Below, piece after piece: positions 1 to 64,000 of a stretch of DNA of 64,000 nt (its first letter is position 1; every line of letters starts with the position of its first letter). Location: the NCBI RefSeq assembly GCF_000024405.1, contig NC_013517.1:2604001-2668000 (forward strand), written 5' to 3'. The stretch is from Sebaldella termitidis ATCC 33386 (lineage in GTDB: Bacteria > Fusobacteriota > Fusobacteriia > Fusobacteriales > Leptotrichiaceae). A model generated the notes under the pieces. The model was not told the DNA's origin. It saw only the letters and a program-made list of their open reading frames with translations, and ran no database searches. Position numbers and translations under genes: made by a program.

Positions 1-652
1 TTGTTCTGAATACTGCCGGCCAGAAAAAAGGAAATATTGCTCCTATTGGAATAAATATAAGTATTGTAATTACTGGTACCAATCTATTTCCACTAAAGAA
101 TGCCAGATAATCAGGCAGTGCAACATTTGAAAATTTATTTGTAACATAAGCCGAAACCATACCACAGATAATTCCGCCGAATACACCAGTCTGTAAAGTA
201 AATATTCCCAGCTCACTTGCATACGAAGCTTTTATTCCCTGTGCTTCTGCCACACTCTTACCTGCCTGCATAAGATAATCCACTGATACTACATCAGGTG
301 TTATTCCCATAAATTTTAATATAAGATTTATTACGGTATGAAATATTAAAAATCCCAGAACTGCAGATAATGCAGCAGTTTCCTTATTAATATTGGCAAG
401 TCCTATTGCTATTCCTACTGCAAATAGCAAAGGAAGATTTGCAAATACCAGTGAACCTACAGTAGAACATAATATTAAGATTTTATTCATTATTGTTCCT
501 TCTGCCAAAAAATTCAACTGATATGTTTGAATCAATGTAGGATTAGTAAAAGCACCTCCCACTCCTAACAAAATACCTGCCATTGGCAATATTGCAATCG
601 GCAGCATAAAAGCTCTTCCTATTTTTTGTAAAACAGAAAATATACTCTTCAT
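1..652 (-). CDS. PTS EIIC, glucose/N-acetylglucosamine superfamily (3' part cut by window edge)
   Basis: Membrane permease subunit of a phosphotransferase-system sugar transporter. The frame reads from an ATG at 652 to the window edge with no stop (217 codons seen). It begins MKSIFSVLQKIGRAFMLPIA and continues through several hydrophobic segments typical of the glucose-superfamily EIIC (ILPMAGILLGVGG, FANLPLLFAVGIAIGLA, ALSAVLGFLIFHTVIN). A Shine-Dalgarno (AGGAGGAAAATC) lies just upstream. It directly follows nanE, so the imported sugar is probably N-acetylmannosamine or a related amino sugar that arrives phosphorylated and feeds NanE. That substrate is inferred from context only. The EIIB domain, if fused, lies outside the window. 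Confidence 0.85.
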   Translation of the reverse strand, partial: MKSIFSVLQKIGRAFMLPIAILPMAGILLGVGGAFTNPTLIQTYQLNFLAEGTIMNKILILCSTVGSLVFANLPLLFAVGIAIGLANINKETAALSAVLGFLIFHTVINLILKFMGITPDVVSVDYLMQAGKSVAEAQGIKASYASELGIFTLQTGVFGGIICGMVSAYVTNKFSNVALPDYLAFFSGNRLVPVITILIFIPIGAIFPFFWPAVFRT

Positions 653-667
653 GATTTTCCTCCTAAA

Positions 668-1366
668 TTATACTTCTTTTATTTTCTCGCTAAATGCTTT
701 AGTTATTAACTGAGGCCTTGTTATTGCCCCGCCCACTACTACACAAAATACTCCCAGCTCCAATACTCTTTTTGCTTTTTCCGGAGTATCTATTTTTCCT
801 TCTGCTATTACAGGAACAGTTATTGAATTTAACACATCTTTTAAAAATTTAAAGTCATTATCTGCTATATTCTGATTTTTTGTATTTTCTGTATAACCGT
901 GAAGCGTCGTACCTATGAAATCAAATTTCAGCTTTTCAGCATTTTCTGCTTCTTCCACTGTGGAAATATCAGCCATAAACAGCTGTTTTGGATATTTCTC
1001 CTTTACAGTTTTAAAAAATTCATTTAATTCCGCTGCTTTGGGTCTCATTCTTAGGGTCGCATCCAGTGCTATTATCTCTGCACCGCTTTGAACAAGAGCA
1101 TCTATTTCATCCATAGTAGGTGTTATATATACCTCAGAATCAGGATATTCTTTTTTTATTATCCCAATTACCGGCAGATTTACAGTTTTCTTTATTTCTG
1201 TTATGTCTGCCACGGTATTTGCTCTTATTCCGATGGCACCGCCTTCCTTTGCGGCAAGAGCCATCCTTCCCATGATGAACGAACTGTGCAGCGGTTCATC
1301 TTCTAATGCCTGGCATGATACAATAAGATTTTTTCTTAAGGTCTCCATTACTTCTTTATTTTTCAT
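668..1366 (-). CDS. nanE: N-acetylmannosamine-6-phosphate 2-epimerase
   Basis: Converts ManNAc-6-phosphate to GlcNAc-6-phosphate in sialic acid and amino-sugar catabolism (cytoplasmic TIM barrel). The product is 232 aa from the ATG at 1366, preceded by GGAGAAAAT; a longer in-frame reading to 1426 lacks a good ribosome site. Family features are visible: an N-terminal [12 protein letters not shown], the GAxGIRANT block ([15 protein letters not shown]), [12 protein letters not shown], and a C-terminal [15 protein letters not shown] with a phosphate-binding [10 protein letters not shown]. It is first in an operon with the PTS EIIC, 15 bp apart. A strong promoter sits at 1430-1457. Confidence 0.95.
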
Positions 1367-1429
1367 ATTTTCTCCTTTTTGGAAATTTGCTCCTTTTTTT
1401 ATTGTAAAAATAAATTTTCGTTCCACTAA

Positions 1430-1457
1430 TTTATACCATATTTTTTTATTTTGTCAA
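1430..1457 (-). promoter_or_regulatory. Sigma-70-type promoter of nanE-PTS
   Basis: TTGACA (1457-1452), a 16-bp spacer and TATAAA (1435-1430) with an extended-10 TGG just before it. It lies about 65 bp before the nanE start, in the only gap between nanE and pgeF. Confidence 0.7.
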
Positions 1458-1474
1458 ATTAAATTTCCTATATA

Positions 1475-1518
1475 ATAAAAAAACATGCCTGATATCCTGC
1501 TGTATCAGCATGTTTTTT
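1475..1518 (-). terminator. Rho-independent terminator after pgeF
   Basis: On the minus strand, AAACATGCTGATA pairs with a near-perfect partner ending GCATGTTT around a short loop and is followed by a T-run. It lies 10 bp past the pgeF stop. A-rich sequence on the other side means it may work in both directions. Confidence 0.75.
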
Positions 1519-1527
1519 ATTTATTTT

Positions 1528-2277
1528 TTATTCAAAAGCTATAAGTGCAGTTGCTCTTCCTGAATCTTTTCCTTCTCTTCTGTAAGAATGAAATTTTTCT
1601 TCCATTGTACTCTCAGAAGCTGTAATAATATTTTTATCAGGAATTCCCATTCTCAAAGCCGATATTTTATTAAATCCCACATTATCAAAATAATATTTTG
1701 ATTTATTTTTAGAATAAATAAATGAATTTTCTATAAGCTCTCTGTCAAATTTTTCTGTAAATTTTTCATAAAATTCTGTTCCTACTTCATAGTCAGAAAC
1801 ACCTATTCCTATTCCCAAAGCTAATAATATATTTTTGGGATTGCTTCCATACTCCTTTATCATAGTCTCCAAAAGATTTTTCTGTATTTCCTTATATGTC
1901 CCCGGCCATCCTGAATGTGCTACACCAATAGCATTATTTTCCATGTCATAGATAAATATAGGAAGGCAGTCTGCATAAAATGTAAACAATGCCACATCTT
2001 TCCTGTTAGTTATAAATCCGTCTATACCATGATAAGAATATCTTGTTACATGCTCATTAATTATTTTTATATTGTTACTGTGCGTTTGATGTGATTTTAC
2101 TTCTATTCTTTCGTCCATTTTCAGCATTTTAAGTAATTTTGCTCTGTTTTCACAGGGCTTATCTTTACTTTCACAGTAATCTGACATATTACCAAGACTT
2201 TTTTTAGTGTATACCGCTGTTATTCCGTTTTTCTTGAATCTATCTACATAGTAATAATCTTTTTCTTCTCTATACAT
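1528..2277 (-). CDS. pgeF: PgeF/YfiH family (multicopper polyphenol oxidase-like, LACC1 fold)
   Basis: A 249-aa cytoplasmic protein of the YfiH/DUF152 family. Members have been described as peptidoglycan-editing hydrolases and as purine nucleoside phosphorylase/laccase-like enzymes, so the exact reaction here is uncertain. The conserved metal ligands are visible: SHQTHSNNI (residues 62-70), YADCLPIFIY with Cys104, and GVAHSGWPGT with His121. The length is normal for the family. It is the last gene of the run from queA down to pgeF, and a terminator follows it at once. A 23-bp gap separates it from the lipoprotein gene upstream. Confidence 0.88.
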   Translation of the reverse strand: MYREEKDYYYVDRFKKNGITAVYTKKSLGNMSDYCESKDKPCENRAKLLKMLKMDERIEVKSHQTHSNNIKIINEHVTRYSYHGIDGFITNRKDVALFTFYADCLPIFIYDMENNAIGVAHSGWPGTYKEIQKNLLETMIKEYGSNPKNILLALGIGIGVSDYEVGTEFYEKFTEKFDRELIENSFIYSKNKSKYYFDNVGFNKISALRMGIPDKNIITASESTMEEKFHSYRREGKDSGRATALIAFE

Positions 2278-2300
2278 AACCTACCTCCGTTTAGAAAAAA

Positions 2301-3041
2301 TTACTGTCTGCTGTCCAGCTCATTTTCATAAAAATCATATATTTTCAGCATATCTGCTCTTTCTGTTTCGGTCAATTCTCTTGTTCTTTTTGTATTAGTA
2401 TAATCACTGTATAAAACTACCTCTATTTTTTCTCCTGATTTCAGAAGTCTCACCAGGTCATCAGTCTGTTTATCATCCAGAATAAAAGCTACATACTCTT
2501 CTGTATTCAGATTAGCTCTTGTTCTGTCCAGCCAAAACGAATTGCCGGAAAGCTTCATTGCTTCAAAGTTTATTCTTACCAGATCTCTTGAGCTTTTAAA
2601 ATCTACGGCACCCATATGAAACCAGTTTTTACTTCTGTTTTTTATAGAAAGATAAAGATATTTTCTGTTATCAGCATTTTTATCATCCTTGATAAAGAAA
2701 AATACATAATCATCCTGTTTAAAAATATTATTTTCAAGTTTATAATAAACCGGTTCTTTTTCAAAATCAATTTTTATAAAATTATATAAAAACTTCTTCA
2801 CAGCACCGGGTTTTTCAGGATATTCAGGAAATATTTCTTCTTTTTCACTTTCAGAAAGGCTGTTAAAATAAACCTTGTCTTTTTTCTCCAGAAGCTCTAT
2901 ACCATTTCCCGCAGCATAGGTATTATATTCTTTTGTTTCCTTATATCCTGTATTTACTATTCTTTCATAGTTTGTAACAGTTCTGCATGATGTTATCCCC
3001 AGCACCAGTAATGAAAGAAAAAATATTTTCTGTATTTTCAT
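2301..3041 (-). CDS. Putative lipoprotein of unknown function
   Basis: A 246-aa predicted lipoprotein. The N-terminus MKIQKIFFLSLLVLGITSC is a signal peptide with a lipobox ending at Cys. The mature part is polar and charged with no transmembrane segment, and I recognise no domain. The ATG at 3041 is chosen because the preceding GGGGTGA is a good ribosome site; an in-frame GTG three codons earlier is the alternative. The ribosome site overlaps the ispA stop, so translation is probably coupled. A basic, Glu-rich C-terminal stretch (ELTETERADMLKIYDFYE) resembles a motif in the DUF896 protein at 60588 (RELTEEEKEERIKY). That resemblance is probably chance. Confidence 0.7.
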   Translation of the reverse strand: MKIQKIFFLSLLVLGITSCRTVTNYERIVNTGYKETKEYNTYAAGNGIELLEKKDKVYFNSLSESEKEEIFPEYPEKPGAVKKFLYNFIKIDFEKEPVYYKLENNIFKQDDYVFFFIKDDKNADNRKYLYLSIKNRSKNWFHMGAVDFKSSRDLVRINFEAMKLSGNSFWLDRTRANLNTEEYVAFILDDKQTDDLVRLLKSGEKIEVVLYSDYTNTKRTRELTETERADMLKIYDFYENELDSRQ

Positions 3042-3042
3042 G

Positions 3043-3915
3043 TCACTCACCCCTGTTACTGATATAATCTGCCAGCTCTACCAGAATTTCAGCATTTTCA
3101 AAATTTTCTCTTATTAATTGTTTGGCCTTTTCAGTATAATCATTCAGAATTTCCTTTGTTTTTTCCAGTCCGAAAAGCTTAGGATAAGTAGTCTTATTAT
3201 TCTTTTCATCGCTTGATTCTTTTCCGGTTTTTTCAAAATCTCCTTCTATATCCAAAAGGTCATCTTTTATTTGAAAAGCAATTCCTATTAATTCAGAATA
3301 CTCCAGAAGAACTTCTTTTTGTTTTCCTTCTATGGCCAGAGCCTCCAGAGGAAGTTCCACTGCAGCCTTTAATAATTTCCCTGTTTTATGGCTGTGTATA
3401 TATTTTAGAGTATCAAAAGATATTTCTTTATTCTCAGATTCCATATCAACATATTGCCCGCCGACCATTCCGTTTATTCCCGAATAATCTGACAGAATTC
3501 TGATTATATTTACTTTTCCGGAATTTTCTATTTTTTCAGAAGCGGAGATCACATAAAAAGCATAAGTCAGTAAAGCATCACCGGCAAGAATAGCCGTAGC
3601 TTCATCAAATTTTTTATGAGTAGTAAGTTTTCCTCTTCTGTATGTATCATCATCCATAGCCGGAAGATCATCATGTACAAGCGAATATGAATGTATACAT
3701 TCCAATGCTGCTGCTGTATCTTCTATCCTGCTGTAATCTTGATTAAATATATCTGCTATCATATACATGAGAACCGGTCTCAGTCTTTTTCCCCCGTTCA
3801 TCACCGAATAAATCATTGATTCAGCCAATCTTTCAGGATATTTCAGCTCTGTCATTTTTTCCTGCAGATATTTTTCAAAAATCTCTCTTTTTTCTTTTAA
3901 ATATATTTTCAGCAT
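3043..3915 (-). CDS. ispA: Polyprenyl (farnesyl/geranylgeranyl) diphosphate synthase
   Basis: Condenses IPP with allylic diphosphates to give C15 or C20 prenyl diphosphates (cytoplasm, isoprenoid pathway). It is 290 aa, usual for IspA. The first Asp-rich motif, HDDLPAMDDD (residues 81-90), is followed by RRGKLTTH. The second, QIKDDLLDIEGD, starts near residue 215. The GGKRLRPVL substrate-binding block is at 41-49. The start overlaps the xseB stop by one base (TAATG), so the two are translationally coupled. The xseB-ispA order is common in bacteria. Product chain length cannot be settled from the sequence. Confidence 0.92.
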   Translation of the reverse strand: MLKIYLKEKREIFEKYLQEKMTELKYPERLAESMIYSVMNGGKRLRPVLMYMIADIFNQDYSRIEDTAAALECIHSYSLVHDDLPAMDDDTYRRGKLTTHKKFDEATAILAGDALLTYAFYVISASEKIENSGKVNIIRILSDYSGINGMVGGQYVDMESENKEISFDTLKYIHSHKTGKLLKAAVELPLEALAIEGKQKEVLLEYSELIGIAFQIKDDLLDIEGDFEKTGKESSDEKNNKTTYPKLFGLEKTKEILNDYTEKAKQLIRENFENAEILVELADYISNRGE

Positions 3916-4136
3916 TACTCAAACTCCTCTAATACTATATCATTATTTTTTTCCAATACCTTCATTACTTTTCCCTCAGCAGCCTCAAGAAGTGTTTCTG
4001 ACTCCTTTATGAGCTTTATTGCTTTTTCATATTCTTTTATAGAATCATCCAGAGATAATTCACCTGCTTCAAGCTTTTCTATTATTTCATCAATTTCCAG
4101 TATTCTTTCTTCAAAATTTTTTTTCTTTGCTGACAT
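3915..4136 (-). CDS. xseB: Exodeoxyribonuclease VII small subunit
   Basis: A 73-aa small subunit that joins XseA to form exonuclease VII, which degrades single-stranded DNA. The family pattern is plain: FEERILEIDEIIEKLEAGEL, then SLDDSIKEYEKAIKLIKESE and a short acidic tail. The protein should be two helices forming a coiled coil. xseA is not in this window. The gene sits between rsmD and ispA and overlaps ispA by one base. Confidence 0.9.
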   Translation of the reverse strand: MSAKKKNFEERILEIDEIIEKLEAGELSLDDSIKEYEKAIKLIKESETLLEAAEGKVMKVLEKNNDIVLEEFE

Positions 4137-4156
4137 AAAATCACCTCTTCAAATTT

Positions 4157-4708
4157 TTATTTATATCTGTAAAAAGACAGAATTTTTTTGTTATAATCTC
4201 TTTCGTCATATTTAACAAGGTCACCTATCTCATCAGGAAGCTTTTCATAATTTCCATGTTCCGAGATGATAATCCCCTCTTTTTTTAAGACTTTGCACTC
4301 TGAAATTTTTTTCAGCGTATCAAAAGATATATTTTCTTTATATGGAGGATCCAAAAATATTATATCAAACAGCTCGCCTTTTCTCTGTAATATTTCCAAT
4401 GCACGAATTACATCATTCTTATATGCTCTTGATATATTTTCAAAACCACAGTTATTTATATTTTCTATAATTATTCTAAGTGCTTCTTTATCCTGCTCTA
4501 TTAATATTGCTCTTCTTGCTCCGCGGCTTAAAGCCTCTATTGCTATACTCCCGGTACCTGCATACAGATCCAGAAAGCTGCTGTCTGTTATTTCATCGCT
4601 TATTATGCTGAAAATAGCCTCTTTCACACGCTCAAGCGTAGGTCTTGTTTCTCTTCCTTCTTTGGTTTTCAGTTTTTTATTTTTAACACTTCCAGCTACT
4701 ACTCTCAT
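4157..4708 (-). CDS. rsmD: 16S rRNA (guanine(966)-N2)-methyltransferase
   Basis: An AdoMet-dependent methyltransferase that modifies G966 of 16S rRNA during 30S assembly. It is 183 aa. The N-terminal RVVAGSVKNKKLKT and TRPTLERVKEAIF blocks are typical of RsmD. The SAM-binding FLDLYAGTGSIAIEALSRGA starts at residue 46, and the catalytic DPPY is at 120-123. It sits 21 bp upstream of xseB in the same run. Confidence 0.93.
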   Translation of the reverse strand: MRVVAGSVKNKKLKTKEGRETRPTLERVKEAIFSIISDEITDSSFLDLYAGTGSIAIEALSRGARRAILIEQDKEALRIIIENINNCGFENISRAYKNDVIRALEILQRKGELFDIIFLDPPYKENISFDTLKKISECKVLKKEGIIISEHGNYEKLPDEIGDLVKYDERDYNKKILSFYRYK

Positions 4709-4717
4709 AATACCACC

Positions 4718-5212
4718 TTAATCTAAAAATATATAATTATCGTTTTTATCTTTTTTTACTTTTCCTGATATTGTCTTATTCTTAAATACGAGTTTATAAA
4801 ATAATATTCCTGATATTCCAAGTAAACTCCATAATACTGTTTTCACAAGAACAAGACCTGTTTTATCTGTATAAAATGCATACATTATATTCAAAAGAGA
4901 AAATAAAAACATAATTCTGTAACCGAAGCCATTTCCTTCCTTCAGATAAAAAAACAGAAAAAAGGCAAGTATAATTACCAGAAAATTCATGCTTAATGCT
5001 GCATTTATTACTAACAGAAATATAATTATATAGTTATAATATTTTGTCTTATTTCTTACCTCTAGCGGAAGGTACTCAGCCACTTTATCAGCAAGAACAC
5101 TATCATCATTCCCGTCTTTCAGAGTGTTATAAATGCTTTTCTGACTTCTGCCCGAAGCAAGTGCTTCCCTTATTTCTTTCTCAAGAGAATACTTTGTCTC
5201 TTTTTTTTTCAT
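4718..5212 (-). CDS. Membrane protein of unknown function
   Basis: A 164-aa protein not matched to a family. A charged N-terminal region of about 70 residues (YSLEKEIREALASGRSQKSI) resembles a small helical domain. Three or four hydrophobic segments follow (YIIIFLLVINAALSMNFLVI, IMFLFSLLNIMYAFY, TVLWSLLGISGILFYKLVF) and the tail is basic. The ATG at 5212 is preferred because AGGGAGAATTT precedes it. It lies between rsmD and a secreted protein, 13 bp after the latter's stop. Confidence 0.65.
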   Translation of the reverse strand: MKKKETKYSLEKEIREALASGRSQKSIYNTLKDGNDDSVLADKVAEYLPLEVRNKTKYYNYIIIFLLVINAALSMNFLVIILAFFLFFYLKEGNGFGYRIMFLFSLLNIMYAFYTDKTGLVLVKTVLWSLLGISGILFYKLVFKNKTISGKVKKDKNDNYIFLD

Positions 5213-5225
5213 AAATTCTCCCTGT

Positions 5226-5882
5226 CTACTCATATTTTATCGTGAGTATTCCGTCCAGTAATACATCTTTGGCATTCATATAATAAGTTCCATCGGAATT
5301 TTCATAAAATTCATATACTCCGTAAGCAATTGAGCTTATATTTTTGTCTCCCTTGTCTATATTTATTTCCAGAACATCAGCTTTGTTTTCCAAAAAATTA
5401 TTCTTTATATTAAAACTATAATTCAGCTCATTCTCCTCTATATTTTTTAATATATAGGAAATCTGCATTACTATTGATTTTCCTGTATGAATTTTTCCTC
5501 CTATGCCGAACCATTCTCTCTGTATTTTGCTGCCGTCCTCTTCAAAATTTATTACTGCACGCAAATTCGGAACGTCATTTTCTCCGATTTTATATTTTAT
5601 TTTTTCAATATACTTATTTGGTGTCTTTTCAAGATATTGATCCAGCGAAAAAATATATGTTTCCTTTATATCCCTGTTATCTGTATTCTCTAAAATATAC
5701 CTTGTTTTTACTGATATTTTATTATCTTTCAAAAATTTTATATCTATAATTTCTTTTGCTATTTTTATATTTTCTTCACGTACTATTTTTAAATTTCCAA
5801 CATTTATAAATTTAGATTCTGCAATAGTATTTTCAGAAAAACACAATACTGAAAATAATAAAAATACAATTACTTTTTTCAC
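5226..5882 (-). CDS. Secreted protein of unknown function
   Basis: A 218-aa protein with a cleavable signal peptide (MKKVIVFLLFSVLCFSENTI) and a largely beta-rich mature part containing alternating patterns such as ISVKTRYILENTDNRDIKET. The cysteine in the signal has Leu before it and does not fit a lipobox, so a soluble periplasmic or outer-membrane-associated location is more likely. No catalytic motif is visible. It forms a small unit with the two neighbouring unknown genes. Confidence 0.65.
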   Translation of the reverse strand: MKKVIVFLLFSVLCFSENTIAESKFINVGNLKIVREENIKIAKEIIDIKFLKDNKISVKTRYILENTDNRDIKETYIFSLDQYLEKTPNKYIEKIKYKIGENDVPNLRAVINFEEDGSKIQREWFGIGGKIHTGKSIVMQISYILKNIEENELNYSFNIKNNFLENKADVLEINIDKGDKNISSIAYGVYEFYENSDGTYYMNAKDVLLDGILTIKYE

Positions 5883-5903
5883 AATTCCTCCCTGTTTCTA
5901 TTT

Positions 5904-6491
5904 TCATTGTTTTCCTATAAAATATATCAAATTTTCAGTTTTTTTCCCATTATTCAATAAAAATTCCGAAAAATTTCCATATTTTATCCTTACATCCTTT
6001 TTCAAAACAAAAAATAAAAATAACTCTGAACCATCATCTAAAAAATACATTTTCAGGTTATTTGCTTCCAATACCTCTGAAATAAAGTCAAAGAATAATT
6101 CCGTGCTGTATCTCCTGTCAGTAAAAAAACATTTCCTCAATATTTCCAATATTACTTCCTGAGTAAGTATCTCCTGAAATAAAATATCAAACATTTCTGC
6201 TGCTCTGTTCCATTCTGCTTCTTTATCAAATATATCTTCTCTGTAATAAAGAACTCCCAAGCTGTAGTATACGGCAAATTTTTTCAAAACTGCATAAATA
6301 TTTGTATTATCAGTATTATTTCCAAATACTTCTTTATGTTTAAAAATCTCCTCTGTATATTTCTTTTTATCATCATAAAATAAATATATATATTTTTCAA
6401 ATTCATGATATTTCTCTTTCAGAATTATCTTTGATATTTCTATTATTTTTCTGCTTTTTATATTAAAAATTATTTTTTTAATGTTAGTCAT
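5904..6491 (-). CDS. Hypothetical cytoplasmic protein
   Basis: A 195-aa protein rich in Lys, Ile, Phe and Glu, with no signal peptide or clear membrane segment. It looks helical throughout (NIKSRKIIEISKIILKEKYH at the start). No domain was recognised. It lies between queA and the secreted-protein gene with short gaps (35 and 21 bp), so it is probably cotranscribed with them. Confidence 0.6.
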   Translation of the reverse strand: MTNIKKIIFNIKSRKIIEISKIILKEKYHEFEKYIYLFYDDKKKYTEEIFKHKEVFGNNTDNTNIYAVLKKFAVYYSLGVLYYREDIFDKEAEWNRAAEMFDILFQEILTQEVILEILRKCFFTDRRYSTELFFDFISEVLEANNLKMYFLDDGSELFLFFVLKKDVRIKYGNFSEFLLNNGKKTENLIYFIGKQ

Positions 6492-6526
6492 AAAACACCT
6501 TATAATTTTTTATTTTTATAAAAAAA

Positions 6527-7546
6527 TTAATATATAAACATTGCGTCTCCAAAACTGTAAAATCTGTATTTCTCCTGAATCGCAGTTTCATATGCCGTAA
6601 AAATAAAATTCTTTCCTGCAAATGCGGATATAAGCATAAGCAGAGTTGATTTCGGCAGATGAAAGTTCGTAATCAGGGCATCTACTATTTTAAATTTATA
6701 ATCTCCATATATGAATATATCTGTTTCACCATCGCCCGAAATCACCTCTGCCCCGTTATTAGAGGATTCCAGTGTTCTCACAGTGGTCGTCCCCACAGCA
6801 ATAATCCTTCTGCCTTCTCTCTTGGCTCTGTTAATAATCTCTGCACTTTCTTCCGGAATATGATATTTTTCATGGTGCATTTTATGTTCTAATATATTTT
6901 CTGTCTGTACAGGTCTGAATGTACCCAGCCCTACATCAAGGTATATCTCTGTCAGCTCTACTCCGGAATCTTTCAATTTTTCCAAAAGCTCATTTGTAAA
7001 ATGCAGTCCTGCTGTAGGTGCCGCCACTGACTCTCCCTCTTTAGCATATACTGTCTGATATCTGTTCTTATCTTTCAGTTGTTCAGTAATATAAGGCGGA
7101 AGCGGCATTTCACCCAATTCATCAAGTATTTCCTCAAAATTTCCCTCATATATAAATTCCAGTATTCTGTTTCCGTCGTCTTTTACTTCTTTCAAAACTG
7201 CTTCCAGTTTTCCCTCAAGAAAAACCAGCTTTTGTCCGATTTTCAGTTTTTTGGCAGGTTTCAAAAGAACTTCCCATGTATTTAAATCAATACGTTTTAA
7301 TAAAAAGCATTCAAGAATACTTCCAGTATCTTTCTTTCCGAATAATCTGGCAGGAATAACCCTTGTTCTGTTTACTACAAGAACATCTCCTTTTTTCAGA
7401 TAGTCGGATATATTATAAAACTTTTTATGCTCTATGACCTGCTTATTCTTCTCAAGTACCATTAACTTTGAATGATCTCTCGGTTCCATAGCACTCTGTG
7501 CTATCAAATTATCTGGCAGGTCAAAATCAAAATCCGATAGTTTCAT
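6527..7546 (-). CDS. queA: S-adenosylmethionine:tRNA ribosyltransferase-isomerase
   Basis: Transfers and isomerises the ribosyl group of AdoMet onto preQ1-modified tRNA, giving epoxyqueuosine. It is 339 aa. Landmarks are the N-terminal [20 protein letters not shown], the SKLMVLEK block, [11 protein letters not shown], the strongly conserved [22 protein letters not shown], and the C-terminal [18 protein letters not shown]. It is the first gene of the run from 7546 down to 1528. No preQ1-riboswitch-like element was seen in the 240 bp upstream. Confidence 0.95.
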
Positions 7547-7721
7547 TTTTTCTCCTTGTGTTTCATCTACATTGTTTTATTTTTGAATCTTTTATATTAT
7601 AACACATTTTCCTTATTAAAATATATTAAAAATATATTTTTGCATTTATTTATTTCAACAGAAAAAATCTGTTCAAAATAAATTCAAGCTGACTTTTTAG
7701 GTCACACTATATTTACTGTAA

Positions 7722-7765
7722 TAAAAAATGAGTGTTTCCGGATTGAACATTTCCCGGAAACACTC
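7722..7765 (-). terminator. Terminator of the first autotransporter
   Basis: A perfect 12-bp stem GAGTGTTTCCGG / CCGGAAACACTC (7754-7765 with 7730-7741) with a 12-nt loop, followed on the minus strand by ATTTTTTATT. It lies 21 bp beyond the autotransporter stop. Confidence 0.9.
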
Positions 7766-7785
7766 CGCTTTAACATTTTTGTAAA

Positions 7786-10700
7786 TTAAAATACTGCTTT
7801 CAATGTTACTCCTGCTCTGTAATCATCTTCCTTATCATTTCCTGTTGAATACTCTCCTGTAAGGAATATTCCATATCTGTCTTCTATCTCTAAGCCTATT
7901 GCTGCTTTTGTTCTGAATGTTCCTTTTTCATCTTCAGGTTTTGATAATTTATGATAACCATCTTCTACTGCTATCAGTCTCGCTTTTTCTCTTTCATTAA
8001 GATCCGCGAGCTCATATTCATATGCAAAATCGAATATTCCTTTTAACTGCCATGCTGTGTTAGCTCCTAAAGGTAGTGCTCCTTTCAGCTCTACCCCTGC
8101 TCTCGGCTTCGCACTCCATGCATCATTTCCTTCTACCTCAAGTGCTTCCAGTCCGCTTTCATTAAATGTAGGTCTTGTCACATACATTGCTCTGAATGCT
8201 CCATACGGCATCAGGCTTGCTTTTTTACCTAAGCCAAATTCTTTTCCGAGTATATTGTCACTTGTTATACTGTATGTTTCATATGATCCGTTCATTTCTG
8301 ATCTGCTGTTAGGACTTGGCCAGTCTATATTTCTGTCTACATTATGAATACTTGCTCTTCCAGTCAGATCATTTACTACTTTCCATCCATTTGATCTATA
8401 CTTATTATGCACTCCAAGCTGGATTGTATCTACCCATTCTTCACTTTCATTTCCGTCTTTGAATTCAAAGCCTGTATGAACATATCCCAGTGAATAGCCA
8501 AATGTATGCTTATATGTTCTTTCCACTTCTCTTAAAGCAAGTACTCCTGTTGTTGTATAATCATAACCCACTACTCCGTCTGTTTCTTCTTTGTTCTTTC
8601 CTTTTCCAGCTATTACACTTATTTTTACATTTTCTTTTGTGTTGTTTGCAGAATCCTGCAATAAGTGCAGTGATTCTTCAAATGCCTTTGCTATGTCATA
8701 TTCTCTCTGGTTTATATTAGCATATACATTTCCTGCAAGACTTGCCATTATATGTCTAAAGTCAGATTCATTTGTTATGTAGTTGATCTTATCAAATATT
8801 TTTCTTCCCTCACCATAAGTAACGGCATATTTCTCATTCATCACTCTTCCAAAGTCTTCGTACCACAAGCCGTCTGTAAATTCTGTATATGCTTTTCTTG
8901 TCATTACCATATTTGATCCGTCTGCTGTTGCTGTCCATGTTAATGACTGCGATATGTACTCTCCTTTTCCTGTTGCTCCTTTGAATATATTTTCAAATAC
9001 ATATCTGTCTGAAGCTGTTCCAGTGGCAAAATCAGGAGCTACTTCCAGTCTGTCCGGTATTACACCGCCGAACCCTACCTGGCTTGATGAATTTGTTGTT
9101 GGTGTATTTGTAGATGGATCTATTGTTACTATTACTCTTATTCCATCATAATTAAAGTTCCCTCCAACATTCACATTTATTACTCCGGTATTTGTTAAAG
9201 TCGGCATTCTGTCAGCTTCATACTGTTTTGATGTATATCCTTGTGTTGTGCCAGTACTATCTTTTACATTGTTTTTGTCTACAGTAGAAGTATACAGTAT
9301 TCCCATTCCTGTTCCCGTTATATTTATAATTCCGTTATTTACCAGCTTAGTATCATCTCCAGCCAAATATATTCCTGCCACATCATTACCGGTTACATTT
9401 ATTATTGATCCGGTATGATTGTATATCTGGGCTCCGCTCTGTCCTGCTATTCCTATTACTCCTTCACCAGTCATATTAATTGTACCATAGTTATTTACTA
9501 CTGCATTCTCTGCTGCAAATATTCCCTTGGCATTATCTCCGAAACCATTTATAATTCCTCTGTTCTCCGCTGTATAACCTGCTCCTTTTACATAAATTCC
9601 TATCCCGTCTTTTCCTACCTGTATAGTTTTGCCTGCATTATTCGTTATATTAGAATTTTCACCGTATATTCCCACTGAATAGCCCGTTTTATATTTTTCT
9701 CCCTTTGAATCTATGTGTTCTACTAAATTTGAATCTCCTAATATTATATCTGCATTATTTATTATACCTGCATTTTTGGCATATATTCCTATATTCGAAA
9801 CTCCTGTATTACCTGTTATATCTGCATTGTTTATAAAAGATCCGCCGTTTTTCAGGTAATACCCTATGTTATCTGATCCTGTCATTGTCAGTGTTCCGCT
9901 GTTATCCGCTGCCAATACAGAATCAGCAAATACAAATATACTGTTATTTCCTATTACTGATGATTGATTATTTATAAATGACGGGGCTGTACTTCCTGTG
10001 AATACAAATCCGTATGATCCGTCTCCCACTGATACTGTAGAATCATTTAGTACCATTCCTGTCTGATTTACTGCATATACTCCCACTCCGTCATTCTGAC
10101 CCACTGTTATTGATGATCCGGGGTGTAAAATTATTGTTCCTCCCTCTGAATATATACCTGTTCCACCGTTTCCTGCTGTTATTGATCCGTCATTTGTTAT
10201 ATTTCCGTTCTTATTATAGATTCCTACTCCATTATCTCCTACATTTACTGCACTTGCTGTCATATTATGAATATTACTGTTTATGTTATCAGCATAGATT
10301 CCTACACCCGGCTGTGTCTGACTTGCAGAATTACCTATTAATATTGTACCTGCATTGACTATACTATTAGCACCGGCTGTGTATATCCCTATTGACTGGT
10401 CTCCGGTTAAGCTTATTTTATTGCTGTTTATTATTGTTGTCGGTATTGACGCTGAATTTTCCGAATATATTCCTACTGCTTTCTGACTTCCGCTGTTTAT
10501 TTCCGATATACCTGAATTCAAAATAAAGTCTCCGTCTTTTAGGAACAATCCTGTCGATTCCTGTCCGATTGTAATAATTCCGTTGTTGTTGACTATATGC
10601 GAGCCTGCTCCTTCTCCATATATTCCTACTGAATTATTAGTTAATGTTATCGTTCCTTCATTTCTTCCTCTTGCTCCTCCTGTCAGATACATTCCTGCTG

Positions 10701-13700
10701 ATGAATCTCCAAGTGTTATTGATCCTAAGTTCGTTCCTTCTTCATTTACTGTTATTCCTGATCCTGACACCACATGACCCGGTACTCCTGAATGCTGTCC
10801 GCTTAATACCATTCCCGATACATTTGTTCCTGTTGAATTTATATTTGAAGATAAACCAAATAATGCTGCTGTCCCGATTCCGTTTATTAACGATCCGTTT
10901 GAACCTAATGTTGCAGATGTATTATTATAGAAATCCCCGCCTATCATATTTCCTACTACATATGTTGAGCCTGGCGCTGAGTTTACTGTAAACGGTGTTG
11001 ACAGATTTATACTTGAACTTGAATCTGTTATCATTAATGTTATGTTTTGCCCGTTTACTGCTATCGTTCCTCCAAGATTTGTGAAGCTGCTTCCGTTTGT
11101 CAGGTAGTAGCCTATTGCGTTATCTCCATTCAGTGACATTGTTCCGCCGTTTATATTCCCTGTACTTCCGCTTGCATATATTCCTACTCCGTCTTTTCCC
11201 ACTGTTATATTTCCGTCTATATTCAATGTCGAATTTACTGCATATATTCCTATTCCTGCCGCACCGCTTGATACATCTATATTTGAGCCTGTTCCAAGTG
11301 TTATTAATGAATTCGCTGCCGGAAGTGCTGTATTATTGGCATATATCCCGTATCCTCCATGTGCTGTCCCTGTTGAGATTATATTTCCGTTATTATTTAT
11401 ATTTATTGTTCCGTTTCCATATAATTCCGGAGTAGTTAAATAGTTTACCCCATATATTCCTACACTTTTATTTCCTATATTTACTGTTCCCGCATTTGTT
11501 ATCACAGTTCCGTTTGCTCCGTATATTCCTACTGATTCTTCTCCTGTTACTTTTATAAAGCTTCCGGCTCCTGTATTTGTTATATCTCCAAAATCTGCCA
11601 ATATCCCTGTAGATTTATTTCCTGACATATCTATTACATTATTATTGTTTATTGTTATTCTTGCTCTATCAACAGGAGCTGCTCCTGTTCCGTAGTTTAC
11701 CTGTCCTACTCCCAGCTGTCCGGCATTTGATCCTGTTATTGATGAATTTACATCTACACTTGAATTTATGAAATCTGATTTATTATATGAATCTGCTGCA
11801 TTGTTCAGGTTTACTGCCTGATCTACTATCAAAGTTCCTTTTGTTATAGAAAACGGTGTATAGTTTGGATTACTTGATGATGATATCTTTACCTGCGGTG
11901 TTATCGTTGCTCCCGGAGCATATGCCGCTCCCAGTGAGCTAAGCAGTATTGTTCCCGGTGTATCAAGTATCGCCAGTTTTGAAGTAGGATCCTTCAGATT
12001 TACTTCCAGTGTTCCTCCGCCTGTTACTAAGCTGCTCAGATATGTATTCAGGGCTCCTGTGGATGAAAATGCCATTCCTCCTGCTTCTACATCTACTACT
12101 ATATTATTTCCTACAGGTATATTTATATTTCCTGAACCATTATTCAGAGCAAATATACCTCCGTTATCCACTACTGATTTATATGTTCCCGACAGCTGTA
12201 TTGTTGCTCCGTTATCTGCATAAAGACCTATTGCTCCGCTTCCTGTCTTTATTATTCCGCCTGACAGATTATTTACAGTTCCGGCTTTGGCATATAGACC
12301 TGCTCCGTTTTGCGAATATACTTCTATATTACCGCTTCCCATACTGAAAGTTCCTGACTGATTATATACACCTACCTGATCTTTATCAGTTCCCACAGCT
12401 GTCAGCCTTATATTTCCGGCATTAATACCTATTCCATGACTGCTTACATACATACCTATTGCTTTATCTGCAGATAGCGGCAGAGACTGTATATTTCCGC
12501 TGTTTGTTATAGTTCCTGTATTACCTGCTGATGCTCCGATACCATACATTCCTGTTACATTATCTCCGACGGATATTGTGCCTGTATTTGTTCCTGATGA
12601 AGTATTCCCGGCTGTAGCTTCTACATACATTCCTATTCCCGAATCCACACTGTCTATTTTTACTGCTGCACCGCTGCTCATATTAGAATTTTTCAGATAA
12701 ATTCCTGTCCCGTCTCCGCCGGTAACTTCGATACTACCTGTTATTGAGGTTGATGTGCTTTCTTCTCCATATATTCCCACTGCATTTCCGCCGCTTGCAG
12801 ATTCTGCTTTTATTGTTCCTGCACTGGTTAGATTAGTTTTTCCTGCAAATACTCCTATTATATTTCCTGTTCCTTTTAAGTCTATGTTTGAAGCAGATGT
12901 AAGATTGACTGATGAATTTGCCAGCGCCAGTACATTATTTGTGTAAATTCCGGTTACATTCCCTGTTACTCCTCCGCTCACAGTTTTTATGTCTTTATCA
13001 TTTGTAATATCTATTGTATCATTTCCATACCCTAATACTGACGAAGCATTTACCCCGTCAAAATAATTTCTTCCGTACATTCCTACAGAACCAGTTCCAA
13101 GCTCTATCAATCCTTCATTCAGTGCTTTGGAACCATTAGCTGTGTATATTCCCACAGAACTTGCACCTAGAGTTATTTTCCCTGAAGCCGAATTTTTCAT
13201 AGTTATATAATCTCCGGCAATTGCTGTAGACCCGGTTCCTGCTAATGAAATCGTACCGTTATTTGTAATATATCTTCCAGCAAGCGTACCTGACGGAGTA
13301 TTTTTCTGTGCTATGGCAACATATTGTTTTGCCAGAGTCGGTCCGGATACTGTTATACCATTATTTACCGTTATGTTGGAATCAAGGAACTGAATTTTAC
13401 CATATGATCCGGAATCTAAATTAGATTCTGCGGTATTATTTAATGCAAGTTCTACACCCTTCATTACATATTGGTTATACCCAGATGAAGCTCCTAAATT
13501 AAAAATAGTGGTCAGGTCATTAAGACCGGCAAAGTCTGAAATATCAGCAGCTCCTGATACTCCATTAACATAAAGAAGACTTGAACCTGCCGCCATACTT
13601 AACTGTAAATTTCCCGCACCGGTAAAAGCTGACTGAAGTCCTGTTACCATAGTATTTATCTGACTGATACTGCTTACATCTACATACATGGCCAATCCGC

Positions 13701-16188
13701 CGGATGCCACACTTGCAGATGTTCCCGGAGCTATATTGTATTTTCCTGTAAATACTCCGGAATTTGCATAGTTATAAAATAAAAGTCCTCCTGACCTCAC
13801 TTCTGCTATATTTGTCCCTGATAAATTAATAGTGGAATTTGCACCCGAATACATTGCTATTCCGCCATTTTGGGCTACTATTTTTCCGCCGCTTATATTT
13901 GTGTTAGTTGTTCCTGTAGAATATACTCCTATGGAATTTTCACCGCCTGAAGTAATTGTCCCTCCTGATAATGCAAATGTCCCGGAATTATACACTCCTG
14001 CAGATCTTTCTCCTGTTAATGATATAGTTCCTGTTGTCATTTTATTCGCTGCCGAAGTAGTAGAAAATATCCCTATGGAATCATCACCTGAAACAACTAT
14101 TGCTCCTGTATTTTCAGCCATTCCTCCATTTGTCGAATACATTCCTGCCGAACTTGCACCGCTTATACTGATATTTGCACCTGCCAGATTTTGAATAGTT
14201 GCTGTCTGAGCTCCTGAATTACCATTTGCAATCATTGCAAAATTTGATCCGCCGCTTACATTTATTTTCCCGGAATTTTTGGCAACAGGATTTCCCGCTC
14301 CCAGACTTATTGTTCCTATATCCACACGCATACCCGTATTTCCGTTTCCGGTACTGCTGACATTAATTATCCCGGTACTTGTATTCTCTATATCATTATT
14401 CCCAAGTATTCTAAGATACATACCTATACTGTCTTCTATGTTATCTTTAAGGTTTATGTTTCCTGTATTTTTTACTTTTCCGGTACTCCCGTTAACTTTC
14501 GATGTAACTGTAGCATCATCCATCACTGCTATTCCGGCTGATAAATCTGCTTTATCCGTTCCATCAGGATTTTTTCTTAATTCAATGGTACCGCTGTTTA
14601 TGACTCCTTTAAAATTAGCATTGCTGCTTGCCCCGAATTTCATTGCGTAGCTTTCTTTTCCGCTTATACTTATAGTATTTTTATTTTCCAGACGTGTTGA
14701 TCCGGAAGTGATACTTGGCAGATAAACATACATTCCTATTGAATTTTTACCTCTAAAATCTATTGTTCCTGTATTTAGTAAATCAAGTTTTTCAGTTCCT
14801 GAATTTGCATTTTCCTGCACAAGTGCAATTCCCACTTTATATCCTACATAGCCATCTGATGTTTTATTTATATCATAAAGTGCACCAAGCGGACCTGTAA
14901 TAGTGCCGCTTATACTCGAATCCTGTATAAACGGATCATCTTTTTCTGTTTTATCTGTAATTAATCCTGAATTTTCTATACTTTTTACATCTCCGGCATT
15001 ATTTCCCTGTGTAACCAGTCCTAATGTCAAGATACCTTTTAAATTTAATGTTCCGCTGAGCAATAAATTTCCTGAACCATTATCAAATTCAAAAAATCTG
15101 GATCCCCCTATAAAAAATCTCTGATTATTCAAATTTGTTCCCTGTGAAGCCTGCACATTAATAACTGTAGCTCCGTTTTTCCATGCATTAACAGAAACTC
15201 CCAAAGAATTAGTGTTAAACGAATCAAAATTATATGTACCTGCTAAAGTATACGGTGCGCTCATAGTCCCTTCATCATTTCCTAATTTGAAAGCATATCT
15301 CATCTCTGCCCCGCTGTTATTAGCCCATGTGTAATGCAGCCGGTTCACAAATCCGCTGCCGTCAGTATAAGTGGCACGGGCATGAGAATATCCTCCGTTA
15401 CCTCCTCCGCTTGTTGCCCAGCTGTTCCAGTCTGCCCCAAGTAATATTGAAAAGTTTGGCGGTGCTGATAAGCCTGGCGGTGTTACATTTGGGGTTACCG
15501 GGTTAAAGCTGCTTATATCAATAGGAGAAATAGTCGGCGGTGTCACAGAAACGCTGCTTGGCGGTGTCAATGTCCCTATATTAGGTACTGTAAATGAAGC
15601 CAACGGCGGCAGTACTGGTGTTATTGCTCCCACTGACGGTAATCCCGGTGCTACCGGTGTTACCAAAGGCAGTGAAGGCTTGGCTACTCCAAGTGATATA
15701 GGCTGTCTGCTTGGTTCTCTTACCTGTACAGTTACACCAAGGTCTATTTCTTTCGGCTGCTGCAGTTCCTTATACGGCTTTCCGGCCATTCCATTTATCA
15801 TTCCGCTTGTCATTACATAATTACCATATTCATCATGATATCCCGATACTTTTGAATGATACTGTGCATTTTCTCTGGTATTGTCTTTTCCCTCGCTGTA
15901 CTCATCATAAAAGCCTGTAAAAAATACCTGCCACTCCAGATATTCCGGTTTTACTATATAGTCACTCTGTAAATATAAATCCTTCAATTCTTTATTTTTT
16001 TGATTGAGTATTCTTTCTATTATTTGATACGTTTTTTGATTAGAGCTTCCTTTTTCTATATTTTTAACTATACTGTTATACATTCGCTCATATTTAGGGC
16101 TTACTGTAGTTTCAGCTCCTGCTGTATAAGCTGATAGTATCGAGTTTACTGCCAGAAACGATACTAATAATTTTTTATTTCTTTTCAT
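7786..16188 (-). CDS. Giant type V autotransporter, fusobacterial type
   Basis: A 2,800-aa outer-membrane autotransporter. A signal peptide (MKRNKKLLVSFLAVNSILSA, cleavage near the AGA-E boundary) is followed by an N-terminal module of about 100 residues containing NKELKDLYLQSDYIVKPEYL, which is shared with the second autotransporter. A Pro/Val/Thr-rich spacer (about residues 165-245) follows. The long passenger is built of degenerate beta-helix-like repeats with recurring GIYG, GIGIY, INNGNI and SGG motifs. The last 335 residues or so form the beta-barrel translocator, ending LKAVF with the terminal Phe typical of outer-membrane proteins. Adhesion or autoaggregation is the usual role of such proteins, but no ligand can be named. 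Asn, Gly, Ser and Thr dominate the passenger and Cys is absent from it. Confidence 0.92.
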   Translation of the reverse strand: MKRNKKLLVSFLAVNSILSAYTAGAETTVSPKYERMYNSIVKNIEKGSSNQKTYQIIERILNQKNKELKDLYLQSDYIVKPEYLEWQVFFTGFYDEYSEGKDNTRENAQYHSKVSGYHDEYGNYVMTSGMINGMAGKPYKELQQPKEIDLGVTVQVREPSRQPISLGVAKPSLPLVTPVAPGLPSVGAITPVLPPLASFTVPNIGTLTPPSSVSVTPPTISPIDISSFNPVTPNVTPPGLSAPPNFSILLGADWNSWATSGGGNGGYSHARATYTDGSGFVNRLHYTWANNSGAEMRYAFKLGNDEGTMSAPYTLAGTYNFDSFNTNSLGVSVNAWKNGATVINVQASQGTNLNNQRFFIGGSRFFEFDNGSGNLLLSGTLNLKGILTLGLVTQGNNAGDVKSIENSGLITDKTEKDDPFIQDSSISGTITGPLGALYDINKTSDGYVGYKVGIALVQENANSGTEKLDLLNTGTIDFRGKNSIGMYVYLPSITSGSTRLENKNTISISGKESYAMKFGASSNANFKGVINSGTIELRKNPDGTDKADLSAGIAVMDDATVTSKVNGSTGKVKNTGNINLKDNIEDSIGMYLRILGNNDIENTSTGIINVSSTGNGNTGMRVDIGTISLGAGNPVAKNSGKINVSGGSNFAMIANGNSGAQTATIQNLAGANISISGASSAGMYSTNGGMAENTGAIVVSGDDSIGIFSTTSAANKMTTGTISLTGERSAGVYNSGTFALSGGTITSGGENSIGVYSTGTTNTNISGGKIVAQNGGIAMYSGANSTINLSGTNIAEVRSGGLLFYNYANSGVFTGKYNIAPGTSASVASGGLAMYVDVSSISQINTMVTGLQSAFTGAGNLQLSMAAGSSLLYVNGVSGAADISDFAGLNDLTTIFNLGASSGYNQYVMKGVELALNNTAESNLDSGSYGKIQFLDSNITVNNGITVSGPTLAKQYVAIAQKNTPSGTLAGRYITNNGTISLAGTGSTAIAGDYITMKNSASGKITLGASSVGIYTANGSKALNEGLIELGTGSVGMYGRNYFDGVNASSVLGYGNDTIDITNDKDIKTVSGGVTGNVTGIYTNNVLALANSSVNLTSASNIDLKGTGNIIGVFAGKTNLTSAGTIKAESASGGNAVGIYGEESTSTSITGSIEVTGGDGTGIYLKNSNMSSGAAVKIDSVDSGIGMYVEATAGNTSSGTNTGTISVGDNVTGMYGIGASAGNTGTITNSGNIQSLPLSADKAIGMYVSSHGIGINAGNIRLTAVGTDKDQVGVYNQSGTFSMGSGNIEVYSQNGAGLYAKAGTVNNLSGGIIKTGSGAIGLYADNGATIQLSGTYKSVVDNGGIFALNNGSGNINIPVGNNIVVDVEAGGMAFSSTGALNTYLSSLVTGGGTLEVNLKDPTSKLAILDTPGTILLSSLGAAYAPGATITPQVKISSSSNPNYTPFSITKGTLIVDQAVNLNNAADSYNKSDFINSSVDVNSSITGSNAGQLGVGQVNYGTGAAPVDRARITINNNNVIDMSGNKSTGILADFGDITNTGAGSFIKVTGEESVGIYGANGTVITNAGTVNIGNKSVGIYGVNYLTTPELYGNGTININNNGNIISTGTAHGGYGIYANNTALPAANSLITLGTGSNIDVSSGAAGIGIYAVNSTLNIDGNITVGKDGVGIYASGSTGNINGGTMSLNGDNAIGYYLTNGSSFTNLGGTIAVNGQNITLMITDSSSSINLSTPFTVNSAPGSTYVVGNMIGGDFYNNTSATLGSNGSLINGIGTAALFGLSSNINSTGTNVSGMVLSGQHSGVPGHVVSGSGITVNEEGTNLGSITLGDSSAGMYLTGGARGRNEGTITLTNNSVGIYGEGAGSHIVNNNGIITIGQESTGLFLKDGDFILNSGISEINSGSQKAVGIYSENSASIPTTIINSNKISLTGDQSIGIYTAGANSIVNAGTILIGNSASQTQPGVGIYADNINSNIHNMTASAVNVGDNGVGIYNKNGNITNDGSITAGNGGTGIYSEGGTIILHPGSSITVGQNDGVGVYAVNQTGMVLNDSTVSVGDGSYGFVFTGSTAPSFINNQSSVIGNNSIFVFADSVLAADNSGTLTMTGSDNIGYYLKNGGSFINNADITGNTGVSNIGIYAKNAGIINNADIILGDSNLVEHIDSKGEKYKTGYSVGIYGENSNITNNAGKTIQVGKDGIGIYVKGAGYTAENRGIINGFGDNAKGIFAAENAVVNNYGTINMTGEGVIGIAGQSGAQIYNHTGSIINVTGNDVAGIYLAGDDTKLVNNGIINITGTGMGILYTSTVDKNNVKDSTGTTQGYTSKQYEADRMPTLTNTGVINVNVGGNFNYDGIRVIVTIDPSTNTPTTNSSSQVGFGGVIPDRLEVAPDFATGTASDRYVFENIFKGATGKGEYISQSLTWTATADGSNMVMTRKAYTEFTDGLWYEDFGRVMNEKYAVTYGEGRKIFDKINYITNESDFRHIMASLAGNVYANINQREYDIAKAFEESLHLLQDSANNTKENVKISVIAGKGKNKEETDGVVGYDYTTTGVLALREVERTYKHTFGYSLGYVHTGFEFKDGNESEEWVDTIQLGVHNKYRSNGWKVVNDLTGRASIHNVDRNIDWPSPNSRSEMNGSYETYSITSDNILGKEFGLGKKASLMPYGAFRAMYVTRPTFNESGLEALEVEGNDAWSAKPRAGVELKGALPLGANTAWQLKGIFDFAYEYELADLNEREKARLIAVEDGYHKLSKPEDEKGTFRTKAAIGLEIEDRYGIFLTGEYSTGNDKEDDYRAGVTLKAVF

Positions 16189-16261
16189 TATTCCTCCAAA
16201 TTATTTTTTATCTTATAGTGTTTTCTGCTTTATATTGTTCTCTTCTAAAATAAAATGTTTT

Positions 16262-16594
16262 TTATTTTTTGTCTATTTTTCCTCTTTTGTAAGCTTTCCC
16301 CACTCTCTCACCACTGTTTAGCCATTCTTTAAATTGTACCACTTCCCTCCTGTTATCTGTATTCATCGGTAGGGCTGAATACTGTATTGCTGATTAATAT
16401 TAAGACATCCCTCTTGATATTTCTCCTCATTTGGCATTAATTCATCATCTTCTGCCTTTGTTCTGCCAAATAATACTGTCAGTAACTTCTTTCTCCCGGG
16501 AATTTCACTTTTATTCTTCAGTTATGCCTGCTCTCACACCATGAATATTCAATGATAATATAACTGACAATAACACAAAAATTATTTTCCTCAT
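16262..16594 (-). pseudogene. Frame-broken small secreted-protein gene before the autotransporter
   Basis: An AGGAGG ribosome site precedes an ATG at 16594 that opens a clear signal peptide (MRKIIFVLLSVILSLNIHGV) and stops after 27 residues. A shifted frame then stays open for 47 codons (LFGRTKAEDDELMPNEEKYQ) to a TGA. A third frame encodes a 34-residue piece with VVQFKEWLNSGERVGKAYKR ending in TAA at 16262, 74 bp before the autotransporter start. Read together, the three pieces would make one secreted protein of about 110 aa with two frameshifts. Alternatively, only the first ORF is real and the rest is non-coding. No family was recognised. Confidence 0.5.
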
Positions 16595-17945
16595 TTATAC
16601 CTCCTTTTCTTGGTTTTTTAGAAACTTTGCTATATTCTGTTTTATATTAGACTGCAATTTTTCCTGAATTTTGTATTTTTTATTGATCCGCCTTTCAAAA
16701 ACATTTATATTTTAATTAAATTTCAAGATTATTATTTTAAATCTCACAAATAATCTGTTATGAATATTTTACTAAATTCAAGCTTTAAAGTCAATTTTAA
16801 TGAAAAAAAAACAATAAAATAATAAAATGTCAGACTTCTCTCCGGGAAATTTAGTTTACGATTTCTAAATTTTTCAAAAATATAATTACTTTTTTATTCT
16901 AAATATTAATTATAAAATTATTCCCTTTTTATTTATAGAAATACTTAGCTCTATGTTTTTTTATCTAATATATTTATTATTTCTGTTTTCAAAAAAATCC
17001 CTCTTTTTCAAAAGTACATTTCATCAATATTTTCAGCCGATTTATATACAGAATAATTCTAGGTAATTTCTTCATCTGTTAACCTTACAGCATATCGTAT
17101 TATTAATTTTTATATATACTCTAAAATAAATTTAAACAATATGATTAAATACGTATTTCAATTTAAAATTAAATCAATTACTAAAGATTATACTTTAATT
17201 TTGAGTTTTCAGACAACTCTATATTTTACATGTTCTATAATTTTTTTAAACTGTGATATTATTTGATATTTTAAATATTCAGTTTCTGAGAAATTGCATT
17301 ATGTAGGACGGCAAAAGGTTTTTTATTCAGTATGATACTTGTGAAACTATAAATAGGCAAAAGCATTGCTAACCTCTATATGACAATCTGAATAAATCAA
17401 TAGAATATCAGAAGATAAAAAAACTGTTGCTGCACTTCTTCTGATACTTATGATAATGCCTGAAAAGAAGCAGCTTCCATATATTAGTAATCAGATAAAA
17501 TTGTTATGTGTACGGCAGAAAAGAAGATATATTTATTGGAATGATACTGCATATCACTTATGGGACTTACAGTAAAAGGCTCTAATAAGCTTCGAAAAGA
17601 CTCAGCTCTTTTGAAAAAAGGATATAATTTGCAGCTTCATGTTTTTCACCATTTTTATAAAATATTGGTCAAGAGAGAATCCCATAAAATTTATTTTGCT
17701 GCTTAGACAAGAGTTTAATAGATACGGGCTGAAAAAATGCAGGAATAACCTCGGGGATAGATAATGTAAAGCATTGGCAAGTTCTGCTCCAAGGATATAT
17801 TAATAAGAATCATAGACAATCTAATAATATATAAAGTATTATAAATCAGTCTTAATAAGCTTTATAAAGTAAAAATGCACCATCATTTGTCAGTTCAGCG
17901 ACTTTTGAGGTGCATTTTTAAAAAAATTTCTATATCTGATAAAAT
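16595..17945 (-). other. Gene-poor stretch, probably decayed DNA
   Basis: No intact gene was found in either strand. Just upstream of the broken secreted gene lies a weak promoter-like TTGCAG-17-TATAGC (about 16645-16670). From about 17280 to 17870 the plus strand shows short open pieces broken by stops (for example SNQIKLLCVRQKRRYIYWND and LLRQEFNRYGLKKCRNNLGD). They suggest the remains of a coding region, perhaps a mobile element, but they match nothing I can name. The far end holds the hairpin at 17871-17919. Confidence 0.5.
17871..17919 (-). terminator. Terminator of the DKNYY-repeat gene
   Basis: An 11-bp perfect stem AAAAATGCACC (17871-17881) / GGTGCATTTTT (17909-17919) with a 27-nt loop, located 27 bp past the stop of the gene at 17946. 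A/T runs on both flanks would let it act in both directions. Confidence 0.7.
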
Positions 17946-18578
17946 CTATCTGTAAAATAAATACCAGCTTGGATCTACCAGCTCAAAATCAGCAGGATTC
18001 CCATCCTGAATAATTTTTCCTGTATAATATACGTGATTTTTATCTTTTGCATAATCTATATCCAGTATTTTAAAAGTAGCTGGATCTGCACTTTCTATTT
18101 TATTCCCGTGATAATAAACATTATTTTTATCCCTTGCATAACTAAATCTCAATACTTTGAATGATGCTATATCAGCTCCGTTCAAAATATCTCTCAAATA
18201 ATATACATTGTTCTTATCTTTGGTATAATAATAGTCCAATATTTTAAATGTTGCCGGATCTACATTCGCTAAAGCTGTTCTGTAATAGTAAACTTTGTCC
18301 TTATCTTTGGTATAGCTGTAATCCAGTATTCTGAAAGTCAGCGGATCTACCCCGGGAAGCTTGTCACCTTCATAATAAACATTATTTTTATCTTTTGCAT
18401 AAAAATAATCTAAATTCTTAAATGTCGGAGTATCTGCCTCGGTCATTTCATCCCTGTATTTAAGACGCTGGTAATAAACTTTTCCATTATTTATAATATA
18501 TCTCGTGATAGCATATGATTTTACCGGAAAGCATAAAACAACAGCAAATAAGCCAAAAATCATAAACAATTTTTTCAT
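17946..18578 (-). CDS. DKNYY-repeat secreted protein
   Basis: A 210-aa protein with a signal peptide (MKKLFMIFGLFAVVLCFPVK). At least five tandem repeats of about 30 residues follow the pattern DxxTFKILDYxYTKDKNNVYY, which is the DKNYY family. Proteins of this kind are frequent in fusobacteria and some other Gram-negatives, are predicted to be periplasmic or surface-exposed, and have no established function. The repeats run to the C-terminus. It stands alone with its own terminator. Confidence 0.85.
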   Translation of the reverse strand: MKKLFMIFGLFAVVLCFPVKSYAITRYIINNGKVYYQRLKYRDEMTEADTPTFKNLDYFYAKDKNNVYYEGDKLPGVDPLTFRILDYSYTKDKDKVYYYRTALANVDPATFKILDYYYTKDKNNVYYLRDILNGADIASFKVLRFSYARDKNNVYYHGNKIESADPATFKILDIDYAKDKNHVYYTGKIIQDGNPADFELVDPSWYLFYR

Positions 18579-18782
18579 CTGTACCTCCTAAACTATATTT
18601 CTACTCTGTTTATACATTATATCATAAAAATGACTGATTAGTCTGTTTTTATTCTTTAATAAAAAAATAAACTTTATGACTTATAAGTCATAACTTACTG
18701 TCAAACAGAAAAAATCTGTAATTTTATCTAATTAAAATATGATTATTTTTTTTTAATATTATCCTTTACCATTTGAAAATTA

Positions 18783-19874
18783 TCATTCTTCCTTGAGAAA
18801 AATTCCTGTAATTCCACGGTTTATTCCGTTCAAATCTTTAAATATTTCTATATTTTTATATCCGGTTTCTTTCATTATACTTTCTATGATTTCCGCCTGA
18901 TTATACCCACATTCAAATATGAGCCTTCCGCCGTTTTTCAGATAATCTGAGGCATTTTTGCTTATTTCATAGTAAAAAAACAATCCTTCATTTTCAGCGG
19001 TCAAAGCTTCTTCCGGTTCATGCATTCTTACATCATCACTGAGTGTTTCATATTCTGACTTTGGAATATACGGAGGATTGGAAATTATCATATCAAAGCT
19101 GTGATAATTTACTTCCTGAAATAAATTTGACTTCAAAAACTTTACATTATCAGCTTTTAGCAGTCCTTTGTTTTTATTTGCAATTTCCAGAGCATTATCT
19201 GATATATCTATTCCCAGAATTTTGGAATCCGGTTTTTCTTTCGCAATGGTTATGGAAATTACTCCGCTGCCGGCACCTATGTCCAGAATATTAGGAGCTG
19301 CAGTGTCTTTTAATTCCTGTAATGCTCTTTCCACCACTATTTCAGTTTCATTTCTCGGAATTAATACGCCTTTATTAATATAAAAAGGTCTCCCGTAAAA
19401 TTCCTCTTCATTCAGAAGATATTGCAGCGGTATTTTATCTTTTGCCCTTAGCTTCAGCAGATTCCTTATTTTATTTTTTTTCTCTTCTTCAGGCTGCATA
19501 GTATACTTTGTAAAAAGCATCATTCTGTCAATAGAAAGTACATGGGAAAAAATAAGCTCTACAGTCAGTCTTGCTTCTTCTATCTGATGATTTTCGAGAT
19601 ATTTTATGCTCTGATCCATTAGTGTTTTCATGCTTATATCCTCATTTTTTTCTGAAGTTCCTTCTGAGCTTATTTTATTTTTCAGTAAAGTCCTTATTTC
19701 AGACATTTCATCATCAGTCAGAATTCTGTCAAAATATGCATAAAGCATAATCCTATCCAGATTTAAGACCTGTGATAGGATTAGCTCAGTTTCTATTCTT
19801 GGATTTTCTGCTTTATTGTCTTCAAGATATTTTTTGGATTTCTCCAATATATCAATTAACTTATTCATTCTCAC
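18783..19874 (-). CDS. prmC: Peptide chain release factor N5-glutamine methyltransferase with doubled N-terminal domain
   Basis: Methylates the GGQ glutamine of release factors. Here the protein is 363 aa against about 280 for typical PrmC. The catalytic part is complete: [14 protein letters not shown] (about 195-208) and NPPY (266-269), followed by the YIPKSEY stretch. The extra length is a second copy of the helical PrmC N-domain. Residues 4-67 ([20 protein letters not shown]) and 82-147 ([20 protein letters not shown]) are clearly alignable. It overlaps the end of its substrate gene prfA by 14 bases. The start is GTG at 19874, with AAGG six bases before it; an ATG two codons later is possible but too close to GGTGAG. 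Confidence 0.93.
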
Positions 19875-20940
19875 CGACTGCCTTCAAAAGTTCCGCCTGT
19901 GCATATGCTGTTAATGCATCTATCAGCTCAACCAGATCCCCGTCCAGAACCTGATCTAATTTATGTAATGTAAGCTTGATTCTGTGATCTGTTACTCTTC
20001 CCTGCGGAAAATTATATGTTCTTATTTTCTCTGATCTGTCACCTGAGCCTACCTGTAATCTTCTTTCGCTTTCTACAGTTTTTCTTTGTTCTTCCACTTC
20101 CATTTCATAAATCTTTGAAGCTAATACCTTCATTGCTCTTTCTCTGTTTTTCAGCTGTGATCTTTCATCCTGTGAAGTTACCACTATACCAGTGGGAATA
20201 TGAGTAATTCTTACTGCTGAATCAGTGGTATTTACGTGCTGACCTCCGGCTCCGCTTGCTCTGTATGTATCTACTTTCAAATCACCGGGATTTATTTCTA
20301 CCTGACTTACATCATCAATTTCCGGAAGTACGGCCACAGTAATAGTCGATGTATGTATTCTTCCTGAAGATTCTGTGTCAGGAACTCTCTGTACTCTGTG
20401 AACGCCGCTCTCATACTTTAGCTTGGAATATGCTCCTTTTCCCTTTATCAGGAATACTATCTCCTTTAGTCCGCCCACTCCTATATCATTTCTGTCTATT
20501 ACTTCCACTTTCCATTTATTTCTTTCTGCATATCGTGAAAACATTCTAAAGACATCGTAAGCAAATAATGCTGCCTCATCTCCTCCTGCTCCGGCTCTTA
20601 TTTCCATAATTACGTTTTTCTCATCATTAGGATCCTGAGGTAACAGAAGTATTTTCAATTCCTCTTCTATATTAGGTATCTCTTCTTCCACATTTTTTAT
20701 TTCTTCCAGAATCATTTCCTTCATTTCGTTGTCTTTTTCATTTTTCAGATCTTCTTTTAATGAAGCCAGTTCTTCTTTTTTATCCTTATAGTATTTATAC
20801 TTTTCCACCACATCATTTATACTGTTTAGTGCTTTGTTATATTCCATTATTTTTTTAGGATCGCTTGTTACCACAGGATCCATTAATAACTGCGTAAGTT
20901 CCTCGTGTTTTTTTACTACATCATCTAATTTCTGAAACAT
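19861..20940 (-). CDS. prfA: Peptide chain release factor 1
   Basis: Terminates translation at UAA and UAG. It is 359 aa from the ATG at 20940, which has AAGGAGCAGGTA before it and gives the usual [11 protein letters not shown] start. The GGQ loop is intact in [18 protein letters not shown], and the codon-recognition region has the [15 protein letters not shown] stretch typical of RF1. It is coupled to prmC, whose product modifies it. Confidence 0.96.
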
Positions 20941-21052
20941 TACCTGCTCCTTCATTTTCATTATTTTTAACCTAAAAATTATATCATAAATCAGGCATTT
21001 TTACAAATAAACAATTAGCTTGCTGCCGTGTGTTACACTAACTGCAAAATAT

Positions 21053-21418
21053 TTATTTTATCTCTCTGAAATATTCTCTTGCTGATTTCTTCACATACAG
21101 CAAAACTGTAAATAATAACGGTATAAATGAAGACTGAAGTCCGCAGACGATACCTGCCACTATTATATTTCCCGCAAGAGTTGTAATGGTTCCTATAAGA
21201 TACAGTATTCTGCTGTATTTATTTCCTCTTATCAATAATACAGAGGCTGTAATCATGATTATCATGGAAATTAAAATTAATGCATAAACCATATAACCCC
21301 CGTTTATTTCCCCGGTATTTTCTTCGCTGAAGCCGCCGACCAGACCTATAAATATACTCATTCCCAGCTGTAAAAGCGTTATTGCTCCTACTATCTTTGT
21401 TATTACAGGTTTCTCCAT
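21053..21418 (-). CDS. Small membrane protein of unknown function
   Basis: A 121-aa protein with four predicted transmembrane helices (IVGAITLLQLGMSIFIGLVG, GYMVYALILISMIIMITASV, ILYLIGTITTLAGNIIVAGI, SFIPLLFTVLLYVK) and a basic tail. A loop with SEENTGEING separates helices 1 and 2. The architecture resembles the protein at 60103, but sequence similarity is weak. It is preceded by AAAGGAGATAAAAATG. Confidence 0.6.
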   Translation of the reverse strand: MEKPVITKIVGAITLLQLGMSIFIGLVGGFSEENTGEINGGYMVYALILISMIIMITASVLLIRGNKYSRILYLIGTITTLAGNIIVAGIVCGLQSSFIPLLFTVLLYVKKSAREYFREIK

Positions 21419-21698
21419 TTTTATCTCCTTTATATATATTTGCTTAAAAAATTTATTTTATTATAATTTAAACAGTGCAGTGTCCAGTTTATAGCTAATA
21501 AAACTGACAATACTTAATTAGTTTATTATATCATAAATTTTCAATTTCTTTATTATAAAAATATTACTGCTTTATTTCACTTGACTTTCCTGATATAATA
21601 AATTTAAAAATATCAGATATTTATTGATGATACTATGTTTTATTTCTATTGATTCTATATTTGACTTTTATCATATTTAAGAAAGGAAAAATTAATTT

Positions 21699-22787
21699 AT
21701 GGGATATTCAATATCTTATACTGCATCAGGAGATAAGATAAATTTTATTGATCTAAAGGAAAAAATCACCGATAAAGAGCTTGATGAAATCATACAGATG
21801 GGCGTTTTTGACAGAATCCAGACTAATGACATACCTTCCCGTGAGACACTTATAGCTCTGAATGATAATTATTTTTCCAGATTTCCAGAAACTGGCTTTC
21901 GCTTGTATAGCTACAGTAAAAAAAGTCTGGATTTATCCTTCCTGAAATATTTGTCAAACCTTGAAAAGCTTAGTATTGATTATACAGAAAATACAGATAA
22001 TATTTCCTCGTTAAGCTATCTGAAAAATTTAAAAAGTCTGCGCCTAAATATTTATTTACTGGATAATTTTAGTTTTATAACAGAGCTTTCTGACAAGCTG
22101 GAGCAGTTTTCGCTGGAAACAAAGAAAAATTCTTTTGATATTTCCTTATTAAACAGATTTAAACAATTAAAAATTTTATATCTTTCCGGCTGTAAAAAAA
22201 ATATTGAGTCTGTCGAAAATCTTCCTTTGCTTGAAAGCCTCCTGCTAAAAGGCATCACGCTCAAAAGCGCGGCATTCCTGAATAATATCAAAGCTCTGAA
22301 ATCCTTGAAAATTCATTGGGGTAATACCGAAAATTTTTCAGACTTATATGGCAATACAAGTATCAACGCACTGCAAATATTCAGGATTACTAAATTTACA
22401 GATATAAAACTGCTTGCTAATCTGCCAAATCTCATTGCTGCAGAGCTTTCCTGCCTGAGACATATTGATCATATACCTGATCTTTCGGCACATGGTAACT
22501 TAAAGCATATTTTATTTGACGACATGAAATCTCTTAATGATCTTTCCCAGCTTGAATATGTAAAAAATCTGGAAAGCGTTTCTTTTTCCTGCTGTCCGTC
22601 TAAGTTTGAACCGGAAGATATTCTGCCGGTCTTGAGAAATAAATCAATAAAACAATGCAGCTTCTATACACGCAGTGCTAAAAAAAATAAACTGATCAGC
22701 GAATATATCAAGGAATATAAAAAATCTGACAGCAGTAATTTTATGACTGTAAGAAATTTTCTTTATTCTAATTGTAAAGAGTTCTAA
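21699..22787 (+). CDS. Leucine-rich-repeat-like cytoplasmic protein
   Basis: A 362-aa protein with no signal peptide. After about 70 residues of unknown fold it contains leucine-rich-repeat units of about 22-25 residues (LKYLSNLEKLSIDY, LSYLKNLKSLRLNI, FNNIKALKSLKIHW-like, LEYVKNLESVSFSC) to about residue 310. Such repeats usually bind proteins, and no partner is evident. AAGAAAGGAAAAA precedes the ATG. It is a single gene on the strand opposite its neighbours, convergent with the ABC transporter operon and closed by a hairpin at 22809. Confidence 0.75.
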   Translation: MGYSISYTASGDKINFIDLKEKITDKELDEIIQMGVFDRIQTNDIPSRETLIALNDNYFSRFPETGFRLYSYSKKSLDLSFLKYLSNLEKLSIDYTENTDNISSLSYLKNLKSLRLNIYLLDNFSFITELSDKLEQFSLETKKNSFDISLLNRFKQLKILYLSGCKKNIESVENLPLLESLLLKGITLKSAAFLNNIKALKSLKIHWGNTENFSDLYGNTSINALQIFRITKFTDIKLLANLPNLIAAELSCLRHIDHIPDLSAHGNLKHILFDDMKSLNDLSQLEYVKNLESVSFSCCPSKFEPEDILPVLRNKSIKQCSFYTRSAKKNKLISEYIKEYKKSDSSNFMTVRNFLYSNCKEF

Positions 22788-22808
22788 AAACTTTTATAAA
22801 TTATAAAA

Positions 22809-22831
22809 AGCCCTAAAAAATTTTTAGGGCT
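22809..22831. terminator. Bidirectional terminator
   Basis: An 11-bp stem AGCCCTAAAAA / TTTTTAGGGCT with a single-base loop between two converging genes (stops at 22787 and 22850). T-rich flanks on both strands suit termination in either direction. Confidence 0.8.
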
Positions 22832-22849
22832 CTTCTTATCTAAAAAAAA

Positions 22850-23629
22850 CTATTTCAAATTATATTTTTTTAGTAATTCGTCATATTTTCCGTTTTCTTT
22901 TAATTTTATTATAGTTTCATTTACCTGCTTAATTAATTCAGGATTTTTCCCTTTATCAAAAGCTATAGCTGTTCCGCCGTTATCTGTCATATCTTTTGTA
23001 GCAAAAATCTCCAATTCAGGATTTTCACTTACATAAGCACTTGCTACTACGTCTTCAAGAACAAGGGCATCAAGATTCTTATTTTTTAATTCAAGGATTA
23101 ATGATGTAATAGCCTCGTTAACAACTGTTTTTTCACTTATTTTCTTAGCTTCCTGTTCCTGAATAGTCCCCAGCTGTGCTCCGAGTCTTTTATCTTTCAT
23201 GTCATCAATGCTGTTTAATGATGTATCACCTTTTAATCTCACATATGCAAATTTTGAGATATAATATTCATCACTAAAATCCACAGCTGCTTTTCTTTCC
23301 TCAGTAACGCTCATACCTGCTATTATTGCATCTATCTCGTTATTTTTTAATGCAGGAATAAGTCCGTCAAATGCCATTGTTTTCCATTCGATTTTATAAC
23401 CAAGCTCTTCACCGATCATATTCATAAGGTCTATATCAAAACCTTCTGTCTTCCCGCCTTCACCTACATATTCAAACGGCTTAAATTCCGGATTAGTACC
23501 TACACGCAGTACCTTTTCCTGTCCTTCTGCCGGTTTTTCTCCGCCGTCTGCAGCAGCCGTCTCATTCTTTGAACCGCAGCTTAATACAAATAAAAGCATA
23601 AGACTTAATAAAAATAATGTTTTTTTCAT
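22850..23629 (-). CDS. Amino-acid ABC transporter, substrate-binding lipoprotein
   Basis: A 259-aa member of bacterial solute-binding family 3 (polar amino acids). The lipobox LLFVLSC is followed by an acidic linker (ETAAADGGEKPAEGQ). The binding domain opens LRVGTNPEFKPFEYVGEGGK and carries the family motif GFDIDLMNMIGEELGY, then AIIAGMSVTEERKAAVDFSD. It is the last gene of a permease-ATPase-binding protein operon. The exact amino acid (arginine, glutamine, cystine and others) cannot be told from these motifs. Confidence 0.92.
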   Translation of the reverse strand: MKKTLFLLSLMLLFVLSCGSKNETAAADGGEKPAEGQEKVLRVGTNPEFKPFEYVGEGGKTEGFDIDLMNMIGEELGYKIEWKTMAFDGLIPALKNNEIDAIIAGMSVTEERKAAVDFSDEYYISKFAYVRLKGDTSLNSIDDMKDKRLGAQLGTIQEQEAKKISEKTVVNEAITSLILELKNKNLDALVLEDVVASAYVSENPELEIFATKDMTDNGGTAIAFDKGKNPELIKQVNETIIKLKENGKYDELLKKYNLK

Positions 23630-23664
23630 TTGTTTCTCCTCTCAAAATTTTATATTATATTTTT

Positions 23665-24393
23665 TTAATGATTTAATACTTTGTTCAAAAATTCTTTTGT
23701 TCTTTCATGCCCTGGATTTGTAAATATTTTTTCTGGATCCTCGTCTTCTACGATTCTTCCTTCATCCATAAATATTACTCTTTTTGCCACATTTCTGGCA
23801 AATCCCATCTCATGTGTTACCAAAAGCATTGTCATTCCTTCATGAGCAAGTTTTTTTATTACATCCAGAACCTCTCCTATCATCTCGGGATCCAGTGCAG
23901 ATGTCGGCTCATCAAATAATATTACTTCCGGATTCATAGCAAGTGCCCTTGCTATTGCCACCCTTTGTTTCTGTCCTCCTGACAGCGTATTTGGATAAAC
24001 ATCCTTTTTCTCCTCAAGCCCTACTTTTCTTAGAAGATCAATTGCCGTTTTCTCAGCTTCAGCTTTTGACATTTTTTTCAGTTTTACAGGTGCCATAGTA
24101 AGATTCTGCAATACCGTTTTATGAGGAAAAAGATTAAAATGCTGAAAAACCATTCCTACTTTCTGTCTTATTTTATTTACATTTGTTTTTGAAGAAAGTA
24201 TATTTTCTCCTTCAATCAGTATTTCACCCTTACTTGGTGTTTCCAGGAGATTTATGCATCTTAGAAGAGTAGATTTCCCGCTTCCGCTGGGACCTATAAT
24301 GGCCACTACCTCTCCTTTATTTATTGTTTTATTTATATCCTTCAATACTTCCAGATTTCCAAAATTTTTATACAAACCTTTTACTTCTATCAT
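23665..24393 (-). CDS. Amino-acid ABC transporter, ATP-binding protein (GlnQ/HisP type)
   Basis: A 242-aa ATPase that energises the transporter. Visible motifs are Walker [11 protein letters not shown]-loop [14 protein letters not shown], signature [15 protein letters not shown], Walker [15 protein letters not shown], and H-loop LLVTHEMGF. The ATG at 24393 is chosen (GGAAG nine bases before) and overlaps the permease stop as ATGA, so the two are coupled. Confidence 0.95.
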
Positions 24394-25109
24394 TTTTTCA
24401 ACTTCCTTTCCAGAGTCCCTGCAAAAATTGAAAATAATTTTACACATATGTAATATATTATTCCTGCGAGAATATACGGTTCAGGTTTATAATATTTACT
24501 CTGCAGAGCCTTACTTGCAAAAGTCAGATCATACATATTTATAAGTACCAGTCCTACCACTGATGTTTCCTTAAATAAAGCTATAAATTCGTTTATTAAT
24601 GCCGGAAGTATATTCCTTACTGCCTGCGGGATTATTATCTCAAACATCGACATGGAATAAGGCATGCCCAAAGCTCTTGCAGCTTCCATCTGTCCCTTGT
24701 CCAGACTCTCTATTCCTGATCTGATTATCTCCGAAACATATGCCGAGCTGTTTATACCAAAACCTATTACTGCAATCAAAAATTTTGACTGAACAACTCC
24801 GCTCAAAATAAAATAAGCAAATATCAAAAGCTGGATTGTTACTGGTATTCCACGCAGTATATCCACATATTCTTCTATAATCGTATCAACAACAGGATTA
24901 TTCAGATACCTCAAAAATGCAAGCAGAGTTCCCAGTACTACTCCGAGAAGTACCCCGCAAAAAGTTATCTGTACAGTTACCCATAATCCCTGAAGCAAAA
25001 AGATGCAGTCGCTTTTTTTCAGGAAGCTCAAATCAATTGTTCTAAATATCAATACTAATAATATTATAAATATCAGCATTTTTATCAAAATTCTGGTTTT
25101 ACCAGTCAT
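24390..25109 (-). CDS. Amino-acid ABC transporter permease (HisM/GlnP type)
   Basis: A 239-aa inner-membrane permease with about five helices. The coupling EAA loop ([20 protein letters not shown], then [18 protein letters not shown]) touches the ATPase. It is the first gene of the operon, read from a promoter and an attenuated leader upstream (25110-25297), with AGGAGAGG as ribosome site. One permease gene is present, so a homodimer is likely. Confidence 0.93.
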
Positions 25110-25136
25110 GTGCTACCCTCTCCTATATATAATTTT

Positions 25137-25163
25137 ATAAAAAAAGACTGATTTAACCAGTCT
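25137..25163 (-). terminator. Leader terminator (attenuator) before the ABC transporter operon
   Basis: On the minus strand AGACTG pairs with CAGTCT around a seven-base loop (25163-25145), followed by a run of seven T. It ends about 30 bp before the permease start, so it would stop transcription before the genes unless countered. Confidence 0.7.
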
Positions 25164-25165
25164 CA

Positions 25166-25262
25166 ATGAGTAAACTAAACTTAGTTTACAATATGCTCAT
25201 AGGAATTTTCCCGAAAAAAAATACCTAATCTTGGATACTGGCAAAAGCCTTTTACTTTTATT
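25166..25262 (-). promoter_or_regulatory. Candidate cis-regulatory RNA leader
   Basis: About 95 nt between the probable start site and the attenuator. It includes GTAAACT / AGTTTAC inside an outer pair ATGAG (25200-25196) / CTCAT (25170-25166), abutting the terminator, and a small GGC-TTTT-GCC hairpin further upstream. No known riboswitch consensus (lysine, glycine, SAM, T-box, glutamine) is recognisable. A regulatory role is inferred from the position before the terminator. Confidence 0.45.
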
Positions 25263-25267
25263 CCATA

Positions 25268-25297
25268 AATATAACATATTGTTATCTATCTTGTCAA
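25268..25297 (-). promoter_or_regulatory. Promoter of the ABC transporter operon
   Basis: TTGACA (25297-25292), then 17 or 18 bp to TTATAT or TATATT (25274-25268). It places the start near 25262, giving a leader of about 150 nt. Confidence 0.65.
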
Positions 25298-25410
25298 TAA
25301 ATAAGTCGAATGATATATATTTTGAATATTTCCAGAATTTTTCTATATGTATTATCCGAAAATCTGTCAATTACTGTAATTCTGCAAAAATAACGACTTA
25401 TTTTTATACA

Positions 25411-25453
25411 AAAAAATACTTTTTCAGTATGGAATATTTTCCGTGAAAAAGTA
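25411..25453 (-). terminator. Terminator of the lipase-like gene
   Basis: A 10-bp stem TACTTTTTCA / TGAAAAAGTA (25417-25426 with 25444-25453) plus an inner GGAA/TTCC pair, followed on the minus strand by TTTTTT. It lies 19 bp past the stop at 25472. Confidence 0.8.
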
Positions 25454-25471
25454 CTTTCAGTATTTATATTA

Positions 25472-26215
25472 TTAATTTTTCAGATAATTTTCTATTTCAT
25501 TAAATGTTCTTTCATCTTTAAGTATTGATGTATGAGATGCTTTGTCTACGACTTTGTAAGCACATGAATCCAGCTTTGAACCGTCAAGCGGTACCATTCC
25601 GTCATCCTTTCCCGGTATTATGACAGAATACAGCGGATTATTTGATTTATTTCCAATCAATACATAGCATGAATAATCAGGATTCCCCAGTTTATTCACA
25701 AAACTGTCTTCTTTTATACTGAACTGAAGAACTGCCTCTCCCAGCGGATCTTTCAGCATCTTTGATATAAAATGATCTGCAAGTGCACTTCCATGACTCG
25801 GCGGCGAAATAAATACCACTTTCCCGAGATTATCCATATTATTATTTTTCAAATAATATCTTAATATTCCACTTCCCATGGAGTGTACCACGAAATGAAC
25901 CTTTTTATCATTATCCAGCCCGTCTATAACAGGTTTTATATATTTTTCCGATATCATTTCCACACTGTCACTGTTTGTCGGGTATTGTATACTTATTATG
26001 TTATAATTTTTATTTCCAAGCATTTCTGCTATCGGCTTCATATCCTTTTCTGTTCCGTATATTCCGTGAAACAGTACTATATACTCCATATTTTCTGTTT
26101 CATCATATTTGTTTATCTTATAATCATGATGCAAAGCAGTCTTTAAGACCGCACATCCCGTAAACGTTAATATAATCCCTGCTAAAAGACATAAATACAA
26201 ACTTCTCTTCTTCAT
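25472..26215 (-). CDS. Lipase-like alpha/beta hydrolase, lipoprotein
   Basis: A 247-aa predicted lipoprotein (signal ending LTFTGC). The core is an alpha/beta hydrolase: IVLFHGIYGTEKDMKPIAEM carries the oxyanion region, the nucleophile elbow is VHSMGSG, and likely partners are Asp in GKDDGMVPLDGS and His in DKASHTSILKD. The layout matches the PGAP1-like/triacylglycerol lipase group, acting on esters or lipids in the cell envelope. The substrate is unknown. It stands alone between a terminator and the DUF1385 operon. Confidence 0.85.
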   Translation of the reverse strand: MKKRSLYLCLLAGIILTFTGCAVLKTALHHDYKINKYDETENMEYIVLFHGIYGTEKDMKPIAEMLGNKNYNIISIQYPTNSDSVEMISEKYIKPVIDGLDNDKKVHFVVHSMGSGILRYYLKNNNMDNLGKVVFISPPSHGSALADHFISKMLKDPLGEAVLQFSIKEDSFVNKLGNPDYSCYVLIGNKSNNPLYSVIIPGKDDGMVPLDGSKLDSCAYKVVDKASHTSILKDERTFNEIENYLKN

Positions 26216-26242
26216 ATGTTCTCCTCAATACTGCGGACGGAT

Positions 26243-27148
26243 TTAATTTTCCACTTCCACAGCATTAGTTACTTCCTGGCCTAAAGCTACCTTCAAAGCC
26301 ACAAGTGCTACCTCAAGCTGACTTTCATCAGGTTCTTTTGTAGTAATTTTCTGCAGAAGAAGCCCGGGTCCTGCTATCATTTTTCCGATTATATTATTCA
26401 GATGATAGCTTGTCCATCTTTGAATCTCAAATGAAATTCCGGCTACTACCGGCACAAAAGGGATTCTTGTAAATATTTTATAAACAATCAGAAGAAATTT
26501 ATTATCCGGTACAGGAAATATAAAATCTACAATTGAAAATACAAGTATACTTATAAACATAACTAAAAGCAGAAAACTTGTACCGCATCTGGGATGAAAT
26601 CTTGTGCATGTCTTAGCATTTTCCACTTCCAGAGCTTTCTCCATTTCATAATTATAGATTGATTTATGCTCGGCTCCGTGATATTCAAAAACTCTTCTTA
26701 CATCCTTAAAGAATGAAATTCCCCAGATATATCCGAGAAACATTATCAGTCTTATCGCAGCCTCTATAATATTAGCCATTAATTTGTTATCTTTAAATAC
26801 AAGTCCGCCTACAAGTGACGGAATAACCATAAATACTCCTATTCCTATAATAAGAGACATAGAAACTGTTCCCATTACCTCTTTGTCACTTAGCTGCTCT
26901 TCTTCTTCCCCAGCCTGATTTGAAGCAAAAATAAGTTCTTTTGTCCCTATAACCATTGCGTCAAATAATGCCAGAACACCTCTTATAAAAGGCATTTTAA
27001 ACCATTTATTCTTTTTTTCGTCAAGTGTTTTTTTTCTGTATACTATTGTTCCGTCTTTTCTTCTTACAGCGGTTGCTATTGCTTTAGGCCCTCTCATCAT
27101 AACTCCTTCTATTACTGCCTGCCCGCCGACTACTACTTTATTATCCAC
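26243..27148 (-). CDS. DUF1385 membrane protein (YqhQ family)
   Basis: A 301-aa integral membrane protein of the DUF1385 family. The conserved opening VVGGQAVIEGVMMRGP, the FIRGVLALFDAMVIGTKEL block, and the central HGAEHKSIYNYE and CTRFHPRCGTSFLLLVM with His/Cys residues are all present. The family has no assigned reaction. The HxxxH and CTRFHPRC residues could bind metal, which is inference. The gene is 14 bp downstream of disA and likely cotranscribed with it. Confidence 0.9.
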   Translation of the reverse strand: MDNKVVVGGQAVIEGVMMRGPKAIATAVRRKDGTIVYRKKTLDEKKNKWFKMPFIRGVLALFDAMVIGTKELIFASNQAGEEEEQLSDKEVMGTVSMSLIIGIGVFMVIPSLVGGLVFKDNKLMANIIEAAIRLIMFLGYIWGISFFKDVRRVFEYHGAEHKSIYNYEMEKALEVENAKTCTRFHPRCGTSFLLLVMFISILVFSIVDFIFPVPDNKFLLIVYKIFTRIPFVPVVAGISFEIQRWTSYHLNNIIGKMIAGPGLLLQKITTKEPDESQLEVALVALKVALGQEVTNAVEVEN

Positions 27149-27162
27149 TTTTTCCTCCTAAA

Positions 27163-28218
27163 CTATCTTTCCATTATTAGTGTATTTCTCAGTCTCTTTA
27201 GTCCTCTTACAATGGAACTTGCCTTGAATTTGCTTATTCCTTTTATTTTTGCTATATCTTCCGATGTTGCATCCAGAATCTCCGGCAAATCATTAAAAGC
27301 CTTTATTAATAATTCTATATCTTTTTTAGTTATTCTCTTAATTTCACTTAGTATTCTGTACCCTCTTGGTGTTATTCTCTTGTCAAAATTGCTGTATGCC
27401 TTTCCGAATCCCATTATATGGGCAATTTTCCCAAGTTCCAGCAATTCTTCCTTATTTAGCTTTCTGATATCGCTGAATATTTTATCCACAGTCTCTTCAC
27501 TGTTATTATAATCTCTTATAAGATCATAAAGATCTTCCTTGATCCCCTGCATAAGCTCCTCATACTGGAGTACTATCAGACGTCCTTCACTTCCAAGCTC
27601 CAGTATATACTCATCCAGCTCGTCGGTTATTCTATATAAAAGACCGTATTTTTTTATTCCCTCCACCACTTCGTTAACAGTAACCATATTGTCAAATTCA
27701 AGTATTGTAAGATTAGTTAAATGATGGTGTATTGCTGTCGCATATTTTTCAAGAGCCATCAATGCCTGACTTGTTTTTGCCAGTATATCCTTCATATCCA
27801 GAATCTCATACCTAAAGCTTCCCTTATATATAGTTATTTTATTTCTTCTTTCAGATACCGCCAGCACAAGATTACCCGTCTGCTTTGCTACTCTGTCCGC
27901 TGTTCTGTGTCTTGTTCCGCTTTCATCTGTATGTATGGTAGCCTTTGGCTGAAGCTGAATATTGGCATACGAAATTTTTCTCAGGTTTTCGGATACCATT
28001 AATGCTCCGTCCATTTTAGAAAGTTCATATAATTTTTGGGGAGTAAAATCTACATTTAAATTAAATCCTCCGTCTATCATATATTTCAGACTTTCTTCGT
28101 CTCCTATTACTATCAGCGCTCCCAATCCTGCTTCCTGTATTCTGCCTAAAGCGTCTCTTAATAATGTCCCAGGTGCGACTAAGGAAAATATTCCGGTCAA
28201 TATTTCTTTTCTTGTCAT
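27163..28218 (-). CDS. disA: DNA integrity scanning diadenylate cyclase
   Basis: Makes cyclic di-AMP from two ATP and scans DNA for branched structures. It is 351 aa, the usual length. The DAC domain has MDGALMVSENLRK with DGA at 70-72 and GTRHRTADR with RHR at 103-105, both intact. A linker and a C-terminal helix-hairpin-helix region (IAKIKGISKFKASSIVRGLK) follow. It overlaps the radA stop by one base, the classic radA-disA pairing. Confidence 0.96.
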   Translation of the reverse strand: MTRKEILTGIFSLVAPGTLLRDALGRIQEAGLGALIVIGDEESLKYMIDGGFNLNVDFTPQKLYELSKMDGALMVSENLRKISYANIQLQPKATIHTDESGTRHRTADRVAKQTGNLVLAVSERRNKITIYKGSFRYEILDMKDILAKTSQALMALEKYATAIHHHLTNLTILEFDNMVTVNEVVEGIKKYGLLYRITDELDEYILELGSEGRLIVLQYEELMQGIKEDLYDLIRDYNNSEETVDKIFSDIRKLNKEELLELGKIAHIMGFGKAYSNFDKRITPRGYRILSEIKRITKKDIELLIKAFNDLPEILDATSEDIAKIKGISKFKASSIVRGLKRLRNTLIMER

Positions 28219-29570
28219 TATTTTTTCACCCTTTCTATCAACTCCTCAATATTCTTCAGGTAAATAAGTTTTATCTTAAAATCTTCTGATTCTAAATCTT
28301 TTTTATTTGCCGTAGGAAGATAGACACCTTTAAAGCCCAGTCTTTCCAGCTCTTTTATTCTGTTTTTTATAAATGCAACCCTTCTTATCTCACCTCTCAG
28401 CCCTAATTCGCCCACAGCTGCTATTTTCTGGCTTACGGCAAGGGCATTTATAGAAGAAATCAGCGAAAAAATCACTGCCAGATCAGAGCTTCTGTCTTTT
28501 AGGGTAAGTCCTCCGGGAATATTTATAAAAATATCCTTTGAACTCAGATCCAGTTTCAGAAACTTACTCAAAACAGCACCTAATATTTCCACTCTGTTTT
28601 TATCATAGCCTTCGATTATTCTCCGCGGAAGACCGAATGTAGTATTGGTAAGCAGTGACTGTACTTCAAATAAAAATACCCTGCTTCCTTCCAATATAGG
28701 TGTTATTATACTCCCGACATTTTTTTCTTCTCTTTCTCCTATAAAAAATTCCGACGGATTTGTTATCTCGCTTATCCCGTCCTCTTTCATGTCAAAGATC
28801 GATATTTCATTCGTAGAGCCGAATCTGTTCTTTAGAGTTCTTATAATTCTGTAAAAGCTGTTTTCCTCGCCTTCTATCTGAATAACCGCATCTACCATAT
28901 GCTCCAGCATCTTAGGTCCGGCTACCTTTCCGTCTTTAGTTATATGTCCTACTATAAAAAAAGATATCTCCCTGCTCTTGGCCATCTCTATTATCTTCAG
29001 TGTTGTTTCTCTGATTTGTGTCATACTTCCCGGTATTGAATTTACATTCTCTGAATATAGTGTCTGAATAGAGTCTATCACAACTATCTTAGGATTATCT
29101 TTTAAAATTATTGATTCTATCTTTTCCAGATTTGTTTCATTGGCGAGATACAGGCTCTTACTCTTTACCCCGAGTCTGTCCGCGCGTTGTTTTATCTGTC
29201 TTAGTGATTCTTCACCGGATATATAAAAGACATTTCCGGTTTTGGAATATTCATCAATTAATTGCAGCAAAAAAGTGGACTTCCCTATTCCGGGATTTCC
29301 GCTTATAAGTACTACTTCTCCTTTAACCAGACCGCCGCCCAAAACTCTGTCGAACTCGCTGAATTTCGTTACCATACGAAATTCCTTTCCCAGTTCTATT
29401 TCTTCGAGCTTCACTATCTCCACATCTTCCGCCGAGATCTTTGAAAGTGTTTTCTTTATATCCACTTCTTCTTCAAAAGTACCCCATGACTCACAATTAG
29501 GACACTTTCCCAGCCATTTTTTACTTGTATATCCACATTCGGAACAAATATATCCTGATTTTGACGCCAT
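28218..29570 (-). CDS. radA: DNA repair protein RadA (Sms)
   Basis: A RecA-related branch-migration ATPase. It is 450 aa. The N-terminal zinc finger uses Cys9, Cys12, Cys23 and Cys26 (CSECGYTSKKWLGKCPNC). Walker A is GNPGIGKST at 91-99. The RadA-specific LKNRFGSTNE and the C-terminal Lon-like domain with NIPGGLTLKDRSSDLA are present. It is four bases from coaD and overlaps disA by one base. Confidence 0.96.
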   Translation of the reverse strand: MASKSGYICSECGYTSKKWLGKCPNCESWGTFEEEVDIKKTLSKISAEDVEIVKLEEIELGKEFRMVTKFSEFDRVLGGGLVKGEVVLISGNPGIGKSTFLLQLIDEYSKTGNVFYISGEESLRQIKQRADRLGVKSKSLYLANETNLEKIESIILKDNPKIVVIDSIQTLYSENVNSIPGSMTQIRETTLKIIEMAKSREISFFIVGHITKDGKVAGPKMLEHMVDAVIQIEGEENSFYRIIRTLKNRFGSTNEISIFDMKEDGISEITNPSEFFIGEREEKNVGSIITPILEGSRVFLFEVQSLLTNTTFGLPRRIIEGYDKNRVEILGAVLSKFLKLDLSSKDIFINIPGGLTLKDRSSDLAVIFSLISSINALAVSQKIAAVGELGLRGEIRRVAFIKNRIKELERLGFKGVYLPTANKKDLESEDFKIKLIYLKNIEELIERVKK

Positions 29571-29573
29571 ATC

Positions 29574-30074
29574 CTATCCTTTTCTAATTCTTTCGGCTCT
29601 CTCCTCTATATCCTTTATTATATTTTCAGGTAAGAATCTATCCAGTTTTCCGTTATTCAGAGCTACCTCTTTTACCAGACTGGAACTCAAATAGAGATAT
29701 TCTCTCGGTGCCGTAAAAAATAAAGTTTCAAATGGTTGCTTTGCCAATATAGTATTTGTCAGAGTAAACTGCAGTTCATATTCGTAATCAGAAACTGCTC
29801 TTAATCCTCTTACCAGTATATTGGCATTCTGTTCTGCCATAAAATCTACTGTCAGCCCCTTAAAACTCAATACCTCGGCTTCTATATTTTCGGCTTTTAA
29901 TATTCTTTTTACCAATTCTATTCTTTCTTCTATTGTAAACCAATTTTTTTTAGACGAATTAATCAAGATTCCTATTTTTAATTCATCAAACAATCCGGCA
30001 CTTCTCTTTATTATGTCTGTATGACCTTTTGTAATCGGATCAAAACTCCCAGGGTATACTGCTATCTTTTTCAT
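29574..30074 (-). CDS. coaD: Phosphopantetheine adenylyltransferase
   Basis: Fourth step of coenzyme A synthesis, cytoplasmic. It is 166 aa from the ATG at 30074, preceded by AAGGAGATTTCC. It carries YPGSFDPITKGHTDIIKRSA with the TxGH nucleotide motif and the C-terminal YLSSSLVKEVALNNG block. The reading extended upstream to 30128 has no support. Confidence 0.95.
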   Translation of the reverse strand: MKKIAVYPGSFDPITKGHTDIIKRSAGLFDELKIGILINSSKKNWFTIEERIELVKRILKAENIEAEVLSFKGLTVDFMAEQNANILVRGLRAVSDYEYELQFTLTNTILAKQPFETLFFTAPREYLYLSSSLVKEVALNNGKLDRFLPENIIKDIEERAERIRKG

Positions 30075-30143
30075 GGAAATCTCCTTATTTGGTTTTATGC
30101 CCTTAACTCTATATCTGAACATACACACAGATAAAGGTATAAA

Positions 30144-30839
30144 TTATTTTTTAAATAAAAAATAAGCTTCTCTCGCGGCATTTTTTTCTGCTTCTTTTTT
30201 GCTTGTTCCTGTTCCTATGCCCACTATTTCTTCTTTTAATTTTACTGCTATTTCAAATTTTTTATTATGATCCGGCCCTTTTTCCGATAGAATTTCGTAA
30301 TTGGGTATAATGTGAAATTTACTTTGGAAAAGCTCCTGCAGGAGTGTTTTATAATCTTTCAGTTCTTCAAGATCATCTATATTGTCTATTTTATCTTTCA
30401 GATATTTGAGTGCTATTCTTTTAGCCTCATCAAATCCCGAATCCATAAATATAGCACCTATCAATGCTTCAAAAGCATCTCCGAGTATAGATTTTCTGTC
30501 ACGTCCTCCGGTTATTTCCTCACCGTTGCTTAAAAAAAGATATTCTCCCAGGGCTATTTCCTTTGAAACGGCAGAAAATATCGGCTCACTGATTATTCTG
30601 CTCTTTAGCTTGGCAAGATCACCTTCATTATCATCCTTTTCTTTTGTATATATATATTCCGTCGATATCAGATCCAGTACTGCATCTCCCAGAAATTCAA
30701 GCCTTTCATTATTTATATTTTCTATTTCACCATGCTCGTTTGCATAAGAACGATGGATTAATGCTTCTTTCAAAAGCTTAATATCATCAAATTCATATCC
30801 GATTTTCTCCATCAGCTCTCTTAATTTTGAATCATCCAT
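30144..30839 (-). CDS. rnc: Ribonuclease III
   Basis: A double-strand-specific endonuclease for rRNA and mRNA processing. It is 231 aa. The signature NERLEFLGDAVLDLI spans residues 44-58, the second acidic site is in GDAFEALIGAIFMDSG, and a C-terminal double-stranded RNA-binding domain ends GTSKKEAEKNAAREA. AGGAGGTG precedes the start. A structured leader lies upstream (30887-30971). Confidence 0.95.
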   Translation of the reverse strand: MDDSKLRELMEKIGYEFDDIKLLKEALIHRSYANEHGEIENINNERLEFLGDAVLDLISTEYIYTKEKDDNEGDLAKLKSRIISEPIFSAVSKEIALGEYLFLSNGEEITGGRDRKSILGDAFEALIGAIFMDSGFDEAKRIALKYLKDKIDNIDDLEELKDYKTLLQELFQSKFHIIPNYEILSEKGPDHNKKFEIAVKLKEEIVGIGTGTSKKEAEKNAAREAYFLFKK

Positions 30840-30886
30840 TTTATTACACCTCCTGTGTTGTTTATTAATAAAAAAACAGTTTTATC

Positions 30887-30971
30887 AGAGAACCTTATAT
30901 GTTAAACCCGGATATCTTCCGCCAGATCTAAAAAGTGACCTCACACCGGAAATAAAATATTTCGGTTCTCT
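30887..30971 (-). promoter_or_regulatory. Structured RNA leader before rnc
   Basis: The minus strand between fabF and rnc can fold into one branched structure. The outer stem is AGAGAACC (30971-30964) / GGTTCTCT (30894-30887). Inside are TTCCG / CGGAA and AGGTC / GATCT with an eight-base loop. It is followed by an AT-rich segment and then the rnc ribosome site. It is not an obvious terminator, since no T-run follows directly. The position is the same as that of the E. coli rnc leader stem, which RNase III itself cleaves; a similar role here is inferred. Confidence 0.45.
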
Positions 30972-30994
30972 AAAAAACTTACTTCTATTGCTCT

Positions 30995-32230
30995 TTATTT
31001 TTCATATTTTTTAAATGCTACTACTGCATTATGTCCGCCAAATCCAAGCGTATTTGACAGTCCGTATCTTATCTCTTTCTTTTCTGATTTATTCGGTACA
31101 TAATATAAATCACAGTCAGGATCCGGATTATCATAATTCACTGTGGGAGGCATTACTCCTTCATGAATTGCAAGTGCTAAAAATCCGGCTTCTACTCCGC
31201 CTGCTCCGCCTAAAAGATGACCAACGGCTCCTTTTGTAGAACTTACTGCAAGCTCTTTAGCATGATCTCCAAATACTGTTTTTATAGCACGAGTTTCTAT
31301 TTTATCATTCAGCGGTGTTGATGTCCCGTGTGCATTTATATAGTCTACTTCATTTGGGTTGATATTCCCCTGCTCCATAGCCATCTGCATTGCACGTGCT
31401 GCTCCGTTTCCGCTTTCCTCAGGTGCTGTCATATGATATGCATCACCTGTTTCTCCATAGCCTACGATCTCTGCATATATTTTAGCACCTCTTTTTAATG
31501 CATGCTCAAGCTCTTCTACTATTAGTATACCGGCTCCTTCTCCCATAACAAAACCATCTCTGTCAGCAGAAAACGGTCTTGAAGCCTTTTTAGGATCTGG
31601 ATTATTTGATAATGCTTTTATACTGGCAAATCCTCCGATTCCACTTCTTGTTATTGTAGCTTCCGACCCTCCGGCAATTATAGCATCTGCTTTACCGAGT
31701 AAAATTGTCTGGAAAGCGTCTCCTATAGAATGTGTTCCAGATGCACATGCTGTTACTATTGCCTTATTAGGTCCTTTTGCTCCTGTATATATTGATACAT
31801 TTCCTGACGCCATATTTGTAATAACTGCCGGAATATAGAAAGGAGAGATTCTTTTCGGTCCTTTTTCTATCATTTTTCCGATTTCAGTTTCTATAACTTC
31901 AAGAGCTCCAATACCGGAACCTATAATAACACCAACTCTTGTTGCGTTTGACTCGTTTATATCCAGTTTTGCATCATCAAGTGCCATTTTAGAAGCTGCA
32001 ATTGCGAATTGAGAAAATCTTCCCAATTTTTTTAATTCCTTTTTCTGTATGTAATCTTCCGGATTGAAATCACGCACTTCTCCTGCTATATGAACAGACT
32101 GATCACTAGTGTCAAAAGATTCTATTGTGTTAATTCCGCAGTCACCGTCCAACAAAGATTTCCATGTTTTTTCCGTACCAGTTCCCAAAGCTGTTATTAG
32201 CCCAACTCCGGTAATAACTACTCTTCTCAT
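30995..32230 (-). CDS. fabF: 3-oxoacyl-ACP synthase II (beta-ketoacyl-ACP synthase II)
   Basis: Elongates acyl-ACP with malonyl-ACP. It is 411 aa. The catalytic triad is visible: Cys in VTACASGTHSIG, His in NAHGTSTPLND, and His in KGAVGHLLGGAGG. The opening RRVVITGVGLITALG and the C-terminal SNTLGFGGHNAVVAF are standard. Its own promoter is at 32263-32291, and acpP upstream has its own terminator. Confidence 0.97.
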   Translation of the reverse strand: MRRVVITGVGLITALGTGTEKTWKSLLDGDCGINTIESFDTSDQSVHIAGEVRDFNPEDYIQKKELKKLGRFSQFAIAASKMALDDAKLDINESNATRVGVIIGSGIGALEVIETEIGKMIEKGPKRISPFYIPAVITNMASGNVSIYTGAKGPNKAIVTACASGTHSIGDAFQTILLGKADAIIAGGSEATITRSGIGGFASIKALSNNPDPKKASRPFSADRDGFVMGEGAGILIVEELEHALKRGAKIYAEIVGYGETGDAYHMTAPEESGNGAARAMQMAMEQGNINPNEVDYINAHGTSTPLNDKIETRAIKTVFGDHAKELAVSSTKGAVGHLLGGAGGVEAGFLALAIHEGVMPPTVNYDNPDPDCDLYYVPNKSEKKEIRYGLSNTLGFGGHNAVVAFKKYEK

Positions 32231-32262
32231 TTTTCACCTCACCAAAAATTATATTTCACTAT

Positions 32263-32291
32263 ATTTTACTTTATTTTGGGTTTTTTTTCAA
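32263..32291 (-). promoter_or_regulatory. Promoter of fabF
   Basis: TTGAAA (32291-32286), 17 bp, TAAAAT (32268-32263), 33 bp before the ATG. It makes fabF an independent unit. Confidence 0.6.
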
Positions 32292-32436
32292 ATAAAATAA
32301 TCTTTTTATAATATCATTATTCTAAAAATAACCTGCAGCCACTATGTTTATTAAACTCTTGTAAATTTAAAATACATAACGGCATATTTTTCACCAACAA
32401 ATTCCATTTTTAAAAAATACCAAATGTACAATTATT

Positions 32437-32461
32437 AAAAAAAGGGGTTTATTCTTCCCCT
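32437..32461 (-). terminator. Terminator of acpP
   Basis: On the minus strand an AGGGG-type stem (GGGG / CCCC, nine-base loop) is followed by seven T. It lies 20 bp past the acpP stop. Confidence 0.7.
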
Positions 32462-32480
32462 CTACTTTTAGATAACTATA

Positions 32481-32702
32481 TTATTTTGCTTCAATATAAT
32501 CAATTACATCTTTTACAGTTTTAATTTTTTGTGCATCTTCATCAGGAATTTCCACGTCAAATGCTTCTTCAAAAGCCATAATCAATTCTACTGTATCTAA
32601 TGAATCCGCACCTAAATCATCTATAAAAGATGCATCCTCTGTTACTTGGCTTTCATCAACACCTAATTGTTCTGCAACTATTGTTTTTATTTTATCTAAC
32701 AT
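32481..32702 (-). CDS. acpP: Acyl carrier protein
   Basis: A 73-aa carrier of growing fatty acyl chains. The phosphopantetheine serine is Ser34 in [11 protein letters not shown]. The protein is strongly acidic, as usual. The ATG at 32702 has GGAGGTG before it. It stands alone between a strong promoter and a terminator, which suits the high level needed. Confidence 0.97.
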
Positions 32703-32723
32703 ACAATCCACCTCCATGATAGC

Positions 32724-32752
32724 ATTATAGCAAAGTCATTTTAATAAATCAA
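32724..32752 (-). promoter_or_regulatory. Strong promoter of acpP
   Basis: TTGATT (32752-32747), 17 bp, TATAAT (32729-32724), about 22 bp before the start codon. Confidence 0.75.
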
Positions 32753-32921
32753 GAGATATTTTATCCGGATAATATATAAAAAATATATGGTGTTACAGGA
32801 TAAAACTGCCTTCATCCGCATATTTCCAAATCTTATTCCGAAATTATAATTTCCTGACACATAAAGTGACTTTTTTGGTACATTAAAATTTGTACTGAAA
32901 GATTATATCATTTCTACATAT

Positions 32922-33677
32922 TTATTTCAACCAATATTCGCTTCCATCTTTTTTTCTGTCAAGAAAACCGTATTCTATAAGATATCTTCTTAATGTTACA
33001 TAGTCATCAAAAAAGTTTTTTATCACACTGTTTATTTCTTTTTCAGAATATTTTTTTCCTGATTCTATACTTTTGGAAATTTCTCTTATTACCACCACTT
33101 TTTGTTTTTCTCTTCCGGGAAATCTTTTTAGCTTTACTGCTTTTCCGTCCTCGAATTCAAAGAATTTTTCCAGCATCTTTTGATTTTCCGACAGTGTAAT
33201 ATTGTATCTGTCATCTATAAATCTTGCCGTCTTGTGCAGTTCAATAAATTCGGCGGCATTTTTATCTCTTTCTCTCAAGAGCTCCATTACCGATAAGAAT
33301 ACCTTTGCCTGTCTTTCTTTTTCCTTTAACATAAATCTATGGTTTCTTATAGTTGACATGCTTCCTGTTTCTGTTTCTTCCTGTACTTCTTTATCACTTT
33401 TTCCCTGATAAAATAATTTTAAAAGTTTTTTTTGCTGTTCAGATATCCCGGTCAACTTTTTATTTAAATTGATAAGATAATCAAAAACTGAAACATGAGT
33501 CTCTGATATATGAGACTTCATCTCTTTTTCAGCATCCAGAAGTGTATTTTCTCTTTTATATATTACTCCTTTTTCAGTATTCATTCCGCAGAGAAGACAT
33601 TCAAAGTGTTCACCGCTGTCAATATATCCTTTTTTTATATCTTTTATATCCGAATTCCAGAAAACTTCTTCCTTCAT
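32922..33677 (-). CDS. DUF2087-domain transcriptional regulator
   Basis: A 251-aa protein. Residues 27-61 could form a zinc finger (Cys27, Cys30, His56, His61). Residues 75-120 look like a LuxR-type helix-turn-helix (LTGISEQQKKLLKLFYQGKS, then STIRNHRFMLKEKERQAKV). The C-terminal 70 residues fit DUF2087 (LKRFPGREKQKVVVIREISK, then YVTLRRYLIEYGFLDRKKDG). Family members are annotated as regulators. It lies between fabD and acpP, so a role near fatty-acid genes is possible but unproven. A 9-bp inverted repeat covers its promoter. Confidence 0.82.
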   Translation of the reverse strand: MKEEVFWNSDIKDIKKGYIDSGEHFECLLCGMNTEKGVIYKRENTLLDAEKEMKSHISETHVSVFDYLINLNKKLTGISEQQKKLLKLFYQGKSDKEVQEETETGSMSTIRNHRFMLKEKERQAKVFLSVMELLRERDKNAAEFIELHKTARFIDDRYNITLSENQKMLEKFFEFEDGKAVKLKRFPGREKQKVVVIREISKSIESGKKYSEKEINSVIKNFFDDYVTLRRYLIEYGFLDRKKDGSEYWLK

Positions 33678-33695
33678 TTCTTCACCTTCTTTCTA

Positions 33696-33733
33696 ATTAT
33701 AGATATAATATCATTTTATCTATAATATGTCAA
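33696..33733 (-). promoter_or_regulatory. Promoter and candidate operator of the DUF2087 regulator
   Basis: TTGACA (33733-33728), 17 bp, TATTAT (33710-33705). A perfect 9-bp inverted repeat ATTATAGAT (33696-33704) / ATCTATAAT (33718-33726) with a 13-bp spacer brackets the -10. The likely start is just downstream of the left arm. The symmetry suits a dimeric repressor such as the gene's own product, but AT-rich DNA makes chance repeats more likely. Confidence 0.5.
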
Positions 33734-33944
33734 ACTTTTTCATTATTTATCTATTTTTTATTTTATGGAATATATTTAAAAGTATATATTCCACTTTATT
33801 TTTACAAATAATTTCCTTGGATTTTTATAGATAAAAATAAAAATCCTCTATATAATATACTCTTACTTTTGATTCTAATCATCGTAATTTTTTTTAAATA
33901 AAACCATATATTTAAATTTATTCTATATCATATTTAAAAAAATT
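33734..33944. other. Intergenic stretch upstream of the DUF2087 promoter
   Basis: Very AT-rich, with no ORF of note and no recognised element between the DUF2087 promoter and the fabD terminator. Confidence 0.5.
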
Positions 33945-33985
33945 ATAAAAAAAACTGCATAAAACAATATTGTGCTTTATGCAGT
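33945..33985 (-). terminator. Terminator of fabD
   Basis: A 10-bp stem ACTGCATAAA / TTTATGCAGT (33954-33963 with 33976-33985) followed on the minus strand by a run of eight T. It lies 10 bp past the fabD stop. Confidence 0.85.
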
Positions 33986-33995
33986 TACCTATTTA

Positions 33996-34901
33996 TTATA
34001 AATTTTCCAAATCTTCCAGTTTTGAAATATTAATTACTTCTATATTGCCGTTTATTTTTTTGATCATCCCTTTTAATACACTTCCCGGTCCGATCTCGTA
34101 TATTTTATCTACTCCGTTTTCAGCAAGTTTATTTATTGTATCCACCCATTTTACAGGTCCGAAAGTTTGATTAAATAATTCATTCTGTATATTTTCTGTA
34201 TTGTCAAGCTCAGCTGCTGTTGTATTGGCAATAAGAGGACACTTAGGAGTATTCCACTCAAATTTCGAAAATTCAGCTTTTATTTTTTCTGCTAAAGGTT
34301 TCATTAGAGAACTGTGAAATGGTCCTGATACAGCAAGAAGAATTGCTCTTCTGGCACCTTTCTGCTTAAAGGTCTCCAGATTTGCCTCTATTATGCTCTT
34401 ATCCCCAGCTACTACTGTTTGTTTAGGATCATTATAATTCACTGCTTCTATAACTCCGTCTATTTCACTGCAGATTTTTTCTACTTCAGCAGCTTCCAGC
34501 CCCAAAATAGCAGCCATAGTTCCTTCTATTCCCGAAACGGACATTATTTCCCCTCTTTTAGAGATCAGCTTCATTATATCAATTTCATTAAGAATTCCGT
34601 TTCCATACAATGCTGTATACTCACCCAAACTGTGACCTGCCACATAATCAGGAGTTATTCCTTTTTCTTTAATCAGCTTTGTAAGAATCACAGATAACAA
34701 TGCTATTGCCGGCTGGGCATTTCTGGTATTTTTCAATTCTTCCTCAGGTCCGTTAAACATGACTTCTTTCAAATCTTTATTATCAATTGAATCAAAAATA
34801 TTATCCATGCTTTTTTTTATCTCTGCATTTTCATAAAGATCCAGTCCCATTCCTACTTGCTGCGAACCCTGACCCGGATATACAAATGCTATTTTTCCCA
34901 T
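33996..34901 (-). CDS. fabD: Malonyl-CoA:ACP transacylase
   Basis: Loads malonate onto ACP. It is 301 aa. FVYPGQGSQQVGMG is near the N-terminus, the nucleophile Ser91 sits in GHSLGEY, and the catalytic His is in VSGPFHSSLMKPL. The C-terminal GPGSVLKGMIKKI is also typical. It overlaps the upstream membrane-protein gene by 13 bases, so it is probably coupled to it. Confidence 0.96.
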   Translation of the reverse strand: MGKIAFVYPGQGSQQVGMGLDLYENAEIKKSMDNIFDSIDNKDLKEVMFNGPEEELKNTRNAQPAIALLSVILTKLIKEKGITPDYVAGHSLGEYTALYGNGILNEIDIMKLISKRGEIMSVSGIEGTMAAILGLEAAEVEKICSEIDGVIEAVNYNDPKQTVVAGDKSIIEANLETFKQKGARRAILLAVSGPFHSSLMKPLAEKIKAEFSKFEWNTPKCPLIANTTAAELDNTENIQNELFNQTFGPVKWVDTINKLAENGVDKIYEIGPGSVLKGMIKKINGNIEVINISKLEDLENL

Positions 34902-35311
34902 GTTTCCTCCTTGGTATTGTCAATGTCCTCGATATCTTCCGCATCATTGTTTACTTTAGCGCTTTTTATATTGATATTCACATTTTCATTTGCTTTTTCG
35001 TTCCTGTTTTTTCTGTCTATTATTCCGGAAACTGTAATAGCAGTTCCTATTATGAGTAATCCAGCAGTAATTCCTATATTAGTAAATCCTTCAAAAAATT
35101 CTTTTATATAAAGATATACTCCTACGCCTGTTATTATCCAACCAGATGTTTTCTTTTTGGCTATACCTACAAACATCCCAACCAAAATAAGTATTATCTG
35201 ATAATTAAGTATATACTTAACTGTCTCTCCGTTTATCATACCAAACGCTTGTAATCCATACAGTATTCCTAATAGTATCAAACCTATTCCAAAAAAAATT
35301 TTCTTTCCCAT
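34889..35311 (-). CDS. LiaF-like (DUF5668-type) membrane protein
   Basis: A 140-aa protein with four hydrophobic segments in pairs (IFFGIGLILLGILYGLQAFG, YQIILILVGMFVGIAKK, GWIITGVGVYLYIKEFF, GITAGLLIIGTAITVSGIID), then a 40-residue acidic, Asn-rich cytoplasmic tail. The pattern fits the LiaF transmembrane domain seen in envelope-stress sensors, without the C-terminal LiaF domain. It is placed directly upstream of fabD with a 13-bp overlap. The functional link is unknown. Confidence 0.7.
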   Translation of the reverse strand: MGKKIFFGIGLILLGILYGLQAFGMINGETVKYILNYQIILILVGMFVGIAKKKTSGWIITGVGVYLYIKEFFEGFTNIGITAGLLIIGTAITVSGIIDRKNRNEKANENVNINIKSAKVNNDAEDIEDIDNTKEETWEK

Positions 35312-35439
35312 ACATTCCTCCTAAAAATTCATGCTGAATATTATTTCATATTATTCATATGTCTAAACATCAGTCAGATTTTTATGATAAAATTTCCTAC
35401 CATAATATGAATTAACTAATTTTCCAAATCTGCAAAATA

Positions 35440-36420
35440 TTACTTAGACCATTCTAAGATACACGAACCGTAAGTCAGTCCGCCTCCAAATCCTACAAGA
35501 AGAAGTCTGTCACCTTTTTTGATTTTCCCTTCATTTCTTGCTTCATCAATAGCAATTGGTATTGTAGCCGCTGAAGTATTACCGTATTTATCCAGATTAA
35601 CATAGAATTTTTCCATAGGCTGCTTAAATCTTTTTGCTATAGATTCTATAATTCTTATATTTGCCTGATGTGGTATAAATAAATCTATATCTTCTATTTT
35701 CAAACCGGCTTTTTCCAAAGAAACTGCTGTAGTTTCAGGAAAAGCTCTTACTGCGAATTTAAAAATTTCTCTTCCGTTCATTTTTACAAATTGATCTCTG
35801 CTGGTAAGTACTTCTTCTCTAAAAGGCTTTCTCGAACCGCTTGAAGGAACTATCAGTTCCTGTGCCCCTGCTCCGTCAGCCTGAAGATCTCCGCCAAGAT
35901 ACCCGCCTGTTTCCACTTCACCGAGTACTGCTGCTCCTGCCCCGTCTCCGAATAAGATGCAAGTACCTCTGTCTTCCCAGTCCAATATTCTTGAAAAAAC
36001 ATCTGCTCCAATTACAAGTACTTTTTTATAAATTCCGGCTTTGATAAAGCTGTATCCTGTAGTTAACGCATATACGAATCCGGTACATGCCGCTTCCATA
36101 TCAAAGGCGGCAGCTTTTCTTATCCCTATTTTATCCTGAACTATTGCAGCTGTAGAAGGCATTGAGTAATCAGGTGTCGTAGTAGCTACTATTACAAGCT
36201 CTATTTCATCCTTATCAATTCCTGCATCTTCTATTGCTTTTAATGCTGCCTTATATGACAGATCAGAAGTCGCTTCGTCGTCTGCGGCTATTCTTCTCTC
36301 TCTTATTCCGGTTCTTGAAGTAATCCATTCATCTGTAGTATCTACGATAGATTCCATCTCTTTATTTGTCAGTATTCTTTCGGGCAGATAAGACCCTATT
36401 CCTAATATACCTATTTTCAA
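35440..36420 (-). CDS. fabH: 3-oxoacyl-ACP synthase III (KASIII)
   Basis: Starts fatty-acid chains from an acyl-CoA and malonyl-ACP. It is 326 aa from a TTG at 36420, preceded by AGGTGATAATA and giving the normal start MKIGILGIGSYLPERI. A GTG at 36429 in the same frame has a worse position. The catalytic Cys is in DMEAACTGFVYAL (near residue 112), His in FIPHQANIRI and Asn in YGNTSAATIP. It has about 130 bp before the LiaF-like gene and is separated from rpmF by a terminator. Confidence 0.95.
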   Translation of the reverse strand: MKIGILGIGSYLPERILTNKEMESIVDTTDEWITSRTGIRERRIAADDEATSDLSYKAALKAIEDAGIDKDEIELVIVATTTPDYSMPSTAAIVQDKIGIRKAAAFDMEAACTGFVYALTTGYSFIKAGIYKKVLVIGADVFSRILDWEDRGTCILFGDGAGAAVLGEVETGGYLGGDLQADGAGAQELIVPSSGSRKPFREEVLTSRDQFVKMNGREIFKFAVRAFPETTAVSLEKAGLKIEDIDLFIPHQANIRIIESIAKRFKQPMEKFYVNLDKYGNTSAATIPIAIDEARNEGKIKKGDRLLLVGFGGGLTYGSCILEWSK

Positions 36421-36603
36421 TATTATCACCTACTAATTTTTTTTTATGCACAACATTGGTTATTGATTATACAGATCCAAGTGCTCCAATATTGTTATAC
36501 ACTTTTCAAAATCAAACAAAATACCGGCTCCTGCTTCATGTGTTCTTTAAATAATTAAAAAATAAAGCATAACACTTGTTTTTTATTATACATTCATATA
36601 TTT

Positions 36604-36627
36604 AAAAAAGCAAGATTAATATCTTGC
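36604..36627 (-). terminator. Terminator of rpmF
   Basis: A seven-bp stem GCAAGAT / ATCTTGC with a four-base loop followed on the minus strand by six T. It sits 20 bp past the rpmF stop. Confidence 0.8.
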
Positions 36628-36646
36628 CTCGTGTATTTTCAATATT

Positions 36647-36832
36647 TTACTCAGTATCATCTTGGATTTCAATTACTTGTTTACCTTTGTATACACCAGT
36701 CTCAAGATTAACTCTGTGAGGTCTTCTAACTGTTCCGTCAGCCTCTATTATAATATTAGGTGTAGAAATCGCATCATGTGATCTTCTCATATTTCTTTTA
36801 GCTTTAGAAGTTCTCTTCTTAGGTACTGCCAT
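36647..36832 (-). CDS. rpmF: 50S ribosomal protein L32
   Basis: A 61-aa large-subunit ribosomal protein starting MAVPKKRTSKAKRNMRRSHD. The usual Cys zinc-ribbon residues are absent from the C-terminal half (RPHRVNLETGVYKGKQVIE), so this is a zinc-free form. The yceD (DUF177) gene that often precedes rpmF is not here. GGAAGGAGAAG precedes the ATG, and a strong promoter lies upstream. Confidence 0.96.
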   Translation of the reverse strand: MAVPKKRTSKAKRNMRRSHDAISTPNIIIEADGTVRRPHRVNLETGVYKGKQVIEIQDDTE

Positions 36833-36908
36833 TCTTAATCTTCTCCTTCCTATAAAACATATATATAAATCAACATCTTTTAAATATTTTTATATAATTC
36901 ACAAGACA

Positions 36909-36937
36909 TTATAATAAAAAAACATAGCTTTGTCAAG
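36909..36937 (-). promoter_or_regulatory. Strong promoter of rpmF
   Basis: TTGACA (36937-36932), exactly 17 bp, TATAAT (36914-36909): the best consensus match in the window. The start lies about 75 bp downstream. Confidence 0.85.
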
Positions 36938-37289
36938 GAATATAAAAATATTTTAGATATATTATTTTTTATTTGTATTCATGTAACTGCCCGATGTCGA
37001 TCTAGTGCTTTGTCTTATTTAATATTTTAAAAATGAAAATAAGTCTGAGGTACAAGTGTTCTGACATTAAAAGCTCCTAGTTATATAAACACAACTCGGA
37101 CAAAACACCTGATATGCATTTCATAAAAATTTATCATTTACCATCTATTATACTATATTTTTTTATTTATTTCCATGTTTATTTTATATTTTTATTATCT
37201 TAAGCATTAAAAAACTATTTTATCAGCAGCTCTGTTTATATAAAAAACATACCTTTCTGGGATTTCACAGATAAAAATATTTTTTTCTC
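36938..37289. other. Gene-free stretch between rpmF and the second autotransporter
   Basis: No credible ORF in either strand and no named element. The part near 37000-37120 (GATGTCGATCTAGTGC and following) is less AT-rich than its surroundings and could be the trace of older coding or mobile DNA, but nothing is recognisable. Confidence 0.4.
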
Positions 37290-37326
37290 AAAAAGGAACT
37301 GCTGTACATAATAATACAACAGTCCC
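37290..37326 (-). terminator. Terminator of the second autotransporter
   Basis: On the minus strand a GGGACTGTTGTA / TACAGCAGTTCC stem (one wobble and one mismatch) with a short AT loop, followed by TTTTT. It lies 18 bp past the stop. Confidence 0.8.
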
Positions 37327-37343
37327 TGTTTTTATTCTATTTA

Positions 37344-40300
37344 CTAAAACACTGCTTTCAGATTAATACCCGCTCTGTAGTCATCTTTTCCTACATCTCC
37401 TGTTTTATATTCCCCAGTTAGGAATATCCCGTATCTGTCTTCTATTTCTACTCCCAGAGTTGCTTTTGTTTTGAAAGCTCCTTTTTCATCTTCCGGTTTT
37501 GCCAGTCTGTGATAATTATCTTCTACTGCTGTAAGTCTTGCATATTCTCTTTCATTAAAGTCAGCAAGTTCATATTCATATGATAAATCAAGTGCTCCTT
37601 TCAGCTTCCAGCTTTCTCTGCTGTTCAAAGGATACTCCCCTTTCAGCTCTACTCCGGCTTTTGGTTTTACACTCCATGCATCATTACCGTCTACTTCCAG
37701 TGCTTCAAGACCTTTCTCACTAAATGTCGGTCTTATACCGTACATTACCTTTACTCCTCCATAAGGCATTATACTTGCTCTTTTTCCCAGCTCCAGCTCT
37801 TTCCCCAGTATATTGTTGCTTGTCAGGCTGTAGCTTTCATATTTTGCCGTCATTTCAGATCTTCCCGAATGTGTCCAGTCTATATTTCTTTCCATGTTAT
37901 GGAAGCTTACTCTTCCTGTAAGATCATTTCTTAATACCCAGTTATTCGTACTGTATTTATTATGTAATCCCAGCTGTAAAGTATCTACCTTTTCCTCACT
38001 GTCATTACTGTCTGAAAATTCAAATCCTGTGTGAAGATATCCTGCTGAATATCCGAATGTATGTTTGTAAGTTCTTTCCACTTCTCTTAACAGCTGTACT
38101 CCTGTCGATGTATAATCAAATCCCTGAACTCCTTCAGTTTCTTCTTTTAATTTCCCTTTTCCGGCTATTATATTTACTTTTACATTTTCTTTAGTATTAT
38201 TTTTGGAATTCTGAAGTATTCCCAGCGAGTCTTCAAATATGTCTGCTATTGTTTCTTCTCTCTGATTCATATTAGAATATACATCTCCGGCAAGACTTGA
38301 CATAGTCTTTCTGAAATCCATTTCTGTTTCTATAAGATCTATTTTATCAAATATACGTCCCATGTTTCCTTTTGAACCTACATATTTTGTGTCAAGTGCA
38401 AGTCCGAAATCCTGATACCATAATCCGCTTGTAAAGTTATCATATGGTATTTTCTGCATCCATATATCTACACTTCCTCTTTCATTTAGCACAGGAGTTG
38501 CAGACCATGTCAGCGATTTACTTCTGACTTTTACCAGTCCAGAATCCGGTCCTCCGCCTGTTGTCATCGGATTAAATACATCTTTGAATTTGTAAACTTC
38601 TGCATGTGTTCCCTCTGCAAATCCTCCCAGAATTCCTATAGGTTCTGTTGTATTAAACGACGGTGCATTGAACTGTACTGCATCTGATACAAATGCTGCT
38701 CCCAGATCCTCAGATACTGTAGCTTCTGATATAGTATCCGGATTTACCTTTATTGATATATCTATTCCCTTTAACTCAAAGTTTTCAGATACATTTATAA
38801 CTCCGGCATTTATAATACTTGGTACGGGATAACTTGTTTCCCCGTATGAAACCATGATTGAACCGCTCGCTCCGGCTCCGATATTTATCGTTCCCTGATT
38901 GAGAATCTGCGAACCGCCCTTCATTATGATTCCTTCACTGTCATTCCCGTTTATGTTAATAGTTCCTGTATTATTTAATGTTGATAATATATTCATATAA
39001 ATTGCTGTTGAATCATTACCATTCATTGTTATAGTTCCTGTATTATTGATTTCTGCTTTTTTATTTGCATAAATTCCTATTGAATTATTACCTGAAAGTT
39101 CTATATCTCCTGAATTCTGAAGAACTCCGTTTTCCACAAAAATACCGATAGCCCCCTCAGAGCTTGATGTTATTTTTCCTGAATTTACAGTCGGTAATCC
39201 AGATTCTTTGTTATCTTTACTGTAAATTCCCACTCCGTAGTATCCGAGTTCTATATCTCCCGTATTTGTAATACCTGTTCTGTCTCCGTATATTCCTATT
39301 GCATAGCTGTTTTTTGAAGAGTCCTCAAAATCTCTGATTACAGAATCTCCCACACGTATTTTTCCTGTGTTATTTATGATCCCGTTTTCATTATAAATAC
39401 CTACATTTGCTGTTCCGGCTGTTCCAGTAATATCTCCTGTATTTTGTATATTTCCGCCGTTTACAGTATAGAATGCCACTCCGCTTGATCCGCCAAGTGT
39501 TACCGCTCCGTTATTCGTTATGCTTCCTGCTCCGTCTCCAAAGACAATAATGCTTCCGCCACCTGCTGTTACATCAGCATTATTCAAGAGTGCAGAACCT
39601 GATCTGAGTACATATCCGAAGCTGTTATTTCCTAGTACTGTTGTACCGTCATTTAATATATTTGTTCCATTTAGTGCATAAACACCCACTGATTGATCAT
39701 TTGATATATTTAATGATGAACCGGCATTCAGATTCACTGTTCCGCCTGCTGCATATATACCTGTTCCGTTGTTTCCTATATTTACTGTATTATTCTGATT
39801 TAAAATTCCACCGTTTATATATATACCCACAGATGAGTTTCCTGCTGATACAGCTCCGTTATTTACTATTGTATCTGCTGAATTTTCACTGTAAATACCT
39901 ACTCCGGGATTATTATTATCAGATGAATTTCCTATTATTACCGTTCCGTTATTTGTTATAGATGTTCCGCCGTTTGCCTTTGAATAAATTCCTATTGACT
40001 TATCCCCGTTCAATTCTATTCTTCCGTCATTTGCTATTACAAGCGGTGCCGAACCTTCACCATAGATTCCTACAGTTTCTCTTCCGTTTCCTGTAATTAC
40101 ACCATTTGACAGATTTTCAAGATTAGAGCTGTTTTGTCCGTAAATTCCTACAGAAAGACTTCCCATAGCTATACTTCCGTCATTTAAGGCGTATGATCCG
40201 CTGCCGTTAGTATGAAGACCCATAGAGCTGTCTCCCAAAGATATCGAACCAATATTTTTCAGTCTTGTTCCATTACTTCCGTAAAGACCTGCCGAGCTGT

Positions 40301-43300
40301 TTCCAAATGCCATTGTACCTCTGTTTTCAGCATCTATTCCTGCTGTAAATCCTCCGGGAAGAGTAGAATTATACTGTCCTTCAAGTACTGCTCCTATTGT
40401 ATTATCCCCTGATGATACCAGTGTTGATCCTGTATCAAGCAGTACAGCAGAATCTTTCCCGTTTATAAGGCTTCCGTTTCCTGCCAGATTAGCAGTTCCG
40501 TTATAATGGAATGTACCATTCTTTACATTTCCTATTGTATATGTAGAACCTGCCGTTGATGCTATATTAAAGTTCTGGTTAAATGTCCCGTTTGATAATA
40601 TATTAAATACTGCTATATTATTTCCCGAAATATTTATATTCCCCGAACCGCTGAAATTCGTATTTCCATCCAGATAAAATCCTAATATATTGTTCCCTGT
40701 CATATTTAACGTTAACCCGGAAAGGTTTACCGTACTATCCTTGGCGTATATTCCTACACTGTCTGAACCTACGCTTAATGTACCCGTTCCGTTAAGAATT
40801 CCGTTATTTACATAAATTCCTATTCCGCCTGATGAATTTTGAAGATTTATATCCGAACTGCCACTAAGAGTCACTGTATTATCTCCCTGCGTCCCGGTTC
40901 TGTTTGATGCATATATACCATAAACTTTCCCCGGACCTGAAGCAGTTATTTTTCCGTTATTTGTTATATTTATTTTATCGTCCCCATACCCGAGTCCTGC
41001 TGAAGTTGTTACTCCGTCAAGATAATTAACACCATAAATTCCGGCTGTATTATTACCGGCAATTAATATTTCCCCGTTATTTTCAGTCAGTGATCCGTTG
41101 GCTGAGTATATTCCTACTGATTCATTCCCTGTAGTTTTTATTACATTATTATTAATTATGTGACCATAATCAGCAGCCATCCCTACGGCTTTTTCCCCGC
41201 CGAAAGCTATTGTCCCGTTATTTGTAAGTGTTATTTCATTTCTTCCCAGACTTCCTCCGTAGTTTCTCTGAGCAATACCTATTTGTTTATCCAGATTTCC
41301 TGTCATTGTTTTACCGCTGTTTAATGTTACAGACAATAATGCAAACTGGGCTTTTTCATACAGATCATTACCGTCCATATTGATATCTCTGTCAAGTATT
41401 AGTGCACCTTTATTCATTGATATTGGTATATAATCACTGGCACTGTCTGTATTTATACTTACATTATTTGCAAGATCCATTACTGGTGTTACCATTCCGT
41501 CAAGTGTCGTAAGTGACAGTGTACTTCCTGTTCCTTCAAGCATATATAAAATAGATCCCGATTTCATTGTCAGTCCTAATCTTCCGCCTGATATCCCTGT
41601 AAATGAAGTATTCAGATAGTTTTCAAGATTTGTACCATATTTCAGATAAAAAGCTATTCCGCCTTCTTCTACTGTAGCTTTTACATTTCCTGTTACGCTG
41701 TATTTCCCTGATGCAATGCCGCCGTCATAGTTATAGAACAGCAGACCTTTATTTCCAGCTACCAGATTCACGCCCTCAGAAAGATTTATTGTTGAATTGG
41801 CACCTGCATACAGCCCTATTCCTCCGTTTTCAGCTCTTATTGTACCGCCGCTCAGATTAGTATCTGTATTATTTATCTCACTGTAAATTCCCACTGCTTC
41901 TGTTCCGCTTGCTGTTATACTTCCGCCTGTCATATTAAATATGTTTTCATTGTACACACCCAGATTTCCAGTTGAAACTTCTAATATCCCTGTATTGCTC
42001 ACTTCTCCTGTACCACCGGTTCTCACTGCAATTCCTGTATTATTGGTTCCGTTTACTTTTATATTTCCGTTTTTATGATAAAAATATCCATATTCTTCTA
42101 TCTGAACTCCAACCTGTTTATTTCCTGCGATATTCATTGACATGCCGTCAGTTGTCACCCTTGCACCTGTTGACCCCAGCAGCTCCGCTGTTTCAGTATA
42201 TCCCGGACTCCAGATCGGATCCGGTTCAAATGTTACTGTTGTTAAATTAGAACCGCGTAAATATATCCCGGCATTTCCTTCACTCCCTGCCAGTAAATTT
42301 ATTTCATGATTCGTCGTAGTATCCGAGGAACTTCCTAAAATAACATCTCCGTAATCTTCTACTCTTAGTCCTACTCCTCCTCTTGAATATTCACCTACAT
42401 TAAGAAGATAGTCTGATAATATAAACTGAGGATTATCTACCATATATCCGCTTATATTTACATTATTTGCAGGATTATTCTGATCAGTTATATTTTTGGA
42501 ATATTGTATTATATTTCCCTTCATATTAGTATATATTCCCGCAGCACTGTCTGTGTAAGCAGAATTTCCTCCAGTGATATTACCGCTGTTTTCAAGACCG
42601 TTTACTCCTGAAGAACTGGCTGCTGTCTGTCTTGGATCTTCTGTTCCTATATCTACCTTTATTTTGGAATTAGCAAAGTTAAGTTCTCTTTCTATATCTA
42701 CCCCTATGCTCTGATCCCCAAGTACTGTTATAGGATTATAAAGCCTGATTTCTGTTCTTTGGAGACCATTGTACATTGATTTTGACTCATGCCATGTTCC
42801 ATTTGAATAATAATATGCATACTCACTTTTACTCATCATCGGGGCATTATGCGTATACACTCCTATGTTATTATTCCCGTACAGCTTCATATCACCATTG
42901 TTCATCAATATATGTTTCCCCGGATTTTCATCTAAATAATGATTTCCATTACTATCATTTGATTCACTGTAATTATATGAATATGCATTATTTGTCATAA
43001 GAAACAGTACGCTTTCAGGTGCTCTCATTTCTATTAATCCTGTATTATCAAAGCCTTCCTGCTTTCTCATACTTCCGCCTTCTGTAAACATAAAGGCAAC
43101 ATGTTTTCCTATAAGATTATTGGTACTGCTTGCTTCATTCAGCCCTATTATTTCTCCCCTGTTCATAAATATACTGTTGGCATCCTGCCATCCGCTGTGT
43201 GCCTGAATATTTACTGCTACAACATTTGAACCTTTCAAATTCCATGAACTGTTATTTTCCACATACTGAAACCATCTGTTATCTGTAGTGTGCCCAAGTG

Positions 43301-44657
43301 TAGTATCCAGAAATTTGTTCCCCAGCTCTGTTTTTTCAGCAGCTGTAATCCAGTTCCTTTCCTCCAGCTCGTCAAGTGTATAATTTTTCCATTCTCCTGT
43401 AACAGGATCCTGCATACCGCTGTAATGTTCATCATAGTGAAGAATCTGTACCAGATATTCAGCATTTACTACATCTCCTTCAAGTGTTACTTTCAGATCA
43501 TTTACATTTCCGCCTGCAGTTCCGTATCTTGTTATCGGATTATCTATTACTTTAAACAATCCCTGTACCTGATTTACATAACCCTGCGGATTATTATTAA
43601 TAGAGTCTGTATAAATTCCTGTTGGAAGCAGTGCATCTTCATAGGTCCATGTTCCTGATACAGGATCATAAATTCCTCTTTGATTATATTCAAGACCGGC
43701 AGATGGTGCTCCTATTACATTGTCCAATGTATAGTCATAAAATCCCGGATTTGTAGTTGATCCAGTCATTGGCGGGTTAGTATTCGTTCTTACATTTATA
43801 GTTCCGCTTGTAATATCCATCTGTGATATTATTGAGTTTGATCCATTGTCATCTCCATAAGGGAAGAATCCAGTTGTCCCTCCGTTTCCTCCTCCTGTAC
43901 CGTTCAATGTAAGTACAGGTATAGAATTAAAATTCAATGTTGTTATATGGGGAATGGTCGGATTAAACGATAATATTTCAATTTCCGGAACACTCAGTAC
44001 ATCAGGCTCTGCAAAAGCCTGTTGATTTAGATTGATCGAAGGAACGTTCACTCCAGAAATATTGATATCTGAGATATTCTTAGTAGGTCCGTTTATTTTC
44101 ATGCTTATTCCCAGGTCTATTATCTTATTATCCTGTAAATTTTGAAACGGTTTAAAGTTTCCGTTTACTCCACTTCCGCCAAATATACCAGTAAGTACAG
44201 CCTTCTGTCCTTCTGTAAGATTATTATAGGCATCCACATTTCCGTTTAATATCATTTGCAGCGTATCATTGCTTATTCCGCTGTTAATAATAGAATTATA
44301 TAAATTTTCTTCTATTGTATTTATTCCCATGCTTGTTTTCGGCATAGAATAATATTCTGCATTTTTTAGCGTGTTATCTCCTCTTTTTACATTACTGTAT
44401 AAACCGCTGAAAAATACCTGCCATTCTAAATATTCTGGCTTTATTATGTAATCGCTTTGCGCGTATAAATCTTTTAGTTCTTTATTTCTTTGAACGAGTA
44501 CTCGAGTCAATAAATTGTATGAACTTTCATTCGATTTTCCTTCTGTTAGATTCTTAACCATCTTATCATACATTTTGTCATACTTTGATTCTGCATTCAC
44601 AAAGGGTGCAATTGCATTAAATGCTAAAAATAACAGTAGTTTGTCTTTGTTTTTCAT
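37344..44657 (-). CDS. Giant type V autotransporter, fusobacterial type (second)
   Basis: A 2,437-aa outer-membrane autotransporter. A signal peptide (MKNKDKLLLFLAFNAIAPFV, cleavage near VNA-E) leads into the same N-terminal module as the first protein (NKELKDLYAQSDYIIKPEYL). It lacks the long Pro-rich spacer. The passenger has a distinct first third with many aromatic residues (YYYSNGTWHESKSMYNG-like text) and then repeats with GIYG, NNGTI and SGNNI motifs. The final 335 residues or so (from about 2,100) form a barrel closely similar to the first one and end LKAVF. Promoter at 44758-44786. Function is presumably adhesive, with an unknown target. Confidence 0.92.
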   Translation of the reverse strand: MKNKDKLLLFLAFNAIAPFVNAESKYDKMYDKMVKNLTEGKSNESSYNLLTRVLVQRNKELKDLYAQSDYIIKPEYLEWQVFFSGLYSNVKRGDNTLKNAEYYSMPKTSMGINTIEENLYNSIINSGISNDTLQMILNGNVDAYNNLTEGQKAVLTGIFGGSGVNGNFKPFQNLQDNKIIDLGISMKINGPTKNISDINISGVNVPSINLNQQAFAEPDVLSVPEIEILSFNPTIPHITTLNFNSIPVLTLNGTGGGNGGTTGFFPYGDDNGSNSIISQMDITSGTINVRTNTNPPMTGSTTNPGFYDYTLDNVIGAPSAGLEYNQRGIYDPVSGTWTYEDALLPTGIYTDSINNNPQGYVNQVQGLFKVIDNPITRYGTAGGNVNDLKVTLEGDVVNAEYLVQILHYDEHYSGMQDPVTGEWKNYTLDELEERNWITAAEKTELGNKFLDTTLGHTTDNRWFQYVENNSSWNLKGSNVVAVNIQAHSGWQDANSIFMNRGEIIGLNEASSTNNLIGKHVAFMFTEGGSMRKQEGFDNTGLIEMRAPESVLFLMTNNAYSYNYSESNDSNGNHYLDENPGKHILMNNGDMKLYGNNNIGVYTHNAPMMSKSEYAYYYSNGTWHESKSMYNGLQRTEIRLYNPITVLGDQSIGVDIERELNFANSKIKVDIGTEDPRQTAASSSGVNGLENSGNITGGNSAYTDSAAGIYTNMKGNIIQYSKNITDQNNPANNVNISGYMVDNPQFILSDYLLNVGEYSRGGVGLRVEDYGDVILGSSSDTTTNHEINLLAGSEGNAGIYLRGSNLTTVTFEPDPIWSPGYTETAELLGSTGARVTTDGMSMNIAGNKQVGVQIEEYGYFYHKNGNIKVNGTNNTGIAVRTGGTGEVSNTGILEVSTGNLGVYNENIFNMTGGSITASGTEAVGIYSEINNTDTNLSGGTIRAENGGIGLYAGANSTINLSEGVNLVAGNKGLLFYNYDGGIASGKYSVTGNVKATVEEGGIAFYLKYGTNLENYLNTSFTGISGGRLGLTMKSGSILYMLEGTGSTLSLTTLDGMVTPVMDLANNVSINTDSASDYIPISMNKGALILDRDINMDGNDLYEKAQFALLSVTLNSGKTMTGNLDKQIGIAQRNYGGSLGRNEITLTNNGTIAFGGEKAVGMAADYGHIINNNVIKTTGNESVGIYSANGSLTENNGEILIAGNNTAGIYGVNYLDGVTTSAGLGYGDDKINITNNGKITASGPGKVYGIYASNRTGTQGDNTVTLSGSSDINLQNSSGGIGIYVNNGILNGTGTLSVGSDSVGIYAKDSTVNLSGLTLNMTGNNILGFYLDGNTNFSGSGNINISGNNIAVFNILSNGTFNQNFNIASTAGSTYTIGNVKNGTFHYNGTANLAGNGSLINGKDSAVLLDTGSTLVSSGDNTIGAVLEGQYNSTLPGGFTAGIDAENRGTMAFGNSSAGLYGSNGTRLKNIGSISLGDSSMGLHTNGSGSYALNDGSIAMGSLSVGIYGQNSSNLENLSNGVITGNGRETVGIYGEGSAPLVIANDGRIELNGDKSIGIYSKANGGTSITNNGTVIIGNSSDNNNPGVGIYSENSADTIVNNGAVSAGNSSVGIYINGGILNQNNTVNIGNNGTGIYAAGGTVNLNAGSSLNISNDQSVGVYALNGTNILNDGTTVLGNNSFGYVLRSGSALLNNADVTAGGGSIIVFGDGAGSITNNGAVTLGGSSGVAFYTVNGGNIQNTGDITGTAGTANVGIYNENGIINNTGKIRVGDSVIRDFEDSSKNSYAIGIYGDRTGITNTGDIELGYYGVGIYSKDNKESGLPTVNSGKITSSSEGAIGIFVENGVLQNSGDIELSGNNSIGIYANKKAEINNTGTITMNGNDSTAIYMNILSTLNNTGTININGNDSEGIIMKGGSQILNQGTINIGAGASGSIMVSYGETSYPVPSIINAGVINVSENFELKGIDISIKVNPDTISEATVSEDLGAAFVSDAVQFNAPSFNTTEPIGILGGFAEGTHAEVYKFKDVFNPMTTGGGPDSGLVKVRSKSLTWSATPVLNERGSVDIWMQKIPYDNFTSGLWYQDFGLALDTKYVGSKGNMGRIFDKIDLIETEMDFRKTMSSLAGDVYSNMNQREETIADIFEDSLGILQNSKNNTKENVKVNIIAGKGKLKEETEGVQGFDYTSTGVQLLREVERTYKHTFGYSAGYLHTGFEFSDSNDSEEKVDTLQLGLHNKYSTNNWVLRNDLTGRVSFHNMERNIDWTHSGRSEMTAKYESYSLTSNNILGKELELGKRASIMPYGGVKVMYGIRPTFSEKGLEALEVDGNDAWSVKPKAGVELKGEYPLNSRESWKLKGALDLSYEYELADFNEREYARLTAVEDNYHRLAKPEDEKGAFKTKATLGVEIEDRYGIFLTGEYKTGDVGKDDYRAGINLKAVF

Positions 44658-44757
44658 CTTATTTTCTCCCTATTCCTTTCACTCATAATCTCCCATGCTT
44701 TTTCTCCAAAAAATATAGAAATGCTCTCGATTTGCCTTAGAAAATTCTTAGTACTCC

Positions 44758-44786
44758 ATTTTACTATTTTTTTTTAAAATTGTCAA
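44758..44786 (-). promoter_or_regulatory. Promoter of the second autotransporter
   Basis: TTGACA (44786-44781), 17 bp of mostly A, TAAAAT (44763-44758). The leader is about 95 nt with GGGAGAAAATAAG before the ATG. Most of the rest of the 350-bp gap up to the hairpin at 44963 is plain AT-rich sequence. Confidence 0.7.
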
Positions 44787-44962
44787 CATTTTTGTTTACA
44801 AATGTATCATTTTTTTTAGATTAAGACTAAAATGTCAATTTTTTTCTAATAAATTCAGAATTTTTTCAAATATTTGTCTTATATTTAGATTCTAAATTTA
44901 TATTCTACTTAATATTATTTATATTTTAGTTTTGCCTAAAAAACTTTTTTATACTGTATATA

Positions 44963-44995
44963 AAAAACAGCAGACTCAAAAAGTCTGCTGTTTTT
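44963..44995 (-). terminator. Terminator of the DMT transporter gene
   Basis: A 14-bp perfect stem AAAAACAGCAGACT / AGTCTGCTGTTTTT with a five-base loop, 12 bp past the stop at 45008. It reads well on both strands. Confidence 0.9.
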
Positions 44996-45007
44996 AACAA
45001 GGTATAT

Positions 45008-45910
45008 TTATTTTTTCTTTTTATATTTAAGCATTAAGCTTCCCAATAATATAAAGCCTCCGCCGAATATCTGCCTTATTCCGATATTTTCTCCCAGAAA
45101 AATATACGAAAATATCATTACATTTATTGGTGAAAAAAATAAATAATTTGAAGTTTTAACTATCCCTATATATTTTATTGCCTTTCCCCAGAATATAAAT
45201 CCAAGAAATGAAGCCACTATTACCAGATATGCTATCCCAAAAAATAATCCGAGAGTCATATTATGAAAATCGGGGAATTTTTCTCCGGCAGCCAGAATAT
45301 ATAATATAAGAAAAACAGAAGCATAGGTAAATGTCTTTTTTGTTACATAATAAATAGAATAGCCGAATTTATATTTTTTTAATGCCAGTGAATAAAAGCT
45401 CCATATAATTACTGCACCCAGCATTAGCATATCTCCTTTTATTCTGACTGAAATCCCGTTTGAAAACGAAATGACTGCAACCCCAAACATTGAAATAAGA
45501 AATCCTATAATAAGCGATTTTTCCATTTTTTCATCCTTTGTAAAAAAATGTGCTGTTATTGATGAAAAAAACGGTAAAGTCCCAAGTATAAAACCTATAT
45601 TAGATGCATTGGTAAGCTTGAGACCGCTGTTTTCCAAAATAAAATATAAAAATATCAAAAAACCTACTATTATAAATCGGCTTTCTTCCTTAAAGCTTTT
45701 TTTATGATATTCTTTTATATTCAGCAATGCACTCAAAAGTGCTACCAACACAAATCTGAAAATCAAAATCTGAACCGGCTCCAGCTCTTTTAATAAAAAC
45801 TTTCCTATTATATATGTAAAATCCCATGCAAATAAAGTTACTACCGCACAGATATTTCCGATCAATATTTTGTCTTTTATTTTCTGCACTTTAAAAATTT
45901 TTCCTTTCAC
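45008..45910 (-). CDS. EamA-family (DMT superfamily) transporter
   Basis: A 300-aa inner-membrane protein with about ten helices arranged as two EamA repeats (ICAVVTLFAWDFTYIIGKFL in the first half, GDMLMLGAVIIWSFYSLALK opening the second). Members export metabolites or amino acids, and the substrate here is not deducible. It follows the LUD-domain gene by 8 bp, so the two are likely one transcript. Confidence 0.85.
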   Translation of the reverse strand: MKGKIFKVQKIKDKILIGNICAVVTLFAWDFTYIIGKFLLKELEPVQILIFRFVLVALLSALLNIKEYHKKSFKEESRFIIVGFLIFLYFILENSGLKLTNASNIGFILGTLPFFSSITAHFFTKDEKMEKSLIIGFLISMFGVAVISFSNGISVRIKGDMLMLGAVIIWSFYSLALKKYKFGYSIYYVTKKTFTYASVFLILYILAAGEKFPDFHNMTLGLFFGIAYLVIVASFLGFIFWGKAIKYIGIVKTSNYLFFSPINVMIFSYIFLGENIGIRQIFGGGFILLGSLMLKYKKKK

Positions 45911-45918
45911 TTATTAAT

Positions 45919-46557
45919 TTAGTACCCCAAATTTTCATTTATAAGAATTACTTTCATTCTGTCAGGATTCATCTCTCTTCTGTATACAAGGTATTTATTG
46001 CATATTCTTTCAGGAGACCGGCAGTCTGAGCATTCTCCGGTAACAGTACACGGTGTCTGTTTGGAAAGTACCTTGGCATCCATGGGCCCTGCATAAAGTC
46101 TTATTCTTTCCTCTGCTTCTTTTATATCAGCAGTCAGCTTGTTCATACCTATTATTACAAAGACTTTTTTCGGACCAAAAATCATAGCCGCTATCCTGTT
46201 TCCGTTTCCGTCTACATTTAATATCTCACCATCCATAGTTACAGCACTGGCACTTAAAAAATAATAGTCTGCACTGAAACTTTTCCTGTAAATCTCATCT
46301 TTTTCCTCTCTTGTTTCATATGCATCTCTGTCTAAAAAAACATAGTTCCCGCTTCTAAAGAAATCCAAAACTCCTGTTTCTTTCAAAGTAACAGAACCTC
46401 CGTAAGATACAGTATCATTTTCTTTAACAAAAGATTTTATCAGTTCTGTAAGGTCTTCTTTTTTTTCCAGATAGAACATTTCAATATTTCTCTTCTCAAG
46501 ATTTTTCTTTAATTTTTCCGCTATTTTTTCTCCATGCCATTTTTTTACTATATCCAT
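45919..46557 (-). CDS. LUD-domain (DUF162, LutC/YkgG-like) protein
   Basis: A 212-aa protein of the LUD family, whose better-known members take part in lactate oxidation (LutB, LutC). Family blocks are VSYGGSVTLKETGVLDFF, FSADYYFLSASAVTMDGEI, NVDGNGNRIAAMIFGPKKV, and the terminal Cys-rich CTVTGECSDCRSPERICN. lutA and lutB are not nearby, so a role in lactate use is not supported. The ATG at 46557 is preferred over a GTG four codons earlier. Confidence 0.85.
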   Translation of the reverse strand: MDIVKKWHGEKIAEKLKKNLEKRNIEMFYLEKKEDLTELIKSFVKENDTVSYGGSVTLKETGVLDFFRSGNYVFLDRDAYETREEKDEIYRKSFSADYYFLSASAVTMDGEILNVDGNGNRIAAMIFGPKKVFVIIGMNKLTADIKEAEERIRLYAGPMDAKVLSKQTPCTVTGECSDCRSPERICNKYLVYRREMNPDRMKVILINENLGY

Positions 46558-46656
46558 ACATATACACACTCCCTTTATCTTTTTACTTCCTCTTAAAATA
46601 ATACTTCATATATAATTTTTTTTCAATTCTTTTCTCCAAAATATTTATTATTTTTA

Positions 46657-46685
46657 TTGAAAAATAATAAAATTTGTAGTAATAT
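46657..46685 (+). promoter_or_regulatory. Promoter of the DUF937 gene
   Basis: TTGAAA (46657-46662), 17 bp, TAATAT (46680-46685), about 39 bp before the ATG. Confidence 0.65.
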
Positions 46686-46723
46686 ATTTTAGATATACAA
46701 ATTTAAATATTGGAGGTGCGATA

Positions 46724-47311
46724 ATGAGTAACATAGTTGATATGTTTTCCGGGCTCTTAGGAACTAATATTGATCAGATACAGAACTCATTAGGAAATAA
46801 CGATAAAAAGGGAATTATGACTGCAGCATCTGTAGCTTTGCCTGCTATGTTGGAAGCACTAAATAAAAATACAAATACAAAGGAAGGTGCCCAGTCTTTG
46901 GCTAATGCGCTGGACAAAGACCATGACGGTTCCAAGCTTAATGATATTACATCTATGATCTCTAATTATAAAGGAGAAAATGGTTCTGCAATACTTAATC
47001 ATATGTTCGGAGACAAAAAAGAAAATATAATAAATTCTGTAAGTAAAAGCAGCGGACTTGACATGAACTCTACTTCAAACCTGATGAGTATGCTTGCCCC
47101 TTTCGTTCTGGAATTTCTCGGAAAGAATAAAAAAGAACAGAATCTTGATGCTGACGGGATTTCTAATCTTACTTCCATGGCTTCTAATTTTCTTGGCGGA
47201 TCAAACGGCGACCTTATGGGTATGCTTACGAATTTTCTTGATGCCGATAAAGACGGAAGTATCGTAGATGATGCAATGGATTTACTCGGAGGACTTTTCA
47301 AAAAGAAATAA
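46724..47311 (+). CDS. DUF937 protein
   Basis: A 195-aa acidic protein of the DUF937 family, which has no known function. Two calcium-loop-like stretches are visible, DKDHDGSKLND near residue 66 and DADKDGSIVDDAM near 173. Between them are hydrophobic helical segments (SMLAPFVLEFLG). There is no signal peptide. GGAGGTG precedes the ATG and a good promoter lies upstream. It is a lone plus-strand gene between minus-strand units, closed by the hairpin at 47335. Confidence 0.85.
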   Translation: MSNIVDMFSGLLGTNIDQIQNSLGNNDKKGIMTAASVALPAMLEALNKNTNTKEGAQSLANALDKDHDGSKLNDITSMISNYKGENGSAILNHMFGDKKENIINSVSKSSGLDMNSTSNLMSMLAPFVLEFLGKNKKEQNLDADGISNLTSMASNFLGGSNGDLMGMLTNFLDADKDGSIVDDAMDLLGGLFKKK

Positions 47312-47334
47312 TAAAAATTAAAAATACTGATTAT

Positions 47335-47377
47335 AAAAACCGATATGACTGTTTTTACAGCAATACCGGTTTTTTTT
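47335..47377. terminator. Bidirectional terminator between DUF937 and typA
   Basis: AAAACCG, TAT and CTGT pair with ACAG, ATA and CGGTTTT with small mismatches, and a T-run follows on the plus strand. The genes on either side converge here. Confidence 0.75.
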
Positions 47378-47378
47378 A

Positions 47379-49190
47379 TTAATCTTTATTTTTTGAAGCT
47401 TTCTTTCTTTCATTTTCTGTAAGATTTTTTTTTCTGAGCCTTATGTTATTTGGCGTTATCTCTACCAATTCATCATCATCAATATATTCAAGAGCAAGCT
47501 CAAGCGTGAATTCCTTCGGCGGCGCCAGCTTTAATGCATCATCACTTCCGGCTGCCCTTGTATTAGTCAGCTTTTTCCCTTTGCACACATTAACCACAAG
47601 GTCATTCTCTCTTGAATGTTCTCCTACTATCATTCCCTCATAAACATCCACTCCCGGAGCTATGAACAGAATTCCTCTGGGCTGCAGATTATTCAATGAA
47701 TACCCGACACTTGTTCCGGCATCCATCGAGATAAGGACTCCTCTTCTTCTTGTCGTAAGCTCGCCTTTATATTCACCATAATCATAAAATGAATGATTCA
47801 AAATACCTGTTCCTCTTGTTTCTGTAAGAAATTCATTTCGAAATCCTATAAGACCTCTTGCAGGAACTTTAAATTCAAGTCTTGTATATCCGTCAGTTCC
47901 CTGAATCATATTTATCATTTCACCTTTTCTGATTCCTATTTTTTCTATTACTACACCTACGAATTCATCTGCCACATCTATTATTGCCAGCTCTATAGGT
48001 TCTTCCTTCACACCGTTTACTGTTCTCATTATTACTTCCGGCTTAGATACCTGAACTTCATATCCTTCTCTTCTCATATTTTCCAAAAGAATAGAAAGCT
48101 GAAGCTCTCCCCTTCCTTTTACTATATAAGAATCAGGAGAATCTGTAGGCTCTACCCTCATACTTACATTGTGCTGAAGTTCTTTTTCAAGTCTTTCCAC
48201 AAGATTTCTTGAAGTTACATATTTACCGTCTTTTCCTGCAAATGGTGAATTATTTACCGAAAAAGTCATAGCCAGAGTAGGTTCATCTATATCTATTACC
48301 GGCAAAGCTTTCGGATTTTCTCTTTCAGCTACTGTTTCACCTATATCTATTTTATCAAGACCTGCTATTGTAATAATATCTCCACATACAGCCGTCTCCA
48401 TCTCTGCTTTTTTCAAGCCTTCATATCCAAAAATTCTTGTTACCTTATAATTCACAAGTCCGCCGTCTCTTTTTATCAAGGTTACTTCCTGATTTTTTTT
48501 CAATGAGCCGTTATATATTCTTCCTGTCCCCAGTTTTCCCAGATATTCATCATATTCTATATTTGTTATCAGCATTTGAAGCGGTTCATTTTCATCTCCC
48601 TCAGGATCGTTTACATGCTCAAGTATTGTTTCAAAAAGCGGTTTCATATCCTTGCTTTCATCTTCAAGCTCTTTTTTGGCAAAGCCGTTTTTAGCAGAAG
48701 CATATATTATAGGGAAATCCAGCTGCTTTTCATTTGCCCCGAGATCTACAAACAGGTCAAATACCATGTCCACTACCTGATCAGGTGAAGAATTCGGTCT
48801 GTCTATTTTGTTAATAACAACAATAGGACATAAACCATGTTCGAGCGCCTGCTTCAAAACATATTTTGTCTGCGGCATTACTCCCTCAAAAGCATCTACC
48901 AGCAGAAGAACAGAATCCACCATTTTCAAAATTCTCTGTACTTCTCCCCCGAAATCAGCATGGCCCGGAGTATCTATTACGTTTATCTTATATCCGTTAT
49001 AGTTCAGCGAAGCATTTTTTGAAAATATTGTAATACCTCTTTCTCTCTCCAAATCATTACTGTCCATTACTCTTTCTTCCACTTTTTCATGTGCCGAAAA
49101 AGTTCCTGATTGTTTTAGCAGCGCATCTACCAATGTAGTTTTACCATGATCTACGTGTGCTATTATAGCTATATTCTTTATCTTTTTCAT
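47379..49190 (-). CDS. typA: Ribosome-associated GTPase TypA/BipA
   Basis: A 603-aa translational GTPase for ribosome assembly and stress responses. The G-motifs are intact: AHVDHGKTT, RGITIFSKN, DTPGHADFGGE and NKIDRP. The C-terminal BipA-specific block with RRRGVLISMDAGTSVGYSLN is present. An extended -10 (TGATATAAT, near 49315) may be its promoter. Confidence 0.97.
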   Translation of the reverse strand: MKKIKNIAIIAHVDHGKTTLVDALLKQSGTFSAHEKVEERVMDSNDLERERGITIFSKNASLNYNGYKINVIDTPGHADFGGEVQRILKMVDSVLLLVDAFEGVMPQTKYVLKQALEHGLCPIVVINKIDRPNSSPDQVVDMVFDLFVDLGANEKQLDFPIIYASAKNGFAKKELEDESKDMKPLFETILEHVNDPEGDENEPLQMLITNIEYDEYLGKLGTGRIYNGSLKKNQEVTLIKRDGGLVNYKVTRIFGYEGLKKAEMETAVCGDIITIAGLDKIDIGETVAERENPKALPVIDIDEPTLAMTFSVNNSPFAGKDGKYVTSRNLVERLEKELQHNVSMRVEPTDSPDSYIVKGRGELQLSILLENMRREGYEVQVSKPEVIMRTVNGVKEEPIELAIIDVADEFVGVVIEKIGIRKGEMINMIQGTDGYTRLEFKVPARGLIGFRNEFLTETRGTGILNHSFYDYGEYKGELTTRRRGVLISMDAGTSVGYSLNNLQPRGILFIAPGVDVYEGMIVGEHSRENDLVVNVCKGKKLTNTRAAGSDDALKLAPPKEFTLELALEYIDDDELVEITPNNIRLRKKNLTENERKKASKNKD

Positions 49191-49587
49191 TTTTTTCCTT
49201 TCTGCCTTTTTGAATATATAAAATCATCTCTCTCATATAGTAAAAAATAAGCGAGAAAAGGAATTGCCATCCTATGGTTTTATAATCCGTAAATTATCGT
49301 ACGGAATATTATATCATAATTTTTTTAAAAAAATAAGTTTTTGTTTTGTATATTCTGCTATCTGACATTAAATATTATTTGAATCAGTTTATTTTCCCCT
49401 GCTGTATAAACTGATTTTTTTACGATTATTTCATTTAGAAAATTATTTTCTCATTTTTTAAAATAAGTAAAAAACTTCTGTATTTTATTTCAATTCCAAA
49501 ATTTTCTAACACCTTTTTCTATTTACTAATTAATTTTCTTATTTTCATAATGGTCAATTTTTCCTGAAAACTGTTCAAATAAAAAAA
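49191..49587. other. Gene-free stretch upstream of typA
   Basis: Holds the likely typA leader with CCGTA/TACGG inverted sequence near 49280 and a TATAAT-like -10 near 49313-49318. The rest to 49587 is AT-rich, with no ORF and no recognised element. Confidence 0.4.
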
Positions 49588-49626
49588 GTACCGTATCAAA
49601 AATAAATTTCAAATTCGATACAGCAC
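49588..49626 (-). terminator. Terminator of the amidase gene
   Basis: A 10-bp stem GTGCTGTATC / GATACGGTAC with two G-U pairs (49626-49617 with 49597-49588) followed on the minus strand by seven T, 7 bp past the stop. Confidence 0.8.
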
Positions 49627-49632
49627 CTTATA

Positions 49633-50463
49633 TTATTTTTTATATTTTGTATTTAGTGCAAGAAGTATGGCATAAGTTTCACTATCCATTATTCCGTCAT
49701 ATTTTGCCGGTCTGAAATGAAACTGAAAAGCTCTTATTACATTTGTCGTCTGTTTATCATACTGCCCCGTCTTATCCACCTTATATCCGAATTTTTCAAG
49801 CTGTGTCTGCACTTCAAAAGGTGTAGTCAGTGTAGAATAAGAAGTCATAAAACTGCTTTTGGCATCCTCATCATACCACATCCCTATCTGATAATCCTTA
49901 TACAGCTCTTCCCACGGAAACAAAGGACCCGGATCCTGTTTTCTCTGAGGTGCTATGTCTGAATGTCCCAGAATACTTGTAGGCTCAAGATTGTACCTTG
50001 CTATTATATCTTTCAGTAAAACGGCCACTTTTTTTATCTGGTCATCTGTAAATGGATAAAATGACATCTCTCCGTTTGTTCCAGTATACCCCATGTTAAC
50101 TATTTCTATTCCCACAGAGCTGTCATTCAGATTGCTTAATCTTCCCCAGCTGCTTTCTCCTGCATGCCATGAACGGTTATCTTCACTTACAAGATTATAT
50201 ACAGGATCTGAGGAATCATCAGTTACCAGATAATGTGAGCTTACCTGCTGCTTTGTAAGTATATTAACAGACTGGTCTTTGTCTACAGCAGTATAATGCA
50301 GTATTACAAATCTTACCCTTCTGTCCTGTGCTACTGAATTATATGTTTTTCCGTCTATTTTTACTGTACCGGCACTATTTCTTATAGTTTTGTTTTCTTT
50401 TTTGTATGTGTCAGAATATGCAAGTATTGACATAACTGCAAATAGTATGACTAATTTTTTCAT
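49633..50463 (-). CDS. N-acetylmuramoyl-L-alanine amidase (amidase_2) with peptidoglycan-binding domain
   Basis: A 276-aa secreted enzyme that cuts the amide between muramic acid and the stem peptide. A signal peptide (MKKLVILFAVMSILAYS) precedes the amidase_2 domain with zinc-ligand motifs RFVILHYTAV, the SWHAGES and SVGIEIVN blocks, and GHSDIAPQRKQDPGPLFPW. The C-terminal 70 residues form a PG_binding_1 fold (VQTQLEKFGYKVDKTGQYD). The layout matches AmiD-like recycling amidases, located in the periplasm. Confidence 0.93.
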   Translation of the reverse strand: MKKLVILFAVMSILAYSDTYKKENKTIRNSAGTVKIDGKTYNSVAQDRRVRFVILHYTAVDKDQSVNILTKQQVSSHYLVTDDSSDPVYNLVSEDNRSWHAGESSWGRLSNLNDSSVGIEIVNMGYTGTNGEMSFYPFTDDQIKKVAVLLKDIIARYNLEPTSILGHSDIAPQRKQDPGPLFPWEELYKDYQIGMWYDEDAKSSFMTSYSTLTTPFEVQTQLEKFGYKVDKTGQYDKQTTNVIRAFQFHFRPAKYDGIMDSETYAILLALNTKYKK

Positions 50464-50536
50464 ATATGCCTCCTCAAAAAATGTATTTATTTTATATTAT
50501 ACTATATCAACGTTTGTTTTTATATATTTTATTTTA

Positions 50537-51484
50537 TTATTTGTTCTGAATTCTGCGGTTTCTGAAAATTTTTCCTACTTTTTTTTCAGCCTCTCCGTAT
50601 ATATAAGCCATAAAATAGCTTGCACCTATACATAATAAAGTTACCAGATAAAAATTCTTGGTTATAAGCATACCTGTTTCATAAAACAATAGATGTGCAA
50701 GATATACAAAATACGAATGTCCTGACAAAAATTTTATTATTGTTGCTGTTCTTCCTTTTATATAAGTAAAATTCATTTTTATAATAATTACAAAAAAACT
50801 TACACTCATAAAAAACACACTTATAGAATTTTTATCATAAAAAAATACGTTTTTCTTACCTATTATTTTCATAAAATACCATGATACTGTAAATGTAAAA
50901 ATAAATCCTACAATATATAAAACTTTATAATAATTCACATGTATTTTGTCTTTATACTTTCTTATGTAATATCCTAAAAGATAATATCCCAAAAAACCTG
51001 TTATGGGAAATGCTGATAAATTCAGAAACGGAAGTTTGAAAAAAATAAGGGCGGGATTAAGTATATTTATGATAAACCACATTAATATTACCATTCTGGT
51101 TTCTTTTTCGCAGTATTTCAATACCTTTCTAAGCCACGGCGTGATAATATAAAGTCCTGTGATCATCGGAACATACCACAAATGACCTGCCGCATATCTG
51201 TAGCCTGCTATTACATATAAAGGATTTTCCTTATAGTAGATAATATAGATAATACTCCACATTACAAAAAGCGGAATTATTGAAAAAAATCTTTTTTTAT
51301 AAAAAACCCAGATATTCTCCTCTTTATCCAAAAGCAGATAACCGCTTATCATTATAAAAAGATTTATCCCTATTGACACAAAGGTAAACATAAAATTCAG
51401 AATATCAAAATTATTCTGGGATTTTAGAGTATGTATAAGTATTATATCCAGCAGTGCTATTATTCTTAAAATATCTATATTCAT
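50537..51484 (-). CDS. Acyltransferase 3 (OafA-like) membrane protein
   Basis: A 315-aa inner-membrane protein with about ten helices. The family start NIDILRIIALLDIILIHTLK carries the conserved RxxAxxxVxxxH-type pattern, and a PMITGLYIITPWLRK block follows. It probably O-acylates a surface polysaccharide or peptidoglycan. The substrate is unknown. It stands 73 bp upstream of the amidase gene, which may or may not be functionally linked. Confidence 0.85.
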   Translation of the reverse strand: MNIDILRIIALLDIILIHTLKSQNNFDILNFMFTFVSIGINLFIMISGYLLLDKEENIWVFYKKRFFSIIPLFVMWSIIYIIYYKENPLYVIAGYRYAAGHLWYVPMITGLYIITPWLRKVLKYCEKETRMVILMWFIINILNPALIFFKLPFLNLSAFPITGFLGYYLLGYYIRKYKDKIHVNYYKVLYIVGFIFTFTVSWYFMKIIGKKNVFFYDKNSISVFFMSVSFFVIIIKMNFTYIKGRTATIIKFLSGHSYFVYLAHLLFYETGMLITKNFYLVTLLCIGASYFMAYIYGEAEKKVGKIFRNRRIQNK

Positions 51485-51763
51485 ATTTTTTCACTCCTTT
51501 CCTTATTTTTATATATTACCATATTTAGACTTTTTTTATAATCTACACATATAAATATATTAAAATATTCAATCCTTATTTTTTTTCTTCAATATTCACA
51601 AGTATTTTCCATAGCTCCAAGAATTCCAAATAGAATGTAATGGTAAATCTAAGGTTAACTTAAGAAACCAAAGCTATAATTAATTTAAAAATGTAAAAAA
51701 GAATCCAAATTAATTTTTTGAACATGCCGTATAAGGCTATAATAAATTTAAGAGGTGAGCAAT

Positions 51764-52132
51764 ATGAATAAAAAAAATATAACCGATAACTCAATATTCT
51801 TTGAGAAAATATATAAACAGCCGGATTTCTTTAATCTGAAATATTCTATCCCTTCTGTAGTTGTATCTGAAGACAACACTAATCATTATGTTAAAATTAT
51901 TACATCAGAAACAGATACAAAGAGTTTTACGCTTAATGTTAAAAATAAAAAACTAATTATAAACTGCCGGGATAATTCTGAAAATGAAGATAAGGTTTAT
52001 ACCAAATATTCGAAATCTTTTGAAAAAATAATGGAAATTCCTGAAGATTCCGATATTAATAATATGAAAAGCAAACTTTTTAACGGTATATTTACACTTA
52101 CTATTCCAAAAGCTTTTTGTTTTTATGATTAA
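51764..52132 (+). CDS. Hsp20/alpha-crystallin-like small protein
   Basis: A 122-aa protein. A beta-rich core includes HYVKIITSETDTKSFTLNVK and NKKLIINCRD, and the end FNGIFTLTIPKAFCFYD resembles the Hsp20 signature F-x-NG-x-(F/L)-T-(L/I)-x-(I/V)-PK. It lacks the usual IXI tail. An AGAGGTGAGCA ribosome site precedes the ATG at 51764. A TATAAT near 51738 would leave a very short leader. Likely a chaperone-related protein, but the match is short. Confidence 0.6.
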   Translation: MNKKNITDNSIFFEKIYKQPDFFNLKYSIPSVVVSEDNTNHYVKIITSETDTKSFTLNVKNKKLIINCRDNSENEDKVYTKYSKSFEKIMEIPEDSDINNMKSKLFNGIFTLTIPKAFCFYD

Positions 52133-52184
52133 TGAAGGAATATAATAAATAGTTATATATAATACTGGGAATGAGGTGACAGAT

Positions 52185-52379
52185 TTGTTTAAAACTTTTC
52201 TGGAAAGAGCTAAAAGATTTACAATTGTTGATTACGGACTAATAAAAGCTGTTTTTCTGCTTTTGGGTATCATTATAGGAACTTTTGCAAGCGAATTTTT
52301 CAAGAGTATAATGCTGTTGGTCATTATTTTGTTTTTCATTTTATACACAATATTTATAACCAGATTTTTTAAAAAATAA
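52185..52379 (+). CDS. Small membrane protein, TTG start
   Basis: A 64-aa protein with two hydrophobic helices (LIKAVFLLLGIIIGTFASEF and IMLLVIILFFILYTIFITRF) after an amphipathic start FKTFLERAKRFTIVDYG. The TTG at 52185 has GAGGTG seven bases before it. A GTG at 52176 is within that site and less likely. The layout resembles a group of short proteins in Firmicutes with an N-terminal helix and two TM segments and no known function. It lies 52 bp after the Hsp20-like gene and shares its terminator. Confidence 0.6.
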   Translation: MFKTFLERAKRFTIVDYGLIKAVFLLLGIIIGTFASEFFKSIMLLVIILFFILYTIFITRFFKK

Positions 52380-52442
52380 AGTTCTTATAAAAACTTAGCC
52401 TTTTTGTCTGAAGATTTTATTTTATAAATTTATATCAGAAAC

Positions 52443-52481
52443 AAAAGAGAAAATATACTGTAGTCAGCTATTTTCTCTTTT
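52443..52481 (+). terminator. Terminator after the small membrane protein
   Basis: A 13-bp stem AAAAGAGAAAATA / TATTTTCTCTTTT with a 13-nt loop followed by TT. It faces the M13 peptidase gene, whose stop is at 52499, and may serve both strands. Confidence 0.85.
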
Positions 52482-52498
52482 TTGATTATAATATTATT

Positions 52499-54463
52499 TT
52501 ACCATATCTTTATTCTGTCCTCGGGCTTAGTATACATTCCGTCACTGCTTCTTACATTATATACTTTGTAAAAATCATCTATATTGGTAAGAATTCCGTT
52601 TACTCTGTATCTTCCCGGAGAATGAGGATCTATTTTTACCAGATAGCTTTCTCTTTCTTTTGTCACCAGATTTCTCCATATCACGGCATATGCCTCAAAA
52701 AATTCTTCCAGGTTATCAGAATTTTCATTATTTACTATTTCCAATGCTACTGAAACTCCGCCCAAATCAGCTATATTTTCACCTAAAGTAAGCTTGCCGT
52801 TTAGCTTGCCGTCTCCTGATTTATATCTGGAATACTGTTTTGCCAGTGCTTCTGTCCGCTTTTCGTAATTTTTTCTGTCCTCGCGTGTCCACCAATCCTT
52901 CAAATTACCCATTTCATCAAATTTAGAACCTTCATCATCAAATGCATGTGTAATTTCATGTCCTATTACCGCTCCGATTCCTCCGTAATTCTTAGCCTTT
53001 GAAGCTTCATAATCATAAAACGGAGCCTGTAATATTGCTGCCGGGAATACTATTTCATTGGCTGTAGGATTATAGTAGGCGTTTATTGTCTGCGGAGTCA
53101 TACTCCATCTGCTTTTGTCCACTTTTTGATTAAGATCTTTCAGAGCTTTTTCCCTTTCAAAATCTCCTATATTTTTTACATTTGAATATAGTGAACCTCC
53201 ATTCTGATAAGTTTTGATCTGAATACTTGAATAATCTTCCCACTTATCAGGATATCCCACTTTTATAGTCATAGTTTCCAGTTTTTTCACAGCTTGCTTT
53301 TTACTGGCCTCTGACATCCATGAAAGATTTTCTATTCTGCTTTCATATGTAGATATTATTTCCTTTATCATAGATATCACATCATTTTTGGCTTCCTCAG
53401 AGAAATATTCCTTTACATAAATACTTCCCAGCAGCTCACCAAGCATATTATTCAAAAGATCAAAAGCTCTTTCATCATCCGGAAGCATTTCATCAATTCC
53501 AGAAAATACCTTTGAATATTCAAAAGCTGCATTTTCAAAATCTCTTGATAGCAGTGAGGAATTTTCACGTAAAATAATAGATTCCATGTAATCCTTTATT
53601 ATCTTTATATCTCCCTCTCTGAATTCTTTATTTAAGGCTCTGAGATATGCCGGCTCTGTTATTACTATCTTATCAGCCTTCAAAAGCTTGGTGTTGCCCA
53701 AATAAGTCCTCCAGTTAAAATCAGGAAACTCTTTTTCCAGCTCAGCTATCGTATATGGATTATATATTTTATCAGGATCTCTTGTATCTTCTCTTTTTAA
53801 CATGGCAAATGCCAGCCTTGCTTCAAAATCAAAAACATTTTCCGCTTTTATAACAGCATCATTTTCATTATATCCGCTCATAATAAACAATTTTTTCAAA
53901 AATAACTTATACGCCTTCTGTATCTCAAGACTTTTTTCCGACTTTTCCAGATAGTAATCTCTGTCCATCATGCCCAAGCCTACAGAATCCAGATATAATA
54001 TATTTTTACTGCTGTTTTTATAGTCAGGTCCTATATAAACCGAAAGAAATACTTCCATATTCTGATTAAATAAATAAGCTGCAAGCGTTGCCATTTCCCT
54101 TTTATCAGACAGTTTATTTACTTCATCCAACAGATATTTCACGGGTTTTATTCCATCTTTATCCCGATTTTTGTAATCAAGTACACTTATATAAAAATCT
54201 GCCAGTTTTTGTTCATTACTCCCATTTTTCAATGTGTTTCTTTTTTTGACATTTTCTTCTACGATTCCCCTTAAATTATCTGAAACCATCTTATCAAGAA
54301 CATTAAAATTATTCCATGAAGAATAACCTTTTGGTATTTTAGTTTCTTTCAGCCATTTTTCATTTACCGAGTCATAAAAATCATCCTGTTTTCTTACAGA
54401 CTCCTGTGCAGAAAACGCTGATATACCAAAAACGACGAATAACAGTATTTCTGTGAATTTCAT
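52499..54463 (-). CDS. pepO: M13 family zinc metallopeptidase (neprilysin/PepO type), secreted
   Basis: A 654-aa enzyme that cleaves oligopeptides. A signal peptide (MKFTEILLFVVFGISAFSAQ) puts it in the periplasm. The family substrate pair NAYYNPTANEIVFPAAI, the zinc motif VIGHEITHAFDDEG, and the third ligand region LTLGENIADLGG are intact. The C-terminal PGRYRVNGILTNIDDFYKVY is also typical. It is monocistronic. Confidence 0.94.
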   Translation of the reverse strand: MKFTEILLFVVFGISAFSAQESVRKQDDFYDSVNEKWLKETKIPKGYSSWNNFNVLDKMVSDNLRGIVEENVKKRNTLKNGSNEQKLADFYISVLDYKNRDKDGIKPVKYLLDEVNKLSDKREMATLAAYLFNQNMEVFLSVYIGPDYKNSSKNILYLDSVGLGMMDRDYYLEKSEKSLEIQKAYKLFLKKLFIMSGYNENDAVIKAENVFDFEARLAFAMLKREDTRDPDKIYNPYTIAELEKEFPDFNWRTYLGNTKLLKADKIVITEPAYLRALNKEFREGDIKIIKDYMESIILRENSSLLSRDFENAAFEYSKVFSGIDEMLPDDERAFDLLNNMLGELLGSIYVKEYFSEEAKNDVISMIKEIISTYESRIENLSWMSEASKKQAVKKLETMTIKVGYPDKWEDYSSIQIKTYQNGGSLYSNVKNIGDFEREKALKDLNQKVDKSRWSMTPQTINAYYNPTANEIVFPAAILQAPFYDYEASKAKNYGGIGAVIGHEITHAFDDEGSKFDEMGNLKDWWTREDRKNYEKRTEALAKQYSRYKSGDGKLNGKLTLGENIADLGGVSVALEIVNNENSDNLEEFFEAYAVIWRNLVTKERESYLVKIDPHSPGRYRVNGILTNIDDFYKVYNVRSSDGMYTKPEDRIKIW

Positions 54464-54749
54464 TCTAACCTCCTTAAAATCAGAGTAATTTACTACTAAA
54501 ATATAACCCCATATATGTACTTACAAAATTTACCTTAATAATATCTATTATTACTACATTTATTTGTGTTTTCAAAGCTTTTTTTTATTTTTTTATATTT
54601 CTCTGTTTATAAAGTTTACTGAATTAAAATTATACCAAAATAATTATTACAATAAATATAATATTCTATTGCTTATTTTCAAAGGTTAAAATACACTTTT
54701 ACCTGCTGTACATTTACTTAAAGTTTTGCAGTATAATTCTGTAGATCAT
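54464..54749. other. Gene-free stretch upstream of the M13 peptidase
   Basis: AT-rich, no credible ORF, no recognised regulatory element beyond the likely peptidase ribosome site near 54470. It may hold the left part of the IS3 remnant that starts nearby. Confidence 0.4.
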
Positions 54750-55256
54750 AAGAAAAAGGCCGGAAAAAATCTTTTAAAATACTGCTAAGTGATCTCACAT
54801 ATATGAGAGTAAGCGACAAATGGAACTACATTTGTCTTTTTGTTGAAGTTTTCAATAGACAAATAACCGGACAGCAGTGTAGGAAGGAAAAAGAACGCAG
54901 AATTAGTATATAAAGCTCTTGAAGGAACAAAGGTAAATTTGAAAAAGATAAAAATATTCCATAGTGACCGTGGAAGTGAATTCAATAATCATGTTATTGA
55001 TGAAACTTTGATACCTTTGGAATATCAAGGTCTTTAAATAGAAAAGGAAGCTCCTATGACAATGCAACAGCAGAATCTACTTTTAAAATATTTAAAATAA
55101 AATTAATCAACAATAGTATATTTAGTATTTTAAATGAATTAGAAGTAGAATTGGATCGCTATATTAACTGTTTTAACAAATATAGAATACACTTCACACT
55201 AGCTATTTAAGTCCTATAGAATCTTTGAAAAACAAACTTAAAAAAACTGTCTAAAT
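54750..55256 (+). mobile_element. Decayed IS3-family transposase (OrfB, rve)
   Basis: In shifting frames the plus strand reads an IS3 OrfB: KAGKNLL, DLTYMRVSDKWNYICLFVEV, NRQITGQQ, then after a frameshift KIKIFHSDRGSEFNNH (catalytic region), then another frameshift and GSSYDNATAESTFKIFKI with YRIHFTL. Three frames and missing upstream sequence show that it is dead. The right end near 55256 (TGTCTAAATTTTTGTTGCCA) looks like the terminal repeat of such an element; the left end is not found. Confidence 0.75.
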
Positions 55257-55304
55257 TTTTGTTGCCATTCCAAAATTATGAAAGAATGTGAAAAGTATAT
55301 AAAA

Positions 55305-55328
55305 ACAAAGAGAGTCGCCCCTCTTTGT
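55305..55328 (-). terminator. Terminator of the 37-aa peptide unit
   Basis: An eight-bp stem ACAAAGAG / CTCTTTGT with an eight-base loop followed on the minus strand by TTTTTATA. It lies 15 bp past the peptide stop. Confidence 0.75.
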
Positions 55329-55342
55329 AAGATTTTGCTAGC

Positions 55343-55456
55343 TTATGCTAAAGCTAATGCGAGTCTGGATGTGTCTACTTCTTTAAACAGCAGCATGTGC
55401 AGAATTAAAATACATGCACACAGCTTCTGTATTAATTTATTAAATAACTTAATCAT
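55343..55456 (-). CDS. 37-aa hydrophobic peptide
   Basis: An ATG at 55456 with a strong ribosome site GGGAGGTG eight bases before it opens a 37-residue peptide. A basic start (MIKLFNKLIQKL) leads into one hydrophobic segment (CACILILHMLLF) and a short charged-to-Leu/Ala tail. An extended -10 (TGTTATAAT, 55497-55489) and the hairpin at 55305 define a transcript of about 185 nt. Small single-span peptides of this kind include type I toxins and membrane regulators; no family match is recognised. No antitoxin RNA was identified. Confidence 0.55.
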   Translation of the reverse strand: MIKLFNKLIQKLCACILILHMLLFKEVDTSRLALALA

Positions 55457-55533
55457 AGTGACCACCTCCCAGAGCTAACCTCACTATAATTATAACATGA
55501 AATGAGAAGATGAAGAAATAAGCAATAAAAAAT

Positions 55534-55554
55534 CTGGCATTATGACAGCCAGAA
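55534..55554 (-). terminator. Terminator of the 87-aa coil protein gene
   Basis: A six-bp stem TCTGGC / GCCAGA with a nine-base loop followed on the minus strand by TTTTTT, 8 bp past the stop at 55563. Confidence 0.8.
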
Positions 55555-55562
55555 CATGTAAA

Positions 55563-55826
55563 TTACTCATCTTTATCATCAGAGAACATACTTAAAAAAT
55601 ATAAAATAGGATGATGGTGAAAATTAATGTCATTAGCAGCACTTTTAGCAATTTTACGTATTTTCTTAACAGCAGTTATATTCTCACTAAGCGCCTTCTT
55701 AGTGAGTTCTAATTCGGCAGCTTGCATATCAATTATTTCTATTAATATTGATACCCGCTTTTCCAGAAGTCCTTGAGCAGCTTTTAACTCCTGTAGTTGT
55801 TCTTTAATATCTTTATCATCATCCAT
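55563..55826 (-). CDS. Coiled-coil protein of unknown function (87 aa)
   Basis: An 87-aa protein preceded by AAGGGGTTTCAGT. After an acidic MDDDKDIKEQ it shows heptad-like helices through about residue 65 (LQELKAAQGLLEKRVSILIE, LTKKALSENITAVKKIRKIA), then a His triplet and a hydrophobic stretch (HHHPILYFLSMFSDDKDE). No match. It has its own promoter-like sequence and terminator, sits between the IS3 remnants, and precedes the 37-aa peptide unit on the same strand. Confidence 0.6.
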   Translation of the reverse strand: MDDDKDIKEQLQELKAAQGLLEKRVSILIEIIDMQAAELELTKKALSENITAVKKIRKIAKSAANDINFHHHPILYFLSMFSDDKDE

Positions 55827-55974
55827 ACTGAAACCCCTTTGTAGTTTTATAAGATTTATAACATATAAGCAAAAAATATAAAATGAAAGGAAGTGTTAGA
55901 TATCTATTTTATGAGAAAAATGTATACAAGAAAATATAAACGAAATGGTACTAGTATTAATAGAACAATTCACA
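55827..55974. other. Short stretch before the second IS3 remnant
   Basis: Holds a promoter-like TTGCTT and TGTTATAAA for the 87-aa gene. Nothing else is seen. Confidence 0.4.
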
Positions 55975-56375
55975 GTGAAACAGGTATGCAAGGTTATTGA
56001 AAATTTGCAACAGGCTGTTAAAAGCCACCTGCAGGGTTGATTATTCACAATAACCGTTGAAATCAATATACTGGCAGTACATATATAGAATTTCTCCAGT
56101 CTCATAGATTTATCATAAATCATAGTCGTCCGGGAATGCTTTATGATAATGCTGTAATGGAATCATTTTATAAGAGTTTCAAACGGGAAGTGCTGAAAAA
56201 GAAGACTTTAAGCAGCAAGTCACAAGCTACTATGGAAATACTGCATTATTTAGAAATTTACTATAATAAAAAAAGACATCATTCATCTCTGAAATATATG
56301 GCACCTTTTGAATACGAAACACAAGCTATTTGGAAACTCTTAAATTCTCTGATTTTTTGTCTGGTTTTGTGCTGA
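55975..56375 (+). mobile_element. Second decayed IS3-family transposase (OrfB C-terminus)
   Basis: One frame reads KPPAGLIIHNNR, an IS3 signature (usual form PPAGLIFHSDRG), then a TGA, QYTGSTYIEFLQSHRFIINH, SRPGMLYDNAVMESFYKSFK, and IYYNKKRHHSSLKYMAPFEY to a stop. The catalytic Asp of HSDRG is Asn here, and at least two in-frame stops are present. It belongs to a different subgroup from the first remnant (PPAG and SRPG text). The N-terminal two thirds are missing. Confidence 0.75.
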
Positions 56376-56427
56376 TATCTATTTTTCAGTTATTACAGAA
56401 GTAAAAATACGGTAAATATGGTAATTC

Positions 56428-56457
56428 TTGACTTTAGTACATTGAAAATATTATAAT
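56428..56457 (+). promoter_or_regulatory. Promoter of the proline-rich lipoprotein gene
   Basis: TTGACT (56428-56433), 18 bp, TATAAT (56452-56457), 30 bp before the ATG. Confidence 0.65.
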
Positions 56458-56486
56458 AAACATAATGACTTTTAAGGAGGAATAGC

Positions 56487-56732
56487 ATGAAAAAGATTTT
56501 AAAATTATTTACGTTGATTTTGGTCTTTTCTCTGTTAGTTGGGTGCGTTGTTAGTGATAACGGCTATTATGGCCCAAGGCCATACTATCCATATTACAGA
56601 CCTGATTACAGACCTGTACCGCCGCCGCCGCCTAGACCCCCAAGACCACCGGGACCGCCTAGACCGCCAGGACCACCACCTAGACCAGTACCTCGTCCGA
56701 TACCGCCGGGGCCGCCGCCTAGAATACGGTGA
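56487..56732 (+). CDS. Proline-rich lipoprotein (81 aa)
   Basis: An 81-aa lipoprotein: signal MKKILKLFTLILVFSLLVGC, a short VVSDNGYYGPR linker with Tyr/Pro, then about 50 residues made almost only of Pro, Arg and Gly (PRPPRPPGPPRPPGPPPRP). Such a chain should be an extended polyproline rod, perhaps reaching through peptidoglycan. AAGGAGGAA precedes the ATG. The coding part is far more GC-rich than everything around it, because of the CC(G/A/T) and GG codons. Confidence 0.75.
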   Translation: MKKILKLFTLILVFSLLVGCVVSDNGYYGPRPYYPYYRPDYRPVPPPPPRPPRPPGPPRPPGPPPRPVPRPIPPGPPPRIR

Positions 56733-56780
56733 TCCAAACGCGGAGCTTTGAACGGAAATACGTAAAATTATATAATAGAT

Positions 56781-56809
56781 AATACCTGACTTGCTTAAAG
56801 TCAGGTATT
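56781..56809 (+). terminator. Terminator of the proline-rich lipoprotein gene
   Basis: A 10-bp stem AATACCTGAC / GTCAGGTATT with a nine-base loop followed by TTTT. Confidence 0.85.
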
Positions 56810-56821
56810 TTTCAAAAATAA

Positions 56822-56850
56822 AATAAGAATACCGGGAAAGTACTCTTATT
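56822..56850 (-). terminator. Terminator of the TetR-family gene
   Basis: AATAAGAGTAC / GTATTCTTATT (one mismatch) with a seven-base loop and T-rich tail, directly past the stop at 56853. Confidence 0.75.
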
Positions 56851-56852
56851 GT

Positions 56853-57461
56853 TTATTTTAATATCTCTATTTCTTTCAATAAAATGTATTTCATATACTC
56901 GTAATGCTTTTCATAAAATTCTTCCATACTCATATTTATGACAGACTCTATTATATAAGGCGTCGTAAAAGGAAATAAGCATGTGGAAATGATCAGAAAC
57001 AAATAATTTTTCGGATAGTTTATATTGATGCTCCCATTTTGAATTTCTTTATTTGTAATATCAATAAAATTATCGCATATTTTCTTAATAATCTCAATTA
57101 CCTCATCAGTATTTACATCTTTTTTATTTTTTACTTTTTTTTCTATCTCATTTAAATGCTGTATATACGGATATAATTTTATATTCTTTTTTGTTATATT
57201 AAAATACATATCCAATATGACATCGATTCTTTCATAATAAGACAACTTTTCATTATTTATAATCGCAAAAAATTTTTTTTCAAAATCTTTTAAAATTTTA
57301 CTGAGAATTTTTGTATAGATATAGTCTTTATTTTTGAAATAATAATTTAAACTTGTACGTGATATTTTTCTTTGTTCGGAAAATTCCTTAAAGCTGCCTT
57401 CACTGATACCTTTTTCTAAAAAATATTGTTCAAGATCTTTGTACAATTCATCTTTATTCAT
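56853..57461 (-). CDS. TetR-family transcriptional regulator
   Basis: A 202-aa one-component regulator. The N-terminal helix-turn-helix fits TetR (ISEGSFKEFSEQRKISRTSL, then NYYFKNKDYIYTKILSKILK). The rest is a helical ligand-binding domain (FLIISTCLFPFTTPYIIESV). It follows the GNAT gene with a four-base overlap (ATGA), so both come from one transcript. The ligand is unknown. Confidence 0.85.
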   Translation of the reverse strand: MNKDELYKDLEQYFLEKGISEGSFKEFSEQRKISRTSLNYYFKNKDYIYTKILSKILKDFEKKFFAIINNEKLSYYERIDVILDMYFNITKKNIKLYPYIQHLNEIEKKVKNKKDVNTDEVIEIIKKICDNFIDITNKEIQNGSININYPKNYLFLIISTCLFPFTTPYIIESVINMSMEEFYEKHYEYMKYILLKEIEILK

Positions 57462-57949
57462 ATTTTCCTTTCAATATTCATATATACCAGTCCGGGGTCT
57501 GCTTTTATTTCCTGTTTGTTTTCCATCTCCCAGTACATTCTGAACTCCGCTTTCTCGCTGTCTTCATTTATTTGTTCATTTTTTATTTTAAATCCCATTC
57601 TTTTATAAAAAGAAACTGCTCTTTCATTCTCCTTATACACTGTTAAATCCAGTTCTTTATGTCTCTTCTGGGAAAATTCTATTAATCTTCTTCCAATGCC
57701 TTCGCCCTGATGCAATATTTCCACAAATAAGGCTCCTATAAATAATTCATCAATTATACTAATAAATCCTCTGATTCTGGAATTATCTTCCAAAACATAG
57801 GTTTTTGATAACGGTATGTATGTATCCTTCACCATTTTATAATTTTCAAGCCAATATTCCTCTGATATAAAAGGATGGGCTTTCAAAGTGGACTCCAACC
57901 ATATCCTCATGACCTCATCCACATCTTTGCTCCTAAGTAGTCTTATCAT
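57458..57949 (-). CDS. GNAT-family N-acetyltransferase
   Basis: A 163-aa acetyl-CoA-dependent acetyltransferase. The pyrophosphate-binding motif is HQGEGIGRRLIEFSQKRHKE, followed by LDLTVYKENERAVSFYKRMG and FKIKNEQI. The opening MIRLLRSKDVDEVMRIWLES is usual. The substrate is unknown. It is joined to the TetR gene by a four-base overlap. Confidence 0.88.
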   Translation of the reverse strand: MIRLLRSKDVDEVMRIWLESTLKAHPFISEEYWLENYKMVKDTYIPLSKTYVLEDNSRIRGFISIIDELFIGALFVEILHQGEGIGRRLIEFSQKRHKELDLTVYKENERAVSFYKRMGFKIKNEQINEDSEKAEFRMYWEMENKQEIKADPGLVYMNIERKI

Positions 57950-57971
57950 ATATTTTCCCCATCAAATAAAT

Positions 57972-58466
57972 TTATAAATTTGTTTCATCAAAATCTAAAA
58001 TTATTTTTTTACTCCCAAAACTGATTTTTTCAATTTTTATTCCGGCATTCTCAAGAATTCTCTTGGAAGCCTTGAAAGAATCTTTATCTTTATGCTTGTC
58101 TGAAAGATAGATAACTCTGCTTATTTTTGACTGAACTATTGCTTTGGCGCATTCATTGCAAGGAAAGTGTGTTACATAAACTGTACAGCCTTTCAGGCTT
58201 TTTATACTGTTTAATATTGCATTTAATTCTGCATGTACTACATAAGGATACTTTGTTTCCAGAAAATCCCCCTGTTTACCCCACGGCATATTATCATCGG
58301 AGCTTCCGAGCGGAAAACCGTTATACCCGATCCCCACTATTTTTTTATCTTCATCAATAATACAGGCTCCTACCTGTGTGGTAGGATCCTTGCTTCTTTT
58401 CCCCGATAATAATGCCAGTCCCATAAAATATTCATTCCAAGATATATAATCTTCTCTTTTTGACAT
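57972..58466 (-). CDS. dCMP deaminase (ComEB family)
   Basis: A 164-aa zinc enzyme that deaminates dCMP to dUMP for dTTP synthesis. The zinc site is HAELNAIL with PCNECAK, and the opening WNEYFMGLALLSGKRSKDPT plus TQVGACIIDEDKKIVGIGYN is typical of the family. It is separate from asnS by 45 bp. Confidence 0.92.
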   Translation of the reverse strand: MSKREDYISWNEYFMGLALLSGKRSKDPTTQVGACIIDEDKKIVGIGYNGFPLGSSDDNMPWGKQGDFLETKYPYVVHAELNAILNSIKSLKGCTVYVTHFPCNECAKAIVQSKISRVIYLSDKHKDKDSFKASKRILENAGIKIEKISFGSKKIILDFDETNL

Positions 58467-58511
58467 ATAAAGAACTCCTCTAATTTATAATTTTAAAATT
58501 TGAACATCATA

Positions 58512-59900
58512 TTAAAATTCCAGACTCTTAGGTCCTCTTGGAAACGGAATTACATCTCTTATATTTAACATTCCTGTTACATACATAATAGCCCGTTCAA
58601 ATCCCAGACCATACCCTGAATGAGGAACACTTCCGTATTTTCTCAATTCCATATACCACCAGTAATCTTTTTCATTTAGGTTCATATCTTTTATTCTCTG
58701 TTCCAGCTTTTCAAAATTATCTTCTCTCTGGCTTCCCCCTATTATTTCTCCTATTCCCGGAGCAAGAAGATCCATAGCTCTTACAGTTTTCCCGTCTTCA
58801 TTCAGCTTCATATAAAAAGCTTTTATATCCTTTGGATAATCAGTAACAAATACAGGTTTTTTGAAATGTTCTTCAGCAAGATATCTTTCATGCTCTGTCT
58901 GAAGATCTATTCCCCATTCCACAGGATATTCGAATTTTTTATCCGCTTTTTTCAAAATTTCTATAGCTTCTGTATAAGTAACTCTTCCAAATTCAGAATT
59001 CACAAGCCCGTTTAATCTGTCCAGAAGCGTCTTATCTATAAATTGGTTAAAAAACTGCATTTCTTCAGGAGCATTTTCCAATACATATCTTATTATATAT
59101 TTCATCATGTCTTCAGCAATGTCCATATTTACATCCAGATCGGCAAATGCAATTTCCGGCTCCATCATCCAGAATTCCGAAACATGCTTTGGAGTGTTTG
59201 ACTTTTCTGCTCTGAATGTAGGTCCGAATGTATAAGTATTTTTAAATGCCATACAAAAAGTCTCTACGTTCAGCTGTCCGCTTACCGTAAGGTTAGCCTG
59301 TTTTCCAAAGAAGTCATCTTTATACTCCACTTCTCCCTTGTCATTTTTTGGAATATCCTTAAGATCCAATGTAGTAAGCTGGAACATTTCCCCGGCACCT
59401 TCAGTATCGCTTCCTGTTATGATCGGAGTATGAACATATACAAATCCTCTTTCATTAAAAAATTTATGTATTGCATAAGACATAAGAGATCTCACTCTGA
59501 ATACTGCCATAAATGTATTTGTTCTAGGTCTCAGATGAGCAATAGTACGTAGATATTCCAGTGTGTGTCTTTTGTTCTGAAGCGGATAATCCAGATCAGC
59601 TTTATTATAAATAGTTATTTCCTTTGCTTTTATTTCAAAAGTCTGTCCCTTTCCTTCTGACTGCACTAAAACTCCCTTTACATGTACCGATGATGATATG
59701 CTTAGTCTTGATATTTCATCGAAATTTGACAGACTGTCATCAAAAACTACCTGAATTCCATTAAAAAAAGTTCCATCATTTACTTCAAGAAAACCAAAAT
59801 TTTTCTGATCTCTTCTCTTTCTTATCCATCCGTTTAATTCTAGCTCTTTATTTAATAATTCAGCATGTTTTTTGTATATTTCCCTAATTTCCAGTAACAT
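58512..59900 (-). CDS. asnS: Asparaginyl-tRNA synthetase
   Basis: A 462-aa class II synthetase that charges tRNA-Asn. The N-terminal OB-fold has [20 protein letters not shown]. Motif 2 is [20 protein letters not shown]. Motif 3 is [20 protein letters not shown]. The [10 protein letters not shown] block is AsnRS-specific. An extended -10 (TGTGCTATAAT, near 59945) is a likely promoter. Confidence 0.97.
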
Positions 59901-60047
59901 TATAAAACTCCTTTCAAAATTCTTTTTTTTATTGTTTTAAAATTATTATAGCACAATTTAAGCTGTAATTTCCACTATAAAATAGTCAAAATTTTATTTC
60001 CGCACTTCTCCGGCAACGTTAATGTTCTGTATTTATTCATAAAAAAA

Positions 60048-60078
60048 TCACTTTCATTTTCTAAATATATAAAAGTGA
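60048..60078 (-). terminator. Terminator of the 148-aa membrane protein gene
   Basis: TCACTTT (60048-60054) / AAAGTGA (60072-60078), a seven-bp stem, followed on the minus strand by seven T. It lies 25 bp past the stop. Confidence 0.7.
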
Positions 60079-60102
60079 ATTTTTTACGTTCTATATTTCT
60101 TA

Positions 60103-60549
60103 TTACTTGTTTTTCTTTTTATTTGCTTTTTTACTGCCTTTTATTGTATTTTCTGCTTTATCTTCACTGACTTTAGCTAAATAATCCTTGATTCCCCAGT
60201 ACTGATAAAGAAAAATAATAACCAAAACAGGAATTCCCAGTGACTGTATTCCCTTGATTCCCTGTGTCACTACTGCATATACTACCATTATCACAACTGA
60301 AACTACAAATACTTTTCGTCCTGCTTCTTTACCTCTGAAAAGTAAAAAACCGGAAGTAAAAAGCAATATTCCTAAAACAATGGTATACCCGATATGTGCC
60401 ATATAAACTGCCGGATTACTTGTGTGATATGTCTGCGCCAGCTGATCGGGAGAAAGTCTTCCCAAAGCCAGCAATGTAACACCTACACAAAATATTCCCG
60501 CCATCATAAGCACAATACTAATAATATTTAACAACAGTGGTTTCTTCAT
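60103..60549 (-). CDS. Small membrane protein of unknown function
   Basis: A 148-aa protein with four predicted helices (LLNIISIVLMMAGIFCVGVT, AVYMAHIGYTIVLGILLFTS, KVFVVSVVIMVVYAVVTQGI, LGIPVLVIIFLYQYWGI) and a 25-residue Lys/Glu-rich tail. The ATG at 60549 follows AGGTGAGGT. The layout is similar to the protein at 21053. Function unknown. Confidence 0.6.
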   Translation of the reverse strand: MKKPLLLNIISIVLMMAGIFCVGVTLLALGRLSPDQLAQTYHTSNPAVYMAHIGYTIVLGILLFTSGFLLFRGKEAGRKVFVVSVVIMVVYAVVTQGIKGIQSLGIPVLVIIFLYQYWGIKDYLAKVSEDKAENTIKGSKKANKKKNK

Positions 60550-60587
60550 ATACCTCACCTTTCGTTACTTATCCAGCTTTTACTGCA

Positions 60588-60791
60588 TTAGTTTCCTTTT
60601 ATCTCATTTCCGTTTTCATCCACATATTTTACTTTTATACTGTCAAGATGATTCTTGAAATTAGCTCTGAAGTTAGTCATGTAAAGATTTCTGTATTTTA
60701 TACGTTCTTCTTTTTCTTCTTCTGTAAGTTCTCTTGTTCTCGAAAGCTGAGAATAGTGATTTACTTTTTCAATAATATCTTTCATTTCCAT
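60588..60791 (-). CDS. DUF896 family protein (YnzC-like)
   Basis: A 67-aa helical protein of the DUF896/YnzC family, common in Firmicutes. The pattern HYSQLSRTRELTEEEKEERI is followed by KYRNLYMTNFRANFKNHLDS and a short tail. Function unclear. Confidence 0.85.
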   Translation of the reverse strand: MEMKDIIEKVNHYSQLSRTRELTEEEKEERIKYRNLYMTNFRANFKNHLDSIKVKYVDENGNEIKGN

Positions 60792-60894
60792 TTTTATATT
60801 CTGCTACCTTTCATAATTTATATTTATTATTATAGCACAGAATATATTTTTTTATACTAATATTTTTTATCGCTGTGTTTCTTTATTATTTTAT

Positions 60895-61626
60895 TTACAT
60901 ATAATGAATCAAATCTTTATATTCTTCAAATATTTTTTGATTATGCTCCATTCCGCCGTCTCTGTTTGCACTGAAAAATACAGGAGCATCCAATCCTTTA
61001 GCCAGCAGTTTTTCCGTTATATCCACGATTATCGAATTTAATATCACAGCTCCTATCACAGTAGAAGACGGCGCTACCTTCTGCTCAAGTCCGTCAAGCT
61101 TTACTGTTGCATCTCCGAGAACTCCGCAGTTATCCAGAACTACATCGGCATATTCATAAAGCTTCTTTGCATTATTATGTCTTGAAGTCACAGATGTACT
61201 ATACTTCATATTTGTTATTACAATAAGCTTTACTCCTGCTTTTTTTGCTTCCTCTGCCATTTCTATAGAAACCGGATTTCTGCCTGAAACAGAATGAATA
61301 ATCAGCACATCATCTTTTTTTAAATTCTGACTTTGAAAAAAAATTTTCCCGTAGCCTTCCAGCTGTTCCAGTTCGCTTGTAAAAGTAATAGGCTTTACAT
61401 TGAGCATTAAATTAGGTGAAAATATGGGATTTATAAGTGCAAATCCTCCTGCTCTGTAAAATGCCTCTTCTGATAAAATTCCTGCATGTGATGAACCGAA
61501 AATATATATGGAATTCTTATTTTCCACAGCTTCTACAAGCATATCTGAAGCCTTTTCCATATTTTCCAGCTGTGTACCAAAAACTTCATTTATAATCTTC
61601 AAAATCTCATTCTTATATTTTAACAT
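60895..61626 (-). CDS. SIS-domain phosphosugar protein (UPF0309 family)
   Basis: A 243-aa sugar isomerase (SIS) domain protein with phosphate-binding text IYIFGSSHAGILSEEAFYRA and a second site near IHSVSGRNPVSIEMAEEA. The ATG at 61626 is preceded by AGGAGGTTTAACT; a long in-frame reading upstream overlaps the creatininase gene and is not credible. UPF0309 members have no proven reaction and are likely to bind or isomerise phosphosugars. It is the last gene of the catabolic cluster, 14 bp after the creatininase-like gene. Confidence 0.85.
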   Translation of the reverse strand: MLKYKNEILKIINEVFGTQLENMEKASDMLVEAVENKNSIYIFGSSHAGILSEEAFYRAGGFALINPIFSPNLMLNVKPITFTSELEQLEGYGKIFFQSQNLKKDDVLIIHSVSGRNPVSIEMAEEAKKAGVKLIVITNMKYSTSVTSRHNNAKKLYEYADVVLDNCGVLGDATVKLDGLEQKVAPSSTVIGAVILNSIIVDITEKLLAKGLDAPVFFSANRDGGMEHNQKIFEEYKDLIHYM

Positions 61627-61640
61627 AGTTAAACCTCCTG

Positions 61641-62372
61641 TTATTTTATCTCTTCCAGAGTTTTTTTTATGATATCGCTCATATTTTTTACCGCGGTATC
61701 TACTATTTTTTTCCCTTTTTCTTTTGTAGCAAGGGTAGCGTCTCCCATAACTGCCGTGTCTGTAAATTCTGTCCATCTTACAGGCGTTATATCTATATAT
61801 TCCGGATAATCCGGATTTCCGTTAATTGCTTTTGACATTTCCACATACTCATCTGCAAGATAAAGCATATAAGATGTCTCCAGTTCGTCTGCATGAAAAT
61901 AATTCTTATGAAGCTTTTGTGTTTCCCTTACTTCCTGTATGACCTTATCAGTCCCTGTATAAAAAAAGTTAAATGTTTTAAAATCTGAGAACTCTGAAAA
62001 TAATTTTCTTTGTGCTTCTTTTATTGCGGTTCCGTTTCCAAGATGGCCGTTTATTATTCCAAATATTTTAAAACCATTTTTATACATGCTTTTTCCGATC
62101 TCATAAAGCATATTTATCAGAGTTTCATTACTTAGACTTACACTTCCCGGAAATTCCTCAAGACTCCATACCTGTCCATAAGGGAGTGTCGGAAAAACCA
62201 GACATTCTACATTTTCAGAAAGCTTTTCAGCAATTTTTTCCGAAAGATAATTATCTGTTCCCAAAGGAAGATGAGGTCCGTGTGCTTCTACTGCTCCCAA
62301 AGGCAGGATTGCTACCTTTACCTTTTCTATAATTTCTTTTATTTCTTTTGAGTTTTGTTCCTGATACTTCAT
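61641..62372 (-). CDS. Creatininase-family hydrolase
   Basis: A 243-aa metal hydrolase of the creatininase family. The metal ligands are visible in GAVEAHGPHLPLGTD (residues 26-40), NGHLGNGTAIKEAQ and YFHADELETSYML. Members open cyclic amides or act on related small molecules. In this cluster it may open or deformylate an intermediate, which is inference. A hairpin lies between it and the upstream phosphotriesterase-family gene. Confidence 0.88.
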   Translation of the reverse strand: MKYQEQNSKEIKEIIEKVKVAILPLGAVEAHGPHLPLGTDNYLSEKIAEKLSENVECLVFPTLPYGQVWSLEEFPGSVSLSNETLINMLYEIGKSMYKNGFKIFGIINGHLGNGTAIKEAQRKLFSEFSDFKTFNFFYTGTDKVIQEVRETQKLHKNYFHADELETSYMLYLADEYVEMSKAINGNPDYPEYIDITPVRWTEFTDTAVMGDATLATKEKGKKIVDTAVKNMSDIIKKTLEEIK

Positions 62373-62414
62373 ATTTCACTCCATTTCCTGATAAAAGTAC
62401 TGAATTCAAAGAAA

Positions 62415-62434
62415 GGAGAAACCACCGTTTCTCC
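62415..62434 (-). terminator. Hairpin between the phosphotriesterase- and creatininase-family genes
   Basis: An eight-bp stem GGAGAAAC / GTTTCTCC with a four-base loop, followed on the minus strand by TTTCTTT. It may be a partial terminator that lowers expression of the two downstream genes. Confidence 0.5.
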
Positions 62435-62477
62435 TGTTCTTTCTCTATATCAAAATTTTAGGCGGGTATTACCATTT

Positions 62478-63470
62478 TTATACTTTAAAAGTAAAACAAT
62501 TTTTAGGGTTTTCGACAAAAAATTTCTTAATCAGACCTGTGCCGTCTAATCCGGCGTTGTCTGCTTCTATTATAAATCTCGGTATCCATTTTTTTATAAT
62601 GAATTCCAGACCTAAACCATAATCATAATGCTTGTAATAAGATTTTCTTGCAGTATCACCGCTTATCAAAATCTTATCAGAATAACCTTTTTTACAAAGT
62701 TCTATAATTGCTGATATTCTTGCACTTTCAGGAGCATATTTTATTTTACCTATTCCGTCAAAAGACAGATATGCACCTTTTTTTAATATCTCCTGATAAT
62801 AATATGGATCAAGGTTTCTGTCCATATGCCCGAAAGATACATTTCCTATATCTATTCCTTCGGATTCCAAAATTTCTATTTGCTCCAAAGCCATTGTTCC
62901 GGCTTCTGTATGTGAATGTACTGGGGCTTTTGTAGCTTTATGTGCTCTTGCCACAGCCCTTATTGTCTTTTCCTCAAGAGGTGAAATAGAATTATACCAT
63001 GTTCCGAATTTTACCTGACCGGCCTTAAAGCCTGTCCCTTCCAGTCCTACTTCCACTTCTTTGATTACAAAATCTGCAAGTTCATTTATACTCTTATCCT
63101 CTATCCAATCACCATAGGTAGAATAATTACCTACGACTTTTTTCAAATGATCTGTTAAATGAGCTTTCCATAAAAAGCTTTTGTTAAATCCTGCTGTACC
63201 TATTATCTGAATTCCTGTTTCTTCTGAAATTTTTGCTACTTCTTCTACCTGTCTTCCATAATCTATTGCTGTGGCATCTACTATTGTTTTTCCGCCCAGT
63301 TCTTTAAAGTCAAGAACATCCAGCTTTGACTTTTCAGGATCATCAAGTAATAAGTCATCTGCGTTTTTTTCTTTCCAATACTGCGGTATACATACTATGT
63401 GTTCATGTGAATATGTAAATCCCAAATCTTCGGGATCTATATCTTTAAAAAAAGTTCTTATAAAACTCAT
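62478..63470 (-). CDS. Phosphotriesterase-family (COG1735) lactonase-like hydrolase
   Basis: A 330-aa metal-dependent hydrolase of the amidohydrolase superfamily. It has the metal pair in YSHEHIV (His22, His24), a likely bridging Lys in GQVKFGT, and later ligands in VHSHTEAG, GHMDRNLD and SGDTARKSYY. Characterised relatives of this group hydrolyse phosphorylated sugar lactones, and some sit beside PTS genes. The context here, next to an ascorbate-type PTS EIIC, agrees with that, but the substrate is unknown. Confidence 0.88.
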   Translation of the reverse strand: MSFIRTFFKDIDPEDLGFTYSHEHIVCIPQYWKEKNADDLLLDDPEKSKLDVLDFKELGGKTIVDATAIDYGRQVEEVAKISEETGIQIIGTAGFNKSFLWKAHLTDHLKKVVGNYSTYGDWIEDKSINELADFVIKEVEVGLEGTGFKAGQVKFGTWYNSISPLEEKTIRAVARAHKATKAPVHSHTEAGTMALEQIEILESEGIDIGNVSFGHMDRNLDPYYYQEILKKGAYLSFDGIGKIKYAPESARISAIIELCKKGYSDKILISGDTARKSYYKHYDYGLGLEFIIKKWIPRFIIEADNAGLDGTGLIKKFFVENPKNCFTFKV

Positions 63471-63490
63471 GTTTCACCTCTTCTTGATTG

Positions 63491-64000
63491 CTATCCTATT
63501 ATCTGAGCAATGAACTTAAATATAACTCCTAAAATAAACATATCAGAATCCGCTGCCCACATTGCTGTATCCGGTATAGTATGTGTAATAAGGAAAGTAA
63601 CCATTAAATATTGTCCTATTGCTACTATTGTTGCTGTTATGAAACCTGCTATTACTGCTCCTCTTATTCCTCCGGTAGAGTTTCCGAATACTCCTGCTGT
63701 ACCTGCATGGAAGAAGAGAACTATCATTGTCGGAACAAATACATAACCTGCAGTTTTTCCAAGTACCACAAGCCAGAATAATGCTCCTATAAATGCTCCT
63801 AGGAAACCTAGTATTACTGCATTTGGTGCATATGGAAATACTACCGGACAGTCAAGAGCCGGTCTTGCGCCCTGTACCAGTTTTTCCGCGATACCGTTAA
63901 ATGCCGGAACTATTTCTCCTATAAACATTCTTACACCCATTAGTACTACTGCTATTCCACCGGCAAACATAAATGACTGCTTTATGGAATAAACATAAAA
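63491..64000 (-). CDS. PTS EIIC, ascorbate (UlaA/SgaT) type, C-terminal part
   Basis: The frame runs from the stop at 63491 to the window edge with no start seen (170 codons). It is hydrophobic with the family text GARPALDCPVVFPYAPNAVI, GKTAGYVFVPTMIVLFFHAG and GNSTGGIRGAVIAGF. Relatives import ascorbate or other sugar acids with phosphorylation. It opens the cluster with the phosphotriesterase-family gene 20 bp downstream. Confidence 0.88.
   Translation of the reverse strand, partial: FYVYSIKQSFMFAGGIAVVLMGVRMFIGEIVPAFNGIAEKLVQGARPALDCPVVFPYAPNAVILGFLGAFIGALFWLVVLGKTAGYVFVPTMIVLFFHAGTAGVFGNSTGGIRGAVIAGFITATIVAIGQYLMVTFLITHTIPDTAMWAADSDMFILGVIFKFIAQIIG

Follow-up and report, generated by a model that had tools for sequence, protein, structure and literature searches.

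A putative riboswitch-like attenuator for arginine supply in Sebaldella and other Fusobacteriota

The leader of an amino-acid ABC transporter operon in Sebaldella termitidis ATCC 33386 carries a structured RNA element that recurs ahead of transport and arginine genes across the Fusobacteriota, and it is best read as a new attenuator, riboswitch-like in kind, that responds to the supply of arginine. Conserved structure, overlap of the closing helix P1 with the terminator, association with arginine genes and independence from leader peptides are all established computationally, and we are highly confident that the element is a genuine arginine-linked attenuator. We infer the direction of the response, the identity of the ligand, and that a protein would not be needed. 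The window analysed here is a stretch of 64,000 nucleotides (contig NC_013517.1, positions 2,604,001 to 2,668,000) from a genome of 4.49 Mb, and all coordinates below refer to it.

The initial annotation had described TTGACA with a -10 box, about 150 nt of leader, a hairpin beside a seven-T terminator, and then a ribosome site followed by a permease. All of these are present and, the strand having been left unstated, all prove to lie on the reverse strand, as do the other features listed here. The sigma-70-type promoter (25268-25297) reads TTGACA-N18-TATATT (TTGACA at 25297-25292, TATATT at 25273-25268, spacer 18), with a TG preceding the -10; it matches 11 of 12 consensus positions, is the best promoter-like site of the region, and is kept in four Sebaldella genomes and in a Leptotrichiaceae bacterium MAG (G004). 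Within the leader (about 25261-25110, ~150 nt), the 5' strand of P1, GCCAGUAUC (25234-25242), is the left arm of the antiterminator and pairs with 25164-25156. It is followed by the 5' half of the core, AAGAU (25228-25232), the P2 hairpin UAGG...CCUA (25200-25227), the 3' half of the core, UGAGCAUA (25192-25199), and the P3 hairpin GUAAACUA-AGUU-UAGUUUAC (25170-25189), which has an outer AUGA/UCAU pairing and is the hairpin seen initially. The 3' strand of P1, GAGACUGGU (25156-25164), is a switch strand held in common with the 5' arm of the intrinsic terminator GAGACUGGUUAAAUCAGUCUU (25139-25164, hairpin 25164-25144), which carries seven U. The ribosome binding site, AGGAGAGGG (25116-25124), is assigned by sequence. 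The operon encodes a polar amino-acid ABC transporter permease (24390-25109, ATG at 25109; TIGR01726 above cut-off), a GlnQ/TcyN/HisP-like ABC transporter ATP-binding protein (23665-24447) and a substrate-binding lipoprotein of the Lys/Arg/Orn-type family (22850-23629), which scores under the subfamily cut-off and has Gln- and Arg-type binding proteins as its closest PDB relatives; a terminator at 22805-22835 closes these three genes. The region holds four terminator-like sites against 1.2 expected, and the leader folds more stably than its shuffles (z = -2.4, 2/200). Upstream, a long hairpin, rich in AT and accompanied by a run of T (25406-25463, reverse strand), probably terminates the gene at 25472-26215, and a weak Rfam miRNA match at the same place (E 0.012) was set aside as chance.

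Leader identity is 80-97% in three congeners (G024, G025, G026), where promoter, leader and terminator are conserved ahead of the orthologous permease each time, and the core is conserved before the orthologous permease in G004, a different genus. Since the leader is conserved in the congeners and its core in G004, always ahead of this permease, it is not a chance arrangement. Folded without the 3' arm of the terminator, it forms a three-way junction of P1, P2 and P3, and a covariance model built from the four Sebaldella sequences puts G004 into the same architecture. Alignment of related leaders in search of covarying stems, as the initial annotation had proposed, did uncover them: among five distinct sequences from Sebaldella and G004, 9 of 27 pairs are changed on both sides, compared with 2.9 in shuffles (0/500), in an alignment that favours the structure because G004, misaligned by MAFFT, was aligned through the covariance model. 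P3, present in both the Sebaldella and G004 versions, is 100% paired, and both partners have changed in 4 of its 8 pairs. The strand common to P1 and the terminator reads GCUGG in G004 instead of ACUGG, which turns an A-U pair of the terminator into G-C and the antiterminator pair into U-G; on our reading, this change would preserve both states. Leptotrichia-like genomes (g6) have a permease of ~50% identity, but their leader is short and different. In such genomes (L008-L021) the orthologous permease is preceded by a strong Shine-Dalgarno sequence, AAGGAGG, then a perfect small hairpin, TATGAAC..GTTCATA, with the likely start codon ~30-40 nt past it; the arrangement is conserved across species and perhaps represents translational control.

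Across the phylum, we found 52 copies of the core in 36 of 98 Fusobacteriota genomes, covering nine genera. First models, built from Sebaldella and G004, found the remaining copies weakly (E 0.2-0.6), and model R2, which includes G004, gave weak Fusobacteriaceae matches, one upstream of an ABC permease and one of an APC permease, that share this core. The total comprises 46 matches to R3 (E up to 0.05), a core model with 17 training sequences that was trained on copies it later finds, and six copies taken from leaders of the orthologous permease. Support independent of this training comes from a pattern search, from the gene contexts and from new members with P2 pairs outside the training set. 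The pattern AAGATTAG-N4..34-CTATGAKYATA has 20 matches in 19 of the 98 genomes, against none for the reversed pattern, and all 20 combine a complementary P2 with a position ahead of transport or arginine genes. The core precedes an ABC permease in 36 copies, argC (with argJ next) in six, an NhaC-family antiporter in five, argH in three (one of them a remnant), and a Lys/Arg/Orn-family binding protein and an APC permease in one each; the argC, argJ and argH genes next to the core score above curated cut-offs. Several matches were rejected: those of R1 or R2 at L083, L086, L088, L138 and L143 and of R3 at L337, L338 and L341 fall within coding DNA, are without the core or resemble chance matches; viral-contig matches to a similar pattern lack P2 and are chance or mostly one phage coding sequence; and in g17 (G070) a sequence resembling the core coincides with a promoter and is likewise chance. 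The core was not found in the leaders of trpB genes in Fusobacteriota, and one Acetoanaerobium (Clostridia) record gave no R3 match.

The layout of the element is a helix P1 enclosing 5'-AAGAU-P2-UGAGYAUA-3', in which AAGAU is invariant in all 42 aligned copies, UGAGYAUA is almost invariant, and few bases are conserved outside the loop. Covariation extends to this wider family: all seven P2 pairs covary over 41 distinct copies, with 67 double-changed cells, while shuffles gave 17 (0/500) and slid partners at most 13. Reading frames differ between Sebaldella and G004, and P2 measures 16-28 nt and more from AAG to UAUGAG, lengths that do not divide by three; the core is therefore noncoding. The loop can be written as G15.A90 (42/42), A16.G89 (41/42) and U17.U88 (42/42) with a 3-nt A-rich bulge. 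The sequence pattern of tandem G.A pairs plus a 3-nt bulge, found in 41-42 of 42 copies, suggests a resemblance to a K-turn. The Fusobacteriaceae form contains an apparent, imperfect C-helix, UUUGY/GYAUA (over all aligned copies, G10-Y92 in 36/42, U9-A93 in 34/42, Y11-G91 in 25/42), and the -1 pair is A.G in 16/42 copies. Sebaldella and G004 have no UUUGY strand and no C-helix, P1 adjoins the loop directly and an extra P3 is present, so that beyond the invariant loop the two forms are not alike.

The core of most Fusobacteriaceae has a Shine-Dalgarno sequence and a short ORF ahead of it, encoding peptides such as MMFRISRTRRQIKNQYKSF, MLKLRRRRIRRSRTKNNNSYLIQLA and MIFNLRRQRNRKF. About 118 of the 587 residues in 34 leader peptides are arginine (20%, compared with 4.1% in the proteins of the window), encoded by AGG (87), AGA (29) and CGT (2), and the stop codon falls near the 5' strand of P1 in many copies. 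Arginine-rich leader peptides are the classical evidence that arginine acts through ribosome-mediated attenuation. Membership of the element in an arginine regulon, and its combination elsewhere with arginine leader peptides, go beyond what the initial annotation had proposed. The two parts are separable. Both peptide and core are present in g15, g16, g19, g24 and g25. F. vincentii (L342), g12, g13 and g14, together with two genomes of g22 and one each of g17 and g21, have a leader peptide but no detected core; less certain among these are the peptides of g21 and g22 and the assignment of G034 in g12. The core stands without a leader peptide in four Sebaldella genomes, G004, G077 (argH) and G088 (APC permease), and the window has no leader-peptide ORF between promoter and core. 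In g18 (G072, L370; G073, L374) the order is promoter, core, terminator T1, arginine leader ORF, T2 and gene, so that a single ABC operon is preceded by two successive attenuators, each with its own terminator. Taken together, the peptide-only, tandem and core-only loci identify the core as a separable module of an arginine attenuator, and the tandem and stand-alone forms make it likely, in our judgement with a reasonable though not high degree of confidence, that the core is an independent sensor or a binding site for one. A Leptotrichia-like locus (L135) has a Trp leader peptide, MIRQTWTWWKKLNTI, and a terminator ~150-400 nt upstream of trpB, a classical trp attenuator without the core; leader-peptide attenuation in Fusobacteriota therefore does not need the core.

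The initial view of an attenuated leader ahead of an amino-acid ABC transporter is supported. Of 42 copies, 35 have a P1 that overlaps the 5' arm of the terminator by at least 4 bp, where shuffled upstream DNA would lead one to expect 15.3, a count in which the copies are related and do not amount to 42 independent tests. For the window, the two folded states are near-isoenergetic in silico (-26.9 and -26.0 kcal/mol, a difference of 0.9), and in simulated RNA growth P1 forms at nt 107 and is displaced by the terminator at nt 117. Judged by sequence and folding alone, the element has two hallmarks of a riboswitch, a conserved aptamer-like core with covarying stems and a helix mutually exclusive with a terminator. 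We propose a model in which the leader acts as a transcription attenuator of an uptake operon for arginine or arginine-type substrates. In the nascent RNA, P1 would close around the core; since P1 borrows the 5' arm of the terminator, its presence would mean readthrough and its loss termination. The core would serve as the sensor, its state deciding whether P1 survives until the terminator is complete, and a factor acting on it between nt 107 and nt 117 could set the outcome. The favoured input would be direct, riboswitch-like binding of arginine or of a signal from the arginine pathway, and the genes would presumably remain on when arginine is short. We regard this explanation as a whole, an arginine attenuator with the core as a riboswitch-like sensor, as evenly poised between right and wrong.

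Among the readings of the core we favour a riboswitch-like sensor, and a direct metabolite riboswitch in particular is conceivable, at somewhat below an even chance. Several observations weigh against the favoured explanation. By the geometry of the leader P1 corresponds to the ON state, and an arginine aptamer that simply represses would therefore need to destabilise P1 or adopt another fold; the 13 conserved, K-turn-like loop bases are few for an amino-acid aptamer; and the Sebaldella form, with its adjacent P1, its P3 and no UUUGY, is unlike the Fusobacteriaceae form, with the first models reaching the other copies only weakly. The same loop could instead be a K-turn-like site for an RNA-binding protein, of the L7Ae/L30e type or another putative regulator, whose binding would either stabilise P1 or block it, depending on how much arginine is available. 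The G.A, A.G and U.U pairs, the 3-nt A-rich bulge, the C-helix of Fusobacteriaceae and the scarcity of conserved bases beyond the loop would all fit such a site, and the conserved internal loop within the antiterminator hairpin may recall protein-bound antiterminators by analogy; the A.G at the -1 pair in 16/42 copies and the missing C-helix in Sebaldella and G004 fit it poorly, and we consider this reading unlikely, though less so than those that follow.

A purely structural role, in which the peptides sense arginine through the ribosome, the core is merely a bend, pause or stabiliser, and the Sebaldella core is a relic with constant partial readthrough, appears improbable to us. The 34 peptides with their AGG and AGA codons, the stop codons near P1 and the peptides without a core in F. 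vincentii, g12, g13 and g14 agree with it, but the core is kept without any peptide in Sebaldella, G004, G077 and G088, the g18 core is followed by a terminator of its own before the leader peptide begins, and a relic would not retain invariant loop bases and compensated stems across two genera. The initial suggestion that the sensor may be unusual rather than a recognised class stood up to the covariance-model scan: since no known class emerged from it, the sensor is indeed unusual. Rfam 15 gave no gathering-threshold match in the whole window and nothing relevant by E-value, and in the relatives' leaders the element was unmatched at threshold, with only tRNA and purine matches, elsewhere. 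A diverged T-box, lysine riboswitch or Rfam trpB motif, for which the similar gene setting and weak trpB matches in two copies could speak, is accordingly very improbable and is refuted at Rfam 15 thresholds: those two copies score 18.1 and 18.5 bits (E 1.7-3.6) against a gathering threshold of 59 for RF04312 (ggcAcAGA...UCUgUgccGGCuaU), whose consensus lacks the core, and T-box and lysine models were unmatched in every scan. Least credible of all is a chance hairpin and terminator without regulation, such as the 3' end of an upstream transcript; the region is AT-rich with many weak hairpins, but conservation and covariation refute this reading, and gene association and the element's own promoter also oppose it.

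Fourteen copies lie at arginine biosynthesis or NhaC(-argH) loci. An NhaC-family antiporter stands under the arginine core at L264, L324, L325 and L331 and directly 5' of argH in the three loci read through (L324, L325, L331); this neighbourhood suggests that the antiporter, from a family otherwise classed with Na+/H+ antiporters, moves arginine or a precursor. At L265 (G053) the argH after the core is apparently truncated to a remnant, with leader and core intact. For Sebaldella itself, the arginine link would follow from homology of the core and the type of operon, not from a biosynthesis gene, and its relatives point to arginine as the probable substrate of the transporter. The arginine repressor ArgR (TIGR01529) was above cut-off in 0 of 98 Fusobacteriota genomes and in 7 of 14 control genomes; matches of any kind occurred in only two of the 98, none of them Sebaldella. 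The sole strong ArgR homologues among the 98 belong to a deep-branching genome (G097; L390, L392), as two adjacent copies within one open frame. Because nearly all Fusobacteriota lack ArgR, how this phylum, which includes human pathogens and gut symbionts, regulates arginine was an open question, and an RNA switch may sense arginine supply directly here. That a natural bacterial riboswitch for arginine or a metabolite of its pathway replaces ArgR in Fusobacteriota, and that arginine leader peptides are combined with it, stacked with it or swapped for it, is a tentative proposal about which we are more doubtful than hopeful; if true, it would mean RNA attenuators with two separable sensors for one amino acid. 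With peptide only, core only, both fused and both in tandem on the same transporter operon, the phylum offers a natural comparison that makes the takeover of ribosome-mediated sensing by an RNA core directly testable.

A bacterial arginine riboswitch is found neither in Rfam 15 nor in the freely accessible literature searched, and full-text searches of the same literature returned nothing relevant on Fusobacterium, whether on a riboswitch for arginine or on leader peptides rich in it. Of published descriptions, the trpB motif (SRC-39-1) comes nearest; it is reported from Firmicutes and Fusobacteria in the 5' UTR of amino-acid ABC transporters as an antiterminator (PMC11109978), in a paper whose main text does not mention arginine. 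Our element shares with RF04312 an occurrence in Fusobacteria, the 5' UTR position and a hairpin with a terminator, but the motif consensus, ggcAcAGAu...aUCUgUgccGGCuaU, has no AAAGAU or UGAGYAUA and aligns with the hairpin and terminator only; together with its score, this sets the element apart from that motif. T-boxes likewise give readthrough when an amino acid is short, through an antiterminator overlapping a terminator, whereas the element is only about 100 nt long and lacks both the conserved T-box sequence and the UGGN bulge: no T-box match was found in Rfam, and UGG is at no constant place in the antiterminators. Lysine and glycine riboswitches also place a leader aptamer and terminator before amino-acid transport or synthesis genes, but have no sequence or covariance-model similarity to it. 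With the K-turn the element shares an asymmetric loop, tandem G.A/A.G pairs and a 3-nt A-rich bulge; it differs in the U.U beside the G.A pairs, the imperfect C-helix and the other closing in Sebaldella. Finally, the trp, his and thr attenuators resemble it in setting a terminator against an antiterminator and, in most Fusobacteriaceae copies, in a peptide rich in codons for the regulated amino acid, arginine; in the window, by contrast, there is no leader peptide, and, unlike in those classical systems, the antiterminator itself bears a conserved, covarying core.
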